Source: Geobacteraceae bacterium (lineage in GTDB: Bacteria > Desulfobacterota > Desulfuromonadia > Geobacterales > Geobacteraceae). Taken from it: 55,287 nucleotides of DNA. Each line of letters opens with the position of its first letter. The first letter of the stretch is position 1. A model generated the notes under the pieces. It saw only the letters and a list, made by a program, of their open reading frames with translations, made no database searches and was not told the origin of the DNA. Positions 1 through 55,287 of the stretch are shown piece by piece. A program made the translations under genes and the position numbers. The stretch is taken from contig JAMXLF010000102.1 of the NCBI GenBank assembly GCA_024281055.1, positions 1-55,287 of the forward strand, in the 5' to 3' direction.

Positions 1-85
1 AGGCGACCGTCAGTCCCTTGAAGACAAAGTCGCCGGAGAGCCTCTTCTCGATCTGCCAGCGGTGGGTGTCCGTTTCCTGGAGCAT
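1..85 (-). CDS. pstC: Phosphate ABC transporter permease PstC, N-terminal fragment
   Basis: Only the first 28 codons are inside the window. The reading frame opens with MLQETDTHRWQIEKR and continues off the left edge. A GGAGAG ribosome-binding site lies 5 bases before the ATG. The cytoplasmic N-terminal segment is not diagnostic by itself. The assignment rests on its position directly downstream of pstS in the same direction, the usual pstSCAB order. A terminator hairpin separates it from pstS, so PstC is probably made at a lower level than the binding protein. Confidence 0.7.
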   Translation of the reverse strand, partial: MLQETDTHRWQIEKRLSGDFVFKGLTVA

Positions 86-148
86 GACGTCTCTCCGCAA
101 TGGGTTCGTGACCTGGTCGTGATTCATCCGCAACAAATCCTTGCTCGG

Positions 149-186
149 AAAAAGAGCCCGGAAAGGCTGGGGGGCGCTTTCCGGGC
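149..186 (-). terminator. Intrinsic terminator between pstS and pstC
   Basis: On the minus strand a perfect 10-bp stem (GCCCGGAAAG / CTTTCCGGGC) closes an 11-base loop and is followed by TCTTTTT. It lies just after the pstS stop and before pstC. Partial termination here would let the periplasmic binding protein be made in excess over the membrane transporter. Confidence 0.8.
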
Positions 187-199
187 CATGGAGGCGAAA

Positions 200-1231
200 T
201 CAGTACGTGATGCTCTTCACGGTCTTCTCCACCATCTTGGCCACGTTGGCGGGGAGCGGCGCATAGAGGAGCGCCGGAGCCATCTTCTGCCCACTCTTCA
301 GCTCCCAGTTGAGGAACTCGACCAGCTTCCTGCCGATGACCGGGTTTTTCTGGTGTTCATAGACGAGAAGGTAGGTGAAGCCGGCAATGGGATAGGCGTT
401 CTTGCCCGGCTGGTTCACGAGGGAGATCCGGTAGTCGGCCGGCATGTGTCTGGCGGCGCCGGCTGCGGCGGCACTGGTGGAGGCTATGGACGGCTCGACG
501 AACTGCCCGTCCCGGTTCTTCAGGAAGGCGACGGGGAGCTTGTTCTCGAAGGCGTAGGCGAGCTCTACGTAGCCGATGCTGTACCTGGTGGTCTTCACCT
601 GTCCGGCCACCCCTTCATTCCCTTTCCCGCCGAGACCGACCGGCCACCTGACCGAGGTCCCGGTCCCGACCTTCTTCTCCCATTCCGGGCTCACGCTGCA
701 GAGGTAATTGGTGAAGATGGACGTGGTGCCGCTCCCGTCGGAGCGGTGCACGACGATGATGGGGGAGGCGGGGAGGGTGATCCCCTTGTTGGCGGCGACG
801 ATGGCCGGGTCGTTCCACTTGGTGATTTTTCCCAGGTAGATGCCGGAGAGCACCTCGGGGGTGAGCTTGACCCCCTTGCCCACGCCGGGGAGGTTATAGG
901 TGACGACCACCGCTCCCATGACGGTCGGGATGTGGAGGAGCTTCCCCGGTGCGCTCCGCAGTTCCTCGTCGGAGAGCGGTTTGTCGCTGGCGCCGAAATC
1001 CACGGTCTGGGCGGTGATCTGCTTGATGCCCCCGCCGCTGCCGATGGACTGGTAGTTGAACTTCACGCTCGGGTCGATCTTCGCATACTCGCTGAACCAC
1101 TTGGAGTAGAGGGGGTAGGGGAAGGTCGCCCCCGCGCCGTTGATAAGGGTCGCGGCCGAGGACTGAACGGCCGCCAGGGTCGTCACGGCAACGGCCAGCG
1201 CGAGAAGACGGGTGATTATTCCCTTGGACAT
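200..1231 (-). CDS. pstS: Phosphate ABC transporter, periplasmic phosphate-binding protein PstS
   Basis: This is the high-affinity phosphate-binding protein that delivers Pi to the PstCAB transporter. The 343-residue product starts with a Sec signal peptide of about 27 residues (hydrophobic core, then QSSAA). Family hallmarks are GAGATFPYPLY near residue 33, SIGSGGGI near residue 63 and RSDGSGTTS in the middle, the last two supplying phosphate-contacting Ser/Asp/Thr residues. Length is normal for PstS. The ATG has GGAGG seven bases upstream. It is first in a leftward pst operon, behind a Pho-box-like promoter and before a terminator and pstC. Assignment is firm. Confidence 0.96.
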   Translation of the reverse strand: MSKGIITRLLALAVAVTTLAAVQSSAATLINGAGATFPYPLYSKWFSEYAKIDPSVKFNYQSIGSGGGIKQITAQTVDFGASDKPLSDEELRSAPGKLLHIPTVMGAVVVTYNLPGVGKGVKLTPEVLSGIYLGKITKWNDPAIVAANKGITLPASPIIVVHRSDGSGTTSIFTNYLCSVSPEWEKKVGTGTSVRWPVGLGGKGNEGVAGQVKTTRYSIGYVELAYAFENKLPVAFLKNRDGQFVEPSIASTSAAAAGAARHMPADYRISLVNQPGKNAYPIAGFTYLLVYEHQKNPVIGRKLVEFLNWELKSGQKMAPALLYAPLPANVAKMVEKTVKSITY

Positions 1232-1266
1232 GGATGCCTCCGTTAATTTCGCTTTCTTTCACTTTT

Positions 1267-1298
1267 AGAGTAGCAGCGGCGTGTTACAACCGCGTTAC
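1267..1298 (-). promoter_or_regulatory. Pho-box-like direct repeat and promoter of pstS
   Basis: On the minus strand GTAACGC and GTAACAC form an 11-bp-period direct repeat (7 bp + 4 bp spacer), the geometry of PhoB binding sites. It is followed 8 bases later by TACTCT, a plausible -10, about 35 bases before the pstS start. The base content differs from the E. coli Pho box, so the match is one of spacing and context. PhoB is encoded at 25261-25941. Confidence 0.5.
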
Positions 1299-1467
1299 GG
1301 CTTTTCGAAGATTCGGTTAAATGTGCGGAAAAGTGTGCCGTTCACCCGTAATTTTACCACCTTTTCACAACCCGTCCCGCTGCCGCCGGTGAGAGAAGCG
1401 CTCGCACGGCGGGCAAGAACCATAAGACTTCGAGATTCTGGAACCAAATGTTCACTCGATTCCGGGC

Positions 1468-1533
1468 CTTGATGAAATCTTGACCCCTTTCCGCGGCATC
1501 TTGAGCCCGCCTTTATGGCAAATGCTCTAGAGT
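1468..1533 (+). promoter_or_regulatory. Four-heptamer operator and promoter (site A, kinase operon)
   Basis: Heptamers CTTGATG (1468), CTTGACC (1479), CTTGAGC (1500) and CTTTATG (1511) start at relative positions 1, 12, 33 and 44. Ten bases after the last one is TAGAGT, a -10-like hexamer at 1528-1533. The same geometry occurs before kdpA-1 and kup. Two 11-bp-period direct repeats stacked over the -35 region are typical of OmpR/PhoB-family activators. KdpE is the most likely protein by context. Confidence 0.65.
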
Positions 1534-1580
1534 GATAACAGGAGAAGATGGTTTCCTGAATCACGTAAAGAGAGAATGCC

Positions 1581-1802
1581 ATGAAAATCTATCGCTTCGA
1601 TGAGGAAACAGGGTATTATCTGGGAGAAGACTTCGCCGACGAGGCGCCGCACATACGGGGAAATTTCGTCGTGCCTGCCGATGCCACGACAGTTGCACCG
1701 CCGCAGGTCGAACGCGGCCAGGTACCGGTCTTCGATGCTGCTGTGCAGCGGTGGGAAGTGCGACCGCAAGCGGACTGCAGCAAGTTGGGGAACGCACGGT
1801 AA
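1581..1802 (+). CDS. Small hypothetical protein, tail-fibre-assembly-like sequence
   Basis: This is a 73-residue acidic protein with no signal peptide or membrane segment. The central DATTVAPPQ followed by a G-Q-V-P-VFD and W-E pattern resembles short domains found in phage tail-fibre assembly proteins and in small Geobacter proteins of unknown function. No other phage gene is nearby, so a phage role is not implied. It is the first gene after site A and ends 33 bases before the kinase gene, so the two are probably co-transcribed. Ribosome-binding sequence is weak (GAGAGAA). Function unknown. Confidence 0.7.
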   Translation: MKIYRFDEETGYYLGEDFADEAPHIRGNFVVPADATTVAPPQVERGQVPVFDAAVQRWEVRPQADCSKLGNAR

Positions 1803-1835
1803 AGCTTGGCATTCCGGATAAGGCGGCGGACATAC

Positions 1836-2900
1836 ATGATGACTCAGTCTGAACGAAATGGCGCCACTCTTCCGGAGAATTCCCCGCCGGTCCCCCGGCA
1901 CACCGGCTACGATCTCCAGCCGGGGCAGACGCTCGACGACCGCTTCCTCATCGTAGAGACCATCAGCCGCAGCGGCATGGCGACTATTTTCAAGGCGACC
2001 GACCTCGCGACCCGGGAAACCGTGGCGGTCAAAGTGCCCCACTTGGAGTACGAGAGCTCCCTCCGCTTCTACTCGCAGTTCGAGCGGGAGGAAACGATCG
2101 GCCTCGGCCTGAACCATCCCTCCATCCTCCGCTTCCTCCCCGTGGAACACAAAAGCCGCCCCTATATCGTGACCGAATACCTGCGCGGTCATACGCTCGC
2201 CCATCTATTGAACAGCGCCAAGCCGATGCCGGAAAAGGACGCGCTCCCGCTTGCCGCCCGGATCTGCGAGGCGCTCGCCTACATGCACGGGCAGGGAGTG
2301 GTCCATCGCGACCTCAAGCCGCAGAACGTCATGGTCTGCGACGACGCGACGATCCGGATCATGGATTTCGGCATCGCCAAGGCAACGGAGGGGAGACGGA
2401 TCACCTTCGTCGGTTTCACCACCGCGGTGGGGACCCCGGATTACATGGCTCCCGAACAGGTCATGGGGAAGCGGGGCGACGAGCGGACCGACATCTACAG
2501 TCTCGGCGCCATGCTGTACGAAATGGCGGTCGGTGTGACGCCGTTCGCGGGGGAGAGCGAAAACGTGTTCGGGATGATGAATGCCCGCGTCATCGGCGAC
2601 CCGGTGGCCCCGCGCAAGCGCAACCCGCGGCTCTCGCGCGAGGCCGAGGAGATCATCCTGCACGCCATGGAACGCGATCCGGCCAGGCGCTATCAGACTG
2701 CAGCCGCGATGAAGGCGGAGCTGGACGACCCCTTGGCGGTGCAGCTGACCGGGCGCTGCGACCGCCTTCAGGCCCCATCCCCCTGGAAGCAGAACCGGAA
2801 ACAGGTGCTCTGGACCGCTTTCGGAGTGACGCTCGCGCTCTGCGTCATCATCGCGGTGCTGCTGCTGGTCCTTCACCGCGGGCCGTCACCGGTTCCCTGA
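1836..2900 (+). CDS. Membrane-anchored PknB-type serine/threonine protein kinase
   Basis: The 354-residue product is a eukaryotic-type Ser/Thr kinase with a cytoplasmic catalytic domain (about 38-300) and one C-terminal membrane helix (about 325-347) with almost nothing beyond it. Visible motifs are VAVKV with Lys66, HRDLKPQN (157-164), DFG (177-179) and APE (205-207). The glycine-rich loop is degenerate (SRSGMAT). No PASTA or other sensor domain is present. The start is the first of two adjacent ATGs; a TTG ten codons upstream is less likely. Its placement behind site A and before kdpABC suggests a role linked to potassium or envelope stress, but no substrate can be named. Confidence 0.88.
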   Translation: MMTQSERNGATLPENSPPVPRHTGYDLQPGQTLDDRFLIVETISRSGMATIFKATDLATRETVAVKVPHLEYESSLRFYSQFEREETIGLGLNHPSILRFLPVEHKSRPYIVTEYLRGHTLAHLLNSAKPMPEKDALPLAARICEALAYMHGQGVVHRDLKPQNVMVCDDATIRIMDFGIAKATEGRRITFVGFTTAVGTPDYMAPEQVMGKRGDERTDIYSLGAMLYEMAVGVTPFAGESENVFGMMNARVIGDPVAPRKRNPRLSREAEEIILHAMERDPARRYQTAAAMKAELDDPLAVQLTGRCDRLQAPSPWKQNRKQVLWTAFGVTLALCVIIAVLLLVLHRGPSPVP

Positions 2901-2985
2901 TGTACATCACCGCCAGGCTTTGACCTTCCTTTCTTTCCTCAGCAAACAGACTAAGACCCCCTCGCCTCTCGTTTCTTATATTGTT

Positions 2986-3051
2986 TTTGACAGCTTCTTG
3001 ACGCATTCCGGACCCATTTTAACACCTTCTTTAGACCATAAGCGTTACGAT
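2986..3051 (+). promoter_or_regulatory. Four-heptamer operator and promoter (site B, kdpABC copy 1)
   Basis: Heptamers TTTGACA (2986), CTTGACG (2997), TTTAACA (3018) and CTTTAGA (3029) have spacings 11, 21 and 11, exactly as at sites A and C. TACGAT at 3046-3051 is the -10 candidate, ten bases after the last heptamer. The kdpA ATG is 80 bases downstream. This is the best KdpE-operator candidate because it directly controls a kdp operon. Confidence 0.7.
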
Positions 3052-3130
3052 GATAATTGAAGCGCTATGAAACTAAGGTAGACTTCATGAAGATGAGGTC
3101 TGCGATCCAACTAACCGGAGATGAAACACT

Positions 3131-4909
3131 ATGAACATGTATGAATGGGCAGAAACGATCATCTTTTTCGTCGTCCTGCTGGCGCTCGTCAAGCCCCTGG
3201 GCACCTTCATGGCCCGGGTCTTCCAGGGGGAGCGGACCTTCCTGTCGCCCGTCCTCGTCCCCTGCGAGAACCTCCTTTACCGTATCTGCGGCGTGAACCG
3301 GGACGAAGAGATGGACTGGAAGCGGTATGCTGTCGGTCTCGTCCTCTTCAACCTTTTGACCGGCGTGGCGCTCTTCGCCATGCTCATGCTCCAGGGGATA
3401 TTGCCCCTCAACCCGCAGAAGTTCCCGGCCTTCTCCTGGCACTTGGCGCTCAACACCGCCATAAGCTTCATGACCAACACCAACTGGCAGAACTACAGCG
3501 GCGAATCGGCAGCCAGCTATTTTACCCAGATGTTCGGCTTTGCGGTGCACAACTTCACCTCCGCCGCAACCGGAATCGTGGTCGCCATCGCCCTCATTCG
3601 GGGGTTCGTGCGGCGCAGGACCACGGCAATCGGCAACTTCTGGGTGGACCTGACGAGGTGTACCCTCTACATTCTCCTGCCGCTGTCGATCGTTTTTGCG
3701 GTCTTTCTCGTCTCCCAGGGGGTGATCCAGAACTTCAGCGCTTACAGGACGGTGCCGCTGGTCCAGCCGGTCACCTACGACAAGCCGAAGCTGGACGACA
3801 AGGGAAACCCCATCAAGGATGCCAAGGGTAACCCGGTCACCGAGAGCGTGACGGCGAAGGAGGTCACCATACCCATGGGGCCGGTCGCCTCCCAGGAGGC
3901 GATCAAGGAGCTGGGGACCAACGGCGGCGGCTTTTTCAACGCCAACTCGGCCCACCCCTACGAAAACCCGACCCCCTTCTCCAACGTGGCGGAGATCTTC
4001 CTGATCCTCCTCATCTCCGGGGCGCTCACCGCCACCTTCGGCCGGATGGCGGGGAACCCCCGCCAGGGATGGGCGCTCCTTGCTGTCATGCTCGCCATCC
4101 TCGTCTTCGCGCTGGGCGTTCTCTACTGGGCGGAATCGAGCGGGAACCCGCTGGTGGCCAAGCTCGGCGTGCAGGGGATCAATATGGAGGGGAAGGAGAC
4201 CCGCTTCGGCCTGGCCGGGACCTCACTCTTCACCGTTGCCACCACCGGCACCTCCTGCGGCGCGGTGAACACCATGCATGACTCCTTGACTCCTCTCGGG
4301 GGGATGATGCCCCTTTCGCTCATCCTCCTCTCCGAGGTGGTCTTCGGCGGGGTCGGCACCGGGCTCTACACCATGCTCGCCTTCGTGGTGATCGCGGTCT
4401 TCGTGGCAGGGCTCATGATCGGCCGAACGCCGGAATTTCTCGGGAAGAAGATCGAGGTGCGGGAGATGTGGATGTCGATCATCACCGTCCTCGTCGCCGG
4501 CATCCTCGTCCTCATCTTCTCCGGTATCGCCATGGTGGTGCCGCAGGCCATCGCCTCCATGAACAACCCGGGCGCCCACGGCCTTTCCGAGGTGCTCTAC
4601 GCCTTCGCCTCCATGTCCAACAATAACGGGAGTGCCTTTGCCGGGCTGAACGGCAACACCGTCTTCTATAACCTGACCGGCGCGCTCTGCATGGTCGTCG
4701 GCCGCTTCGCCCCCATCCTCGCGTCCCTCGCCATGGCAGGCTCCCTGGCGGAGAAAAAGTACGTGCCGCCGAGCCTCGGGACGCTCCCCACCGACAAGGT
4801 GCCCTTCGCCCTCTGGCTCGGCCTGGTCATCCTGATCGTGGGGGCACTGACGTTCTTCCCGGCGTTGTCGCTGGGGCCGATCGTGGAACAGTTGCAGATG
4901 ATGCGGTAG
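3131..4909 (+). CDS. kdpA: K+-transporting P-type ATPase subunit A (copy 1)
   Basis: KdpA is the K+-channel-like subunit of the KdpFABC pump; it selects K+ at the periplasmic side and feeds KdpB. The 592-residue protein is polytopic. Four degenerate selectivity-filter regions are visible: TNTNWQ near 115, GTNGGGFF near 262, TSCGAVNT near 374 and NNGSAF near 498. A GGAG sits 9 bases before the ATG. Its stop codon lies inside an inverted-repeat element (4906-4980). No kdpF precedes this copy. Together with kdpB and kdpC it forms a complete high-affinity K+ uptake operon. Confidence 0.97.
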
Positions 4910-4980
4910 GGGCGACCGGCCGGTCGCCCTCATTGACGTTACCACCGTTATCACCGGGGCGACCAGCCGGTCGCCCCTAC
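4906..4980. repeat. GTAGGGGC-type inverted-repeat element, kdpA-kdpB junction
   Basis: The outer 15-bp arms (4906-4920 and 4966-4980) are perfect inverted repeats. The left arm is also part of a perfect 20-bp palindrome (4910-4929). The element fills the kdpA-kdpB gap and contains the kdpA stop codon. A relative with the same GTAGGGGC/GCCCCTAC ends lies between kdpD and kdpE. It resembles a small non-coding REP or MITE-like element and could fold in the mRNA. Confidence 0.75.
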
Positions 4981-4996
4981 AGGAGATATAACCGCC

Positions 4997-7066
4997 ATGT
5001 CCAAACACGCACCCGAACCGATTTCCATCTTCGATCCGCGGATCATGCGACCCGCCCTGATCGAATCGTTCAAGAAGCTCGATCCCCGCACGCTCTGGAA
5101 GAACCCGGTCATGTTCACGGTGGAGATAGCGAGCGCCATCACCCTGGTGACCTTCGCCCTGTCCCTCACCGGCGCGAACAAAGAGCCGGCCTGGTTTACC
5201 GGCCTCGTCTCCGCCTGGCTCTGGCTGACGGTCATCTTCGCCAACTTCTCCGAGGCCCTGGCGGAGGGACGCGGCAAGGCGCGCGCCGCCAGCTTGCGGA
5301 AGACCCGCACGGAGGTGACGGCCAAGCGGCTGAAGAAGCCTGAGTTCGGGGCCGCCTACGAAGAGGTATCCGCCACCGACCTGCGCAAGGACGACTACAT
5401 CCTCGTCGAGACCCATGACACCATCCCGGGCGATGGCGACGTCGTGGCCGGTGCGGCCCTGGTGAACGAGTCCGCCATAACCGGCGAGTCGGCTCCGGTG
5501 GTGCGGGAGTCAGGGGGGGACCGGAGCGCCGTCACCGGCGGCACCACGGTCATCGCCAACGCGATCATCGTCCGGATCACCGCCAACCCGGGGGAGACCT
5601 TCCTCGACCGGATGATCTCCCTGATTGAGGGGGCGAAACGGCGCAAGACCCCCAACGAGATCGCCCTGGAGGTGCTCCTGATCGCGCTTACCCTGGTCTT
5701 CCTGCTGGTCTGCGCCAACATAAGCCCGCTTTCCATCTACAGCGTGAAGGCGGCGGGCCAGGGGTCGCCGGTGTCGCTCACGGTCCTGGTGGCGCTCTTC
5801 GTCTGTCTCGCGCCGACCACCATCGCCGCGCTCCTTCCCGCCATCGGCATCGCCGGCATGGACCGCCTCTTCCAGAAGAACGTGATCGCCCTGTCGGGGC
5901 GCGCCATCGAGGCTGCCGGTGACGTGAACGTGCTCCTGCTGGACAAGACAGGTACCATCACCCTCGGGAACCGCGAGGCGGTGGAGTTCGTCCCGGTGGG
6001 GGGGCACACGGACAAGGAGCTGGCCGAGGCGGCACTGATGGCGTCCCTCACCGACGAAACCCCGGAGGGGCGCTCCATCGTGGTGCTGGCGAAGAACAAG
6101 TACGGCTTGCAGGCGGACGCCCCTCCTGCCGACGCGGAAACCATCGTCTTCAGCGCCGACACCCGTCTCTCCGGCCTGAATACCGGGGGGAAACAGTACC
6201 GCAAGGGGGCCGCCGACTCGACGGTCGCCTTCGTGAAAAACCTTGGCGCAAAGGATCTTCACATCGACCTGGAAACCGTGGTGGACCGGATCGCCCGCGC
6301 CGGCGCAACGCCGCTCGTGGTCAGCTGCGATGCCGACATCCTCGGGGTGGTGAACCTCAAGGACATCATCAAGGGGGGGATCCAGGAGCGGTTCCAGCAG
6401 CTGCGGAGCATGGGGATCAAGACCGTGATGATCACGGGCGACAACCCCCTCACCGCCGCGGCCATCGCCGCCGAGGCCCAGGTGGACGACTTTCTCGCCC
6501 AGGCAAAGCCCGAGGACAAGCTGCGGCTCATCAAGGAAAACCAGGAGCAGGGCTACATGGTGGCCATGACCGGCGACGGCACCAATGACGCGCCGGCCCT
6601 GGCACAGGCGGACGTGGCGGTAGCCATGAACACCGGTACCCAGCCGGCCCGGGAGGCGGCGAACATCATCGACCTCGACTCCAACCCGACCAAGCTCCTC
6701 GACATCGTCGAGGTGGGGAAGCAGATCCTCATGACCCGGGGAAACCTGACCACCTTCAGCATCTCCAACGACATCGCCAAGTACTTCGCCATCATCCCGG
6801 CCATGCTGCTCTCCATCTATCCGCAGCTGAACGTGCTGAACGTCATGCACCTGGCGACCCCGCTCTCCGCGATCCTGTCGGCGGTCATCTTCAACGCGGT
6901 CATCATTCCGCTCCTGGTGCCGCTGGCACTCAAGGGGACCAAGTTCCGGGCCATGCCCGCGGAGAAGCTCCTGATCCACAACCTCCTCCTCTATGGGGCG
7001 GGCGGGATCATCGCGCCGTTCGTGGGGATAAAGGCGATCGACCTGGTGGTGGGGATGTTTGTGTAA
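4997..7066 (+). CDS. kdpB: K+-transporting P-type ATPase catalytic subunit B (copy 1)
   Basis: KdpB hydrolyses ATP and drives K+ import through KdpA. The 689-residue protein has the P-type ATPase set: TGES in the actuator domain (about 163-166), the phosphorylation loop DKTGT (Asp near 315), a nucleotide-binding domain, [12 protein letters not shown], and the hinge motif TGDGTNDAP near 527. Length matches typical KdpB. An AGGAG lies about 12 bases before the ATG, just after the repeat element. It is in one operon with kdpA and kdpC; a further repeat separates it from kdpC. Confidence 0.97.
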
Positions 7067-7073
7067 CCTTGAT

Positions 7074-7180
7074 TCCCCCTCTCCTGGTGGGAGGGGGCGA
7101 GAGGGAGGGGGAAGGTCCGGCAGTCTGAAAAGTTGGCATCGTCACCCCCACCCTGACCCTCCCCCATCAAGGGGGAGGGG
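7074..7180. repeat. CCCCCTC/GAGGGGG-rich dispersed repeat, kdpB-kdpC gap
   Basis: The kdpB-kdpC gap contains two strong hairpins made from runs of C and G (CCCCCTC ... GAGGGGG, and CCCTCCCCC ATCAA GGGGGAGGG). This composition is characteristic of intergenic repeats scattered through many proteobacterial genomes. No coding content is seen. It could act as an mRNA hairpin or a partial terminator inside the operon. Confidence 0.6.
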
Positions 7181-7203
7181 ATGAATTTTAGGAGAAAATA
7201 TCC

Positions 7204-7770
7204 ATGAAAGAACTGAAACCCGCAATTCTGCTGTTCATCATCTTCACCATCATCTGCGGCGGCATCTATCCTGCGGTAGTTACCGGCATCGCCGCGGTCG
7301 CCTTCCCGCGGCAGGCCAAGGGGAGCTTCATCACCGACAAAGGCGGGAAGGAGATCGGCTCCAGCCTCATCGGCCAGCCCTTCTCTGACCCGAAATACTT
7401 CTGGCCCCGCCCCTCGGCCGCCACCGATTTCGCATACAACGCCATAGGCTCGGGAGGCTCCAACTCCGGCCCGACCAACCCCGATTACCTGAAGACCGTG
7501 GGGGACCGCGTCAAGGCGCTCCGCGACACGGGAGTCACCGGGAGCATCCCGGCTGACCTCGTCCAGGCCTCGGGGAGCGGGCTTGACCCGCACATCTCGC
7601 CGGAAGCGGCCAACGTGCAGGTTGCCCGCATCGCCAAGGCACGCGGGATGAGCGAGGACGAAGTCGCAAAGCTCGTCGCCGCCCACACCGAAGAGCGCCA
7701 GCTCGGTTTTCTGGGGGATCCCCGGGTGAACGTACTCGAAGTGAACCTGGCGCTGGACGCGGCGAAGTGA
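7204..7770 (+). CDS. kdpC: K+-transporting P-type ATPase subunit C (copy 1)
   Basis: KdpC is the periplasmic accessory subunit that stabilises the KdpFABC complex and raises ATP affinity. The 188-residue protein has one N-terminal membrane helix (about 8-30), then the typical RPS motif near residue 62, the SGSGLDPHIS motif and a C-terminal VNVLEVNLALD. Length is standard, unlike the enlarged copy 2. A GGAG lies 8 bases upstream of the ATG. It closes kdp operon 1. Confidence 0.96.
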   Translation: MKELKPAILLFIIFTIICGGIYPAVVTGIAAVAFPRQAKGSFITDKGGKEIGSSLIGQPFSDPKYFWPRPSAATDFAYNAIGSGGSNSGPTNPDYLKTVGDRVKALRDTGVTGSIPADLVQASGSGLDPHISPEAANVQVARIAKARGMSEDEVAKLVAAHTEERQLGFLGDPRVNVLEVNLALDAAK

Positions 7771-7913
7771 TCGGCCATCCCGGCAGGAATGACGGCCTTG
7801 AACGGCGGCTCTGGCTGGCAACCATGCGTGAACATGGTAAAATGTGAACAGTGCTGTGCGTACCGTCGCACTGCCTGCAGGTGGAGTGAAATCAAATGAA
7901 AAGGAGAAGCAGG

Positions 7914-8732
7914 ATGAAAAAACCAATGGTGCTTTTTTCACTGGCGATGATGTTTGTTGCTATTTCAGCGGGAGTGGCACTCGCCACTCCCTCCACCCAG
8001 ATATGGATTCCGTCCACGGACATCCAGCCGTTCGGCGTCTTCCATCTGAACGTCGACAACTATTTCCGCTCTTCCGGCGTGAGCAAGATCAACGAAGCGG
8101 CCGGCATCTCCGGCGGCAGGGATTACAACGTCCTGGATATCGGTCCGACCGTCGGGATACTCCCCTACGAAAAGATCCAGATGGAGGTCGGCTTCGACTT
8201 TCTCACCATCGCACAGGACCCGAACGACAACCACCCGTTCATGGGGAATTTCAAGATCGGCACCCCGGAAGATTCCATCTGCAAGTACTCGCCGGCCCTT
8301 GCCGTGGGCATGTACAACGTCGGTCCGACCAATTACGGGAAGGACAGGGCCCCGGGCATCACGTCGGGCCAGAACATCGTCTATGTCCTGGCGGCCAAGA
8401 CCATCCCCGCCATCGGTTCGGTGCCATCGCTGGGGAGGATTTCCGCCGGCTATTACCACGGCAGCGAACGGGCGTTGAGCGATCCCAGAGGCCACAGCGC
8501 CAACGACGGTGCGCTCCTCTCCTGGGACCGGACCATGACCGAGATCTCCGACAAGCTCTGGCTGGCTGTCGATTACATGAGCGGCAACAATGTGGACGGT
8601 GCCGTCAGCATCGGTGCTTCCTGGTCCTTCGCCAAGAATGTCTCGGTGATCTTCGGCTACGACATCTGGAAGGAGAAAAGCCTCGCCGGCAACAACACCT
8701 TCACCACGCAGCTGGACATCAACTTTCCATAG
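7914..8732 (+). CDS. Predicted outer-membrane beta-barrel protein
   Basis: This 272-residue exported protein has a clear signal peptide (MKKPMVLF, hydrophobic core, cleavage after GVALA near residue 24). The mature part is rich in alternating aromatic and small residues and ends in an aromatic/Pro pair after LDINF, as expected for a beta barrel. I do not recognise a named family. The start chosen is the second ATG, with AAGGAG seven bases upstream; another ATG six codons earlier is possible. It sits between the two kdp operons, so an outer-membrane role during K+ or osmotic stress is a guess from position. Confidence 0.7.
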   Translation: MKKPMVLFSLAMMFVAISAGVALATPSTQIWIPSTDIQPFGVFHLNVDNYFRSSGVSKINEAAGISGGRDYNVLDIGPTVGILPYEKIQMEVGFDFLTIAQDPNDNHPFMGNFKIGTPEDSICKYSPALAVGMYNVGPTNYGKDRAPGITSGQNIVYVLAAKTIPAIGSVPSLGRISAGYYHGSERALSDPRGHSANDGALLSWDRTMTEISDKLWLAVDYMSGNNVDGAVSIGASWSFAKNVSVIFGYDIWKEKSLAGNNTFTTQLDINFP

Positions 8733-8775
8733 CCGAGCGGAGCGACAGCCGCGACAGGATAAATAACGCGCAGAA

Positions 8776-8817
8776 GAGCCCCTCGCCAAAATGCAGGATG
8801 ACGCGAGAGGGCCCTTT
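8776..8817 (+). terminator. Probable terminator after the beta-barrel gene
   Basis: An imperfect hairpin pairs GAGCCCCTCGC with GCGAGAGGGCCC, followed by TTTT. It lies 43 bases after the stop codon and before the kdp-2 genes. The T-run is short and the stem has a bulge, so termination may be weak. Confidence 0.45.
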
Positions 8818-8916
8818 TGCCGCTCACCGAAACCCGCTGGGAGTGAGCCAAGCTATTTAGCAGCAGTCGCAATATTTCCCCGGAGCACATCGGCATGGGA
8901 CGAGGAGGCCACAGAT

Positions 8917-9012
8917 ATGAATCTTGCAACCTGGCTGTTGGCACTGTTTTTCCTGGGCATCGTATCGATGGGACTCTGTTACCTGTTCATGGAAGCGTGT
9001 GAAAGGATATAG
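8917..9012 (+). CDS. 31-residue single-helix membrane protein before kdpF
   Basis: The tiny product (MNLATWLLALFF ... CERI) is one hydrophobic helix followed by a short ME-A-CERI tail. It lies 12 bases before kdpF in the same direction, with GAGGAGG about 10 bases before the ATG. Very short membrane proteins with this kind of Cys-Glu-Arg ending occur beside kdp genes in other bacteria, so it may be an extra small Kdp subunit or regulator. Function is inferred only from size, topology and position. Confidence 0.65.
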   Translation: MNLATWLLALFFLGIVSMGLCYLFMEACERI

Positions 9013-9024
9013 GAGACGACGGTC

Positions 9025-9105
9025 ATGATCTATCTCACCGTGGCGGTAGTGGTTTTTTTGTTCGTGTATCTGTTCGCGGCCCTGATACGACCGGAATGGT
9101 TCTAA
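9025..9105 (+). CDS. kdpF: K+-transporting ATPase small subunit KdpF
   Basis: This is a 26-residue hydrophobic peptide that starts MIYLTVAVVVF and ends in LIRPEWF. The closing R-P-E-(W/R)-F is the hallmark of KdpF, a lipid-like single helix that stabilises the Kdp complex. AGGAG lies about 9 bases before the ATG. It directly precedes kdpA of operon 2. Operon 1 has no equivalent, so this peptide might serve both pumps or only the second. Confidence 0.85.
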   Translation: MIYLTVAVVVFLFVYLFAALIRPEWF

Positions 9106-9150
9106 AATCGGACGGTGACGGAATACTGAGCCTCTGAAAGGAGCTCTATC

Positions 9151-10980
9151 ATGTTCGTACAGACCTGGCTTCTTCCCGCCGCACTGCTCGTCACTGCTAC
9201 GATCGTTGCCTTCCCTCTGAGCCGTTACCTGGCGTGGATCATGAACGGCAAGTACCGATCATTGCCGGTCCTGGGGTGGTTCGAGAAAAGCCTGGACAGC
9301 GGTCCGCAGGACTGGAAGCAATATACCGGCTCCCTCCTCATATTCAACACGGTGCTGTTCATCTTCGGCTATCTGGTCCTGGCGCTCCAGCCGGTGATGC
9401 CGCTCAACCCGGACGGCAAAGGGATGCTGTTCCCCTCCACCATATTCAACAGCGTCATATCGTTCATGACGAACACCAACCTCCAGCACTATGCCGGGGA
9501 CGTACACCTGTCGAATTTCAGCCAGATATTCTTCTGCATCGCCAATATGTTCATCTCGGCCTCCGTCGGTTTCTGCGCGCTGGTCGCTATCATCCGGGCT
9601 TTCAGGGGTGATTCCTCGCTCGGCAACTACTTCGTGGACATGTGGCGGGTGCTGGTCTACATGTTCGTGCCGGCAGCCCTCCTCTTCGGATTCATCTTCG
9701 TGTGGCAGGGAAGCCCGATGACCCTCAAGAGCTCATACCAGGTCACGACCCTGGAACCGACGGCCATGGGCACGACCGACAAGGGGGAAGTGAAGAGGCA
9801 GACCATCGTGGTCGGGCCGGTGGCCGCCCTGGAATCGATCAAGATGCTCGGCACCAACGGGGGCGGATTTTTCGGCATGAACTCCGCCCACCCCTTCGAG
9901 AATCCCACCGGCCTGTCAAACTTCTTCAACACCCTGGCGATGATGGTCTTCCCGTTTGCGCTCGTGTTCATGTACGGCCGGATGCTCGGCCGGATGCGGC
10001 ACTCGTACGTCATATTCGCGGTCATGCTGACCTTGATGGCCGGCACCGTCATCTGGTCGGTCTGCTATGACACCCTGAGGCCGAATCCGGGACTAACCGC
10101 CCATCCAGTGGCCAGGACGTATATAATCCCCAACGCGAAAGCGCCGGGGGGAAAGCAGGCGGTGAGGCTGCCGGCGGTCGCGGGGCTTCCCCTCGATCAG
10201 CACCTGGGGAACCTGGAGGGGAAGGAACTCCGCTTCGGCACGTCGGCCGGCGCCACCTTCGATGCGCTTACGACCGACGTGACCTGCGGCGCGGTGAACG
10301 CCGAAGAGGACAGCCTCAACCCGCTCGCCGCCCTCTCTCCCATGACGGGGATGTGGTTGAACTGTATCTTCGGCGGCAAGGGGGTGGGGATGATCAACAT
10401 GCTCCTGTATGTGATCATCGGCATCTTCATCGCCGGTCAGATGGTGGGACGGACCCCCGAGTACCTGGGGAGAAAGATCGGCGCCCGCGAAGTGAAACTG
10501 GCGGTGATCGCCCTGCTGGTCCATCCGCTGCTGATTCTCATGCCCACCGGGCTTTTCTCAGCAACGAGCTGGGGACTCAAGGCGGTCAGCAATCCCGGTG
10601 CCCACGGCTTTTCACAGATGCTCTACCAGTTCTCGTCGGCTTCCGCCAACAACGGGTCGGCCTTTGACGGGCTGGGAGTCACCTTCGGCTTTGTCAACAA
10701 TCCGAACCCTTCGCCTACGGCCATCCCCTGGGATATCGCCACGGGACTGGTGATGCTTTTTTCCCGTTATTTGCCGATCATCGCACCGATAGCCATGGCG
10801 GCCTTTCTCGGTGCGAAGAAGGCAAGTCCGGCCGGCTTGGGGACGCTGCGCGATGATACTGCAACATTCGGCTTCCTCGTGCTCGGGACCATTCTCATCG
10901 TCGGCGCTCTTCTCTTCCTGCCGGTTGCCGTGCTGGGGCCGATTGCAGAGCACCTGGGTCCAATCCCGTTCGGCGGTTGA
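9151..10980 (+). CDS. kdpA: K+-transporting P-type ATPase subunit A (copy 2)
   Basis: A second, diverged KdpA of 609 residues. The filter regions are [27 protein letters not shown] and NNGSAFDG, in the same order as in copy 1. The periplasmic stretch before the third filter is longer than in copy 1 (an insertion including PNAKAPGGKQ). A GAAAGGAG precedes the ATG. It follows kdpF and belongs to kdpFABC-2. The divergence argues against a recent local duplication and for two independently kept Kdp pumps. Confidence 0.96.
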   Translation: MFVQTWLLPAALLVTATIVAFPLSRYLAWIMNGKYRSLPVLGWFEKSLDSGPQDWKQYTGSLLIFNTVLFIFGYLVLALQPVMPLNPDGKGMLFPSTIFNSVISFMTNTNLQHYAGDVHLSNFSQIFFCIANMFISASVGFCALVAIIRAFRGDSSLGNYFVDMWRVLVYMFVPAALLFGFIFVWQGSPMTLKSSYQVTTLEPTAMGTTDKGEVKRQTIVVGPVAALESIKMLGTNGGGFFGMNSAHPFENPTGLSNFFNTLAMMVFPFALVFMYGRMLGRMRHSYVIFAVMLTLMAGTVIWSVCYDTLRPNPGLTAHPVARTYIIPNAKAPGGKQAVRLPAVAGLPLDQHLGNLEGKELRFGTSAGATFDALTTDVTCGAVNAEEDSLNPLAALSPMTGMWLNCIFGGKGVGMINMLLYVIIGIFIAGQMVGRTPEYLGRKIGAREVKLAVIALLVHPLLILMPTGLFSATSWGLKAVSNPGAHGFSQMLYQFSSASANNGSAFDGLGVTFGFVNNPNPSPTAIPWDIATGLVMLFSRYLPIIAPIAMAAFLGAKKASPAGLGTLRDDTATFGFLVLGTILIVGALLFLPVAVLGPIAEHLGPIPFGG

Positions 10981-11056
10981 GCGTACTTGCAGAAAGAAGT
11001 GCTCGAAAGCGTGACGGGAAGTCATTTCATGGAGAGCGTACTCAGAGGAGTGCCAC

Positions 11057-13210
11057 ATGGCTAAGGGAGCGAAATCAAAAGATGCCGAGGCAGGGGTTTA
11101 TTCAACTCATGCACATAAGCGCCGTGCGAAGCGGAGAAAGCTTCTGGATGCCGAAACCGCATTCCCGGCGCTGAAGCAGGCGTTCGTGATGCTCCGGCCT
11201 GACCTCCAGTGGAACAATCCGGTCATGTTCGTGGTGGAGGTAGGAGCACTTCTGACGCTCCTGTATATAGTTCAGATGGCTCTGGGGAAATCTGCTAGCC
11301 AGGTGCCGATCACCTATTTCATCGCCCTCGACATATGGCTTTTCCTCACCGTGCTGTTCGCGAACTTCGCCACGGCGCTGGCCGAAGCCCGCGGCAAGGC
11401 CCAGGCGGACTCCCTCAAAAGAGCCCGCCACGAGACCGTAGCCTACCGCCTGAACAAGGCTGGAGCCATAGAGGAGGTTCCTTCGACGGATCTGAAACCG
11501 GGCGACGTGGTTGTCGTCGAGGCGGGACAACTGATTCCGGGCGACGGCGACGTCATCCAAGGGGTTGCCGCCGTCAACGAGGCGGCCATAACCGGCGAGT
11601 CGGCCCCGGTCATCCGCGAGGCGGGAGGCGACCGGTCCGGAGTAACCGGAGGGACCACAGTCCTTTCCGACCGGATCGTGGTGGAGATCACGAGCGGTCC
11701 GGGGGACTCATTCCTCGACCGGATGATCGCCCTGGTGGAGGGGGCGATCCGGCAGCGGACTCCGAACGAGATCGCCCTCACCTTGGTACTTTCCGCCTTT
11801 ACCTTGGTCTTTCTGATCGTGGTGGTGCCGCTCTGGCCGATGGCCTGGAATGCCGAACAGTACATGATGGGATACCTGGGGCTTCCCGAGCCATTGAAGA
11901 GCCTTGGTACCGACATCCCGACACTGATCGCGCTGATCGTCTGTCTCATTCCCACTACCATCGGGGCGCTTCTGGCCGCCATCGGCATCGCCGGTATGGA
12001 CCGGGCCATGCAGGCGAACATCATCGCCAAGAGCGGCAAGGCGGTGGAACTCTGCGGCGACATCGATGTCATCATGCTGGACAAGACCGGCACGATCACC
12101 ATCGGCAACCGCAACGCGACAAAGTTCCTGCCGATCGGCAACCACACGGCCGCGGAAGTGGGGCAACTCGCCGCCCTGGCGTCAGCAGCCGATGAGACTC
12201 CCGAGGGGAAGAGCATCGTGCGGCTGTACGAAAAGGAGAGCAAAACCACCATAGCCATGCCAAAGGACGCGCAACCGGTGCCGTTCACCGCCCAGACGCG
12301 CATGAGCGGGGTCGATCTCCCTGACGGCCAAAAGATCCGCAAAGGGGCGTCCGACGCAGTCATTAAGTTCGTCGAATCTCAGAAAGGCGCAGTCCCGACT
12401 GATCTCGCCAAGGTGGTCGACGGCGTCGCCTCCCAGGGCGCGACGCCGCTGGTGGTCGCCGACGGCGCCGAGATCGTGGGAGTGGTCGCCCTCGAGGACA
12501 TTCTGAAACCCCACATGCACGGGCGCTTCGAGCGGCTGCGGAAGATGGGGCTGAAGACCGTCATGATAACCGGTGACAATCCCCTTACGGCGGCGACCAT
12601 TGCCGCGCGGGCGGGGGTCGATGACTTTATCGCCCAGGCCACGCCGGAAACAAAGCTCTCTTACATCCGGCAACAACAGGCGGCCGGCCATCTGGTGGCA
12701 ATGACCGGTGACGGCACTAACGATGCCCCGGCCCTGGCGCAGGCGGACGTGGCCCTGGCCATGAACGCCGGCACCCAGGCGGCCAAGGAGGCGGCCAACC
12801 TGGTCGACCTGGACAGCGATCCGACGAAGCTCATCGAAACCGTGGAGATCGGCAAGCAGCTCCTGATGACGCGGGGGTCACTTACGACCTTCTCCATCGC
12901 CAACGACGTGGCGAAATACTTCGCCATTATCCCGGCGCTGTTTGCCGGCACGTTACCGTGGCTGAAGCCGATCGATATCATGCACCTCCATTCGCCCACC
13001 TCGGCCATCCTGTCGGCGGTCATTTTCAACGCGCTCATCATCCCGGTACTCATCCCGATCGCGCTCAAGGGGGTCCGCTACCGGCCGCTCGGCGCAGATG
13101 CCCTGCTGCGGCGAAACCTCCTGATCTGGGGGCTGGGAGGAGTGATCATTCCCTTCATAGGCATCAAGCTGATCGATGTGATAATGGCCGGTCTCCATCT
13201 GGCCAGCTGA
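11057..13210 (+). CDS. kdpB: K+-transporting P-type ATPase catalytic subunit B (copy 2)
   Basis: The second KdpB has 717 residues, with a very basic N-terminal extension ([10 protein letters not shown] around 22-31) not found in copy 1. P-type landmarks are TGES near 176, DKTGT near 342, [12 protein letters not shown] and [14 protein letters not shown] sits 7 bases before the ATG. It is 76 bases after kdpA-2 and 26 before kdpC-2, clearly one transcription unit. All catalytic residues look intact, so this pump should be active. Confidence 0.97.
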
Positions 13211-13236
13211 GGCCAGGGAATTAAGGAGAGAGACAC

Positions 13237-14253
13237 ATGCTGCGAGCCCTTGCAAAGAGCGTTCTGCTGCTGATCTTTTCGGTGGTCATCTGCTGCATCC
13301 TCTATCCCCTGGGGTTGTGGGTGATCGGCCAGGCCGCCTTTCCTTTCCAGGCCAACGGGAGCATCCTGAAGGGCCCCGACGGGAATGTGGTGGGCTCGCG
13401 GCTCATTGCCCAGCCGTTCACGAAGGACGAATACTTTCAACCCCGGCCTTCCTCACCCTCGTACGATGCGTCCGCTTCGGCCTCGTCCTCGCTGGCGTCC
13501 TCCAACTATGCATTGCGGGACCGGGTCGCCCGGGCACTGGGCCCCATCGTCAAATACAAGAGCGGCACCAAGGCTGGCCAGCCCGTCGCGCCCGACGTGG
13601 AGGCATGGTTTCAGAAGGACACCTTCCACGGAAATCCCTACATCGTGGCCCAGTGGGCGGACCTGCACAACTCCCTGGCCCAAGCGTGGGTAAATGCCGA
13701 TCCGAAGAACGGCGCCTATGTGGACGATTGGGCGAAGGTCCATCCGGCCATCGTGGCACAATGGATCAAGGACAACCCGGCCACGCCCAAGCCGAAGGCC
13801 GCCGACCTGGCAATCGTCTTCTTCAAGGAATTCTCCAACGCCAACCCCGGCCGATTCCCTTCCGGCGTCACCAGGACCGGCGCCGACGGCAAGCCGCAAA
13901 CGGTCATAGAGCCGGTCAAGGAGGGGGCGGACATCCAGTCGATCTTCTTCGAAATGTGGCGGCAGGATCATCCCGATGCCGACCTTCAGGACGTCCCCGG
14001 CGACCTGGTCACCGCCTCCGCTTCCGGCCTCGATCCACACATCACGCTGCAGAACGCCGAGTTCCAACTCGATAGGGTTGCCGCCAAGTGGGCGACAGAC
14101 CTGAAGAGAGACCCGACTGCGGTCCGCACAGAGATAGAGCAGATCATCCGGAAAGACGCCTCGGCGCCGTGGGAAGGGCTCATCGGCGAGAAGTTTGTCA
14201 ACGTGCTTGAGGTCAATCTCGAACTGTGCAAGCGGTACGGGATGCCACCCTGA
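13237..14253 (+). CDS. kdpC: K+-transporting P-type ATPase subunit C (copy 2), enlarged
   Basis: The 338-residue protein has a normal KdpC beginning (membrane helix 6-28, then RPSSPSYDASAS near 69) and a normal end (SASGLDPHITLQNAEFQ and KFVNVLEVNLEL). Between them is an insertion of roughly 130-150 residues, about 100-245, rich in Trp, Ala and Pro and including repeated VAQW motifs. KdpC is usually about 190 residues. The extra block should be periplasmic. AAGGAG lies about 9 bases before the ATG. It is the last kdp structural gene of operon 2. Confidence 0.92.
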   Translation: MLRALAKSVLLLIFSVVICCILYPLGLWVIGQAAFPFQANGSILKGPDGNVVGSRLIAQPFTKDEYFQPRPSSPSYDASASASSSLASSNYALRDRVARALGPIVKYKSGTKAGQPVAPDVEAWFQKDTFHGNPYIVAQWADLHNSLAQAWVNADPKNGAYVDDWAKVHPAIVAQWIKDNPATPKPKAADLAIVFFKEFSNANPGRFPSGVTRTGADGKPQTVIEPVKEGADIQSIFFEMWRQDHPDADLQDVPGDLVTASASGLDPHITLQNAEFQLDRVAAKWATDLKRDPTAVRTEIEQIIRKDASAPWEGLIGEKFVNVLEVNLELCKRYGMPP

Positions 14254-14296
14254 CGCCTGTTGTCGAAAGCGAAGCGTGATAGTGAACGGAGGATTT

Positions 14297-14707
14297 ATGG
14301 AAAAGTTTGCACTGAGTGACGCCCACTTGGTGGGCGACGACTTGTTGGACGCTCAGCACAGGGTCATATTGGGTTACATGGCTAAAATCTATGACCATCT
14401 GTTGGCTGGGAAGAAGGAAAAGGATATGTTCGGGTTGGTAGAGAGACTCGATACATACTGTAGGCTTCATTTTCTGGACGAGGAAAAAGTTATGGAGGAC
14501 ATGGAGTTCCCCGAAATCGTCGCCCATAAGGCTCAACATGCATTGTTCATCACACATCTCGAGAATTTTGCAGGAAGATTCGAAGAACAAACCAGCACAA
14601 AGAATATTGACGAACTTTTATTTCTTAAAAACTGGTTCGTGGAGCATATAGCGGATTTAGATAAGAAATATGCCGAGCATAAAAAGCAGCTCGAAAAGAG
14701 GCATTAA
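14297..14707 (+). CDS. Bacteriohemerythrin
   Basis: This 136-residue helical protein carries the hemerythrin di-iron pattern: DAQHRVI near 19, H-x3-E in LHFLDEEKVM near 56, H-x3-H in HKAQHALF, and WFVEHIADLDKKY near the end. It probably binds O2 reversibly in the cytoplasm, useful to a microaerophobic bacterium. The ATG chosen has GGAGG five bases upstream; longer in-frame extensions overlap kdpC-2. The gene is AT-richer than its kdp neighbours, particularly in its second half, which hints at separate ancestry. It sits between kdpC-2 and kdpD. Confidence 0.9.
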   Translation: MEKFALSDAHLVGDDLLDAQHRVILGYMAKIYDHLLAGKKEKDMFGLVERLDTYCRLHFLDEEKVMEDMEFPEIVAHKAQHALFITHLENFAGRFEEQTSTKNIDELLFLKNWFVEHIADLDKKYAEHKKQLEKRH

Positions 14708-14817
14708 GAGAATACAGCCAGCGAGTTGCACAGTGCGAATGCCTAATTGTATCAGCGGTTTTCAAGCAAAAATGTTACAATTAATTATATGAGCCTATCA
14801 ATTCAAGGTAAAACCGT

Positions 14818-14844
14818 TTGGCATGAGCGATGTATTACTATAAT
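14818..14844 (+). promoter_or_regulatory. Candidate promoter of kdpD-kdpE
   Basis: TTGGCA (14818-14823) and a perfect TATAAT (14839-14844) are 15 bases apart in an AT-rich 229-bp gap. They lie about 90 bases before kdpD. The short spacing lowers certainty. No four-heptamer element is seen here, so kdpDE may be expressed independently of the pumps. Confidence 0.4.
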
Positions 14845-14936
14845 ATGGTGACATATTCATAAAAACGCTTTAAATACATAGGATTATAAAGCAAGGAGAG
14901 TCACGCCAATCAACCCTTTGCCGTGAAACACAACGC

Positions 14937-17603
14937 ATGACAAACAATGGTGACGATAAACGCCCCTCGCCGGAGGCCCTGCTGAAGCTGGCCCAGGCGG
15001 AGGAACAGGAAGAAGGGCGGGGAAAACTGAAGATCTTTCTCGGCTACGCCCCCGGCGTCGGCAAGACCTTTGCCATGCTGGAGGAGGCGTGGCAGCGGAA
15101 GCTCGACGAGCGGGATGTCGTGGCGGCGTATGTGGAGTCCCATGGCCGCTTCGAGACCGATTCGCTCCTGGCGGGGCTGGAGATCACCCCCAAGAAGCAG
15201 ATCGAGTACATGGGGGTGACGCTCCCCGAGATGGACCTCGATGCGGTCCTGGCCCGCAAGCCACAGATCGCCCTTGTGGACGAGCTCGCCCACACCAACG
15301 CCCCCGGCTTGCGGCACGAGAAGCGATGGCAGGACGTGGAGGAGATCCTCTCCGCCGGGATCGACGTCTACACCACGGTCAACATCCAGCACTTCGAGAG
15401 CCTGAACGACACCGTGGCCCAGATCACCGGCGTCAAGGTGCGGGAGACCGTTCCCGACCGCCTCCTCGACGTGGCGGCCGAGATCAAGCTGGTCGACCTC
15501 CCGCCGGACGATCTGCTGCAGCGCCTCCACGAAGGGAAGGTCTACATCCCGCAACAGGCGGCCGTGGCGATGAAGAAGTTCTTCAAGCCGGGGAACCTGA
15601 TCGCCCTGCGGGAACTGTCGATGCGCAAGGCTGCCGCCCGCGTGGACGAGCAGATGCGGGCTTACATGGAAACCCGCTCCATTGCCGGTCCCTGGCCTGC
15701 TGCGGAACAGCTCCTCGTCTGTGTCAGCGGCAGTCCGTACAGTGAGAAGCTGATCCGCACGACCCGCCGACTGGCGGACGACATGAAGGCCCACTGGCAT
15801 ACGGTCTACATCGAGACCCCCGGCGGCAGCAGGCACCTGCGGGAAAACCGCGAACGGGTCTGGCGCGACATGCGCCTGGCAGAGACCCTCGGCGCTCACG
15901 TTGCGACCGTGACGGCGACCTCCGTGCCCCACGCGGTCATCGATTATGCGGTCAAGCACAATATCACCAAGATCGTGGTCGGCAAGCCCACCAAACCGCG
16001 CTGGCAGGAGTTCCTCCGCCAGCCGCTCGTGGACCAGCTCATCCGCCTGAGCGGGCAGATCGACGTGTATGTCGTCAGCCTGGAGACCGTCGAGAAAAAA
16101 CCGGAACCCGCCCGCGCCCGGCCAAAACATGAGGCTCCCTGGCCGGAATACCTGAAGAGCGTGGCCCTGGTCGCGGCGGCCACGGTGGTATGCGAGCTGG
16201 TGTTCCGGTTCCTGACCCCGACCAACCTGGTCATGATCTATCTCCTCGCCGTGGTCCTGGCGGCGACCCGCCTGGGACGGAAGGCGGCAACGCTGACCGC
16301 GTTTCTCAGCGTACTCGCCTTCGATTTTTTCTTCGTCCCGCCACGGTTCACCTTTGCCGTTGCCGACACCGAATACTTCCTCACGTTTATCGCCCTGTTC
16401 ACGGTTGGCGTGGTCATCAGCACGCTCGTTTCCCAGTCTCGGGAACGGGCCGAGACGATCCGCGGCCGTGAGGTGCAGACCGCCAGCCTCTACTACCTGA
16501 GCCGCGATCTGGCCGCGGCCCCCGATGTCAAGGGAATCCTCGATGCCATCGTCAGGAACATCGGAGAGAGTCTCGAAGCCAAGGTGGCAGTGCTTCTCCC
16601 GGAAGGGGATCGGCTGGAAACAAAGGCTGCCAGCGCAGATGTGAGTCTGCATGCCAAGGAGCTGGCCGTCGCCGACTGGGCCTTTCGGAATCGGCAGCCG
16701 GCCGGGCGCGGCACGGAGACGCTCGTCTCGGCCGATCTGCTCTACCTGCCGCTGCAGACCCCGCCGAATGTCCTGGGCATCCTGGGAGTGCAGCTGAAGG
16801 ACGAAGCGGGCTATAAGTCGCCGGAGATCCGCCGGCTGCTCAGCGCCTTTGCCAGCCAGGCGACCCTGGCCATCGAGCGGGTCCAGCTCGTCAAGCAGGC
16901 CGAACAGGCCCAGCTCCTCCAGGCCCGCGAAGGCCTCGAACGCGCCCTCCTCAATTCCATCTCCCACGACCTGCGGACCCCCCTGGTGTCGATCACCGGT
17001 TCGTTGGGGACCCTGCGCGACAAGGCATACAAGCTTACTCCCGAGTCCCGGCGCGAGCTTCTCGATACCGCCTGGGAGGAGGCGGAGCGATTGAACCGCT
17101 TCGTCGGCAATCTCCTCGACATGACCCGCCTGGAAGCCGGGGCGCTCAAGCTGAAGAGGGAGCCATGCGACGTTCAGGACCTGGCCGGCTGCGCCCTGGC
17201 CGCCCTCGACCAGCGCATCGGTACGAGGAAGGTCGATGTCCTGTTGCCGGACGATCTTCCCCTGGTCCGGATGGACATGGTGCTGATGACCCAGGTGCTG
17301 GTCAATCTCCTCGATAACGCCTTGAAATATTCGCCGCCCGAACGTAATATCGAGATGTCCGCCAGGGTAGAGAACGGCACGCTGTCCCTCGAAGTAGCCG
17401 ACCACGGCCCAGGAGTCCCCGAAGCCGACCTGAAGAGGATTTTCGACAAGTTCTACCGGATCCCCGTTCCCGAAGGGGCAGGGGGGACCGGCCTGGGACT
17501 CGCCATCTGCAAGGGGATCGTCGAAGCCCACCACGGAAAGATCCGGGCCGAAAACCGCACCGGAGGCGGACTTAGGGTCATCGTCTCGCTGCCGGTGAAA
17601 TAA
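14937..17603 (+). CDS. kdpD: Osmosensitive K+-channel histidine kinase KdpD
   Basis: This 888-residue sensor kinase controls kdp expression in response to K+ limitation and osmotic stress. Order of domains: KdpD N-terminal domain with Walker A GYAPGVGKT (36-44) and DELAHTN Walker-B region near 115; universal-stress-protein-like domain (about 250-380); four membrane helices (about 400-500); GAF-like region (about 515-660); HisKA with His677 in SHDLRTP; HATPase with NLLDNALKYS and GTGLGLAI. Length is normal. The chosen ATG has no strong ribosome-binding sequence close by (GGAG is about 40 bases upstream). kdpE follows after a repeat element. Confidence 0.96.
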   Translation: MTNNGDDKRPSPEALLKLAQAEEQEEGRGKLKIFLGYAPGVGKTFAMLEEAWQRKLDERDVVAAYVESHGRFETDSLLAGLEITPKKQIEYMGVTLPEMDLDAVLARKPQIALVDELAHTNAPGLRHEKRWQDVEEILSAGIDVYTTVNIQHFESLNDTVAQITGVKVRETVPDRLLDVAAEIKLVDLPPDDLLQRLHEGKVYIPQQAAVAMKKFFKPGNLIALRELSMRKAAARVDEQMRAYMETRSIAGPWPAAEQLLVCVSGSPYSEKLIRTTRRLADDMKAHWHTVYIETPGGSRHLRENRERVWRDMRLAETLGAHVATVTATSVPHAVIDYAVKHNITKIVVGKPTKPRWQEFLRQPLVDQLIRLSGQIDVYVVSLETVEKKPEPARARPKHEAPWPEYLKSVALVAAATVVCELVFRFLTPTNLVMIYLLAVVLAATRLGRKAATLTAFLSVLAFDFFFVPPRFTFAVADTEYFLTFIALFTVGVVISTLVSQSRERAETIRGREVQTASLYYLSRDLAAAPDVKGILDAIVRNIGESLEAKVAVLLPEGDRLETKAASADVSLHAKELAVADWAFRNRQPAGRGTETLVSADLLYLPLQTPPNVLGILGVQLKDEAGYKSPEIRRLLSAFASQATLAIERVQLVKQAEQAQLLQAREGLERALLNSISHDLRTPLVSITGSLGTLRDKAYKLTPESRRELLDTAWEEAERLNRFVGNLLDMTRLEAGALKLKREPCDVQDLAGCALAALDQRIGTRKVDVLLPDDLPLVRMDMVLMTQVLVNLLDNALKYSPPERNIEMSARVENGTLSLEVADHGPGVPEADLKRIFDKFYRIPVPEGAGGTGLGLAICKGIVEAHHGKIRAENRTGGGLRVIVSLPVK

Positions 17604-17613
17604 CGAATCGAAC

Positions 17614-17671
17614 GTAGGGGCGGCCCTGTGTGGCCGCCCGATTCAGGGCAACCACATGGGGTTGCCCCTAC
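17614..17671. repeat. GTAGGGGC-type inverted-repeat element, kdpD-kdpE gap
   Basis: GTAGGGGC and GCCCCTAC mark the ends. Inside are two hairpins, GGGCGGCC with GGCCGCCC and GGGCAACC with GGTTGCCC. The ends match the element between kdpA-1 and kdpB-1, so both belong to one dispersed family. No coding potential. Confidence 0.7.
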
Positions 17672-17705
17672 GAAGTCATTATGATAGGTGGAGAGAGTAC
17701 CTGCC

Positions 17706-18413
17706 ATGCCTAACGAGAACAAGAGCACCAACCTGCCGCGCATCCTCGTGGTTGACGACGAGGCGGCAATCCAGCGGTTCCTGGGGACAGCCCTCGACAC
17801 CGGGGAGTTCTCCCTGCACCAGGCGGAGACCGGCCACGCCGCCCTGGCGGCGGCGGTTGCCCTCAAACCGGAGGTCATTCTCCTCGATCTCGGTCTGCCG
17901 GACATGGACGGAGTCGAAGTGATCAGGCGGATCCGCGAATGGTCGCAGGTTCCGATCATCGTCCTCTCGGTGCGGGAACGGGAGGACGACAAGGTGCAGG
18001 CGCTGGATGCCGGCGCGGACGATTACCTCACCAAGCCGTTCGGGGTCGGCGAGCTGCTGGCGCGAATCCGGGTGGCCCTGCGGCGCTCCCTGCAGCAGGC
18101 CCCCGAACCGGTCTATCGGATCGACGAGCTGGAGGTCGACCTGGGTCGCCGGCGGGTCCTGGTGCGCAATGCGGAGGTGCAGCTTACCCCCACCGAGTAC
18201 GATCTCCTGCGGCTCCTGGTGACCCATGCGGGGAAGGTGCTCACCCACGGCCAGATCCTCAAGCAGATCTGGGGCACGGCCTACGTGGAGCAGCCCCACG
18301 TGCTGCGCGTCAACATCAGCAACCTGCGGCACAAGATCGAGCAGGACCCTTCCCGCCCCCGCTACATCCTGACCGAACCGGGAGTGGGCTACCGGCTGCG
18401 CGCCGTTTCCTAG
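17706..18413 (+). CDS. kdpE: OmpR-family response regulator KdpE
   Basis: The 235-residue regulator has a receiver domain (about 12-125) with acidic pair Asp17/Asp18, phosphoacceptor Asp61 in LLDLGLPDMDG and Lys in TKPFG near 112, and a winged-helix DNA-binding domain (about 140-233) ending GVGYRLR. It is the expected partner of KdpD. The ATG has GGAGAG about 10 bases upstream; a GTG six codons earlier is also possible. As an OmpR-type protein it should bind 11-bp-period direct repeats, matching the four-heptamer elements at sites A, B and C. Confidence 0.93.
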   Translation: MPNENKSTNLPRILVVDDEAAIQRFLGTALDTGEFSLHQAETGHAALAAAVALKPEVILLDLGLPDMDGVEVIRRIREWSQVPIIVLSVREREDDKVQALDAGADDYLTKPFGVGELLARIRVALRRSLQQAPEPVYRIDELEVDLGRRRVLVRNAEVQLTPTEYDLLRLLVTHAGKVLTHGQILKQIWGTAYVEQPHVLRVNISNLRHKIEQDPSRPRYILTEPGVGYRLRAVS

Positions 18414-18468
18414 TGTCTCGCGCGGTTAGTTCCCCTCTTCCGACAGGCGATTCTCTGTCATATCAGCT

Positions 18469-18534
18469 CTTGATAAAATCTTGATGCCTTTTCCCTCCAT
18501 CTTGATACTTTCTTGATGTCGATCCCTTCATAAT
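18469..18534 (+). promoter_or_regulatory. Four-heptamer operator and promoter (site C, kup)
   Basis: Heptamers CTTGATA (18469), CTTGATG (18480), CTTGATA (18501) and CTTGATG (18512) are the cleanest copies of the element, with spacings 11, 21 and 11. CATAAT at 18529-18534 is the -10 candidate, ten bases after the last heptamer. Transcription from here would enter the c-di-AMP riboswitch directly. Confidence 0.7.
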
Positions 18535-18549
18535 GATTTCTCGAATCGA

Positions 18550-18702
18550 ATAGCAGCCGAAACCTGTCCGATGGCGTGCAGGTGCGGGGGACCCGATCAG
18601 GTGGGGCGAATTCTTGGCCGCAGGAAGTTGAGCGGTCCGAGACAGGATACTTTCAAATCCGAGCCCGTCAGCTAACCTCGTAGGCATGTGGAAGGGCTCG
18701 GA
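18550..18702 (+). ncRNA. c-di-AMP riboswitch (ydaO/yuaA class)
   Basis: The kup leader contains the strongly conserved ydaO signatures in the right order: GGGGGACCC near 18585, GGGGCGAA near 18603, and CCGTCAGCTAACCTCGTAGG near 18665. Long-range pairing is visible (CCTGTC near 18563 with GACAGG near 18641; CCGAGCCC near 18659 with GGGCTCGG near 18694). The class binds cyclic di-AMP. In other bacteria it often sits before K+ transporters and turns them off when c-di-AMP, and hence K+, is high. Exact 5' and 3' limits are approximate. Confidence 0.9.
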
Positions 18703-18716
18703 CACAGTGGATAAAA

Positions 18717-18747
18717 GCCGCCGGTCGTTTGCCGGCGGTTTTTTTTT
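18717..18747 (+). terminator. Riboswitch expression-platform terminator before kup
   Basis: A 7-bp GC stem (CCGCCGG / CCGGCGG, 7-base loop) is followed by nine T residues. It lies between the c-di-AMP aptamer and the kup start codon, so it must regulate kup rather than end an upstream gene. Ligand binding probably favours termination. Confidence 0.88.
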
Positions 18748-18770
18748 GTACAAATCACCACGGAGATGCC

Positions 18771-20744
18771 ATGACGAACAACGGAAACAGAAGCACTTTT
18801 CAGAAGATACGCCACGCGATCTTTGGTGCCCCCAAGCATCTGCACGACAAGCACCTCTTCCATACGATGTCGCTCATCCCGATCCTCGCCTGGGTGGGGC
18901 TGGGCGCCGACGGGCTCTCCTCCTCGGCCTACGGCCCGGAAGAGGCGTTCAAAGCGCTCGGCTCCCACACCTACCTGGCTGTGCTGCTGGGGCTGACAAC
19001 CGCCGTCACCGTCTTCATCATCTCTTACGCCTACTCGCGCATCATCGAGCACTTCCCCCATGGCGGCGGCGGGTACATCGTCGCCACCCACATGCTGGGA
19101 GAAAAGGCAGGCGTTGTTTCGGGGAGTGCGCTCCTGGTCGACTACGTCCTGACCATCACCGTTTCCATTGCCTCCTGTGTCGACGCGGTCTTCAGCTATC
19201 TCCCCCTGCAGTATCACCATCTGAAAGTCCCCTTCGCCTGTTTCCTCACCTTCATCCTCATCATCCTCAACATCCGGGGGGTGAAGGAATCGATCTCCGT
19301 GCTGGCACCGATTTTCGCCGTCTTCGTCATCACCCACATCGTAATGCTGGGCTACGGCGTCTGCATCCACACGGACCGGATGGTCCCCCTGGCCGGCGAC
19401 ATCCGGACCGGCCTCGGCCACGATCTCTCCACCATCGGGGCGTTCGGCATCATGATGCTCTTTCTCCGGGCCTACTCCCTGGGAGGCGGAACGTATACCG
19501 GGATCGAGGCGGTTTCCAACGGGCTGCAGATCATGCGGGAGCCACGGGTACAGACGGGCAAACGGACCATGATCTACATGGCGACGTCCCTCGCCTTCAC
19601 CGCCGGGGTCCTGTTCCTCTGCTACGCCCTTGTCGGCATCCGTCCGGTTGAGGGAAAAACCCTCAACTCCGTCCTGGCCGATGGGCTCTTCGGCGCCTGG
19701 CCGATGGGGAAGGCAATCGCCTTCATCACCATCTTCTCCGAGGGGGCACTTCTCCTGGTCGCTGCCCAGACGGGCTTTGTGGACGGCCCCCGTGTCATGG
19801 CCAACATGGCCGTGGACTCCTGGTTCCCCCATCGCTTCGCTGCCCTCTCCGAGCGGCTCACCATGCGCAACGGCGTGGTGCTGATGGGGGTCGCCTCCAT
19901 CGCGCTCCTTCTCTACACAAAGGGGTCGGTGGATGCCCTCATCGTCATGTACTCCATCAACGTCTTCGTCACCTTCTCCCTTTCGCAGCTGGGGATGTCC
20001 CGCTTCTTCATCCGGCGCAGGAAAGAGGACCCGCAGTGGATGCGCCACCTTTCGGTCCACCTGGTAGGACTGGCGCTCTGCGTCACCATCCTCGTCATCA
20101 CCACCTTCGAGAAGTTCACCGAAGGGGGATGGATGACGTTGCTCATCACCTCGGTGGTGATCGGCCTCTGCTACCTGATAAAGGGGCACTACGTCAAGGT
20201 GCGCAAGGGGATCGCCCAGCTCGACGAGACCCTCCTCGATTTCCCCACCAGCGGGCCGGTCAACAACGACCCGGTCAACCACAACGACCAGACCGCAATC
20301 CAGCTCGTTTCGGGGTACAGCGGCTTCGGTGTCCACACCCTCCTCTCCATCCTCACCACCTTTCCCAAGACGTACAAGAACGTCATCTTCGTCTCGGTGG
20401 CGGTGATCGATTCCGGGTCGTTCAAGGGGGCAGAGGAGATGAAGGCGCTGGAGGAATCGGTGCGCTACAGCCTGCAGAAATACGTCGACCTGGCCCGCCG
20501 GCTCGGCATTGCCGCCGACTACCGGATGGCGGTCGGCACTGATGTGCTGGAGAGCGCGACGGAGCTCTGCCATCAGCTGGCCGAGGTCTTTCCCCGCTCG
20601 ACGGTCTTCACCGGCCAGCTTACCTTCCGCCTGGAGAAGTTCTACCACAAGATGCTCCACAACGAGACCGCCTTCGCCATCCAGCGGCGGCTCCAGTGGA
20701 GCGGGATCACCAGCGTGATCCTGCCGATACGGGTGAGGGTGTGA
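18771..20744 (+). CDS. kup: KUP/HAK-family K+ uptake permease
   Basis: The 657-residue protein is a K+:H+ symport-type transporter of the cytoplasmic membrane. It begins after a short soluble stretch with GLGADGLSSSAYGPEEAF and contains about twelve hydrophobic helices, then a soluble C-terminal region of about 170 residues. This GADGLSSSAYGPEE pattern is that of the APC-superfamily KimA/Kup-like permeases; KimA (YdaO) of Bacillus is itself controlled by the same riboswitch class, so KimA is an alternative name. The ATG has GGAG eight bases upstream. A terminator follows. Confidence 0.85.
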   Translation: MTNNGNRSTFQKIRHAIFGAPKHLHDKHLFHTMSLIPILAWVGLGADGLSSSAYGPEEAFKALGSHTYLAVLLGLTTAVTVFIISYAYSRIIEHFPHGGGGYIVATHMLGEKAGVVSGSALLVDYVLTITVSIASCVDAVFSYLPLQYHHLKVPFACFLTFILIILNIRGVKESISVLAPIFAVFVITHIVMLGYGVCIHTDRMVPLAGDIRTGLGHDLSTIGAFGIMMLFLRAYSLGGGTYTGIEAVSNGLQIMREPRVQTGKRTMIYMATSLAFTAGVLFLCYALVGIRPVEGKTLNSVLADGLFGAWPMGKAIAFITIFSEGALLLVAAQTGFVDGPRVMANMAVDSWFPHRFAALSERLTMRNGVVLMGVASIALLLYTKGSVDALIVMYSINVFVTFSLSQLGMSRFFIRRRKEDPQWMRHLSVHLVGLALCVTILVITTFEKFTEGGWMTLLITSVVIGLCYLIKGHYVKVRKGIAQLDETLLDFPTSGPVNNDPVNHNDQTAIQLVSGYSGFGVHTLLSILTTFPKTYKNVIFVSVAVIDSGSFKGAEEMKALEESVRYSLQKYVDLARRLGIAADYRMAVGTDVLESATELCHQLAEVFPRSTVFTGQLTFRLEKFYHKMLHNETAFAIQRRLQWSGITSVILPIRVRV

Positions 20745-20782
20745 GGTACATGAGAAAAATGTGATTGAGTTTGAACGTGAAA

Positions 20783-20809
20783 GGCCGCCCCGCAGGGACG
20801 GCCTTTTTT
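20783..20809 (+). terminator. Terminator after the K+ permease gene
   Basis: GGCCGCCCC and GGGACGGCC pair around GCA with one mismatch, followed by TTTTTT. It lies about 40 bases beyond the permease stop codon and ends the rightward potassium block, before the convergent restriction genes. Confidence 0.85.
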
Positions 20810-20857
20810 CTTGTTCTTAAGAGCGGTTCTTTCGTCTTCTGCCGCGCGACCGAGCTA

Positions 20858-21595
20858 TTATAATCTCGCTGCCTCAGCAGCCACTCTTGCCGCAAATCCT
20901 GCAAAGAACGTCCTTATACTGGTCATCTCCGAAAGGTCTGAATACTTTCCTGTCTTCACCCCACCACGCGGCGAGACAAGCAACGCCGCCGCACTGTAAA
21001 GCTGTTCCTTCACCAGCTTCTTGCAAAGGATATTGTACCTTTCACTGTACGATGCCCCCAGAAACTCGGGAAACAGCGGGAAGTTCGGGGAACTGTCCCG
21101 GACCGGAAGCCGCGACTTCTCGCAATCCTCCAGCATCATCATCCACCCGACGAACGGCGCCGGGCTCTCCCCGAATGCCCCTTCACGGAACGCCACCCAG
21201 AAATCATGAGCCGTCCCGATGGCCTCTTCCGCCCGGTTGTTGAAGTTGTTCCCGAAAGACGGTCCGACTTGGCTCTTGAATTCAAGCGCCGCGACGAGCT
21301 TCCCTTCGTGCATCACCACCACGTCCCAGACCTTCGTCGGCCGGAAGTAGCCGGGGAGCGTCAGGAGCTTTCTCGCCACCTGTATCTGCGCGTCGGATAG
21401 ACCGTTCGCCGTTACCAATTGTCGCACGATGGCGAGGAAGCCGTCCATGTTCTTCCCGGCGGTGACGGAAGCACGTTCTCCCTGGTCAGCCTTTCCGCTC
21501 TCTATCTGCTTCTGGCGAGCCGTCTCCCGGTTTCCCCAGAAAGCGCGCACCGCTTCGCGGACGTTTTCATCGAATTTCGGCATCTTGATCGACAT
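20858..21595 (-). CDS. Type II restriction endonuclease, PaeR7I/XhoI family
   Basis: The 245-residue product closely resembles in length and motif order the PaeR7I family, which cuts CTCGAG. Early residues include AFWGNRE and AGKNMDGF, followed by PTKVWD and LEFKSQVG; the last carries a Glu-x-Lys pair expected of a PD-(D/E)xK nuclease core. The ATG lies one base after the methylase stop and its ribosome-binding GGGAG overlaps the end of that gene, so the two are translationally coupled. No truncation is seen. Sequence specificity is inferred from family membership. Confidence 0.88.
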
Positions 21596-21596
21596 A

Positions 21597-23303
21597 TCAG
21601 CTCCCATTTCCCCCGAGTGCGGCCCGCTCCTGCGCGTCCAAACCATACAGCTCGAACGTGACGCGGTTGCACTCCTCGGTGTCACCCCTCCGGGCGGCTT
21701 CCTTCAATCTGTCGCGCAGCTCCTTCGGCACGTCGTGCCAGCGAGGCAGCCTGATCCGCCGCAGGTACTGCGCCTGGTATCTGAGGTATCCTCCCCGCAT
21801 CTGGGTGGAGTAGACCCCCACGAACAGGCGGGCGATACCGGAGCGCAATACTGCCTGGAGCGCCCGCAGATCCCATTCCGATGAGGTGATGTAATAGAGG
21901 TTGTGATGAGGGTAGTACTTCCCGGTCTCGTAGACGACATTCGCCTCCCCCTTGATGTCGGGGATCAGCAGCTTCTTCTCGTGCACCAGCGCGGGATAGA
22001 TCCGGTCGATGGTCCTGTACCATGCAACGGGGTTCCGCCTCGCGCAGTTCCTCGCGGCAACCACAGCCCGCTTCGCCTCGAAGTACCTCTTCAGCCGCGG
22101 GTAACCGTCGAGATCGACGAGACTTCCATCGTCGTTGAACGGGTTTATCACCCCAAGCCCCTGCCATTTTACCGAGCCGGAGACGATGTCCTTGGTCGTC
22201 ACGAGCGGAAGCTTGCGGTCCGGCTCCACGTCAAGATCGTCAAACTTCCCGACGAAAGCCTTGTCCGCGCCGGTAGCTACCCCGATCCCCACCTTGCATC
22301 CCGCCTCTTCCAGGAACGGAAACCGCGCTTCAAGCCTCCGCACGATGTTCAACTGGTCGAGTGAGTCGAGAATCCACGGCTCGCTGCCGTTGACGACGTT
22401 TCCCACCTCCAGAACCGGGACAGGCGAGTGATCCTTCCCTCCGGCCAGTGCTGCGGCGAGCTTGGCAAGCATTGGGGCCTCGACCTTTGGCCGGTGGGCA
22501 ATCCGGGTCTTTCCCCCTCGTTCCTTGGAGACAACGAAGATAGCCGGGTAGGCGGTGACGTCGGCCATGAACGCCTGGGTGTCGACCATGTCGACGTAAA
22601 ACCGCAGGTGGTATTCCCTGGCAACCAGTGCCCGCAAGGGACCGCCGTACTTGTTCTTCATCCACCGGTCGGAACAGATGAAGGCGAGCACGGCCCCGTC
22701 TTTCAGGAGATTCAGACCCCGTTCGATGAAAGGGATATAGAGGTCGGCGCGGTCATAAATGGTCTCGTACCGGGAGCGATATTCGGCCATCAGCCGGTCA
22801 GGGACCAGCTCCTGCCTGACGTACGGCGGGTTGCCGACGACGAAATCGAAGCGGGTCCGGATGTCGGCGAGGAGGAAGTCGTCATTCCTGAGCCAGGCAC
22901 CGAGGAGGGAACGGGTCTGCTCAAGGTCGAAGCCTTTTCCCGCAAGCACGTCCGTCAGCCGCGCAACCGCCTCCGCAGCTGCACCGGGGTCGATCTCGAT
23001 GCCGACGATGGCGTTTCGCAGCTCTTCGACCGCGGTTGCAGGCGTGCCGGTCCGAAGGTACGCATGCAGGAGCCGTTCAACTGCCCGAACGAGGAAATCG
23101 CCGTTTCCGAAGGAAGGCTCCAGAAGGCTGTAATGATGGAGTGGCTTTTCGGGAAGGTATCCCGCCAGATCCAGGATGAAATCGACCGTCTCCGGGCGGG
23201 TGTACACGGCCCCGCGCTCTTTCCCGGAGGAGAGGTGCTCTCCTGCATGGGAATCGTGAGGGTTCCACAGGGCAAGTTGTTCAAAAACGCTCGTTTCGTG
23301 CAT
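21597..23303 (-). CDS. Type II DNA adenine-N6 methyltransferase partner (M.PaeR7I-like)
   Basis: The 568-residue enzyme has methylase motif I as [12 protein letters not shown] (60-71), the acidic GIEIDPGA motif near 101, and the catalytic NPPY (158-161), followed by a long target-recognition region. This places it with Eco57I/PaeR7I-type adenine methylases. It protects host DNA from the endonuclease encoded immediately downstream. The ribosome-binding sequence is weak. Upstream is phoR in the same direction. The pair occupies a compact block with ordinary GC, so it may be a long-established acquisition. Confidence 0.9.
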
Positions 23304-23425
23304 AGTCGGCCAGCCGTTGGAATTTCCGGTATGGTAGCCGCAGGGGACGTTAATTGCAATGTTTTTGAGGGGAGGACGTGGAAAGTCTCAGGAGTGATGA
23401 TCTGCTGTCTGAAAATAGTGTAGCG

Positions 23426-25192
23426 TCAGGCCTTCCTGAGGGTGAAGGAGAAGGTCGACCCCTTCTCCGGCGTGCTCTCCACGGCGACAGTGCCGCCGTG
23501 GAGCTGGACGATGTGCTTGACGATGGCAAGGCCGAGGCCGGTTCCGCACTGCTCGCGGCTGCGCGCCGCATCCACCCGGTAGAACCGCTCGAATATCCGC
23601 GGCAGGTCTTTGGGCGGGATGCCGACCCCGGTGTCGGTGACCGCTACCTGCACCATCGCTCCCTCCTCCCGCGCCGCGATGGTGACCCGTCCCCCCTCGG
23701 GGGTATACTTGATGGCATTATCGAGGAGGTTCACCAGCACCTGCTCAAGCCGGCCCCGGTCGCCCAGGACCCACGGCACCGCGTCGATGCCCGTCCGGTC
23801 GATGGCAATCCCCCTGGCGCGGGCCTTTTCTTCGAGAAGCACGCAGGCGTGCCTGACCGGGCCGTCGATGGCAAGCGGCGCCGGGTGCAGCGGAACCGCC
23901 CCCGATTCCAGCTCGGAGAGGACGAGGAGGTCGCCCACAAGGGCGGTGAGCCGATCGGCATGGCGATGGATCTTTTCGAGGAATGCGGCAGCACGGGCGG
24001 GATCCTTCGCCAGGGTGCCGGCGAGAAGGGTCTCGGCGTACCCCTTGATCACCGTCACCGGGGTGCGCAGTTCGTGGGAGACGTTTGCCACGAAGTCGCG
24101 GCGCACAGTTTCCAGCCGCTTCAGGTCGGTGATGTCGTGGAAGACCGCCACCACCCCCTGGAGCCTTCCCTGGTCGAGAAGCGGCACCCAGTGGGTAAGG
24201 GCCGTCGTCTCCCCTGCCAGGGGGAGGGTGAGCTCCCCGAGCCGTTCCCCCTTCGTCTCCACGACCTTCCGGTATGCCTCGTGCAGCGAGGGATGGCGGG
24301 TGATCTCGATGAGCGGCCTCCCTTCCACTTCCTCCTGAAGGGCGAAGAGCGCACGGAAGGCCGGATTGACGAGTGTGACGACACCGGCGGTGTCGGTCAC
24401 CATCACCCCTTCCCCCATGCCGCGGAGAATAGCGTCAAGGCGGCTCTTTTCGGCGGCGAGTCGCTCCATCTGCCCTTCGATGCGGCCGGTCATCTCGTTC
24501 ATGACCCGGCCCAAGTCCCCCAGCTCATCCCGGCTGGTGACCGGGAGCCGTCGGCTGAAGTCACCCCGGCCGATGCGCAGGGCGTTGACGGTCATGGTCC
24601 GCAGGGTACGGGAGGTGACATTGGAAAGGATATAGCTGAGGACAAGGGAGAAGAGCGCCGCCACCGCCAGGGCAACACCGAGGATGGCGTGCAGGCTCCC
24701 CGTTGTCCGGCTCACGGCCGTGAGGGGAAGGGCCAGCCGCAGAATGCCATGGACCTCAGGAGTGCTCCTGAAGGGCACAGCCACATACAGCATGTCGGTG
24801 TGAAGGGTGGCCGAATAGCGGATCGCGCTCCCGTTGCCGGTTTTCAACGCCTCCTGCACTTCCGGGCGCTGCAGGTGGTTTTCCAGCCCCCCCAGGGCGG
24901 CGGGCGCCACTTCGGAATCGCCCACCACCTCGCCGGTGCTTGTTACGATGGTGATGCGGGCGCTGATCTTCTGACCGATGGCAGCGGCCACGGCGGGGGC
25001 ATCGCGGTGCGGTTCCCGGATTTCCTTCGTCATGAGGGAAGCCAGACCCGCTTCGTTGAGAAGGTTTCCCCTGATCCCGGCCACGAGGTAATTCTCAAGG
25101 GTGTGGTTGAGATAGACGGAGAGCGTCCCTCCCACCAGGAGGAGCAGGAGGAGGTACGAGCCCATCAGCTTCCAGCGTATCGTGAATTTCAT
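23426..25192 (-). CDS. phoR: PhoR-type sensor histidine kinase
   Basis: The 588-residue kinase has two membrane helices (about 11-28 and 166-189) enclosing a periplasmic sensor of about 135 residues, then HAMP (190-240), PAS (250-355), HisKA with His373 in NVSHELRTP, and HATPase (NLLDNAIKYTP, GTGLGLAIVKH). This is the PhoR/ResE/WalK layout, and PhoR is chosen because the regulator upstream is PhoB-like. The frame stays open further upstream, but the ATG at MKFTIRW falls inside the 120-bp gap after phoB and starts the membrane helix sensibly. Confidence 0.85.
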   Translation of the reverse strand: MKFTIRWKLMGSYLLLLLLVGGTLSVYLNHTLENYLVAGIRGNLLNEAGLASLMTKEIREPHRDAPAVAAAIGQKISARITIVTSTGEVVGDSEVAPAALGGLENHLQRPEVQEALKTGNGSAIRYSATLHTDMLYVAVPFRSTPEVHGILRLALPLTAVSRTTGSLHAILGVALAVAALFSLVLSYILSNVTSRTLRTMTVNALRIGRGDFSRRLPVTSRDELGDLGRVMNEMTGRIEGQMERLAAEKSRLDAILRGMGEGVMVTDTAGVVTLVNPAFRALFALQEEVEGRPLIEITRHPSLHEAYRKVVETKGERLGELTLPLAGETTALTHWVPLLDQGRLQGVVAVFHDITDLKRLETVRRDFVANVSHELRTPVTVIKGYAETLLAGTLAKDPARAAAFLEKIHRHADRLTALVGDLLVLSELESGAVPLHPAPLAIDGPVRHACVLLEEKARARGIAIDRTGIDAVPWVLGDRGRLEQVLVNLLDNAIKYTPEGGRVTIAAREEGAMVQVAVTDTGVGIPPKDLPRIFERFYRVDAARSREQCGTGLGLAIVKHIVQLHGGTVAVESTPEKGSTFSFTLRKA

Positions 25193-25260
25193 CGCCGATC
25201 CACTTCTTTTGCAGTTGCTTTTCCGCGGACGCGAAAAATCCAGACGCACGGTTTGCCCAT

Positions 25261-25941
25261 CTATTCCGCCTCCAGTTTGTAGCCGAACCCCCGCACCGTT
25301 TTTATCAACTCCCCCGCCTCGCCCAGCTTGGTGCGGAGGCGCGTGATGTGGGTGTCGACGGTGCGGGTATCGCCCACATAGGCGAACCCCCAGACGTCCT
25401 TCAGGAGACGTTCCCGGCTCTGCAGCCGCCCCTGGCGCTCGGCAAGGGTGAGGAGGAGCTTGAACTCGGTGGTGGTGAGGGTGACCGCCTCGTCGCCGAC
25501 GGTCACCTCGTGCCGCTCGGTGTCGATCACCAGCGGGCCGATCCGTAGAATCGTGCCGGCAGGCCTTTCGGGACCTGTGCGGCGGAGCACCGCCTGGACC
25601 CGGAGCATCAACTCCCGCGTGGAAAATGGCTTCACCACGTAGTCGTCGGCCCCCACCTCGAAGCCGACCACCCGGTCGATCTCCTCCCCCTTTGCCGTCA
25701 CCATGATGATGGGGATGGCGGCGGTCTTCTCCCGGCTCTTGAGGAGGCGGCACACCTCGGTCCCCATGATTCCGGGGAGCATGAGGTCGAGGATGATGAG
25801 GTCGGGGGGATCGGCCAGGGCGCTGTCGAGGCCGCTCCGACCGTCGAGGGCGACGACGGGGCAGAACCCCTCCCGCTCCAGGTTGAAGGCGATGAGGTCG
25901 GCCAGGTCCTGCTCGTCTTCGATGATGAGTACTTTTTTCAT
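25261..25941 (-). CDS. phoB: PhoB-type phosphate regulon response regulator
   Basis: The 226-residue regulator has a receiver domain with Glu/Asp cluster IIEDEQD near 6-12, phosphoacceptor Asp52 in IILDLMLPG, and Lys in VKPFSTREL, then an OmpR-type winged helix ending GFGYKLEAE. It is the likely partner of the phoR product downstream and the candidate activator of pstS 24 kb away. The start at MKKVLII is preferred over an ATG ten codons upstream, which has no ribosome-binding sequence. Confidence 0.85.
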   Translation of the reverse strand: MKKVLIIEDEQDLADLIAFNLEREGFCPVVALDGRSGLDSALADPPDLIILDLMLPGIMGTEVCRLLKSREKTAAIPIIMVTAKGEEIDRVVGFEVGADDYVVKPFSTRELMLRVQAVLRRTGPERPAGTILRIGPLVIDTERHEVTVGDEAVTLTTTEFKLLLTLAERQGRLQSRERLLKDVWGFAYVGDTRTVDTHITRLRTKLGEAGELIKTVRGFGYKLEAE

Positions 25942-25973
25942 GACGTTACCCACTGCATATGGCATTTTCATTA

Positions 25974-25998
25974 TTGTAATACCATATGAATGTTACAA
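25974..25998 (-). promoter_or_regulatory. TTGTAA/TTACAA inverted repeat upstream of phoB
   Basis: TTGTAA (25974-25979) and TTACAA (25993-25998) form an inverted repeat 33-57 bases before the phoB start. The GTAAC-type bases recall the Pho-box-like repeat of pstS, but in inverted rather than direct orientation. It may be an autoregulatory site or part of the promoter. Confidence 0.3.
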
Positions 25999-26040
25999 CA
26001 ATGTGCCAAATGTTGGATGGCGAAAAAATTCTTCCCATAG

Positions 26041-26066
26041 AAAAAGGCCTGCACGCGGCAGGCCTC
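26041..26066 (-). terminator. Terminator of the rdgC-like gene
   Basis: On the minus strand GGCCTGC CGCGT GCAGGCC is followed by TTTTT. It lies 39 bases past the stop codon of the RdgC-like gene. Confidence 0.85.
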
Positions 26067-26104
26067 CATAGTATCCGGTAAGGGCGAGGAAGTGCAGACC
26101 CGCA

Positions 26105-27271
26105 TCATTCCGTGGCCAGCCACGCCCCGATCTTGCGCATCTCACCGTCCCATTCGCCGCCGAGACGGGCCGAGAGGAAGGCGGCGAAGAGGCTGTCGAA
26201 GAGCTGCAGCCCCTGCTCCAGGACGCTCATCCGCTCGAAGAAGACCGCCTCCCGCTCGCCCTGCTCGTCCACCGTGTTGTCCTTCTCCTCCGTCACCTTC
26301 GGGGACTTGAACGAGGCGAAGTGGAACGTCTCCCCCTTGAGGGTCATCTTCCAGAGAAGGTCGTCCTTCTCCAGGTAGAGGGCCGCCTCGTTGATCTGCT
26401 TGCCATAGTGCAGGGCGGTGAGGACCTCGCTGAACTGGTCCTGGGGACCCGCCACGGTGATTTTCTGCACGCCGTTCTCCCCTGCGCTGCAGAGTACCAG
26501 GCGGTCGTCGAGATAGGCCACGAACGGCTCGTTGTCGCCCGCCGGGCCTGGGTGGTTGACCCGGTACTGGGAAGACTCGTTCATGGTGCGGTACATGAGC
26601 CAGAGGAGGAAATCCCAGCCGAGCCAGCGGTTGCTCCCAATCAGGTCGAGGACCGCGTCGGAGGTGGCCCGGTTGGCCTTGGCGAGTTCGGGCTGCAGCG
26701 GTTCCTCAAGCACCCGCTCGGCGCGGGCGAAGGGATGGACGGCCACCAGGCGCAGTCCCGGAAAGGTTTTCTTGAAATGGGTTTCGAAGGTCTCCACCAT
26801 GGCCTGGCCGAGAGAGGTGAAGGAGAGGAGGCCGCTGCGGGTATCCCAGACCGCGTCGCAGACCGCCGGTACCGGCAGGGTCCGGGCCAGCAGTCCCAGC
26901 CGGACCCGTTCCCGCAGCTCTTCCTTTTTCTGCTTTGGCACCCAGCGCAGTCCCGGGTTGGCGGCGAGGAACTCCTGCTCGGCCTCTTGGTAGTGGGCCT
27001 TGAGCAGGGCCGCCGGAAGGCGGCGCTTGTCCTGGCGCAGGCTGAACGCCAGGTAGTGGTCGTGCCAGAAGTCCGCCGGCACGGCGAAGCTGCTCTCCCG
27101 GTGGTTGTCCAGGTGGACCCAGCCGACGGAGAGCTCGGCCGCCCCTTCGTCGATGGGGGTGAACCCGTGACGCGCAAGGTTTTCGGATGCCCAGGAATAA
27201 AGATCAATGGCGGGAAAGTCCCCGACCACCATGAACTGGCAGATGCTGACGGTATTGGAGAGAATGCCCAT
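26105..27271 (-). CDS. rdgC: RdgC-like recombination-associated protein
   Basis: The 388-residue soluble protein starts MGILSNTVSICQF and matches in overall pattern the long RdgC-like proteins annotated in Geobacter. RdgC of gammaproteobacteria is a ring-shaped DNA-binding protein of about 300 residues that modulates RecA; this one is longer and diverged, with a Lys/Glu-rich middle (KQKKEELRER) and a C-terminal acidic helix. No enzymatic motif is visible. GAGGAG lies 6 bases before the chosen ATG. It is monocistronic. Family assignment is from remembered resemblance, so moderate. Confidence 0.6.
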   Translation of the reverse strand: MGILSNTVSICQFMVVGDFPAIDLYSWASENLARHGFTPIDEGAAELSVGWVHLDNHRESSFAVPADFWHDHYLAFSLRQDKRRLPAALLKAHYQEAEQEFLAANPGLRWVPKQKKEELRERVRLGLLARTLPVPAVCDAVWDTRSGLLSFTSLGQAMVETFETHFKKTFPGLRLVAVHPFARAERVLEEPLQPELAKANRATSDAVLDLIGSNRWLGWDFLLWLMYRTMNESSQYRVNHPGPAGDNEPFVAYLDDRLVLCSAGENGVQKITVAGPQDQFSEVLTALHYGKQINEAALYLEKDDLLWKMTLKGETFHFASFKSPKVTEEKDNTVDEQGEREAVFFERMSVLEQGLQLFDSLFAAFLSARLGGEWDGEMRKIGAWLATE

Positions 27272-27416
27272 AGTGTGCTCCTCCTCGAAAATTTCGGAAG
27301 GTACAGGGATACACTTTTTCGGAGGAGGGGGCAAGCAAATTCAAGCGGCTGCCGACGGGGTCAAGACCGGCGGGAACCTGCGCCGTGCTGAGTGAAAAGA
27401 TTGAACTCCGCGTCAC

Positions 27417-28322
27417 TTACAGGTCGCTGGTGATGCAGTTACGACCGGCCTGCTTGCTTCGGTACATGAGTTCGTCCGCGCGTTTCACGATACTTCCCGC
27501 GGTGTCATCGGGTGCCGCAAGGGTGGCGCCAATGGAAACGGTCATCCTAACCGTTTCGCTCCCGACCCCCAGGGCCGAGTGCATGATAACCTGCCGGTAC
27601 CGCTCCGCCGCTGCGAGGACGTCCGTCTCATCCACTCCCACAATGATGGCAACGAACTCCTCGCCACCCCAGCGCCCTACCGTGTCAAAGGACCGGGAGC
27701 AGTGGGCCAGGGTTTTCGCCACCATCTTCAAGGCCGTATCGCCGGTCTCGTGTCCGTACCTGTCGTTGATATGCTTGAAATGGTCAACGTCGAGGAAGAG
27801 AACCCCGAACCGCCACCCGTACCTGGCCATTTCCTCCAACCGGGTCTGGAGTGTCAGCTCCAGGTAGCGGCGATTCGCCAGCGCCGTCAGTGGGTCGAAG
27901 AAGGCCTGCTGCTGCAGTTCCTCGATTTTCTGCAGGTCGGCCATCCTGGCGGAATTGTCGCTGAAGACCTCTACCGCTCCGGTTATGCACCCTTCGGCGT
28001 CACGGATCGGTGCCACCCGGACAAGCACCGGCAACCGATGACCATCCTTGTGACGCAGAAATATTTCTGCCTGCCGCTCTATGCCGTCCTCCATGGCCCC
28101 CGCCAGAGGGCAGCCCTCCGCACAGAGCATTCGCCCCCGGAAATCCACGTGGACAAGGATGTTGTCGCGACAACAGCTGCCGACCACCTCCCCGGCAGCG
28201 AAGCCGCTCAGCCTCTCGGCCCCCCTGTTCCAATACGTGATCGTCCGGTCGCGGTCCACTAAGTAGACCCCGTCATAGAGGTTGTCGAGAAGGTCCCGGT
28301 AGAAATTGTGCGTATGCTTCAT
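27417..28322 (-). CDS. PAS-GGDEF diguanylate cyclase
   Basis: The 301-residue cytoplasmic protein has an N-terminal PAS domain (about 8-125, with GVYLVDRDRTITYWN) and a GGDEF domain (about 140-300). The active-site loop reads GGEEF, a functional variant, and an inhibitory RxxD motif (RSFD) lies five residues before it. It should make cyclic di-GMP with product feedback. A Cys-rich stretch in PAS (SCCRDN, LCAEGC) could hold a metal or sense redox. GGGAG is 7 bases before the ATG. No partner gene is adjacent. Confidence 0.9.
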   Translation of the reverse strand: MKHTHNFYRDLLDNLYDGVYLVDRDRTITYWNRGAERLSGFAAGEVVGSCCRDNILVHVDFRGRMLCAEGCPLAGAMEDGIERQAEIFLRHKDGHRLPVLVRVAPIRDAEGCITGAVEVFSDNSARMADLQKIEELQQQAFFDPLTALANRRYLELTLQTRLEEMARYGWRFGVLFLDVDHFKHINDRYGHETGDTALKMVAKTLAHCSRSFDTVGRWGGEEFVAIIVGVDETDVLAAAERYRQVIMHSALGVGSETVRMTVSIGATLAAPDDTAGSIVKRADELMYRSKQAGRNCITSDL

Positions 28323-28477
28323 GTATCTCCCTCTGGTGAAGTATCCGGCTTTCCGAGAGTATACCATGTCCCCGTGACCTCACCACCTGCAGTCCGCGCG
28401 ACGGGAAGCTTCTCTGGTGAGCTTTCTGTGGAGCGGTCGCCACGGTGCTTGCGAACCCTCGCTCTGTCTGCGCCTCT

Positions 28478-30244
28478 CTACGCGCCTTTCTCCCCGAGGA
28501 CGGCCAGGAACCTAAGCGCCTTCGCCTGCCCCTGCATTGCGGCCTTGCGCAGCCACCTCACCGCTTCGCTCCGGTCCTGGCCGACTCCTTCTCCCCGGGC
28601 GTAGAGCGCGCCGAGGTTGAACTGCGCCTCGCTGTTTCCCTGTTCGGCGGCCTTGCGGTACCAGGTCGCCGCCTCGCCATGGTCCTGGCGGCAACCATCG
28701 CCGCTGTCGAGCATCACTCCCAGGTTGTTCTGGGCCGGGGCGTATCCCTGCAGAGCTGCGGCCCGGTACCAGTGAAATGCCTCCCGGCTGTCCGCCTCCA
28801 CTCCTTCTCCGTTCAGGTACATGGTCCCAAGGTTGTACTGGGCCTGGACGTAGCCCCCGTCGGCGGCACGCCGGTACCAGGCCGCCGCCTCTTTCTTGTT
28901 CAGCTCGATCCCCATACCATTGTCGTACAAAACGCCGAGGGCGTACTGCGCGGGGAAATGCCCCTGTTCGGCAGCCCGGCGAAACCAGACAGCCGCCTCC
29001 TGCCGGTTCTGCCGCACGCCCTCACCGCCTGCATACATCCCGGCTACGTGGAACTGGGCCTGCGCATCTCCCATCTCTGCGGCCATCCGGAACCAGACGG
29101 CCGCCTCCCTGCTGTCCTTCTCCACCCCGTCCCCTTTGGCATACATTTGGGCGAGCCTGACCTGGGCCTGTCGATCACCTTTCCCGGCACTCACCCTGAG
29201 CTGTTGCACCTCTGGCCCTTCGGTTGCCGCTATGAGGACGCGGTAATTGCCTTCGGCCTTGTCCAAGCCCTTTTCCGCAGCCTTTCGGAACCAGCCGGCA
29301 GCCTCCTTCTTATCCTTGGGCACCCCATCGCCAGCCACGTAGAGAAGGGCAAGATTGAACTGGGCCTGGGGATACCCCTGTTCCGCGGCTTTACGATACC
29401 AGGCTGCCGCCTCCCCGCGGTCCTGTGGGACCCCTTCTCCCGTATCGTACAGGATCCCGAGGTTGTACTGGGCGCTGGCATCCCCCTGGGACGCACCCTT
29501 ACGCAGCCAAGCAGCCGCCGCGCCATCGTCCTTCGCCACCCCGTCGCCGGCATGGTAAAGATTCCCCAGGGCGGTCTGTGCCACGGCATACCCCTGCTCG
29601 GCAGCTTTGCGATACCAGCGGGCCGCCTCCCGGCTGTCCCGCTCAACTTCCTGGCCGTACTGGTACATGTAGCCGAGATGATACTGCGCGTCCCGGTCCC
29701 CCTGCTCGGCGGCGCGGCGGTACCAGCGGGTGGTGTGGCTCTCGATCTGCTCCTCCACGAGAGGGAGATTCGTGCGCGCTTCAGGATGCCCCTGGACGGC
29801 GGCCTTGCGATACCACGAAGCCGCCTCTCTGAGGTTCCGCGGCGTCAGTTCGCCCTGTTCATAGATGTAGCCGAGGTTGAACTGGGCGGCGGCATTTCCC
29901 TGCCCGGCCGCCTGGCGCAGCAAGCGGAGAGCCTCCGCCGGGTTCCGCTCGACTCCTTCGCCCTGGGCATACATGTACCCCAGGTTGTTCTGGGACTCGG
30001 CGTCACCCTGCGCAGCGGCCCTGCCGTACCATTTGGCCGCCTCAGCCATGTTCTTCGCCACCCCTTCGCCCCGTTCATACATGGTGCCGAGCATTGCATG
30101 GGCCCGGGCACCGCCGTCAGCGGCAAATTCCCGGCGGGCAACGGCGAAGTCACCCTGCTGGTAGACCCGCATCCCGTCGTCATAACCGGCCCATGCAGGG
30201 AGCGTCGTGGCGATCATCAAGGGTACGAAAAGGAGATGTTTCAT
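28478..30244 (-). CDS. Secreted Sel1-repeat protein with about 14 repeats
   Basis: The 588-residue protein has a signal peptide (MKHLLFVPLMIATTLPAWA) and then some fourteen 36-residue Sel1-like repeats, each with an A-x-W-Y/F-R-K-A-A-E-Q-G core and a G-x-G-V turn. One unit near residues 300-335 is degenerate. Such alpha-alpha solenoids mediate protein interactions in the periplasm. The gene itself is a DNA-level tandem repeat, prone to unit gain or loss. Start is the ATG giving the best signal peptide. Binding partner unknown. Confidence 0.9.
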   Translation of the reverse strand: MKHLLFVPLMIATTLPAWAGYDDGMRVYQQGDFAVARREFAADGGARAHAMLGTMYERGEGVAKNMAEAAKWYGRAAAQGDAESQNNLGYMYAQGEGVERNPAEALRLLRQAAGQGNAAAQFNLGYIYEQGELTPRNLREAASWYRKAAVQGHPEARTNLPLVEEQIESHTTRWYRRAAEQGDRDAQYHLGYMYQYGQEVERDSREAARWYRKAAEQGYAVAQTALGNLYHAGDGVAKDDGAAAAWLRKGASQGDASAQYNLGILYDTGEGVPQDRGEAAAWYRKAAEQGYPQAQFNLALLYVAGDGVPKDKKEAAGWFRKAAEKGLDKAEGNYRVLIAATEGPEVQQLRVSAGKGDRQAQVRLAQMYAKGDGVEKDSREAAVWFRMAAEMGDAQAQFHVAGMYAGGEGVRQNRQEAAVWFRRAAEQGHFPAQYALGVLYDNGMGIELNKKEAAAWYRRAADGGYVQAQYNLGTMYLNGEGVEADSREAFHWYRAAALQGYAPAQNNLGVMLDSGDGCRQDHGEAATWYRKAAEQGNSEAQFNLGALYARGEGVGQDRSEAVRWLRKAAMQGQAKALRFLAVLGEKGA

Positions 30245-30516
30245 GTGCAAACGCTTCACCCGCACCAGACCTCGCTCATTGCAAAATTCTGTTACCAGTC
30301 CGTTTCATACTAGACATGGGCTGCCTTTTATTCAACTGAATTAGAATGAGCTTTTCTTCAGGAAGGTCCGCACTTCTTTCGGCTTACGCCGGGACGGGTG
30401 GCTGGCGAGCTGATCGATATTTTTTCGAATGTGCCTTTATCGATGGGGAGTTGAGGGTTATTATCGGGTGAGACTTTTGGTCATTTCAGAGTACAGCCGG
30501 TTATTTCGACGGTTGA

Positions 30517-32340
30517 TCATACGGCAAAGAAAAATGTCGCCCCCTTTCCCACGTCCCCCTCGGCCCACAATTTTCCCCCGTGGCGCGTAATGATCCGTTG
30601 CACGGTGGCCAGGCCGATGCCATACCCCTCAAAATCGTCGTTATCGTGGAGGCGCTGGAAGGTGCCGAAGAGGCGGTCGGCGTCCTTCATATCGAACCCC
30701 ATTCCGTTGTCGCGGACAAAACAGGCTTGTCCCTCTCCCCCGCCGGTTACCCCGAATTCGATGATGGCCTTTTCCTGCTTCACGGAATATTTCCAGGCAT
30801 TCCCAACGAGGTTCTCCACGGCTATCTGCATCAGCCGCGGATCAGCGGTGACGGTCACCTCCTCTCTGATGATGAATTCCACGCAGCGTTCCGGATTCTC
30901 AAGTTTCAGTTCCAGGGCCAGTACACGCACTATTTCACTGAGATTGATACGTTCCCGGTTCAGCTCACAGTGCGTCAGCCGGGAGAAATCCAGCAGCGTG
31001 TTGATGAGCTGCTCCATCCGTCGGCCTTCTTCCCGGATCTGGTCGAGGTACCTTCGCCCCTTTCCATCCTGACCGAGTGTGGAAGTTTCGATAAGCAGGG
31101 AGGAAAGACAGTTGAGGTTGGTCAGAGGACTGCGGAGGTCGTGGGAAACCGTATAGTTGAACGCCTCCAGCTCCCGGTTGGCGGCTTCCAACTCGGCAGC
31201 ATGGGCGCAAAGGCGCTTGTTCAGCAGGCTGATTTCCTCTTCCGTTCTCTTGCGTTCGGCGATGTCACTTGCGAGTGCGCCGGCCATCGTATCGAGGGCG
31301 CAGCCGAGCTCCCCCAATTCACCTCCCGTGACCCGATGGGAGACCCTGGCCTGCAGGTCTCCTCCGGTCAGGCGTTGTGCGACTTCCCGCAAGATGGAGA
31401 CGCGGTCGACAATGGATCGTTTGCCGATAACCCAGGCGAGGACAAAGGCAGCCATCATGAATGGGGCCAGCAGTGCCAGGTTCAGGAAAAGGGCTTTATT
31501 GGCCGAGGCAAATGCCCCCTTGACCGGTATGGAAGCGAGGACATACATGTAGGGTGTCTGCTCACCGGCAAGGTACAGTTTATGATAGTGCGATATCCGC
31601 TCAAGGCCGTCCATGCCGAGCACTGTGTAGTCGCTTTCGCCGGGACCCTCTTGCATATTCCTGAACCGTTTCGGCAGATATTGTTTTCCGACGAGTTCGG
31701 CCGGATTGATGCCCCGGCTGAGGATCATTCCTTTGTGGTCGAGGATCAGAAAACTGGAGCCCGCAGGGAGTTTTGCCCGTTCCAGCAGCTTGCAGAACTG
31801 CTCCAGATCGAAATTGGCGACAATGACGCCGGCAAATTCCCCTTGTTGATCCTTGTAGGGATAGCCGAAACTCAGGGTTGGCTTTCCTAACAGCCTGCCG
31901 ATGATGCATTCGCCCGATGAAAACCGCCCGGTGGCCCTGGCGTTGATAAAGTGCCGCCGGTCGGTAACCGGAATGCGCTCCTTGGATGGTCTGGCCGAGA
32001 CCCACATAATGCCGGCACGGTCGACGATGAAGATGTTCAGGTATTGAGGGTTTAAAGCGAGGATGTCACTCAGGACAGTCTGTACTTTGGCCGTGTCTTG
32101 CCGCTTGATTTCGGGCAGCTGTGCCAATGTGCTCATGAGCTGTTTTGTCGAAGCAACCAGCTCCTGCTGTTCGGCTGCGATGTTATCGGCCAGTTTCCGC
32201 GTTTCCGTGCGAGCTTCGAGCATGGCTTTGTTGCGCTGATCAAGGCCCGAATAGATAATGATACCCGCTGCGGGAACAGCTACGACAAAGGCCATGAGGA
32301 ACAGCTGCGCTCTAATCGACATCGAAAAGAATCTTTTCAT
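30517..32340 (-). CDS. Cache-domain sensor histidine kinase (orphan)
   Basis: The 607-residue kinase has a membrane helix (about 10-32), an extracytoplasmic dCache-like sensor (about 35-275, with FIVDRAGIMWVSARPS and LILDHKGMILSRG), a second helix (about 280-305), HAMP, a short coiled coil, HisKA (YTVSHDLRSP) and HATPase (GYGIGLATVQR). Its phosphorelay resembles the phytochrome-like light/chemo kinases. No response regulator gene is next to it, so the partner is unknown. GAGG is 6 bases before the ATG. Confidence 0.88.
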   Translation of the reverse strand: MKRFFSMSIRAQLFLMAFVVAVPAAGIIIYSGLDQRNKAMLEARTETRKLADNIAAEQQELVASTKQLMSTLAQLPEIKRQDTAKVQTVLSDILALNPQYLNIFIVDRAGIMWVSARPSKERIPVTDRRHFINARATGRFSSGECIIGRLLGKPTLSFGYPYKDQQGEFAGVIVANFDLEQFCKLLERAKLPAGSSFLILDHKGMILSRGINPAELVGKQYLPKRFRNMQEGPGESDYTVLGMDGLERISHYHKLYLAGEQTPYMYVLASIPVKGAFASANKALFLNLALLAPFMMAAFVLAWVIGKRSIVDRVSILREVAQRLTGGDLQARVSHRVTGGELGELGCALDTMAGALASDIAERKRTEEEISLLNKRLCAHAAELEAANRELEAFNYTVSHDLRSPLTNLNCLSSLLIETSTLGQDGKGRRYLDQIREEGRRMEQLINTLLDFSRLTHCELNRERINLSEIVRVLALELKLENPERCVEFIIREEVTVTADPRLMQIAVENLVGNAWKYSVKQEKAIIEFGVTGGGEGQACFVRDNGMGFDMKDADRLFGTFQRLHDNDDFEGYGIGLATVQRIITRHGGKLWAEGDVGKGATFFFAV

Positions 32341-32649
32341 CCGTGGCCTCAAAATATGTCAGAATTTCCGGTTAAGGCGGGCCATGGAGGGATGTTATTG
32401 GAATATGCTAATGCGGTCAAGGGGAAATCGGTATTGTGTCCCCGGCCGCCATTATTTTTTCTGCTGTTATCACATCTCGAGAAACAGACAATACCCGGAG
32501 CACCGCACGCTGGCAGGACTTCAGGTTCGGATTACGCTTGGAAGGCGAGGAAACGGGAAGGCAAAGAAGCAGATGGGAGTGCTCTAACGTTCTTTGCACA
32601 ATAGCTCCATATTATATGCACCTTCCCGGGTTATTTAATTCTGCATTGA

Positions 32650-32687
32650 CCCGGCTCAATTCCCTCCTGAGAGCCGGGTATTTTTTT
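32650..32687 (+). terminator. Orphan intrinsic terminator upstream of the BI-1 gene
   Basis: CCCGGCTC and GAGCCGGG pair around a 13-base loop and are followed by TA and seven T residues. On the plus strand no gene precedes it for more than 300 bases, because the kinase gene to the left reads away. It may end a small RNA or a short leader transcript in the 425-bp gap 32341-32765. I see no convincing open reading frame in that gap. Confidence 0.75.
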
Positions 32688-32765
32688 GCGCATGCTTCCT
32701 CGCTTGACATTTCACAGCAGAAAGCACATCTTTATCATTAATTTCGCAAGGAAAGGAACCCGCCC

Positions 32766-33461
32766 ATGAACCAGTTCGACATACACTACCCGCGCACCGC
32801 CGATCAGGTCGCCATCGCTCAGAACACCCTCGTCAGGCAAGTCTACGCCTGGATGGGGGGAGGCCTCCTGGTCACCGCACTCCTCGCCATGGTCATCATC
32901 TCCTCGCCGGCCATGCTGAACGCCATTTTCGGCAACCGCCTCGTCTTCTACGGGCTGGTCTTCGGCGAACTCGGCCTGGTAGTCGCCATCTCCGGCGCCA
33001 TAAACCGGCTGAGCGCCTCCGCGGCATCGCTCCTGTTTATCCTTTACGCCGCCCTGAACGGCGTCACCATCTCGGCCATCTTCGCGGCCTACACGGCCGA
33101 ATCGATCGTCTCCACCTTCGTCATTACTGCCGCCACCTTCGGCACCATGAGTGCCTACGGCTACCTCACCAGGCGCGACCTGACCGGCCTGGGAAGTTTC
33201 CTCTTCATGGGGCTCGTCGGCATAGTGATTGCCTCGCTCGTCAACATCTTCACCCGGAGCAGTGCCGTCTCCTGGGTCGTCTCCGCCGTGGGAGTGATTG
33301 TCTTCACCGGCCTGGCCGCCTACGACACCTGGAAGATCAAGGCCATGGCCCGGGCCGGCGTCGAAGGACGCAAACCGGCCATCCTCGGCGCTCTCACCCT
33401 CTACCTCGACTTCATCAACATGTTCCTCATGCTCCTGCGCCTGCTCGGAAACCGGCGCTAG
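32766..33461 (+). CDS. Bax inhibitor-1/YccA family membrane protein
   Basis: The 231-residue protein has seven membrane helices and a soluble N-terminal segment. Family features include the N-terminal QVYAWMGGGL, the central LNGVTISAIFAAYT and the C-terminal AYDTWKIK and LYLDFINMFLMLLRLLG. BI-1 proteins such as YbhL and YccA are pH-sensitive Ca2+ leak channels or modulators of membrane proteolysis by FtsH. AAGGAAAGGA precedes the ATG. A perfect -35 (TTGACA at 32704) is 60 bases upstream but its -10 is unclear. A terminator follows. Confidence 0.93.
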   Translation: MNQFDIHYPRTADQVAIAQNTLVRQVYAWMGGGLLVTALLAMVIISSPAMLNAIFGNRLVFYGLVFGELGLVVAISGAINRLSASAASLLFILYAALNGVTISAIFAAYTAESIVSTFVITAATFGTMSAYGYLTRRDLTGLGSFLFMGLVGIVIASLVNIFTRSSAVSWVVSAVGVIVFTGLAAYDTWKIKAMARAGVEGRKPAILGALTLYLDFINMFLMLLRLLGNRR

Positions 33462-33498
33462 CGGGGGACAAAGTTTCCGATGCATACCTGTTGCAAGA

Positions 33499-33520
33499 GG
33501 CGGCCACGTGGCCGCCTTTT
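33499..33520 (+). terminator. Terminator of the BI-1 family gene
   Basis: GGCGGCC ACGT GGCCGCC followed by TTTT, 38 bases after the stop codon. Confidence 0.8.
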
Positions 33521-33998
33521 CCGTTTCCGTAGTCGGCAGATTGTCGCTGATGTTCGTGTATCACCTTGGGAAGCTTGACAGTACCAGTGGCGTTATTCCC
33601 TCGCCCGGCACAGCAGCCGGCACCTGGCATTTCCGGCACGGTGGGAACTCGCGCCTATCCCCGGTGTATAAATTCTTGATTTTTTCCCTCCTGGATATAT
33701 TCCGTCCGTAACTTGCGGACATAGGAGAAAAATGCCGCGATACCAACAGGTTGTCCCTTGCTGCCCAAGCCTGACCGTCCCCTGACCGTATAAAAATCCT
33801 ATACATTTCCCGTAATATACAGGCTCGGAAAGGGGAGGCCGTTCCCGGTGGCGCAATTTTTTTTTGCCAGTGATTTTAATGTGTTAGAAATTTTTAAGAA
33901 AAAAAATCCGGTTCTGGTACGGGAAATGCTCTGGTAAAGACAACAGCGTCACACCGGAACGAGTGACGGAGGGAATCGCAGGAAGAAAGGAGAAAGCC
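33521..33998. other. 478-bp gap without a recognised gene
   Basis: The stretch is AT-rich to the right, with runs of nine T (33857-33865) and eight A (33900-33907). No convincing open reading frame, tRNA or known riboswitch was found. It presumably holds the promoter and leader of the small membrane-protein operon that starts at 33999. A GG/GC pair resembling sigma-54 sites has the wrong spacing. Confidence 0.5.
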
Positions 33999-34223
33999 AT
34001 GAAAGCCCTTTACACAGTGCTCCTGACAATGGCAATGACCGCAACCAACGCCTTGGCGACATCCGGAGGCGAACCGGTGGAACTGAGCTTCATGACGGTG
34101 CTCTTCATGGGCTTTGGTGCCCTGATCATAGTCTTCCAGCTGGTTCCCGGCCTCATCCTCTTTGCGGGGATGCTCAAGGGGGTGTTCACCCCGGCGGAAA
34201 AAAAGAGTGAACCGGCCAACTGA
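33999..34223 (+). CDS. Small membrane protein 1 (74 residues), three-gene operon
   Basis: The product has a signal-peptide-like N-terminus (MKALYTVLLTMAMTATNALA), a short spacer and one strong membrane helix (about 33-62), then a charged tail AEKKSEPAN. AAAGGAG lies 7 bases before the ATG. The next gene encodes a protein of the same design (helix ending in a G-M-L/I-K-G motif), so the two are paralogues. I do not recognise the family. Small paired membrane proteins like these may be subunits of a respiratory or transport complex, but nothing here proves that. Confidence 0.8.
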   Translation: MKALYTVLLTMAMTATNALATSGGEPVELSFMTVLFMGFGALIIVFQLVPGLILFAGMLKGVFTPAEKKSEPAN

Positions 34224-34278
34224 CGGGCAGAAATAACCGAGAGGCACGAAAGCTTCACCGTGCGAAAAGGAGGGAGCC

Positions 34279-34527
34279 ATGAACGCGAAAAGAACGATGA
34301 CAATCCTGGGGAACGCGGCGGTATTCACGCTGATCACGAACGCAGCGGCCTTTGCGGCGCCGGCGACCAACAAAGTTTATTCCAGCGGTCTTCTGGTCCT
34401 GCTGTTCCTCGGCTTCTGTGCCCTGGTGGTGGTTGCGCAGATGATCCCGGCGATGATCACCCTCTTCGGCATGATCAAGGGAGCTGTGGAAGCGCGGAAA
34501 CAGGCGGCGGAAGTGCGGACCCGCTGA
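34279..34527 (+). CDS. Small membrane protein 2 (82 residues), paralogue of the preceding gene
   Basis: It has a signal peptide (about 1-27, ending AAAFAA), a membrane helix (about 36-65) with PAMITLFGMIKG matching the PGLILFAGMLKG of the previous product, and a basic tail. GGAGGG precedes the ATG. It lies 55 bases after gene 1 and 25 before gene 3, a clear operon. Both proteins keep a Met-Lys-Gly just after the helix. Function unknown. Confidence 0.8.
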   Translation: MNAKRTMTILGNAAVFTLITNAAAFAAPATNKVYSSGLLVLLFLGFCALVVVAQMIPAMITLFGMIKGAVEARKQAAEVRTR

Positions 34528-34552
34528 GGGACTAAAAGAACGGGAGGATGTC

Positions 34553-34711
34553 ATGGAAGCGTTATTTGCGTCGCTGGGGCAGGTCAAGGAAGTCGTGACG
34601 CTGGTGGATTTCTACCAGTACATAAAAGGGGTTGAATACCTGATCTGCGTCGCGTTCTTCGCGGGTTTCCCGGCCTTCTACCGCTACATCCACGGCAGCA
34701 AGGCCAAGTAA
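34553..34711 (+). CDS. Small membrane protein 3 (52 residues)
   Basis: This short gene encodes MEALFASLGQVKEVVTLVDF, then a predicted membrane helix around residues 27-45 with conserved-looking aromatic residues (FYQYIKG, FPAFYRYIHG) and a basic end. GGGAGGATGTC precedes the ATG. It is the third member of the small-protein operon and is followed by a strong bidirectional hairpin. No signal peptide. Aromatic-rich short helices of this sort occur near cytochrome gene clusters, but no cytochrome is present here. Confidence 0.75.
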   Translation: MEALFASLGQVKEVVTLVDFYQYIKGVEYLICVAFFAGFPAFYRYIHGSKAK

Positions 34712-34749
34712 CCCTTCCCGCCAAGGCGGAGAAGAAGGGAAGGTGGATG

Positions 34750-34785
34750 AAAAAGGGGGGCAGACTGCCAAAGCCTGCCCCCCTT
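34750..34785. terminator. Bidirectional terminator between the small-protein operon and the lipoprotein gene
   Basis: A perfect 9-bp stem (GGGGGGCAG / CTGCCCCCC) with an 11-base loop. On the minus strand it is followed by TTTTT and suits the lipoprotein gene; on the plus strand only TT follows, so it is weaker for the small-protein operon. Confidence 0.75.
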
Positions 34786-34803
34786 CGATTGCCCAGATGA
34801 TGT

Positions 34804-34965
34804 TTAGTGATGCTCACCGCCCTCGTGTTCACCATGCCATCCACGATCGTGGTGTTCTTCGTACCCATGATGGTGATGGTCCTCGTCGACCCACCAGATA
34901 CAACTCGACAGCATCGTTGTGGTGACCAGCAAAACCATCAGCCTCGCGAGTAATGATTTTTTCAT
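34804..34965 (-). CDS. Small histidine-rich lipoprotein
   Basis: The 53-residue precursor has a lysine start (MKKSLLARLM), a hydrophobic core and a lipobox LSSC, so Cys22 is the likely lipidation site. The mature part of about 32 residues holds about ten His with many Asp/Glu (DEDHHHHGYEEHHD and HEGGEHH). Such a tail should bind Ni, Zn or Cu at the membrane surface. GAGGAG is 3-4 bases before the ATG. It lies downstream of a Fur-controlled gene and before a terminator. Not a family I can name. Confidence 0.75.
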   Translation of the reverse strand: MKKSLLARLMVLLVTTTMLSSCIWWVDEDHHHHGYEEHHDRGWHGEHEGGEHH

Positions 34966-34993
34966 GTCTCCTCACGCCTCCCCTCGGCCAAAT

Positions 34994-35016
34994 AAAAAAG
35001 CCATTCTCCATGGCTT
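34994..35016 (-). terminator. Terminator after the Fur-controlled small gene
   Basis: Minus strand: AAGCCAT GGAGA ATGGCTT then a run of T. It lies 59 bases past the stop of the 73-residue gene and just before the lipoprotein gene, so that gene either relies on read-through or has a promoter I cannot see. Confidence 0.7.
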
Positions 35017-35074
35017 TAAATTCAGTCAATAACGTTACGTCAACAACTGATGTGCTCGGCGAGCCGACTTCCTG

Positions 35075-35296
35075 CTATTCCTTGTTCAACGCCTCGTTGA
35101 TGGCCGTTGTCACTCCCCTCGCCGCCGCCCTCAATTCGTGGCAGCTGTTGCGCTTCACCGCCGAATCCATGCAGGCTTTGAAATTGGCCGGGATCTGGCT
35201 TTCCGCCACCACCATGTCGACACCGCCGCCTTTTGTGATGTGCAGTGTTCCCGAGGAGTAATCCAGCTTGAAATCGTCCTTGTAGTCGCATTTCAT
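35075..35296 (-). CDS. Small hypothetical protein under a Fur box
   Basis: The 73-residue soluble protein (MKCDYKDDFKLDYSSG ...) has Cys at 3 and two more in the second half, and no membrane segment. I do not recognise it. AGGTGAG lies five bases before the ATG; a GTG three codons upstream is less likely. Its promoter overlaps a 15/19 match to the Fur consensus, so it is probably induced by iron limitation. A terminator follows. A role in iron handling is inference from regulation only. Confidence 0.75.
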   Translation of the reverse strand: MKCDYKDDFKLDYSSGTLHITKGGGVDMVVAESQIPANFKACMDSAVKRNSCHELRAAARGVTTAINEALNKE

Positions 35297-35314
35297 ATGT
35301 CTCACCTCTTTTCA

Positions 35315-35354
35315 TACCACAAGTATGGCACAAGAGGTAATGAAAATCAATATC
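35315..35354 (-). promoter_or_regulatory. Fur box overlapping a promoter
   Basis: On the minus strand the 19-mer GATATTGATTTTCATTACC (35336-35354) matches 15 of 19 positions of the Fur consensus. TTGATT inside it serves as -35, and CATACT follows after 17 bases as -10, about 20 bases before the start of the 73-residue gene. Binding of Fe-Fur would block RNA polymerase. Confidence 0.7.
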
Positions 35355-35410
35355 ATCATGGCTCAGCTCCGTATGCTGCTTCTTCTGCCGCCGGCGACAC
35401 GGACAGGCTA

Positions 35411-35839
35411 TTAATCCCCCACATGGATTTTGACGTCGTAGGGGTAAGGACGCCCTTCCGACCTCTCCAGCCAATCTTTCAGGCTTAGAAGAAACGTTGC
35501 CCACTTCGTGCTGCAGTGGTGCACGAACTCTACCGGCTCCTTCCAGCCGGCGTGGGTAAAGACGACGAAGGTCTGCGCATTCCGCCATTTCAGCTCGAAG
35601 ATCACCTCGGTGCCGACCCACTCGTCCGGCCCCCGCGTGCACGTCCAGCGCACGAGCTTCTCGGGTTCGGACGCCACCACGTCCATCGCGCAGAACCCGA
35701 AGTCGATCACACCCCCTTTTCCCGCGTCCCCGACGGCATCCACGATCCACCAGTGACGAAGCCCGTCGATCGTAGCCAGGGCCTCGTACACCTTGTGCGG
35801 AGACACGGCGATTCCGACCCGGTGAAGAATGTCCGGCAT
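35411..35839 (-). CDS. SRPBCC/AHSA1-family protein
   Basis: The 142-residue protein has the START-like fold signature of the AHSA1 group: HRVGIAVSPHKVYEALATIDGLRHWW at the N-terminus, a G-x-E-V-x-F-E-L-K-W strand in the middle and the C-terminal helix STKWATFLLSLKDWLE. These proteins bind small hydrophobic ligands or act as Hsp90-co-chaperone-like domains. GGAGGG precedes the ATG. It lies 38 bases after the rhodanese selenoprotein gene in the same direction and may be co-transcribed with it. Specific ligand unknown. Confidence 0.88.
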   Translation of the reverse strand: MPDILHRVGIAVSPHKVYEALATIDGLRHWWIVDAVGDAGKGGVIDFGFCAMDVVASEPEKLVRWTCTRGPDEWVGTEVIFELKWRNAQTFVVFTHAGWKEPVEFVHHCSTKWATFLLSLKDWLERSEGRPYPYDVKIHVGD

Positions 35840-35877
35840 GAACCCTCCCTTCCAGCCAGTTTGTCTCTTTTACGGCA

Positions 35878-36180
35878 TTACGGGTATCCCGCAGCTTTCC
35901 AGGCCTCCACGCCACCCTCCAGGGCCGCGACGTTCGAATACCCCTTCGCTGCGAATTCCGCTGCCCGACCGGCAGACGTATGCTCGTTCGGTCATTGGCA
36001 GTAGAAGATGATCTCCTGCTCCCGGGTGATGCCGGTAAGCCGGGTGCTCAGCTCGCCGAGGGTCAAGGCCCCCTCCAGACGCAGCCGGCCGCACAATTCC
36101 TCGTTTTCGTACGCACAGACGAAGAGCGCCTCCCCGGTCTGTGCCTTCCGCCGTGCCTCATCAGGTTTCACCCGTCTCAC
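35878..36180 (-). CDS. Rhodanese-like selenoprotein (in-frame UGA read as selenocysteine)
   Basis: The frame reads a single rhodanese domain of about 100 residues interrupted by one TGA (35992-35994, codon 63). Before it is EIIFYCQ and after it PNEHTSAGRAAEFAAKGYSNV, GGVEAWKAAGYP, the normal continuation of a rhodanese. The UGA sits two residues after the conserved Cys, in the active-site loop. A hairpin with the fdhF-like GGUC loop starts 13 bases after it. Start is an in-frame GTG behind AAGGAGG; no in-frame ATG is suitable. Selenocysteine rhodaneses are known in Geobacter. A simple nonsense mutation is the alternative. Confidence 0.8.
35959..35978 (-). promoter_or_regulatory. Bacterial SECIS-like hairpin
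   Basis: The mRNA reads CG-U-CUGCC-GGUCG-GGCAG-CG: a 5-bp stem closed by a GGUCG loop, then a bulged U and two more pairs. The loop GGUC and the bulged U are the features SelB recognises in E. coli fdhF. The apical loop lies about 21 bases after the UGA, within the usual range. Confidence 0.75.
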
Positions 36181-36371
36181 CCCGCCATCGCCTCCTCCTT
36201 TCGCTTCCGGTTTCGATCCTTCAGGGCGGAAGCCGCCCCTAGGGAGAAGTGTAGCAGAGAAACCGGCGAGAAAAAGTGGAAGCCTGCGAAAAAACGGCGC
36301 TCGGTCAAACGTTCCCTTCCTTGATCCCGATGGAAAGCCCAAGCTCTCGGGGGGAAGGCGGTCACCACTCC

Positions 36372-36399
36372 TTGACACGTCCGCCATATCTTCTATGCT
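36372..36399 (+). promoter_or_regulatory. Candidate promoter of the YbhB-family gene
   Basis: TTGACA (36372) and TATGCT (36394) are 16 bases apart, giving a leader of about 85 bases. The rest of the 309-bp gap 36181-36489 holds the divergent rhodanese start region and no other feature I recognise. Confidence 0.5.
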
Positions 36400-36489
36400 C
36401 TACAATGTCAGCTCCCTTCTGCGGTCAGTCCTTTCAGCCGGTCCTGACAATCGTGGGGAGCAGGCAAGAACGCCCACAGGAGGTGACCG

Positions 36490-36951
36490 ATGGAATTCAA
36501 GCTTACGAGCCCGGCCTTCAGCCACGGTTCGCAGATCCCGTCCAAATACACCTGCGACGGCGAGGACATCAACCCCCACCTGGTGATCCAGGGGGTTCCG
36601 TCGGGGACGAAGTCTCTGGCCCTGATGGTGGAGGACCCTGATGCCCCGGGCGGGCTTTTCGTCCACTGGGTGCTCTGGGACATCCCGCCGGAAACGAAGG
36701 AGATCCGGGAGCACGCGGCGACGTTCGGGGCGGTTGAAGGGGCGACCAACTGGGGGGACGGCGGCTACGGCGGCCCCTGTCCACCTGCGGGAACACACCG
36801 CTACTTCTTCCGGCTGTTCGCCCTGGACACAAGGCTCCATCTCCCGGCCAGCGCCGGACGGGAGGAGCTGGAAGCGGCGATGACGGGGCACATCGTGGCG
36901 ACGACGGAGCTCATGGGGACCTATGCCCGGACCAACGAGGCACCCCTCTGA
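36490..36951 (+). CDS. YbhB/YbcL family (PEBP/Raf-kinase-inhibitor-like) protein
   Basis: The 153-residue soluble protein matches bacterial phosphatidylethanolamine-binding proteins: an N-terminal L-T-S-P-A-F with G-x-x-I-P-x-K-Y-T-C-D-G, the central MVEDPDAPGG and HWVLWDIP, and a GGYGGPCPPAGTHRY motif forming the ligand pocket. Function in bacteria is not well defined. AGGAGGTG gives an excellent ribosome-binding site. A terminator follows. Confidence 0.95.
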   Translation: MEFKLTSPAFSHGSQIPSKYTCDGEDINPHLVIQGVPSGTKSLALMVEDPDAPGGLFVHWVLWDIPPETKEIREHAATFGAVEGATNWGDGGYGGPCPPAGTHRYFFRLFALDTRLHLPASAGREELEAAMTGHIVATTELMGTYARTNEAPL

Positions 36952-36985
36952 TTCCGGGAATCTGAAGTCCATGCGTCACGGGAAA

Positions 36986-37009
36986 GGCGGCCGACAAGGC
37001 CGCCTTTTT
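36986..37009 (+). terminator. Terminator after the YbhB-family gene
   Basis: GGCGGCC GACAA GGCCGCC followed by TTTTT. It lies 35 bases after the stop codon and 17 bases before the end of the convergent helicase gene, where on the other strand it could also act, with weaker T-run. Confidence 0.85.
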
Positions 37010-37025
37010 CATGCTGGCTAGGCGT

Positions 37026-38372
37026 TCAACGGGTCCGCTGCGTCCTGGTGCGGCGCGCCCTGGACGTTCCGGCGGCGGGTGTCGTGCGGTGATTTTCTTG
37101 GGGGGAGCGCCCGGGAGACTGCCGTGGGCCGTTGCCTTTCTGCTGTGGGGCGGCCGCTGGCGCGGCGGTATTCTTTGGGGTGGACCGGTTGCGGCCCGGT
37201 TGTGGCTGGCGCGGCGGGCGGGCAAATTCCTGGTCATTGCGGGGCGCGGGGACGCTGTAATCGAAGTCGGCTACGGTGCGCAGCTCCAGGGATGTTCCGA
37301 GCGTGCGTTCGATGGTGCGGACCATGGCGCTGTCGTCGCCGGTCACCAGGGTGAAGGCATCGCCGCTTCTGGCGGCGCGGCCGGTGCGGCCGATGCGGTG
37401 AACATAAGCTTCGGCCGTGTCGGGAATGTCGTAGTTGATGACGTGCGAGACCTGGGAGACGTCGATGCCGCGGGCGGCGATATCGGTGGCGACGAGGATC
37501 TGGAAGCTGCCGTCCCGGAAACCGTCCAGCGCAGCCTGGCGCCGGTTCTGGGACAGGTTTCCCTGGAGCGAGGTCGCAGTGTAGCCCGCCTTGGCCAGTT
37601 GCTCCCCGAGGCGCTTGGCGCGGTGCTTGGTCCGGGTGAAGACCAGCACCGATTCGGTATCGGTATGGTGCAGAAGCTCCAGCAGCAGGGGGGTCTTGAG
37701 GTGCTGCGCCACCGGGTACAGGGCGTGGGTGACCGTGACCGGGGGGGCGGTGTTGCCTACCTGGACCGTGACCGGATCGCGGAGGATGTCCTGGGCCAGG
37801 GTGCGAATGTCGGGGGGCATGGTGGCCGAGAAAAGAAGGGTCTGACGCCCCGAGGGAAGGTGCTTGAGAATGCGCCGGATGTCGGGAAGAAATCCCATGT
37901 CGAACATCTGGTCCGCCTCGTCCAGCACGAGCACGTCCAACTGGGCAAGGTCGATGGTTCCCTGGCTGATGTGGTCGAGGAGCCGGCCGGGGCAGGCGAC
38001 GGCGATATCGACCCCGGCTCTGAGCTTCTGTATCTGTGGGTTGATGTTGACTCCGCCGTAGACGGTGGCGCTCCTGATGCGAGCCTGGCGGCCCAGGACG
38101 GTTACTGCCTCGTTGATCTGTTCGGCCAGCTCCCGGGTGGGGGCGATGACCAGGGCACGGACCCGGCCATGCGGTCCATTCATGAGGCGGTGCAGGATCG
38201 GCAGCACGAAGGCGGCAGTCTTGCCGGTGCCGGTCTGGGCAAGCCCCATGACGTCGCGGCCTCCCATGACCGGCGGGATCGCCTGGGCCTGGATCGGTGT
38301 CGGCGTGACGTACCCGGCTGCCGCAATCCCGGCAGCGATTCGGGGGTGAAAATTGAATCTGGTGAAATCCAT
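37026..38372 (-). CDS. rhlE: DEAD-box ATP-dependent RNA helicase (RhlE-like)
   Basis: The 448-residue helicase shows the Q motif (F at 6 and 8, TPTPIQAQAIP), motif I AQTGTGKT (45-52), PTRELA, motif II DEAD, SAT, and the C-terminal ARGID and HRIGRTGRA. The tail after residue 375 is Pro/Arg/Gln-rich and basic, suited to RNA contact. This is the RhlE subgroup, used in ribosome maturation and cold adaptation. AAAGGAG lies 5 bases before the ATG. A terminator sits in the 5' leader. Confidence 0.92.
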   Translation of the reverse strand: MDFTRFNFHPRIAAGIAAAGYVTPTPIQAQAIPPVMGGRDVMGLAQTGTGKTAAFVLPILHRLMNGPHGRVRALVIAPTRELAEQINEAVTVLGRQARIRSATVYGGVNINPQIQKLRAGVDIAVACPGRLLDHISQGTIDLAQLDVLVLDEADQMFDMGFLPDIRRILKHLPSGRQTLLFSATMPPDIRTLAQDILRDPVTVQVGNTAPPVTVTHALYPVAQHLKTPLLLELLHHTDTESVLVFTRTKHRAKRLGEQLAKAGYTATSLQGNLSQNRRQAALDGFRDGSFQILVATDIAARGIDVSQVSHVINYDIPDTAEAYVHRIGRTGRAARSGDAFTLVTGDDSAMVRTIERTLGTSLELRTVADFDYSVPAPRNDQEFARPPRQPQPGRNRSTPKNTAAPAAAPQQKGNGPRQSPGRSPQENHRTTPAAGTSRARRTRTQRTR

Positions 38373-38395
38373 GAGACTCCTTTGCTGCTACAGTA

Positions 38396-38424
38396 ACGCA
38401 AAAAGCCCCGGAAGTTTCCGGGGC
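38396..38424 (-). terminator. Leader terminator upstream of the helicase gene
   Basis: On the minus strand GCCCCGGAA / TTCCGGGGC with a tiny loop is followed by TTTTTG. It lies only about 25 bases before the helicase ATG and no other minus-strand gene precedes it. It must therefore attenuate the helicase transcript or end a short RNA. Confidence 0.75.
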
Positions 38425-38669
38425 CTGCCATGACGAGATATCCGGGTTACTGCACGTAAGATTTATTGACCATAACAGCTTCGGGCAAACCGTGTCAAGG
38501 GCGAAGTTCTGAAAACCGGCATGGGCCCCGGGAGGCGGCCGGTGATTCCCGGGTGCTAGCGGCTCTCTCTTTGTTTCCTTGACGACGGCATGCGTTCACG
38601 TTAAAAAGGAAAAAGCAGCCCGTCCCGCTTACGCTCATCAACCATACCAACCACCGAGAACAGGAACCC

Positions 38670-39656
38670 ATGCCCGAGAGTCCGCATCCATTCCAGAGTC
38701 TCACCCCCGGCTTCATCATGGACGCCGTGGAGAGCCAGGGGTTTCGCTGCGACTGCCGCACCCTCGCCCTGAACAGTTACGAAAACCGCGTCTACCAAGT
38801 GGGGATCGAGGAAGGGGAGCCGCTTATCGCCAAGTTCTACCGGCCGGGGCGCTGGAGCGACGCCCAGATCGTCGAGGAGCACGACTTCTGCCGCGAGCTG
38901 GCCGAACACGAGCTCCCGGTGGTGGCCCCGCTGAGAAACGGCGCCGGGGAGAGCCTCTTTCACCACGGCGGGTTCCGCTTCGCCCTCTACCCGCGCCAGG
39001 GGGGGCACGCCCCGGAGTTCGACAACCTGGACAACCTGCTGGTCCTGGGCCGGCTCCTCGGCCGCATGCACCGCATAGGCGCCGTGCGGCCCTTTGGGCA
39101 CCGTCCTGCCCTTGACAGCCGCAGCTTCGGCCACGCGAGCGTCGCGTTCATCGTCGCCCACTTCATTCCGGAGGAGTACCGCGAGAGCTACCTGGGGGTC
39201 ACCGGTCAGCTCCTGGAGGCGGTCGACGCGGCCGTGGCCGGGGCGAGGGATGTCCGCGTCATTCGCGTCCACGGCGACTGTCACGCCGGCAACATCCTCT
39301 GGCGGGACAACGCCCCGCACTTTGTCGACTTCGACGACGCCCGCACGGCCCCGGCGGTGCAGGACCTCTGGATGATGCTTTCCGGCGACCGGTCGCGGCA
39401 GAGCGCGCAGCTGGATGCACTCCTCGAAGGGTACCGGGAGTTCTGCGACTTCGACCCGCGCGAGCTTCGCCTGATCGAGGCGCTGCGCGCCCTGCGCATG
39501 CTCCACCACAGTGCCTGGCTCGCCCGCCGCTGGAAGGATCCGGCCTTTCCCGCCGCCTTCCCCTGGTTCAACACGGTGCGCTACTGGGGCGAGCAGATCC
39601 TCGCCCTTCGCGAGCAGCTGGCGGCGCTCGCCGAGCCGCCATTGGAGCTTCCCTGA
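38670..39656 (+). CDS. srkA: Stress response kinase A (YihE family)
   Basis: The 328-residue Ser/Thr kinase has the aminoglycoside-phosphotransferase-like fold of SrkA: NSYENRVYQVG as the nucleotide loop, AKFYRPGRWS with the ATP Lys, catalytic HGDCHAGNILW and metal-binding VDFDDAR. The length equals that of the E. coli protein, which counters death by the MazF toxin and extracytoplasmic stress. Start chosen gives the normal N-terminus. The radical SAM gene follows after 8 bases, so the two are likely co-transcribed. Confidence 0.93.
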   Translation: MPESPHPFQSLTPGFIMDAVESQGFRCDCRTLALNSYENRVYQVGIEEGEPLIAKFYRPGRWSDAQIVEEHDFCRELAEHELPVVAPLRNGAGESLFHHGGFRFALYPRQGGHAPEFDNLDNLLVLGRLLGRMHRIGAVRPFGHRPALDSRSFGHASVAFIVAHFIPEEYRESYLGVTGQLLEAVDAAVAGARDVRVIRVHGDCHAGNILWRDNAPHFVDFDDARTAPAVQDLWMMLSGDRSRQSAQLDALLEGYREFCDFDPRELRLIEALRALRMLHHSAWLARRWKDPAFPAAFPWFNTVRYWGEQILALREQLAALAEPPLELP

Positions 39657-39664
39657 GCGCGGCC

Positions 39665-41197
39665 ATGCTCCTCGTCTTCCCCCCGGTCGCCAAACCGTGT
39701 GAGCCGCCGGCCGGCATCGCCAGACTCGCCGGTGCGCTCCAGGCCCACGGTCTTTCCTGCCGGGTGCTCGATGCCAACCTGGAGGGGCTCCTCCACCTTT
39801 TGGGGGAACCACCCGCCGCAGCCGACACCTGGACCCGCCGCGCCCACAAGAATGTCTCCCGCCATCTTGCCGGTATGCGGACTATGGCGACCTACCGCAC
39901 GCCCGACCGCTATGCCAGGGCGGTCAGCGACCTGAATCGCCTCCTTGCCGTTGCCGGTCGGGCAACGGGCGCCGTCGTGGGGCTTGCCGACTACCAGCAG
40001 CCGGACCTCTCCCCGCTGCGGAGCGGCGATCTCCTCGCAGCGGCGGCCCGTCCCGAAAGAAACCCCTTCTACCCCTGGTTCAGCCGGCGGCTGCCGGAGC
40101 TTCTCGACGGGGTGCACCTGGTCGGCTTCTCCTTGAACTACCTGAGCCAGGCCCTTTGTACCTTTGCCATGGCCGGCTTCCTCAGGGAGCGCTTCCCCGG
40201 GGTGAAGATCGCGCTCGGCGGCGGCTTGGTGACCTCCTGGCTCTCCCGTCCCGGCTGGCGCAGCCCCTTCGCCTGCCTTATCGATCATTTGGTCGCTGGG
40301 CCGGGGGAGGGCCCGCTCCTCGCTTTCAACGGCATCGCCGGTCCGGAGCGGCACGCGCCCCCCCGGTACGTGTCCCTCCCGCTTGCCGACTACCTCGCCC
40401 CCGGCCTCATCCTCCCCTACAGCGCGGCGGGGGGCTGCTACTGGAACCGCTGCTCTTTCTGCCCGGAGCGGGCCGAAGGGAACCGCTATCGCCCCGTGCC
40501 GGCCGGGGAGGTGCTGACCGATCTCGAGGCCTTGATTGCGCAGACCCAGCCGGCCCTCCTCCATCTCCTCGACAATGCCGTCAGTCCGGCACTCCTGCAG
40601 GCGCTCGCGGCAAACCCGCCCGGGGTTCCGTGGTACGGTTTTGCGCGGATCGGCCCCGAACTGGCGGACCTGGCGTTCTGCCGGGCGCTCAGGGAGGCGG
40701 GGTGCGTGATGCTCAAGCTCGGGTTGGAGTCGGGGGATCAGGGGGTGCTGGACCGGCTGGGAAAGGGGATCGACCTCGGCACGGCGGTGCGGGTCCTTGA
40801 CAACCTGAAGGAGGCGGGGATCGCAACCTATGTCTACCTCCTCTTCGGCACGCCGGCCGAGAACGAGGAGGATGCGCGCCGGACGCTGGCCTTTGTGGTA
40901 CGTCACCGGGAGGCGATCTCTTTTCTCAACCTGGCGCTTTTCAACATGCCGGCCTTCGGGGAGGACGCCGCTCTCCATGACACCCTGCCCTTCTACGAGG
41001 GGGACCTCTCCCTCTACACCGGCTTTTGCCATCCCCAAGGGTGGGACCGGCAGCGGGTGCGGCGCTTCCTTGCCCGGGAGTTCGGGCGGGAGCCCGCGGT
41101 GGCGGCGATCCTGCGCAGCGACCCGCCGATCTTCACCTCCAACCACGCCCCGTTCTTTGCGGTCAGCCCCGGGCCTGGAGGGTGCGCTCCACCATGA
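39665..41197 (+). CDS. B12-binding-type radical SAM protein with CX4CX2C motif
   Basis: The 510-residue protein has an N-terminal region like a cobalamin-binding domain (MLLVFPPVAKPCEPPAGIARLAGAL; GVKIALGGG near 180) and a radical SAM domain. The iron-sulphur motif is GGCYWNRCSFC, with four residues between the first two Cys instead of three. The usual barrel motifs follow (LKLGLESGDQGVLDRLGKG, YVYLLFGTPAENEEDA). The substrate is unknown. It follows srkA after 8 bases and its last 35 bases overlap the convergent DTW gene. Confidence 0.85.
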   Translation: MLLVFPPVAKPCEPPAGIARLAGALQAHGLSCRVLDANLEGLLHLLGEPPAAADTWTRRAHKNVSRHLAGMRTMATYRTPDRYARAVSDLNRLLAVAGRATGAVVGLADYQQPDLSPLRSGDLLAAAARPERNPFYPWFSRRLPELLDGVHLVGFSLNYLSQALCTFAMAGFLRERFPGVKIALGGGLVTSWLSRPGWRSPFACLIDHLVAGPGEGPLLAFNGIAGPERHAPPRYVSLPLADYLAPGLILPYSAAGGCYWNRCSFCPERAEGNRYRPVPAGEVLTDLEALIAQTQPALLHLLDNAVSPALLQALAANPPGVPWYGFARIGPELADLAFCRALREAGCVMLKLGLESGDQGVLDRLGKGIDLGTAVRVLDNLKEAGIATYVYLLFGTPAENEEDARRTLAFVVRHREAISFLNLALFNMPAFGEDAALHDTLPFYEGDLSLYTGFCHPQGWDRQRVRRFLAREFGREPAVAAILRSDPPIFTSNHAPFFAVSPGPGGCAPP

Positions 41198-41753
41198 GGC
41201 GAAAGAGCTCCTCCAGCCCTGCCTGGACCAAGGGTGATTCGATGATGCCGAAGGCCCGGGCGATGGCCTCGAAGGTCGCCAGCCCCTGAGGATGATGCTC
41301 CCGGCGGATCCCCCAGGAGGTCGGCGGACCTTCGGGGAGCCGGACCATCTCGGCGTGGCCGACTCCGGGGAGCCGCCGTCCCATTCTGGCTGCCTGGCCC
41401 CAGGTGCCGTCCGGCACCACCAGTGTGACCGGCCGGCTGTCCCGCTCCAGCAGCTCCCTGTTCAGGACGGAGGCGTCTTCGCCCGGGTAAAGGAGGAGGG
41501 TACGCCGGTCGGGGGTGTCGAGGTCACTGCAGTCGAGGGGGCGGTCCCGATGTCCATGGACGCGCAGCTCGCTGTTGACCAGTGCTTCCAGGGCCAGGGG
41601 TCCGGTTGCCGTGGGCTTGTGCAACTCGCGGTGGTGCATGACGAGGATGAGGCGGGTGGCAAGGGTGTAGCGTGGAATCGTCGGGCAGATGCAGAGCAGC
41701 ATGTGCATGCGGCAGCGCCGGCAGCGTTCGCTTCGTTTCGATCGGGTACCCAA
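41163..41753 (-). CDS. DTW-domain tRNA aminocarboxypropyltransferase-like protein
   Basis: The 196-residue protein has an N-terminal Cys cluster (CRRCRMHMLLCIC) that binds zinc, and a central DGTW motif with TLLLYPGEDA, typical of the DTW/TapT group. These enzymes add an aminocarboxypropyl group from S-adenosylmethionine to uridine in tRNA (acp3U). Length is normal. The 3' end overlaps that of the radical SAM gene. No adjacent partner. Confidence 0.88.
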   Translation of the reverse strand: MGTRSKRSERCRRCRMHMLLCICPTIPRYTLATRLILVMHHRELHKPTATGPLALEALVNSELRVHGHRDRPLDCSDLDTPDRRTLLLYPGEDASVLNRELLERDSRPVTLVVPDGTWGQAARMGRRLPGVGHAEMVRLPEGPPTSWGIRREHHPQGLATFEAIARAFGIIESPLVQAGLEELFRLMVERTLQARG

Positions 41754-41794
41754 GGTGCCAATGCTCCCGCGAATGGTGGTGACAGGTTTTGTGT

Positions 41795-42175
41795 CTACTG
41801 CGGGTCGCGCCCGTACACGGCGAAGGAGAGGCGGGCGAGTCGGTGGTGCCGGTAGGCGGGATCGACAACGGGTATTCCCTGCCGGTAGATGACGAGCCGT
41901 TCGGCCAAGGCCTCTTCGAAGCAGGCATGGGCGGCATTGCGCAGCGTGTCAAAGACGAAGAGTACCGTGAGCATGGCGTTGTAGCAGGAAACGCCCGTCA
42001 CCTCGTTGGACTGCAATCCGCAGAGACAGGCGCCGACGATGACGAGGGCGATGAAGGGCGCACTGACGAGGATCGTATAAAGAAGCAGGGTCGCACGGGC
42101 CCGGATTGCCTCCTTCGTGTGCCGGACATCGCCCCAGAGGTCGATGTCGTAATCGTCATAGTCGTACCCACGCAT
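41795..42175 (-). CDS. Hypothetical membrane protein, two predicted helices
   Basis: The 126-residue protein starts with an Asp/Tyr-rich soluble segment (MRGYDYDDYDIDLWGD), then a strong helix (about 30-55, containing CLCG) and a second hydrophobic stretch (about 62-82). The tail is basic and aromatic. I do not recognise a family. GAGGAG lies 7 bases before the chosen ATG; an in-frame start seven codons upstream has no ribosome-binding sequence. It lies 41 bases upstream of the DTW gene in the same direction and may share its transcript. Confidence 0.65.
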   Translation of the reverse strand: MRGYDYDDYDIDLWGDVRHTKEAIRARATLLLYTILVSAPFIALVIVGACLCGLQSNEVTGVSCYNAMLTVLFVFDTLRNAAHACFEEALAERLVIYRQGIPVVDPAYRHHRLARLSFAVYGRDPQ

Positions 42176-42419
42176 AGGATATCTCCTCGGGGCCACGGTC
42201 GGTTCACGGTTTCCCGATTATCCCAGCGACAACCGATTTTTGCAAGGCTTATCTAGGGAATTACCACAACCAGGGGTGTTGCTGCCTTTGCGGGGCCAAT
42301 CCACCCAATTGGCTGATAAAACTCCTGCCGTGATGCCGTGTCGATTCCCGACTTTTCAGGAATCCTTCAGCGGGTATAATCTACGTAAATCCATACGCTG
42401 TTTGTGGCCGGAGGTGCCG

Positions 42420-42785
42420 ATGCTCTACCAGTTGCTTGCCGATTTGGTCGTGCTCGTTCACGCTCTGTTCGTCCTTTTCGTGGTCATGGGCGGGATTGCG
42501 GTGCTGCGCTGGAGGCGGCTGGTGTGGCTCCACCTGCCAGCGGTCGCCTGGGGGGTGGCGATCGAGCTGGGGGGATGGGTCTGTCCCCTCACGTACCTGG
42601 AAAACTACTTCCGGCGGCGGGGCGGAGAAGCGGGTTATAGTGGCACCTTCATTGCCCGGTACCTGGAGCCGCTCCTCTATCCGTTGGGCCTGACCCGTCA
42701 ATTTCAGCTGGTTCTCGGACTGGCGGCCTTTTTTGTCAATATTGCGATCTACGCCTTGATCTGGAGAGGCCGTCACCGGACCTGA
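42420..42785 (+). CDS. DUF2784 family membrane protein
   Basis: The 121-residue protein has three or four helices and matches the DUF2784 pattern: LLADLVVLVHALFVLFVV at the start, then W-x-H-L-P-A-V-A-W, ELGGWVCPLTYLEN and a C-terminal helix. Function is unknown. GGAGGTG lies 4 bases before the ATG, and TATAAT at 42375 is a good -10 candidate without a clear -35. Confidence 0.88.
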   Translation: MLYQLLADLVVLVHALFVLFVVMGGIAVLRWRRLVWLHLPAVAWGVAIELGGWVCPLTYLENYFRRRGGEAGYSGTFIARYLEPLLYPLGLTRQFQLVLGLAAFFVNIAIYALIWRGRHRT

Positions 42786-43111
42786 TGGATGGGGCTTCGG
42801 TTAAAAGGGCGGCAACGCTGTTCGATAACGCGTCGGTAGCCGTCGTATAGAACCCCGGAAAGCTATCGGTCCGGAATTTGCTAGACGTTGTTATACAAAC
42901 CCTATTGAACGCTGCGGACCGGAGCACTGTCAGCGGGGTTTGTTCTTGTATGCGGGAGTTGGCGCCATGCTGAGCAGTGACAGCAGGATGAACGCAAAAT
43001 GTCACTGATACGGCCTTATGGCGGAATCACGGGTAAGTTCGTATGGTAAGAACAATTGCCTGCCAGGTGAGAATCCCCGTTGCGATGTGAATTTTTCTGC
43101 GGGAGTCGATT
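42786..43111. other. 326-bp gap without a recognised gene
   Basis: The gap between the DUF2784 and PilZ genes contains several short hairpins (for example GTTC-GTATGGTAA-GAAC near 43039) but no known riboswitch, tRNA or convincing reading frame. The GGGAG just before 43112 is the ribosome-binding site of the PilZ gene. Confidence 0.5.
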
Positions 43112-43486
43112 GTGACAAAGATGTCCGAGCAGCCCCAGGAAAAGATAGAGCCCCGGTATCGGGTCCGGCTCGCCATATACTATGGTTCAGAACAGCAGCA
43201 ACTGATGACCAATTATTCGGTCAACATGAACACGGGCGGGATATTCATCGAGTCGAACAGGATCCTTCCCGTCGACACCCCGCTCGTGGTGGAATTCATG
43301 CTGCCGGGCAAGAAAGGCAAGCTTATCACCTGCAAGGCCCGGGTGGCATGGACCAACGAGCCGGGAGACCGGAAATCGCCGCAACTCCCCGCCGGCATGG
43401 GGCTCCAGTTCCTGGGCCTCCCCCTTGATGACCTTCATGCCATCCGTGATTTTCTGGAATTCGGCGAACTATCCCCCACCTGGTGA
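43112..43486 (+). CDS. PilZ domain protein, probable c-di-GMP receptor
   Basis: The 124-residue single-domain protein shows the PilZ pattern: an RxxxR-like start (EPRYRVRLAIYY), then N-Y-S-V-N-M-N-T-G-G-I-F-I in place of D/NxSxxG, and the late strand GMGLQFLGL. It should bind cyclic di-GMP, made by the GGDEF proteins in this window. The start is GTG with GGGAG seven bases upstream; an ATG three codons on is possible. The exporter gene follows after 3 bases. Confidence 0.9.
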   Translation: MTKMSEQPQEKIEPRYRVRLAIYYGSEQQQLMTNYSVNMNTGGIFIESNRILPVDTPLVVEFMLPGKKGKLITCKARVAWTNEPGDRKSPQLPAGMGLQFLGLPLDDLHAIRDFLEFGELSPTW

Positions 43487-43489
43487 TCG

Positions 43490-44707
43490 GTGACAGACGT
43501 ACCACCACCGTCAGTGCTGCGGCACAGGCCGTTCGCGCTCTTCTGGTGCGCGCGGGTGGCAACGGCGGTTGCCTTCCAGATGCAGGGGGTCGCCGTGGGG
43601 TGGCAGGTCTACCATCTCACCGGCAGTGCGTGGTATCTCGGCCTGGTCGGGCTTGCCCAGTTCCTGCCGATGTTCCTCCTTACACTGGCGGTGGGGCATG
43701 TGGCGGACCGCTACGACCGCCGTGTCGTCGCGCGGATCTGCCAGCTTGTTGAGGCGGTGGCGGCCGGCGTCCTCGCTCTGGGGAGCGCGAGCGGCTGGCT
43801 GAACAAGGAGAGCATCCTTGCCATCGTCCTGGTTGCCGGGGCAGCCCGGGCCTTCGAGGGGCCGACCATGCAGGCGCTGCTTCCCGGCCTCGTCCCGTCC
43901 TTTCTCATCCCCCGCGCAGCGGCCTGGGCGGCATCGGCTTCCCAGACCGCCACCATCCTCGGCCCGGCCCTGGGCGGCTTCCTCTATGCCGCCGGACCGG
44001 CCGCAGTCTATGCCACGGCCGGCTTCCTCTTTCTGACGGCAAGCACGTTCATATCCCTGATCAGTATCGAGCGTGTACCGGCCAAGCCTGAACCGGTTTC
44101 GCTCCGTTCGCTTTTCGCGGGCATCGGCTTCATCCGCAGCCGGCCGGCGCTCCTCGGCGCCATCTCCCTCGATCTTTTCGCCGTTCTCCTCGGCGGTGCC
44201 ACGGCGCTCCTGCCAATCTACGCCCGGGACATCCTCGTCACCGGGCCGTGGGGCCTGGGTCTCCTGCGTTCTGCTCCGGCGGCCGGTGCCCTGGCAATGT
44301 CGGTATTTCTTGCCCGCCACCCGTTGCGGCAGCGGGTCGGGCGAACCATGTTCGCCGCGGTGACGATCTTCGGCCTCGCCACGGTCGTCTTTGCGGTGTC
44401 GACCTCATTCATCCTGTCCTTGGGGACGCTGGCGGTCCTTGGTGCGGCAGACGTGATCAGCGTGGTCATTCGCCAGTCGTTGGTGCAGATCGGCACGCCC
44501 GACAAGATGCGAGGGCGTGTGAGTGCCGTGAACTCGCTCTTCATCGGGACCTCGAACCAGCTCGGGGAGTTCGAGTCGGGCGCTACCGCCGCCCTGTTCG
44601 GCGTCGTGCCGGCGGTCCTGATCGGCGGCATCGGGACGCTCATCGTGGTCATCGTCTGGATGCGCCTGTTTCCGGAGCTTGCCGGCACCGATTCCCTGGA
44701 GCGTTGA
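43490..44707 (+). CDS. MFS transporter, EntS-like exporter family
   Basis: The 405-residue protein has about twelve membrane helices. The N-terminal RHRPFALFWCARVATAVAFQMQ, the GHVADRYDRRVVARI loop between helices 2 and 3 and the RGRVSAVNSLFIG loop match the MFS_3 group that includes the enterobactin exporter. Substrate unknown; no siderophore genes are nearby. The start is GTG, three bases after the PilZ stop, with a poor ribosome-binding sequence, so translation is probably coupled. Confidence 0.88.
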   Translation: MTDVPPPSVLRHRPFALFWCARVATAVAFQMQGVAVGWQVYHLTGSAWYLGLVGLAQFLPMFLLTLAVGHVADRYDRRVVARICQLVEAVAAGVLALGSASGWLNKESILAIVLVAGAARAFEGPTMQALLPGLVPSFLIPRAAAWAASASQTATILGPALGGFLYAAGPAAVYATAGFLFLTASTFISLISIERVPAKPEPVSLRSLFAGIGFIRSRPALLGAISLDLFAVLLGGATALLPIYARDILVTGPWGLGLLRSAPAAGALAMSVFLARHPLRQRVGRTMFAAVTIFGLATVVFAVSTSFILSLGTLAVLGAADVISVVIRQSLVQIGTPDKMRGRVSAVNSLFIGTSNQLGEFESGATAALFGVVPAVLIGGIGTLIVVIVWMRLFPELAGTDSLER

Positions 44708-44727
44708 AGGAATGGAGCGAGGGGTGA

Positions 44728-45705
44728 TCAGTCGATCTCGTCGAGGATGGCGGCGAAGCCCCGCACACTGGTGGCTTTCCGCAGGCGCTTGAGGCTTTTC
44801 GCGAACGCGGGATCGTCCATGGTGGCGAGGATCCCCTTGATCTTGCCCAGTATCTGCGCTTCCCCGCAGAAGAGTTCCTGGTAACGGACCAGCAGGTCCT
44901 TAAGGTAGCGACGCAGCATAGCTGCGCGCTCCGCCTGGTCGGGCTCTTCGGGCGCCAGGCCGCGCAACCGCTGGAACAGCAGGGGGTCGGCGATGGCTCC
45001 CCTCCCCAGCATCAGGCCAGCTGCGCCGGTTTCCCGCAGCACGCGCAATCCCGCGGCGGCGGTCCTGATATCGCCATTGGCGATGACCGGCAGCAGGGTT
45101 CGCCGCACGACCTCGGCGGTCACGGCATGGTCGGCCCGCCCTTCATACTCCTGGACTACGGTGCGGGGGTGAAGCACGAGAAAATCGACGCCGGCGGTTT
45201 CGAACAGGGGGAGGAGGTCGAAGACCTGGGCAGGGTCGTCGTAGCCGGCACGAAGCTTCACGGAGAAGGTTCCCGCGATGGCGTGGCGCAGGGCAGGGAC
45301 GATCTCCGCCAGTTCGTCCGGGCGCCGCAGCATGCCGCCGCCGGTGAGGCCGGTGGTCATCCGCCCGTAGGGGCAGCCCAGGTTGAGGTTGATGTGTGCG
45401 GCTCCGGCGGCCTGGGCATCCATGGCCGCGGAAACCAGAGCGTCCCGGCCATGACCGATCAGTTGCACGACGAGGGGCACGTCCTGTTCCGCAGCGGTCA
45501 CCTCGCGCAGGTCCGTGGCGGAGAGTCGGCGCCGGGTGGCAACGGGATTGACCCGCATGAATTCGGTGCAGACGACGTCGGGCCGCACCCAGTCGATGAA
45601 CAGGGAACGCAGGGCGCGATTGGTGACCCCCTGCATCGGGGCCAGCATCAGGGGGATCTGCCCCGGCCGCCAGGGGAGCGGCCGAGGCACGGCAGGGTCA
45701 GACAC
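44728..45705 (-). CDS. tRNA-dihydrouridine synthase
   Basis: This 325-residue flavin enzyme reduces uridines in tRNA. It has the FMN-binding start LAPMQGVTN, substrate-channel NLGCPYGR with catalytic Cys111, GGGML, and the phosphate-binding NGDIRT and GLMLGRGA. Overall it is closest to the DusC subgroup. The start is a GTG that overlaps the last base of the preceding isomerase stop codon, so the two are translationally coupled. Confidence 0.93.
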   Translation of the reverse strand: MSDPAVPRPLPWRPGQIPLMLAPMQGVTNRALRSLFIDWVRPDVVCTEFMRVNPVATRRRLSATDLREVTAAEQDVPLVVQLIGHGRDALVSAAMDAQAAGAAHINLNLGCPYGRMTTGLTGGGMLRRPDELAEIVPALRHAIAGTFSVKLRAGYDDPAQVFDLLPLFETAGVDFLVLHPRTVVQEYEGRADHAVTAEVVRRTLLPVIANGDIRTAAAGLRVLRETGAAGLMLGRGAIADPLLFQRLRGLAPEEPDQAERAAMLRRYLKDLLVRYQELFCGEAQILGKIKGILATMDDPAFAKSLKRLRKATSVRGFAAILDEID

Positions 45706-46190
45706 TAGAGGATTTCCACCAGGGCGATGTCGAAGGTGAGGTCTTCTCCCGCCAAAGGGTGATTGGCGTCGAAGGTGACGCTTTCGTCGTCCGCGTCAAT
45801 CACGGTCACCCCGATTTCTTCATCGTCGTCGCCGGAGAGGAGGAGTTCATCGCCCACCGCGGGTGTGAGGTCAGCGGGCAGGTCGCTGCGCGGCACGACG
45901 AAGACCATGTCGTCGTCATACTCGCCGAAGGCCTCCGCGGCGGGGATGGTGACAGTCTTTTTCTCGCCGCTCCCCATGCCGATCAATGCCTCCTCGACTT
46001 TGGGAAAAAACGTCCCCGCGCCGATGGTGAGCTCCATGGGACCGGGTTCGCCGCCGCAGCCGCAATCGTCGTCGCCGCAGTCGTGGGAGCCGCAGTCCGA
46101 AGCTTCGAGGGTGGAATCGAAGACGGTGCCGTCCTCGAGAGTGCCGGTGTAGTCGATTCTAACCGTATCGCCTTTCTTTGCCAGTGTCAT
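45705..46190 (-). CDS. SlyD-like FKBP-type peptidyl-prolyl isomerase
   Basis: The 161-residue protein has the FKBP core (VRIDYTGTLEDGTVFDST; GAGTFFPKVEEALIGM; an IF-type insert with AFGEYDDD) and the SlyD end NHPLAGEDLTFDI. It speeds prolyl isomerisation and acts as a chaperone. Unusually, the first strand is followed by a Cys/His/Asp cluster (SDCGSHDCGDDDCGCGG) that may bind metal; in E. coli SlyD the metal site is at the C-terminus. GGAAGG lies 8 bases before the ATG. Confidence 0.92.
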   Translation of the reverse strand: MTLAKKGDTVRIDYTGTLEDGTVFDSTLEASDCGSHDCGDDDCGCGGEPGPMELTIGAGTFFPKVEEALIGMGSGEKKTVTIPAAEAFGEYDDDMVFVVPRSDLPADLTPAVGDELLLSGDDDEEIGVTVIDADDESVTFDANHPLAGEDLTFDIALVEIL

Positions 46191-46327
46191 TCGTGCATCC
46201 TTCCAAAGGTGTTTTGTCCGGCCGGTCAAGGGCCGTTTTCATGAACATGTTACGTGGGACCATGGCAGTTCGTCCAGAAAAAACGGCGAACGGCCGGCGG
46301 GAGCGACGGGAGCCCGGTCGTCACCAG

Positions 46328-46368
46328 AAAAAACGGGCAGGCTGCCCATCCACTTGGCTGCCTGCCCG
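46328..46368 (-). terminator. Terminator of the DUF4388-pilT operon
   Basis: On the minus strand CGGGCAGGC / GCCTGCCCG (perfect 9 bp) is followed by TTTTTT, 25 bases after the pilT stop. Confidence 0.88.
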
Positions 46369-46393
46369 TCTGTTCCCCGATTTCACCCGGCTG

Positions 46394-47470
46394 TCAGTAC
46401 TCATTGGTGAAGGTCAGCTTGCGCTCCAGGTCCGTCGAGCGGGTGATTCGCTTTGCCTGCTCGAAGGTGATAAGTTCCTGCTGGCACAGCTTGACCAAGT
46501 GCTGATCGAGCGTCTGCATCTGATACTGGGAATGGCCGTTTTCGATATGCTTTTCTATCTCGTCGAGGCGCCCTTCACGGATGCATGCCTGGATGGTGCT
46601 GGTGGAGCGCATCACCTCAACGACCGGCAGGAGGCGCTCGCCGGTCTTGTCCTTGATCAGTCGCAGGGAGACGGTGGCAACGAGGATGTCGGCAAGACGC
46701 TGCCGAATGACCTCCTGGGCGTCCGGCGGGAAGTGCCCGATCAGCCTGTTGATCGTGGAAGCGGCGCTCTGGGTGTGGAGGGTGGAAAAGACCAAGTGGC
46801 CCGTTTCCGCCGCCTTGATGCAGGCGTCGATCGTTTCCAGGTCGCGCAACTCACCCACCATGATGACGTCGGGGTCCATGCGCAGCGCTGCCCGCAGGGC
46901 CGCGGCGAAATTCTCGGTGTCGATGCCCACTTCCCGTTGCACGATGCAGCTCTTGCTCGATGTGAAGAGAAACTCGATGGGGTCCTCGATGGTGATGATG
47001 TTGAAGCTGCAGGTCTCGTTCAGGTAGCGGAGCATCGAGGCGAGGGTGGTGGACTTGCCATTGCCGGTGGGTCCCGTGACCAGAATGAGGCCGTTCGGCG
47101 CCTGGGCAATCTCGCCCAGTACATGAGGAAGGTTCAGTTCCTGAAAGGTGCCGACATGGGGGGGGATGACCCGCATGACGATGCCGATGTTGCCCCGCTG
47201 GCGGAAGATGCTGACCCGGAAGCGCCCGCCGTTGGGCAAGGCGTAGGAAGCGTCGATTTCCCTGAAGTCTGACGGGAGCGCGCGCTTGTTCTGCTCCATG
47301 ATGCTGGTGGCGATGAATTCGGTATCCTGGGTGGTCAGGTTCGGAAGCTTGGAACGAATCAACTGACCGCGCCCGCGGAAAAAGGGCGGGGTACCCACTT
47401 CGAAATGCAAGTCCGAAACCCTCTTTTCGAAGGCTATTTGCAGGATCTGGGTCAACATTTTCACGTCCAT
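46394..47470 (-). CDS. pilT: Type IV pilus retraction ATPase, PilT/PilU family
   Basis: The 358-residue hexameric ATPase drives pilus retraction. It shows an N-terminal PAS-like region (VSDLHFEVGTPPFFRGRGQL), Walker A GPTGNGKST (133-141), the Asp box IITIEDPIEF, Walker B DPDVIMVGELRD and the His box HLVFSTLHTQSA. It ends without the AIRNLIR motif typical of PilT itself, so it may be one of several PilT paralogues. A GGGGGGA stretch precedes the ATG. It follows the DUF4388 gene by 45 bases. Confidence 0.92.
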   Translation of the reverse strand: MDVKMLTQILQIAFEKRVSDLHFEVGTPPFFRGRGQLIRSKLPNLTTQDTEFIATSIMEQNKRALPSDFREIDASYALPNGGRFRVSIFRQRGNIGIVMRVIPPHVGTFQELNLPHVLGEIAQAPNGLILVTGPTGNGKSTTLASMLRYLNETCSFNIITIEDPIEFLFTSSKSCIVQREVGIDTENFAAALRAALRMDPDVIMVGELRDLETIDACIKAAETGHLVFSTLHTQSAASTINRLIGHFPPDAQEVIRQRLADILVATVSLRLIKDKTGERLLPVVEVMRSTSTIQACIREGRLDEIEKHIENGHSQYQMQTLDQHLVKLCQQELITFEQAKRITRSTDLERKLTFTNEY

Positions 47471-47515
47471 TGCGGTCCCCCCAAAATATTATTTTCACTG
47501 ATGCACAGCTAACAC

Positions 47516-49300
47516 CTACCGGTCAGGTTTTTCAAGTTTTTTCCGATAGAGGATATTCTCCAGGACCAGCTCTGCATGACTCGCCAGGATTTCCAGCAGG
47601 GTCAGTTCCACCGGCGCAAGCTCCTTGTCGCCGAAATCTCCGTAGGTAATGGACAAGGTTTTTCCACGATTTCTCATGGGTAGAAGGAGAATGGATGCCC
47701 GTGCCGGCGCACCGATCGTGGCGAAAAGAAGGTCCCTGACCGACGCATCGTCGCCTCTTCCGTAATACAACTTTCCTTCATCGATCACCCTGCGCAACAG
47801 CGATGGCTGGGCCAGGGGAATCCGGTAGCCGAGCGGTGGCGTTATTTCGCGGCCAGTCCCGGCACCGACCCCGATGCCCCGCTCGGCGACCAGTTCCTCG
47901 CCGCGGACGATGAGGGTGAGTGACCGTTCGAACACCCCGGCGACGCATTCCAGGAGGGTACGGGCCACATCGGGCGCTTCCCGAAGGACATGCAGGCGGT
48001 CGAGGCCGGCTTTGAGGCTGTCGAACTGGTAGTTGCGCCGCTCGGCCGCGATGCCTTCGATGTACGAGCAAAGGGTCTGCAGAAAGCCCACCATGTCGCT
48101 GGCAAACGTCCCGGAGTTCTCCTCCCGTGACGGCCGGGGAAGGACGGCCCTCACTCCGTCGCGGTATGCCTGCAGCGCGAAGGCATGGTCGTTGGGCGAA
48201 GCGAGCTGGATGATGCAGATGTGCGGCGTTTTTTCCCGGTGCTGCTGCCGCAGAGCGGAGATTTTGGCCGCGGTAATACCATCGCCGGCTTTCTCCGGGG
48301 CGTCGCAGACGAAAACCGGCAGACTGTTGTTTGCCAGGGACTGGGCGATGATCGGGGCAAGGTCCTGCTCGTCGTTTGTGGCGAAGACCGAAATCCCTGC
48401 GTGTTTGCAAACAGTGGTGACGGAATGCTTGACGAGTTCGTCGGCGCTGAAGAGCAGCACGGCCTGAGCTTGCCCTCCCCGGTGAGCGGAACCCTCGGCC
48501 GCTGGTGGCGCGGCTGAAACACTTTCGAGAAAGGAGACCAGCGCTTCGCGCTCTGCTTCGGGGAGATCGGACGCGGCTTCTTCGATTTTCCGACGGTGAC
48601 TTGAGCCCGGGTCGCAATCGGCGAGTACCATGAAAACATCCGGAATCTTTCTGTCCAGCTGTTCGAGGTCGGCCAGGCCCAGGTCGTCGGCGGACAGAAG
48701 CAGCGACTCATTTTCTCCCGCCGGGGCCGAGTCTATGGTGCTGACCTCTTCTTCCGGCAGATCCTCGTCGGTCAGTTCGCCATCGCGCATCTTTTCGTCG
48801 AAGATGCGCAGGGCGTCCATCAACACGCTCTGGGTATCGACGTTGATTTCCTTGGTCAGTTTGCCGGGGTAAAAGCGGTAGTCGTCGACTGAGGAGGTCG
48901 GCATCACTTCCAGGGTGAAGGTGCCCTTCTTCCAGGTCAATATTTCCACGACGGCCATTTCGATGAGGTGTTCCAGGCCCTTGTACGCGTCTTCCTCGTT
49001 TACAAGTCCCTGCTCGATAAGCGTGACGATCAGCGGCTTGCGCTCGGTTCCTGCTTCGCCCTGCACCAGCAGCGCCTGGTTGAGGATGTCCGGAGTTATG
49101 ATCTTGAGGTCGACGAGGATCTTGCCGATGCGGATGCTGTTGTTCAGATGGTTGGCGCTGACCATGTAGCCGTCTTTGAAGACGAGCTGGCTCTCTCCCT
49201 TGCGCCCCTTGACGCGCAGAATCCCCGACTTTCGCGTTTGATGCAACAACTGCATGACATCGACAATCGGCAGGTGCTCCAGGTCTCCGGTAAACGACAT
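47516..49300 (-). CDS. DUF4388 (PATAN) protein with receiver-like and GAF-like domains
   Basis: The 594-residue protein begins with DUF4388 (1-about 170: MSFTGDLEHLPIVDVMQLLHQT, SGILRVKGRKGE), continues with an acidic linker, a receiver-like domain (about 265-400, AVLLFSADELVKHSV ... VFVCDAP, lacking a clear phospho-Asp) and a C-terminal GAF-like domain (about 425-590). PATAN domains bind receivers in pilus and motility control, so a regulatory partnership with the adjacent PilT is likely. GAGGAG lies 8 bases before the ATG. Confidence 0.82.
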   Translation of the reverse strand: MSFTGDLEHLPIVDVMQLLHQTRKSGILRVKGRKGESQLVFKDGYMVSANHLNNSIRIGKILVDLKIITPDILNQALLVQGEAGTERKPLIVTLIEQGLVNEEDAYKGLEHLIEMAVVEILTWKKGTFTLEVMPTSSVDDYRFYPGKLTKEINVDTQSVLMDALRIFDEKMRDGELTDEDLPEEEVSTIDSAPAGENESLLLSADDLGLADLEQLDRKIPDVFMVLADCDPGSSHRRKIEEAASDLPEAEREALVSFLESVSAAPPAAEGSAHRGGQAQAVLLFSADELVKHSVTTVCKHAGISVFATNDEQDLAPIIAQSLANNSLPVFVCDAPEKAGDGITAAKISALRQQHREKTPHICIIQLASPNDHAFALQAYRDGVRAVLPRPSREENSGTFASDMVGFLQTLCSYIEGIAAERRNYQFDSLKAGLDRLHVLREAPDVARTLLECVAGVFERSLTLIVRGEELVAERGIGVGAGTGREITPPLGYRIPLAQPSLLRRVIDEGKLYYGRGDDASVRDLLFATIGAPARASILLLPMRNRGKTLSITYGDFGDKELAPVELTLLEILASHAELVLENILYRKKLEKPDR

Positions 49301-49629
49301 CGTTCGGGCTCCTCTCGCTGCAGAAAAGAACGCACATGCTTTTTTATCACGTTTGGCAGGACAACGCCCTGAAGGGATCATTGCCGGCCCGTGTACAGCT
49401 GCTTTATCCGCGATGATCGAGGGAAAGGGAAGATCCGTCAATACTCACGGGTACTTCTTGGCGGGATCGGCTCCTGATACTACCACGATAATTCCCTGTC
49501 AGGCAAGATATTGCTGCTATGCTGCCGGTCGACGGTGCACTTTTCGGGAGTTGCCGAAAGTTCATGCGTCTCCCGATGAATGCTGGTATACTGGAACTTC
49601 CAGATGTTAGACCTGCAAAGGAGTGCTCT
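49301..49629. other. Divergent promoter region, 329 bp
   Basis: The gap separates the leftward DUF4388-pilT operon from the rightward yceH gene. TATACT near 49590 is a plausible -10 for yceH, 35-40 bases before its ATG. No reading frame or structured RNA was recognised. Confidence 0.45.
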
Positions 49630-50283
49630 ATGGAGACGATCCTCAACGATATGGAGGTCCGGGTCCTCGGCTGTCTCATCGAGAAGGAGCTGTCCACCCC
49701 GGAGTATTACCCCCTGACCCTCAACGCCCTGACAAACGCCTGTAACCAGAGGTCGAACCGCGACCCGGTGCTGAACGTGGAGGAGGCCGATGTGGTCCGT
49801 GCCCTCGATACCCTCCGTTTCAAGCAACTGGCACTGATGTCGGCGGAAGGCGGCCGGGTGTCGAAGTACCGTCATACCCTGGCAGAGAAACTGCGCCTTC
49901 CCCCGGCGGAACTGGCGATACTCGGCGAGCTGCTGCTGCGCGGCCCCCAGACCGTGGGGGAGCTCAGGACCAGGACCGAGCGGATGCACTCCTTCGGTGA
50001 CCTTGCGGCCGCCGAAGAGACCCTCCGTGAGCTCGGTGAGCGCAATCTCGCCGTGCGGCTCCCGCGCCAGCCCGGGCAGAAGGAAGCTCGCTTCGCCCAT
50101 CTCTTCGCCGGCGAGCCGATGCCGGCCAAGGAGGAGGCTGCCCCATCGCTGGAGGGGGCGCCACTCCGGGGCGAGGCCGATAGCGAGCGGGTTGCGCGGC
50201 TGCAGGAAGAGGTTGCGGCCTTGCGCGCGGAGGTGGCCGAACTGCGCAGGCTGATCGAGGAGTTTACGGCGCAGTTCGAGTGA
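49630..50283 (+). CDS. YceH family protein (DUF480)
   Basis: The 217-residue protein has the DUF480 double winged-helix pattern: VRVLGCLIEKELSTPEYYPLT, LNALTNACNQRSNRDPV, and a second unit AILGELLLRGPQTVGELRTR. A C-terminal coiled coil of about 35 residues follows (heptads in EEVAALRAEVAELRRLIEE). Its molecular role is undefined. AAAGGAG lies 6 bases before the ATG; longer in-frame extensions are not supported. Confidence 0.93.
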   Translation: METILNDMEVRVLGCLIEKELSTPEYYPLTLNALTNACNQRSNRDPVLNVEEADVVRALDTLRFKQLALMSAEGGRVSKYRHTLAEKLRLPPAELAILGELLLRGPQTVGELRTRTERMHSFGDLAAAEETLRELGERNLAVRLPRQPGQKEARFAHLFAGEPMPAKEEAAPSLEGAPLRGEADSERVARLQEEVAALRAEVAELRRLIEEFTAQFE

Positions 50284-50287
50284 GTTC

Positions 50288-50896
50288 ATGGTGACGACGT
50301 TCGACGACATCGCACAAGCACTGGCCCGCTGTGTGCCAACCCTCCTCGGAGACGATTACCGCATCCGGGCCGCGGTGGCCCTCATCCTCCGCGAAGGGCC
50401 AGGCGGGCTGTCCATGCTCTTCGTCGAGCGGGCGGCCCGTGCCGGCGACCCCTGGTCAGGCGACCTCGGCTTTCCCGGCGGCAAGGTCGAGCCGGATGAC
50501 GACAGCCCGTTGCAGGCGGCGCAAAGGGAAACACGGGAAGAGATCGGTCTCGATCTGGGGGGGGGCTGCTATCTCGGCCGCCTCTCCGACATTGCCGGAG
50601 CTCATCTGCCGGTCAGGGTGTCGTGCTTTGCGTTCGGGGTGTACGACCCGCCGCCATTCATGCTGAGCCATGAACTCAGGGACGCGTTCTGGGTGCGGCT
50701 TGCCGATCTCTTCGCCCCGGAGCGCCACGTGACGGCATCGGTCCGCTTCAACGGGGAGAACCTCGATCGTCCCGCCATCCTCCTTCCCCCAGCGAGCAAG
50801 CCGGTCCTGTGGGGGATCACCTACCGGTTCGTCATGCAGTTTGCGGAGCTGGTGCGGGGGAAATGCCACGGGTCATCGAACACGGTTAAAGCTTGA
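50288..50896 (+). CDS. Nudix hydrolase, CoA-pyrophosphatase-like
   Basis: The 202-residue enzyme carries a Nudix box (GGKVEPDDDSPLQ then AAQRETREEIGLDL) with the catalytic RETREEIG. The preceding PWSGDLGFPGGK is the pattern of NUDT7/NudL-type CoA pyrophosphatases, although their usual Gx5E spacing is altered. It lies 4 bases after yceH and is likely co-translated. Confidence 0.88.
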   Translation: MVTTFDDIAQALARCVPTLLGDDYRIRAAVALILREGPGGLSMLFVERAARAGDPWSGDLGFPGGKVEPDDDSPLQAAQRETREEIGLDLGGGCYLGRLSDIAGAHLPVRVSCFAFGVYDPPPFMLSHELRDAFWVRLADLFAPERHVTASVRFNGENLDRPAILLPPASKPVLWGITYRFVMQFAELVRGKCHGSSNTVKA

Positions 50897-50987
50897 TCCT
50901 GTCGGTTGCCTGCCAGTCGGCTCCCGTGGTGCGTTCGTCGCCCGCTGGCGGCGCTGGTGATCGAGTGCGGGAACGCTTTTGCACCGC

Positions 50988-51872
50988 ATGGACCATCAGT
51001 TGTGGAACAAGGGGAAGGAGGCACCTATTACGGTTTTTTTTGACTTTCTTGCCGCGCGAAGCAAGCTGTTCCATGTGGTGGTCGGCCTCCTGTGCACGGT
51101 TCTCCTGGGGGGAGTGGACTACCTTACCGGCGAAGGCCTGTCGCTGGCGATCATTTACCTCATTCCGGTCGCGTTTACCGCATGGTTCGGCGGCAGATGG
51201 GCCGGCGTGGCGATTTCCCTCGCGTCGGCAGCCATCTGGCTGGCTGCCAACTACCAGCCCGGCCTGTCCCATGAGCCGTTCTTTATCAAGCTCTGGAACG
51301 GCGGTACCGCGCTCGGTTTTTTCATCGTGGTGAGCCTGCTCCTTGCCAAACTGCGTCAGATGCTGGAAAACGAGCGTGTCATGTCCCACACCGACTTCCT
51401 GACCGGGGCCGTCAACAGCAGGGCTTTTGCCGAGATCGCGGCTTCAGAAACGCGCCGCATGCGCCGTTATGAGCATCCCCTGACGATTGCCTACTTCGAC
51501 CTTGACAATTTCAAGCGGGTCAATGACGAATTTGGTCACAGCGTGGGGAACGAAATCCTTCGGGTGGTGGTGGCAACGATCCTGGGTGCCATCAGGAGTA
51601 CGGATGTTGTGGCGCGCCTCGGCGGCGACGAGTTTGCCCTCCTTTTCCCGGAAACGGGTTATGCTGCGGTGCAGGTGGTCATCCCCAAAGTGAAGGAGCA
51701 ACTCCAGGCCGCCATGGAAGAGCGCGGCTGGCCGGTCACGTTCAGTTTCGGCGTGCTGACCTGTGCTCTTCCCCCCCGCTCACCGGACGAAATGATCGCC
51801 CTGGCCGACAAACTGATGCTGACTGCCAAGCAGGAAAAGAACACCATCCGCTATTCCGTTTACACCGGCTAG
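50988..51872 (+). CDS. Membrane-anchored diguanylate cyclase (GGDEF)
   Basis: The 294-residue protein has three or four membrane helices (about 25-115) and a cytoplasmic GGDEF domain (about 130-290) with the intact GGDEF and an inhibitory RxxD site (RSTD) five residues before it. It should make cyclic di-GMP. No PAS or sensor loop is obvious, so signals may come through the membrane region. The start is uncertain: the chosen ATG lacks a clear ribosome-binding site and a TTG three codons upstream is possible. Confidence 0.88.
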   Translation: MDHQLWNKGKEAPITVFFDFLAARSKLFHVVVGLLCTVLLGGVDYLTGEGLSLAIIYLIPVAFTAWFGGRWAGVAISLASAAIWLAANYQPGLSHEPFFIKLWNGGTALGFFIVVSLLLAKLRQMLENERVMSHTDFLTGAVNSRAFAEIAASETRRMRRYEHPLTIAYFDLDNFKRVNDEFGHSVGNEILRVVVATILGAIRSTDVVARLGGDEFALLFPETGYAAVQVVIPKVKEQLQAAMEERGWPVTFSFGVLTCALPPRSPDEMIALADKLMLTAKQEKNTIRYSVYTG

Positions 51873-51949
51873 ACTTCCCGTCCTCTTCAAGAGTCGTATT
51901 CTCTCCTCATTTTCCAACATCCTTTTGGCGTGGCGCTTCCCTCTCATCC

Positions 51950-51978
51950 TTGACGTTTCACAGGGAATGGGCTATCGT
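51950..51978 (+). promoter_or_regulatory. Sigma-70-type promoter
   Basis: TTGACG and TATCGT are separated by exactly 17 bases, 72 bases before the start of the 128-residue exported-protein gene. Confidence 0.6.
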
Positions 51979-52049
51979 GTGACGACGAGATACGGCGCTT
52001 CCTGTGGCCTTTGCCCTCTGTCAAGAGCGACTTCTGAGAGGAGCCATGC

Positions 52050-52436
52050 ATGCCGAAAAAGTGGATGGTGACAATCTGTTGCGGCCTGACCCTGGCCCTC
52101 ATGAATGCGTCATGGGCCATTGCCGGTGAGCAGGAGGATTTGCTCAAGAAGATCGAGGTGCTTGAGCAACAGCTCAAGGAGCTCAAGGAGCAGCAGAAGA
52201 CGCGCAGCGAAAAGGAGTTCCACTGCCTGCGGGCGGTGGGGAGGGAAAAGTTCTGCGCCTGCATAGCGGAAAAGCTTCCTCCCGAGGTCGGCTTCGCCGA
52301 GTATGTCCGAATCGCCATAACTCCGAAGGAAGAACTCGGCTATGGCGGCATGACCCTGGAACAGAAGCGGCGTGTCGACACTGCCATTTCAGCCCGTGAC
52401 GCCTGCGTGGAAAAAGGGAAGGGGGGCTTCTGGTAG
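52050..52436 (+). CDS. Exported coiled-coil protein of unknown function
   Basis: The 128-residue precursor has a signal peptide (MPKKWMVTICC core, ending SWAIAGE near 26), a coiled coil (about 28-55, LLKKIEVLEQQLKELKEQQ), and a C-terminal domain with Cys in CLRAVG, FCACIA and DACVEK, possibly disulphide-bonded in the periplasm. Not a family I recognise. GAGAGGAG is 7-10 bases before the ATG. A good promoter precedes it, and the threonine aldolase gene follows after 45 bases. Confidence 0.78.
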   Translation: MPKKWMVTICCGLTLALMNASWAIAGEQEDLLKKIEVLEQQLKELKEQQKTRSEKEFHCLRAVGREKFCACIAEKLPPEVGFAEYVRIAITPKEELGYGGMTLEQKRRVDTAISARDACVEKGKGGFW

Positions 52437-52481
52437 ATATGTTCCGCGCTACCAGGAGTCAGGTCGAGACGGGATGATGCC

Positions 52482-53522
52482 ATGAAGACCATCGATCTCA
52501 GAAGCGACACGGTGACGCAGCCGACTCCGGCCATGCGTGCCGCCATGGCGCAGGCGCCGGTGGGGGACGACGTATACGGTGAAGATCCGTCGGTCAACCG
52601 ACTCGAGGCCTTGGCCGCCGAAATGCTCGGCACCGAGGCGGCCCTGTTCACCGTGAGTGGTACCCAGTCGAACCTCCTGGCCGCGATTACCCACTGCGAA
52701 AGGGGCGACGAGTATATTGCCGGGCAGGAGGCCCACTGCTACCGCTTCGAGGGCGGGGGAGCTGCGGCCTTGGGCGGCATCCAGCCCCAGCCCCTCGATT
52801 TTGTTGCGAACGGGACTCTCGACCTGGCCGAGGTGGCCCGGGCGATCAAGCCCGACGACCCCCATTTCCCCCGGACCCGCCTCCTCTGCCTGGAGAACAC
52901 TCAGGCGGGAAAGGTCCTCCCCCTCGATTACCTGGCGCGGGCACATGCCCTCTGCCGGGAACGCGGACTTCGCCTCCATATGGACGGCGCCCGCCTGTTC
53001 AATGCTGCCGTCAAGCTCGGGGTGCCGGCCCGAACCATAACCTGCGGCTGTGATTCCGTCTCCATCTGCCTGTCGAAAGGGCTCGGTGCACCGGTCGGGT
53101 CCCTCCTCTGCGGCAGCCGGGATTTTGTCGTCAGGGCCCGGAGGTGGCGCAAGGTTGTCGGCGGCGGGATGCGCCAGGCGGGGATTCTTGCCGCGGCGGG
53201 GATTGTCGCGCTGACTACCCATGTGGAGCGGCTGGCCGAAGACCACGCAAACGCCCGGCTCCTGGCCGAAGGTCTGGCGGAGATCGAGGAACTCGGCCTC
53301 GACCCGGCTTCCGTTCAGACAAACATGGTCTTTCTCTCTCTGGAGAAGGAGCGGGCTTCTCTCCTCGCCGCCTGTCTCCGGGAGCAGGGAATACTTGTGG
53401 CGGGGAGAGACGCCCTTCGCCTTGTGACCCATCGGGACGTGGCAGCGGACGATATTCCGACCGTGGTCCGGGCCTGTAAAGACTTTTTCGCCCGTGCGTC
53501 GAACTCAGAGGGGGTGGGGTAA
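52482..53522 (+). CDS. ltaE: Low-specificity L-threonine aldolase
   Basis: This 346-residue PLP enzyme cleaves L-threonine/L-allo-threonine to glycine and acetaldehyde. It starts [15 protein letters not shown], holds [11 protein letters not shown], the ring-stacking His85, [11 protein letters not shown] for the PLP Asp/Arg, and the Schiff-base Lys199 in [14 protein letters not shown]. Length and motifs are typical. Its stop codon overlaps by one base the ATG of the next gene, showing an operon with the DUF2288 and DUF1847 genes. Confidence 0.95.
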
Positions 53523-53812
53523 TGGCAAGCCGGGAAGACCTGGCACGCTCGGTCGACGAGGCAGAGTGGGAATGGCTCAGGGCGCACATGGATCGGGGAG
53601 GTCTGATCGTCGTGTCCCGCAAGCTTGACCTGGTGGAAGCAGGACTGAAGATTGCCGTCGACGACAGCGCTACCGTCCGGGGTTGGATCGATGCCGGGCT
53701 CCTTACCAAACCATCACCCGAGCAAGTTGCCAGCTGGGACCTTGCTCGCGACAGGAAATTCCAGGTGCTGATAGTCAGCCCTTATATCCTGATGCAGGAA
53801 AGAATTTCGTAA
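53522..53812 (+). CDS. DUF2288 family protein
   Basis: A 96-residue soluble protein matching DUF2288: EWEWLRAHMDRGGLIVV, LDLVEAGLKIAVDD and a late Trp in a KP-P-E-Q-V-A-S-W pattern. Function unknown. Its ATG shares the last base of the ltaE stop, so it is translationally coupled. The DUF1847 gene follows after 16 bases. Confidence 0.85.
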   Translation: MASREDLARSVDEAEWEWLRAHMDRGGLIVVSRKLDLVEAGLKIAVDDSATVRGWIDAGLLTKPSPEQVASWDLARDRKFQVLIVSPYILMQERIS

Positions 53813-53828
53813 TTTCAAGGAGGTAAGT

Positions 53829-54572
53829 ATGACGCACGGCGACGAGACACCACTTTCCTGCAGCAAGTGCAGTGCGGTCTGGCAGAAGTGCGGTACGACC
53901 AACTGCTGGAGCAACCCGGCGAGCCGCCCGCCCAAGCCGGGGAACTGCCCATCAGAGCGATTTTCCGACATTATCGCGGCAGCGGTGGCCGAGTTCAAGG
54001 GGGAGAGCGAGGATGCCCGGCTGGCCAGGGTAGCGGCCCAGGTGGAAGGACTCTGCTACCAGCCGGTGCCGGGAAGCGATGCGGTCAACGCCCGCTGGAC
54101 CAGGGTGGAGGATACCGTCGCCCTGGCCCGGCTCATGGGGTGGAAGAAGATCGGCATTGCCACCTGCATCGGCCTGTTGGCCGAGACGGAGCAGCTCTGT
54201 GCCATCCTCAGCGCCCAGGGGCTCGAACCCCAGAGCGTCTGCTGCAAGGCGGGGAGCATCGACAAGCTGGAACTGGGACTTGCCGAGAAAGACAAAGTGC
54301 GTCCCGGCACCTTCGAGCCGGCCTGTAACCCCATTGCCCAGGCGGAGATCTGCAACCGGCTCGGCACCGACATGAACGTCATCGTCGGGCTCTGTGTCGG
54401 CCATGACATGCTTTTTGCCAAGCATTCGCAGGCGCCGGTCACAACGCTGGTCTGCAAGGACCGGGTGACCGGTCACAACCCGGCAGCGGTTCTCTACGGC
54501 CAGAATTTTTACTACAAGCGGCTGCAGAAGCAGCCGGTGATCAGTGACAGCGACACGACCGAGAGAGGATGA
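53829..54572 (+). CDS. DUF1847 family cysteine-rich protein
   Basis: The 247-residue protein begins with a CSKCSAVWQKC cluster and has further Cys at CW, CPS, GLCY, ATC, QLC and VCCKAGS. This pattern, with a zinc-ribbon-like N-terminus and Cys-rich core, is that of DUF1847, common in anaerobes and probably metal-binding. Enzymatic role unknown. AAGGAGG precedes the ATG. It ends the ltaE operon. Confidence 0.88.
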   Translation: MTHGDETPLSCSKCSAVWQKCGTTNCWSNPASRPPKPGNCPSERFSDIIAAAVAEFKGESEDARLARVAAQVEGLCYQPVPGSDAVNARWTRVEDTVALARLMGWKKIGIATCIGLLAETEQLCAILSAQGLEPQSVCCKAGSIDKLELGLAEKDKVRPGTFEPACNPIAQAEICNRLGTDMNVIVGLCVGHDMLFAKHSQAPVTTLVCKDRVTGHNPAAVLYGQNFYYKRLQKQPVISDSDTTERG

Positions 54573-54714
54573 TCAGGAGATTTTGTCCCTTCGGGACCCT
54601 CTTCATCCGGAACCTCCATGCAGTGACCACTTTTTCCAATCCGTCGCCTGGAATCTCAAACCGGGTAGAATTTCCAGATCCGACGGAATTCTAATGTATC
54701 CCCCGCAATAAAAA

Positions 54715-54748
54715 AGAGGCCGAAGCCTTCCTGGCTTCGACCTCCTTT
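54715..54748. terminator. Bidirectional terminator
   Basis: GAGG-CGAAGCC and GGCTTCG-CCTC pair with an internal mismatch around TTCCT. On the minus strand TTTTTT follows, ending the Ig-like gene; on the plus strand CTTTT follows, for the ltaE operon. Confidence 0.85.
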
Positions 54749-54782
54749 TCACGCCGACATCCTGGAACAAAAATTCAATCCA

Positions 54783-55287
54783 CTACCGCAGGGCGAAATA
54801 CAGATTTGACGCAACTTCATAGGTGGTTGTCGTCGATCCGGCATTCTTTGCCCAGACCCTGATTGTGTAAGTACCAGCAGCCAATCCGGACGTGTTCCAC
54901 GTCCAGGCATTGCTGGAGCCGTATGTCTTACCCAAGGTCCAGGTCGTTGCCCCCGGGGCCAGCAGCCAGAACTCATACTGGTAAGTGCCTGAGCCGCCAG
55001 AGGCAGTGGCGGTGATGGTGCTCGTAGTCCCGACTGATTGCGGAGACGGAGGCGTCGCGGTTATGGCAAGCGCCGTCGGAGGAGGACTGATAGTATAGCT
55101 CAGGGTTCCCAATGCCTCATAGGTAGTCGCTGTTGATCCTGCATTTTTCGCCCAGACCGTAATCTGGTAAGTTCCAGCCGGCAAAGCCGCGGTATTCCAT
55201 GCCCACGTGCTGCTTGAGCTGTAAGCCTGAACCAGTGTCGGTGTGGTTGAACCGGGAGTAGTCAGCCAGAATTCGTACTGGTATGTC
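54783..55287 (-). CDS. Ig-like tandem-repeat surface protein, C-terminal fragment
   Basis: The frame is open to the right edge, so only about the last 167 residues are seen. It contains one complete and one partial copy of a ~100-residue unit: TYQYEFWL ... WAWNT ... PAGTYQITVWAKNAGS ... then a Thr/Pro linker and a T-I-T-A-T-A-S-G-G-S-G strand. The repeat has a beta-sandwich (Ig-like, bacterial adhesin) look and the chain ends SNLYFALR with no anchor. The mature protein is presumably large and exported. A strong terminator follows. Confidence 0.8.
   Translation of the reverse strand, partial: TYQYEFWLTTPGSTTPTLVQAYSSSSTWAWNTAALPAGTYQITVWAKNAGSTATTYEALGTLSYTISPPPTALAITATPPSPQSVGTTSTITATASGGSGTYQYEFWLLAPGATTWTLGKTYGSSNAWTWNTSGLAAGTYTIRVWAKNAGSTTTTYEVASNLYFALR

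Follow-up and report, generated by a model that had tools for sequence, protein, structure and literature searches.

Rhodaneses carrying selenocysteine (Sec), the CxU form among them, are listed in the portions of PMC9312934 and PMC13188914 available to us, so the CxU kind of selenorhodanese is already known. The available part of PMC13188914 presents CxU as rhodanese-like selenoprotein form 3, represented by the model NF041203 (rhodanese_LYCAU), with credit to Zhang and Gladyshev (2005), and also covers TsoB (NF045694), a rhodanese/DsbD fusion-like selenoprotein with a UxxxxU motif. Our literature search for a Desulfuromonadales selenocysteine rhodanese with a UGA found no paper, and the CxU passage recovered by a search for rhodaneses with a 'CxU motif' concerns another protein, as far as the available text of that source goes. 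GlpE of Escherichia coli, a single-domain thiosulfate sulfurtransferase, has to our knowledge no Sec. As for the signals that direct Sec insertion, the SECIS of E. coli fdhF is a hairpin soon after the UGA with a GGUC-type loop and a bulged U.

Against this background we describe a gene from a 55,287-nucleotide contig of a Geobacteraceae bacterium (the window, by which we mean the whole stretch that was analysed; its genome is designated G000). Judging from sequence comparisons, Sec is very probably inserted at the UGA of a rhodanese-fold protein, which would make this a selenoprotein gene. Like the proteins of NF041203, the predicted window protein is a rhodanese domain in which a single Sec follows the catalytic Cys at a distance of two residues, and it displays the CxU motif of that model (Cys61-x-Sec63). 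It nevertheless scores 60 bits against a curated cut-off of 115, and the 28 members of our alignment A2 (from which, as from A3, the relative L059 was left out) all match NF041203 with a best E-value of 5.1e-18, implying scores well below the cut-off. In a comparison made without the example record TKB26178.1, it differs further in belonging to a separate clade and in having Cys22 in place of D-x-R. Given the sub-threshold score, the separate clade and the C[AGS]Y motif described below, we file the gene as a CxU selenorhodanese outside NF041203. TsoB shares the rhodanese domain and Sec (PMC13188914), but its model spans 572 positions with another Sec spacing, and the window protein reaches only 17.9 bits against its cut-off of 805. 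The resemblance to GlpE lies in fold and size (Z 14.9), whereas the loop in the window protein has C-x-U and the D-x-R is absent. Finally, the window hairpin shares with the fdhF SECIS its place soon after the UGA, a GGUC-type loop and a U able to bulge; unlike in fdhF, the upper stem in the window clade has 5 bp, and the bulge and lower stem are unconserved among relatives.

The reading frame and its fold

The proposed gene occupies 35878-36180 on the minus strand, running from a GTG (36180-36178) through 100 codons to a TAA (35880-35878), as delineated by the frame, the Pfam match, the relatives and the structure model. The only TGA inside the frame is codon 63 (35992-35994), which we read as Sec63 because homologues keep a TGA at the same codon. 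Two codons before it, the TGC at 35998-36000 encodes Cys61, which alignment identifies as the cysteine of the rhodanese catalytic loop (the 80 rows of the window clade have Cys there in 73 cases and Sec in 7). The initial annotation had described a single TGA inside a rhodanese domain, two residues past the conserved Cys and with the frame open on both sides; this was borne out in full, on the minus strand and at codon 63. Read through the TGA, the product is MRRVKPDEARRKAQTG...EQEIIFYCQ-U-PNEHTSAGRAAEF...GGVEAWKAAGYP. It exceeds the cut-off of the Pfam Rhodanese domain (PF00581; 34.5 versus 22.2 bits) over residues 42-97 only. An AlphaFold2 model, computed with the TGA read as Cys and an alignment of 28 sequences, has a mean pLDDT of 92.5 and a pTM of 0.86. 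Among the PDB matches listed by VIA-align, its best is E. coli GlpE (1gmx; Z 14.9, rmsd 2.0, 97 residues), followed by many further rhodaneses. These three lines of evidence indicate that the halves on either side of the TGA form one domain. The product is probably an 11-kDa single-domain rhodanese-fold protein of the cytoplasm, a location assumed since a signal sequence is not evident by eye.

The start of the gene calls for some comment. All four relatives aligned in this region begin with an in-frame ATG (M-A-...), and the counterpart in the window, at 36186-36188, lies one base out of frame when read by eye; hence we assume a GTG start or else an assembly error. Unless the assembly is wrong, the GTG at 36180, 10 bases past AGGAGGAGG, is the likely start, and AGGAGGAGG itself (36191-36199, minus strand) is a likely ribosome-binding site, there being a similar purine run before the ATG of the four aligned relatives.

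The TGA, the hairpin and the selenium machinery

A search of 147 related genomes recovered 35 matches below an E-value of 1e-20, the window's own gene included, and every one has a TGA; the next match stands at 9.5e-10. The weaker matches listed number 21 (9.5e-10 to 9.2e-7; TGA in 5, none in 16) and are other rhodaneses or remote kin, which were kept out of the alignment. A named genome collection yielded 61 loci, 58 of them readable across the site (L147-L149, whose matches span only about 44 N-terminal residues, were not counted), with TGA in 57 and TGC in one, L140 from a Planctomycetota record. The records belong to Geomonas, Citrifermentans, Geotalea, Desulfofustis and Acetomicrobium, along with MAGs labelled Nitrospirae, Acidobacteriota and Planctomycetota. 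Among 395 genomes sampled from the phylum, including the window's own and a few that were already in the earlier sets, 31 had a match; each of the 33 matches contains at least one TGA, and in all 30 that were translated it falls at the codon-63 site. As the samples overlap and hold near-copies, these counts are not independent. The expectation in the initial annotation that homologues should bear Cys or Sec at this position thus agrees with what they have, namely Sec throughout and Cys once (L140). Across 19 sequences, the median dN/dS was 0.23 for codons past the hairpin and 0.27 for those preceding the TGA (106 and 131 of 171 pairs, respectively), rough values from which pairs with dS zero, undefined or at least 2.5 were dropped; the former places the 3' part under protein constraint. 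One relative, L059 in genome G120, has an additional in-frame TAA besides the TGA and an altered loop (CGUGU), and is perhaps a decaying copy.

Following the TGA is the hairpin CUGCC-GGUCG-GGCAG (35961-35975, minus strand; loop 35970-35966), for which covariation and folding support an interpretation as a bacterial SECIS. With the T of the TGA as column 1, columns 20-24 (CUGCC) pair with columns 30-34 (GGCAG). For a 25-mer containing it, the folding energy is -11.2 kcal/mol (z -2.47), and 1 of 200 shuffles does as well. In 53 distinct rows, 98.5% of the cells of the 5-bp stem are paired, as against only 18-53% when the partner columns are slid. Changes on both sides of a pair occur in 19 cells versus 4.9 +/- 1.6 after shuffling, and none of 500 shuffles reaches 19, although kinship alone can lift such counts above shuffles, as the tool itself warns; on two of the five covariation measures (double-change pairs and further pair types), 18 and 21 of the 500 shuffles were as high. 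The pair 21-33 is U-A in 36 rows, C-G in 16 and G-C in one; the pair 24-30 is C-G in 51, A-U in one and U-A in one; and 20-34, the lowest of the upper stem, is absent in 4 of the 53. Rows of the Geobacter type display a double change, TCT..GCA to TCC..GCG, that is synonymous on both sides. Of 58 distinct 40-mers from homologues (counting those of the window and of L059 with its extra TAA), 54 have the complete 5-bp stem, while 2000 redraws of synonymous codons with the proteins kept gave a mean of 8.0 full stems and a maximum of 21, so the stem is conserved beyond the needs of the protein.

The initial annotation called this a textbook SECIS, a stem with a GGUCG loop and a bulged U as in fdhF. 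The hairpin, the loop and the U are indeed there, and both loop and upper stem are conserved, with GU at loop positions 2-3 in 53 of the 58 40-mers. The U at 35976 is bulged in the window if 35978-35977 pair with 35960-35959, but neither the bulge nor the lower stem is conserved: at column 19, where the 'bulged' base stands, 42 of the 58 40-mers have U and 16 have G, and of the pairs beneath it, 17-36 cannot form in 34 of 53 rows and 18-35 in 26. 'Textbook' is thus a slight overstatement, also because the isolated RNA of 51 nucleotides from the UGA onwards prefers another fold (-16.5 kcal/mol and z -1.15, with 27 of 200 shuffles folding equally well). With 40-nucleotide stretches starting 3, 6, 9, 12 or 14 bases later, the hairpin has a probability of at least 0.98, and as the bases skipped would presumably be covered by a ribosome standing at the UGA, we do not see the other fold of the free RNA as a strong objection.

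The genome G000 (4.44 Mb in 103 contigs, 99.6% complete, 3.4% contamination) encodes the entire set of selA, selB, selC and selD on which the initial annotation had made its reading depend, all on contigs other than that of the window. SelA scores 632 bits; two SelBs, 74% identical to each other over 636 residues, exceed their cut-off at 379 bits each; and two tRNA-Sec genes, at 77.0 and 75.6 bits, lie above the gathering score. The selD gene (L026) has a TGA of its own (K-A-A-G-U-A-A) with a hairpin downstream. The two complete selB genes and the two tRNA-Sec genes are L009, L010, L017 and L018; on contig 38, one of these tRNA-Sec genes adjoins a selB. Two SelBs occur in 3 of 48 family genomes, G000 included, and the doubling of SelB and tRNA-Sec in G000 may stem from contamination of the assembly. 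Among family genomes with the gene, SelB was found in 26 of 28, the two exceptions being 84% complete. Conversely, of the 43 family genomes in which SelB was found, 17 lack a match below 1e-20, from which it follows that selenoprotein synthesis does not need the gene. The 14 genomes reached through the loci have SelB over the cut-off in 12 cases and tRNA-Sec in 11: a tRNA-Sec occurs with no SelB match for L103 (CxU), and SelB with no tRNA-Sec over the gathering score for L137 (UxU) and for L108 and L150 (CxU). The CxC locus L140 also comes with a tRNA-Sec and no SelB over the cut-off, which leaves a loss of Sec decoding there as no more than a possibility. The selenium machinery, the TGA kept in relatives and the covarying hairpin together point to a gene that encodes a selenoprotein and contains a SECIS of the bacterial type. 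In the proposed decoding, SelB with Sec-tRNA-Sec would bind the hairpin at 35975-35961 when the ribosome reaches the UGA at 35994-35992, and Sec63 would be inserted in place of termination.

Two other readings of the TGA have to be set against this one. By translation table 11 the frame simply ends at the TGA, and a true stop in a decayed rhodanese would also sit well with a start region one base off relative to the relatives and with the extra in-frame TAA of L059. Nonetheless, the recurrence of this TGA (57 of the 58 readable loci, in records whose labels name several phyla), the purifying selection downstream of it and the covariation of the hairpin led us to reject the pseudogene as highly improbable. 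We give still less credence to a UGA decoded by near-cognate suppression or as some other amino acid, independently of SECIS and SelB. Nothing except the open frame speaks for it; it was rejected in view of the covarying hairpin at a fixed distance from the UGA, the SelB and tRNA-Sec of the genome, and the Cys at the site in the sole relative lacking the TGA.

The clade, its paralogues and forms with two predicted selenocysteines

A tree of 91 rows places the window gene in a clade of 80 (72 CxU, 7 UxU and 1 CxC) that is separated from 11 others (CxU, UxU and SxC rhodaneses) with support of 100/100; the tree is midpoint-rooted and built on few columns, so that the position of the long CxC row is unsure, and it omits L141, L144 and L146 (partial or broken) as well as L162, L187 and L190 (own copy or partial). 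The clade is marked by C[AGS]Y at the place of D-x-R in all 80 rows and in none of the 11 others, 8 of which have [DN]-x-R. In the window protein the Cys of this motif is Cys22 (36115-36117, minus strand), standing where the usual rhodanese D-x-R has its Asp. Loop position 3 is Sec in 79 of the 80 rows. The stretch between the catalytic Cys and the G-Y turn is two residues longer, as counted by eye, than in the rhodaneses L001 and L004 of G000. The SxC paralogues, with Ser as their first loop residue, still retain the second loop chalcogen, which suggests that position 3 matters in its own right. On the basis of these conservation patterns, the predicted protein is one with three conserved chalcogen residues: the catalytic Cys61 and, in its loop, Sec63, together with Cys22 at the D-x-R place, which we infer to be a third redox residue.

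At some loci a second TGA replaces the codon of the catalytic Cys, giving UxU: 5 of the 58 readable loci (L130, L137, L138, L142 and L143) and 2 of the 30 in the phylum sample (L180 and L182), L138 and L182, with branch lengths of 0, apparently being one and the same protein. Of the UxU genomes tested, 5 of 5 have SelB over the cut-off and 4 of 5 tRNA-Sec. For L142 and L143 a sequencing error is unlikely, because they come from separate assemblies in which nearby bases differ and both TGAs are common. The eight UxU rows require 6 changes on the tree (5-6 in bootstrap replicates), of which at least 3 are forced by well-supported branches. In a limited literature search we found no published description of a UxU rhodanese. 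G000 itself has a second selenorhodanese, L006 (G000:C24:102101-102400, minus strand), with two TGAs (Y-U-S-U-P) and a hairpin in the same columns as that of the window gene with a stem sequence of its own; its nearest relatives in the 147 genomes, L061 and L062 (59% identity), have no TGA. In such UxU forms, one SECIS would decode two UGAs six bases apart.

G000 encodes further rhodaneses. About 4 kb from L006 is its paralogue L007 (G000:C24:97663-97968, minus strand; Y-S-T-C-P), in which Ser takes the catalytic position and a Cys follows two residues later. L003 (G000:C93:40450-40734, minus strand) has a TGA five codons past the catalytic Cys (C-A-S-P-T-U), a spacing equal to that of the Cys in L002 (C-N-G-Y-S-C). 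No close relative of L003 was found in the 147 genomes, the next best match (1.1e-15) being without a TGA and some weaker ones containing one.

Possible functions and their implications

The conserved residues allow a tentative scheme in which Cys61 would take up sulfane sulfur (or selenium) as a persulfide, Sec63 would attack this persulfide, releasing sulfide or passing the atom on, and the resulting Cys61-Sec63 selenenylsulfide would be reduced by a thioredoxin-like donor or by Cys22. If so, its role would be that of a selenol-assisted persulfide reductase or a chalcogen carrier, and not simply that of a thiosulfate sulfurtransferase. More broadly, we posit, as a possibility short of an even chance, that this is a nearly obligate-Sec clade with a three-chalcogen site, in which UxU arose several times and whose chemistry proceeds through diselenide or selenenylsulfide, not through thiosulfate sulfur transfer.

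Both alternatives to this scheme accept the insertion of Sec. The protein could be an ordinary thiosulfate:acceptor sulfurtransferase in which Sec merely speeds the reaction, as might be argued from GlpE being the best structural match among those listed and from the catalytic Cys kept in 73 of 80 rows; C-A-Y in place of D-x-R, the two extra residues between the catalytic Cys and the G-Y turn (by eye, relative to L001 and L004) and the replacement of the catalytic Cys itself by Sec in several lineages make this unlikely, though it retains appreciable weight. A selenium-substituted rhodanese was reportedly proposed as a selenium donor by Ogasawara et al. in 2001, and on that precedent the protein could be a selenium carrier giving perselenide to SelD, a role that would fit a nearly obligate-Sec family. 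We think this rather improbable, considering that the sel genes of G000 are on other contigs and that 17 of 43 SelB-positive family genomes are without a match below 1e-20.

The genomic context, studied by clustering frames of at least 90 codons around 58 sites (up to 3 kb on each side of 57 loci, 5 kb for the window), revealed no neighbour common to more than 8 of the 58. With 15 loci, the largest cluster is that of the selenorhodanese's own frame, truncated by the TGA. Second comes a cluster of 8 loci from Geomonas, Citrifermentans and one Geobacter MAG, and a few small ones (3-4 loci) unite more distant loci in which position and strand vary. In the window, the downstream gene codes for an AHSA1-domain protein and the divergent upstream gene for a PEBP-family protein; neither these neighbours nor the clustering yielded a functional link or partner gene. 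Elsewhere in the window, at 18545-18701 on the plus strand, is a c-di-AMP riboswitch (76.8 bits; gathering score 38).

In terms of what is new, the CxU kind was known, and the sequences point to a branch of it that nearly always has Sec and sometimes two. This adds a clade to the CxU selenorhodaneses, the window member of which is missed by the current curated model at its cut-off, and the gene shows how an apparent stop codon can hide a real enzyme. The recurrent passage from CxU to UxU provides a natural series, SxC, CxC, CxU and UxU, on one fold, which lets one ask what benefit a second selenium brings and how one SECIS serves two close UGAs.
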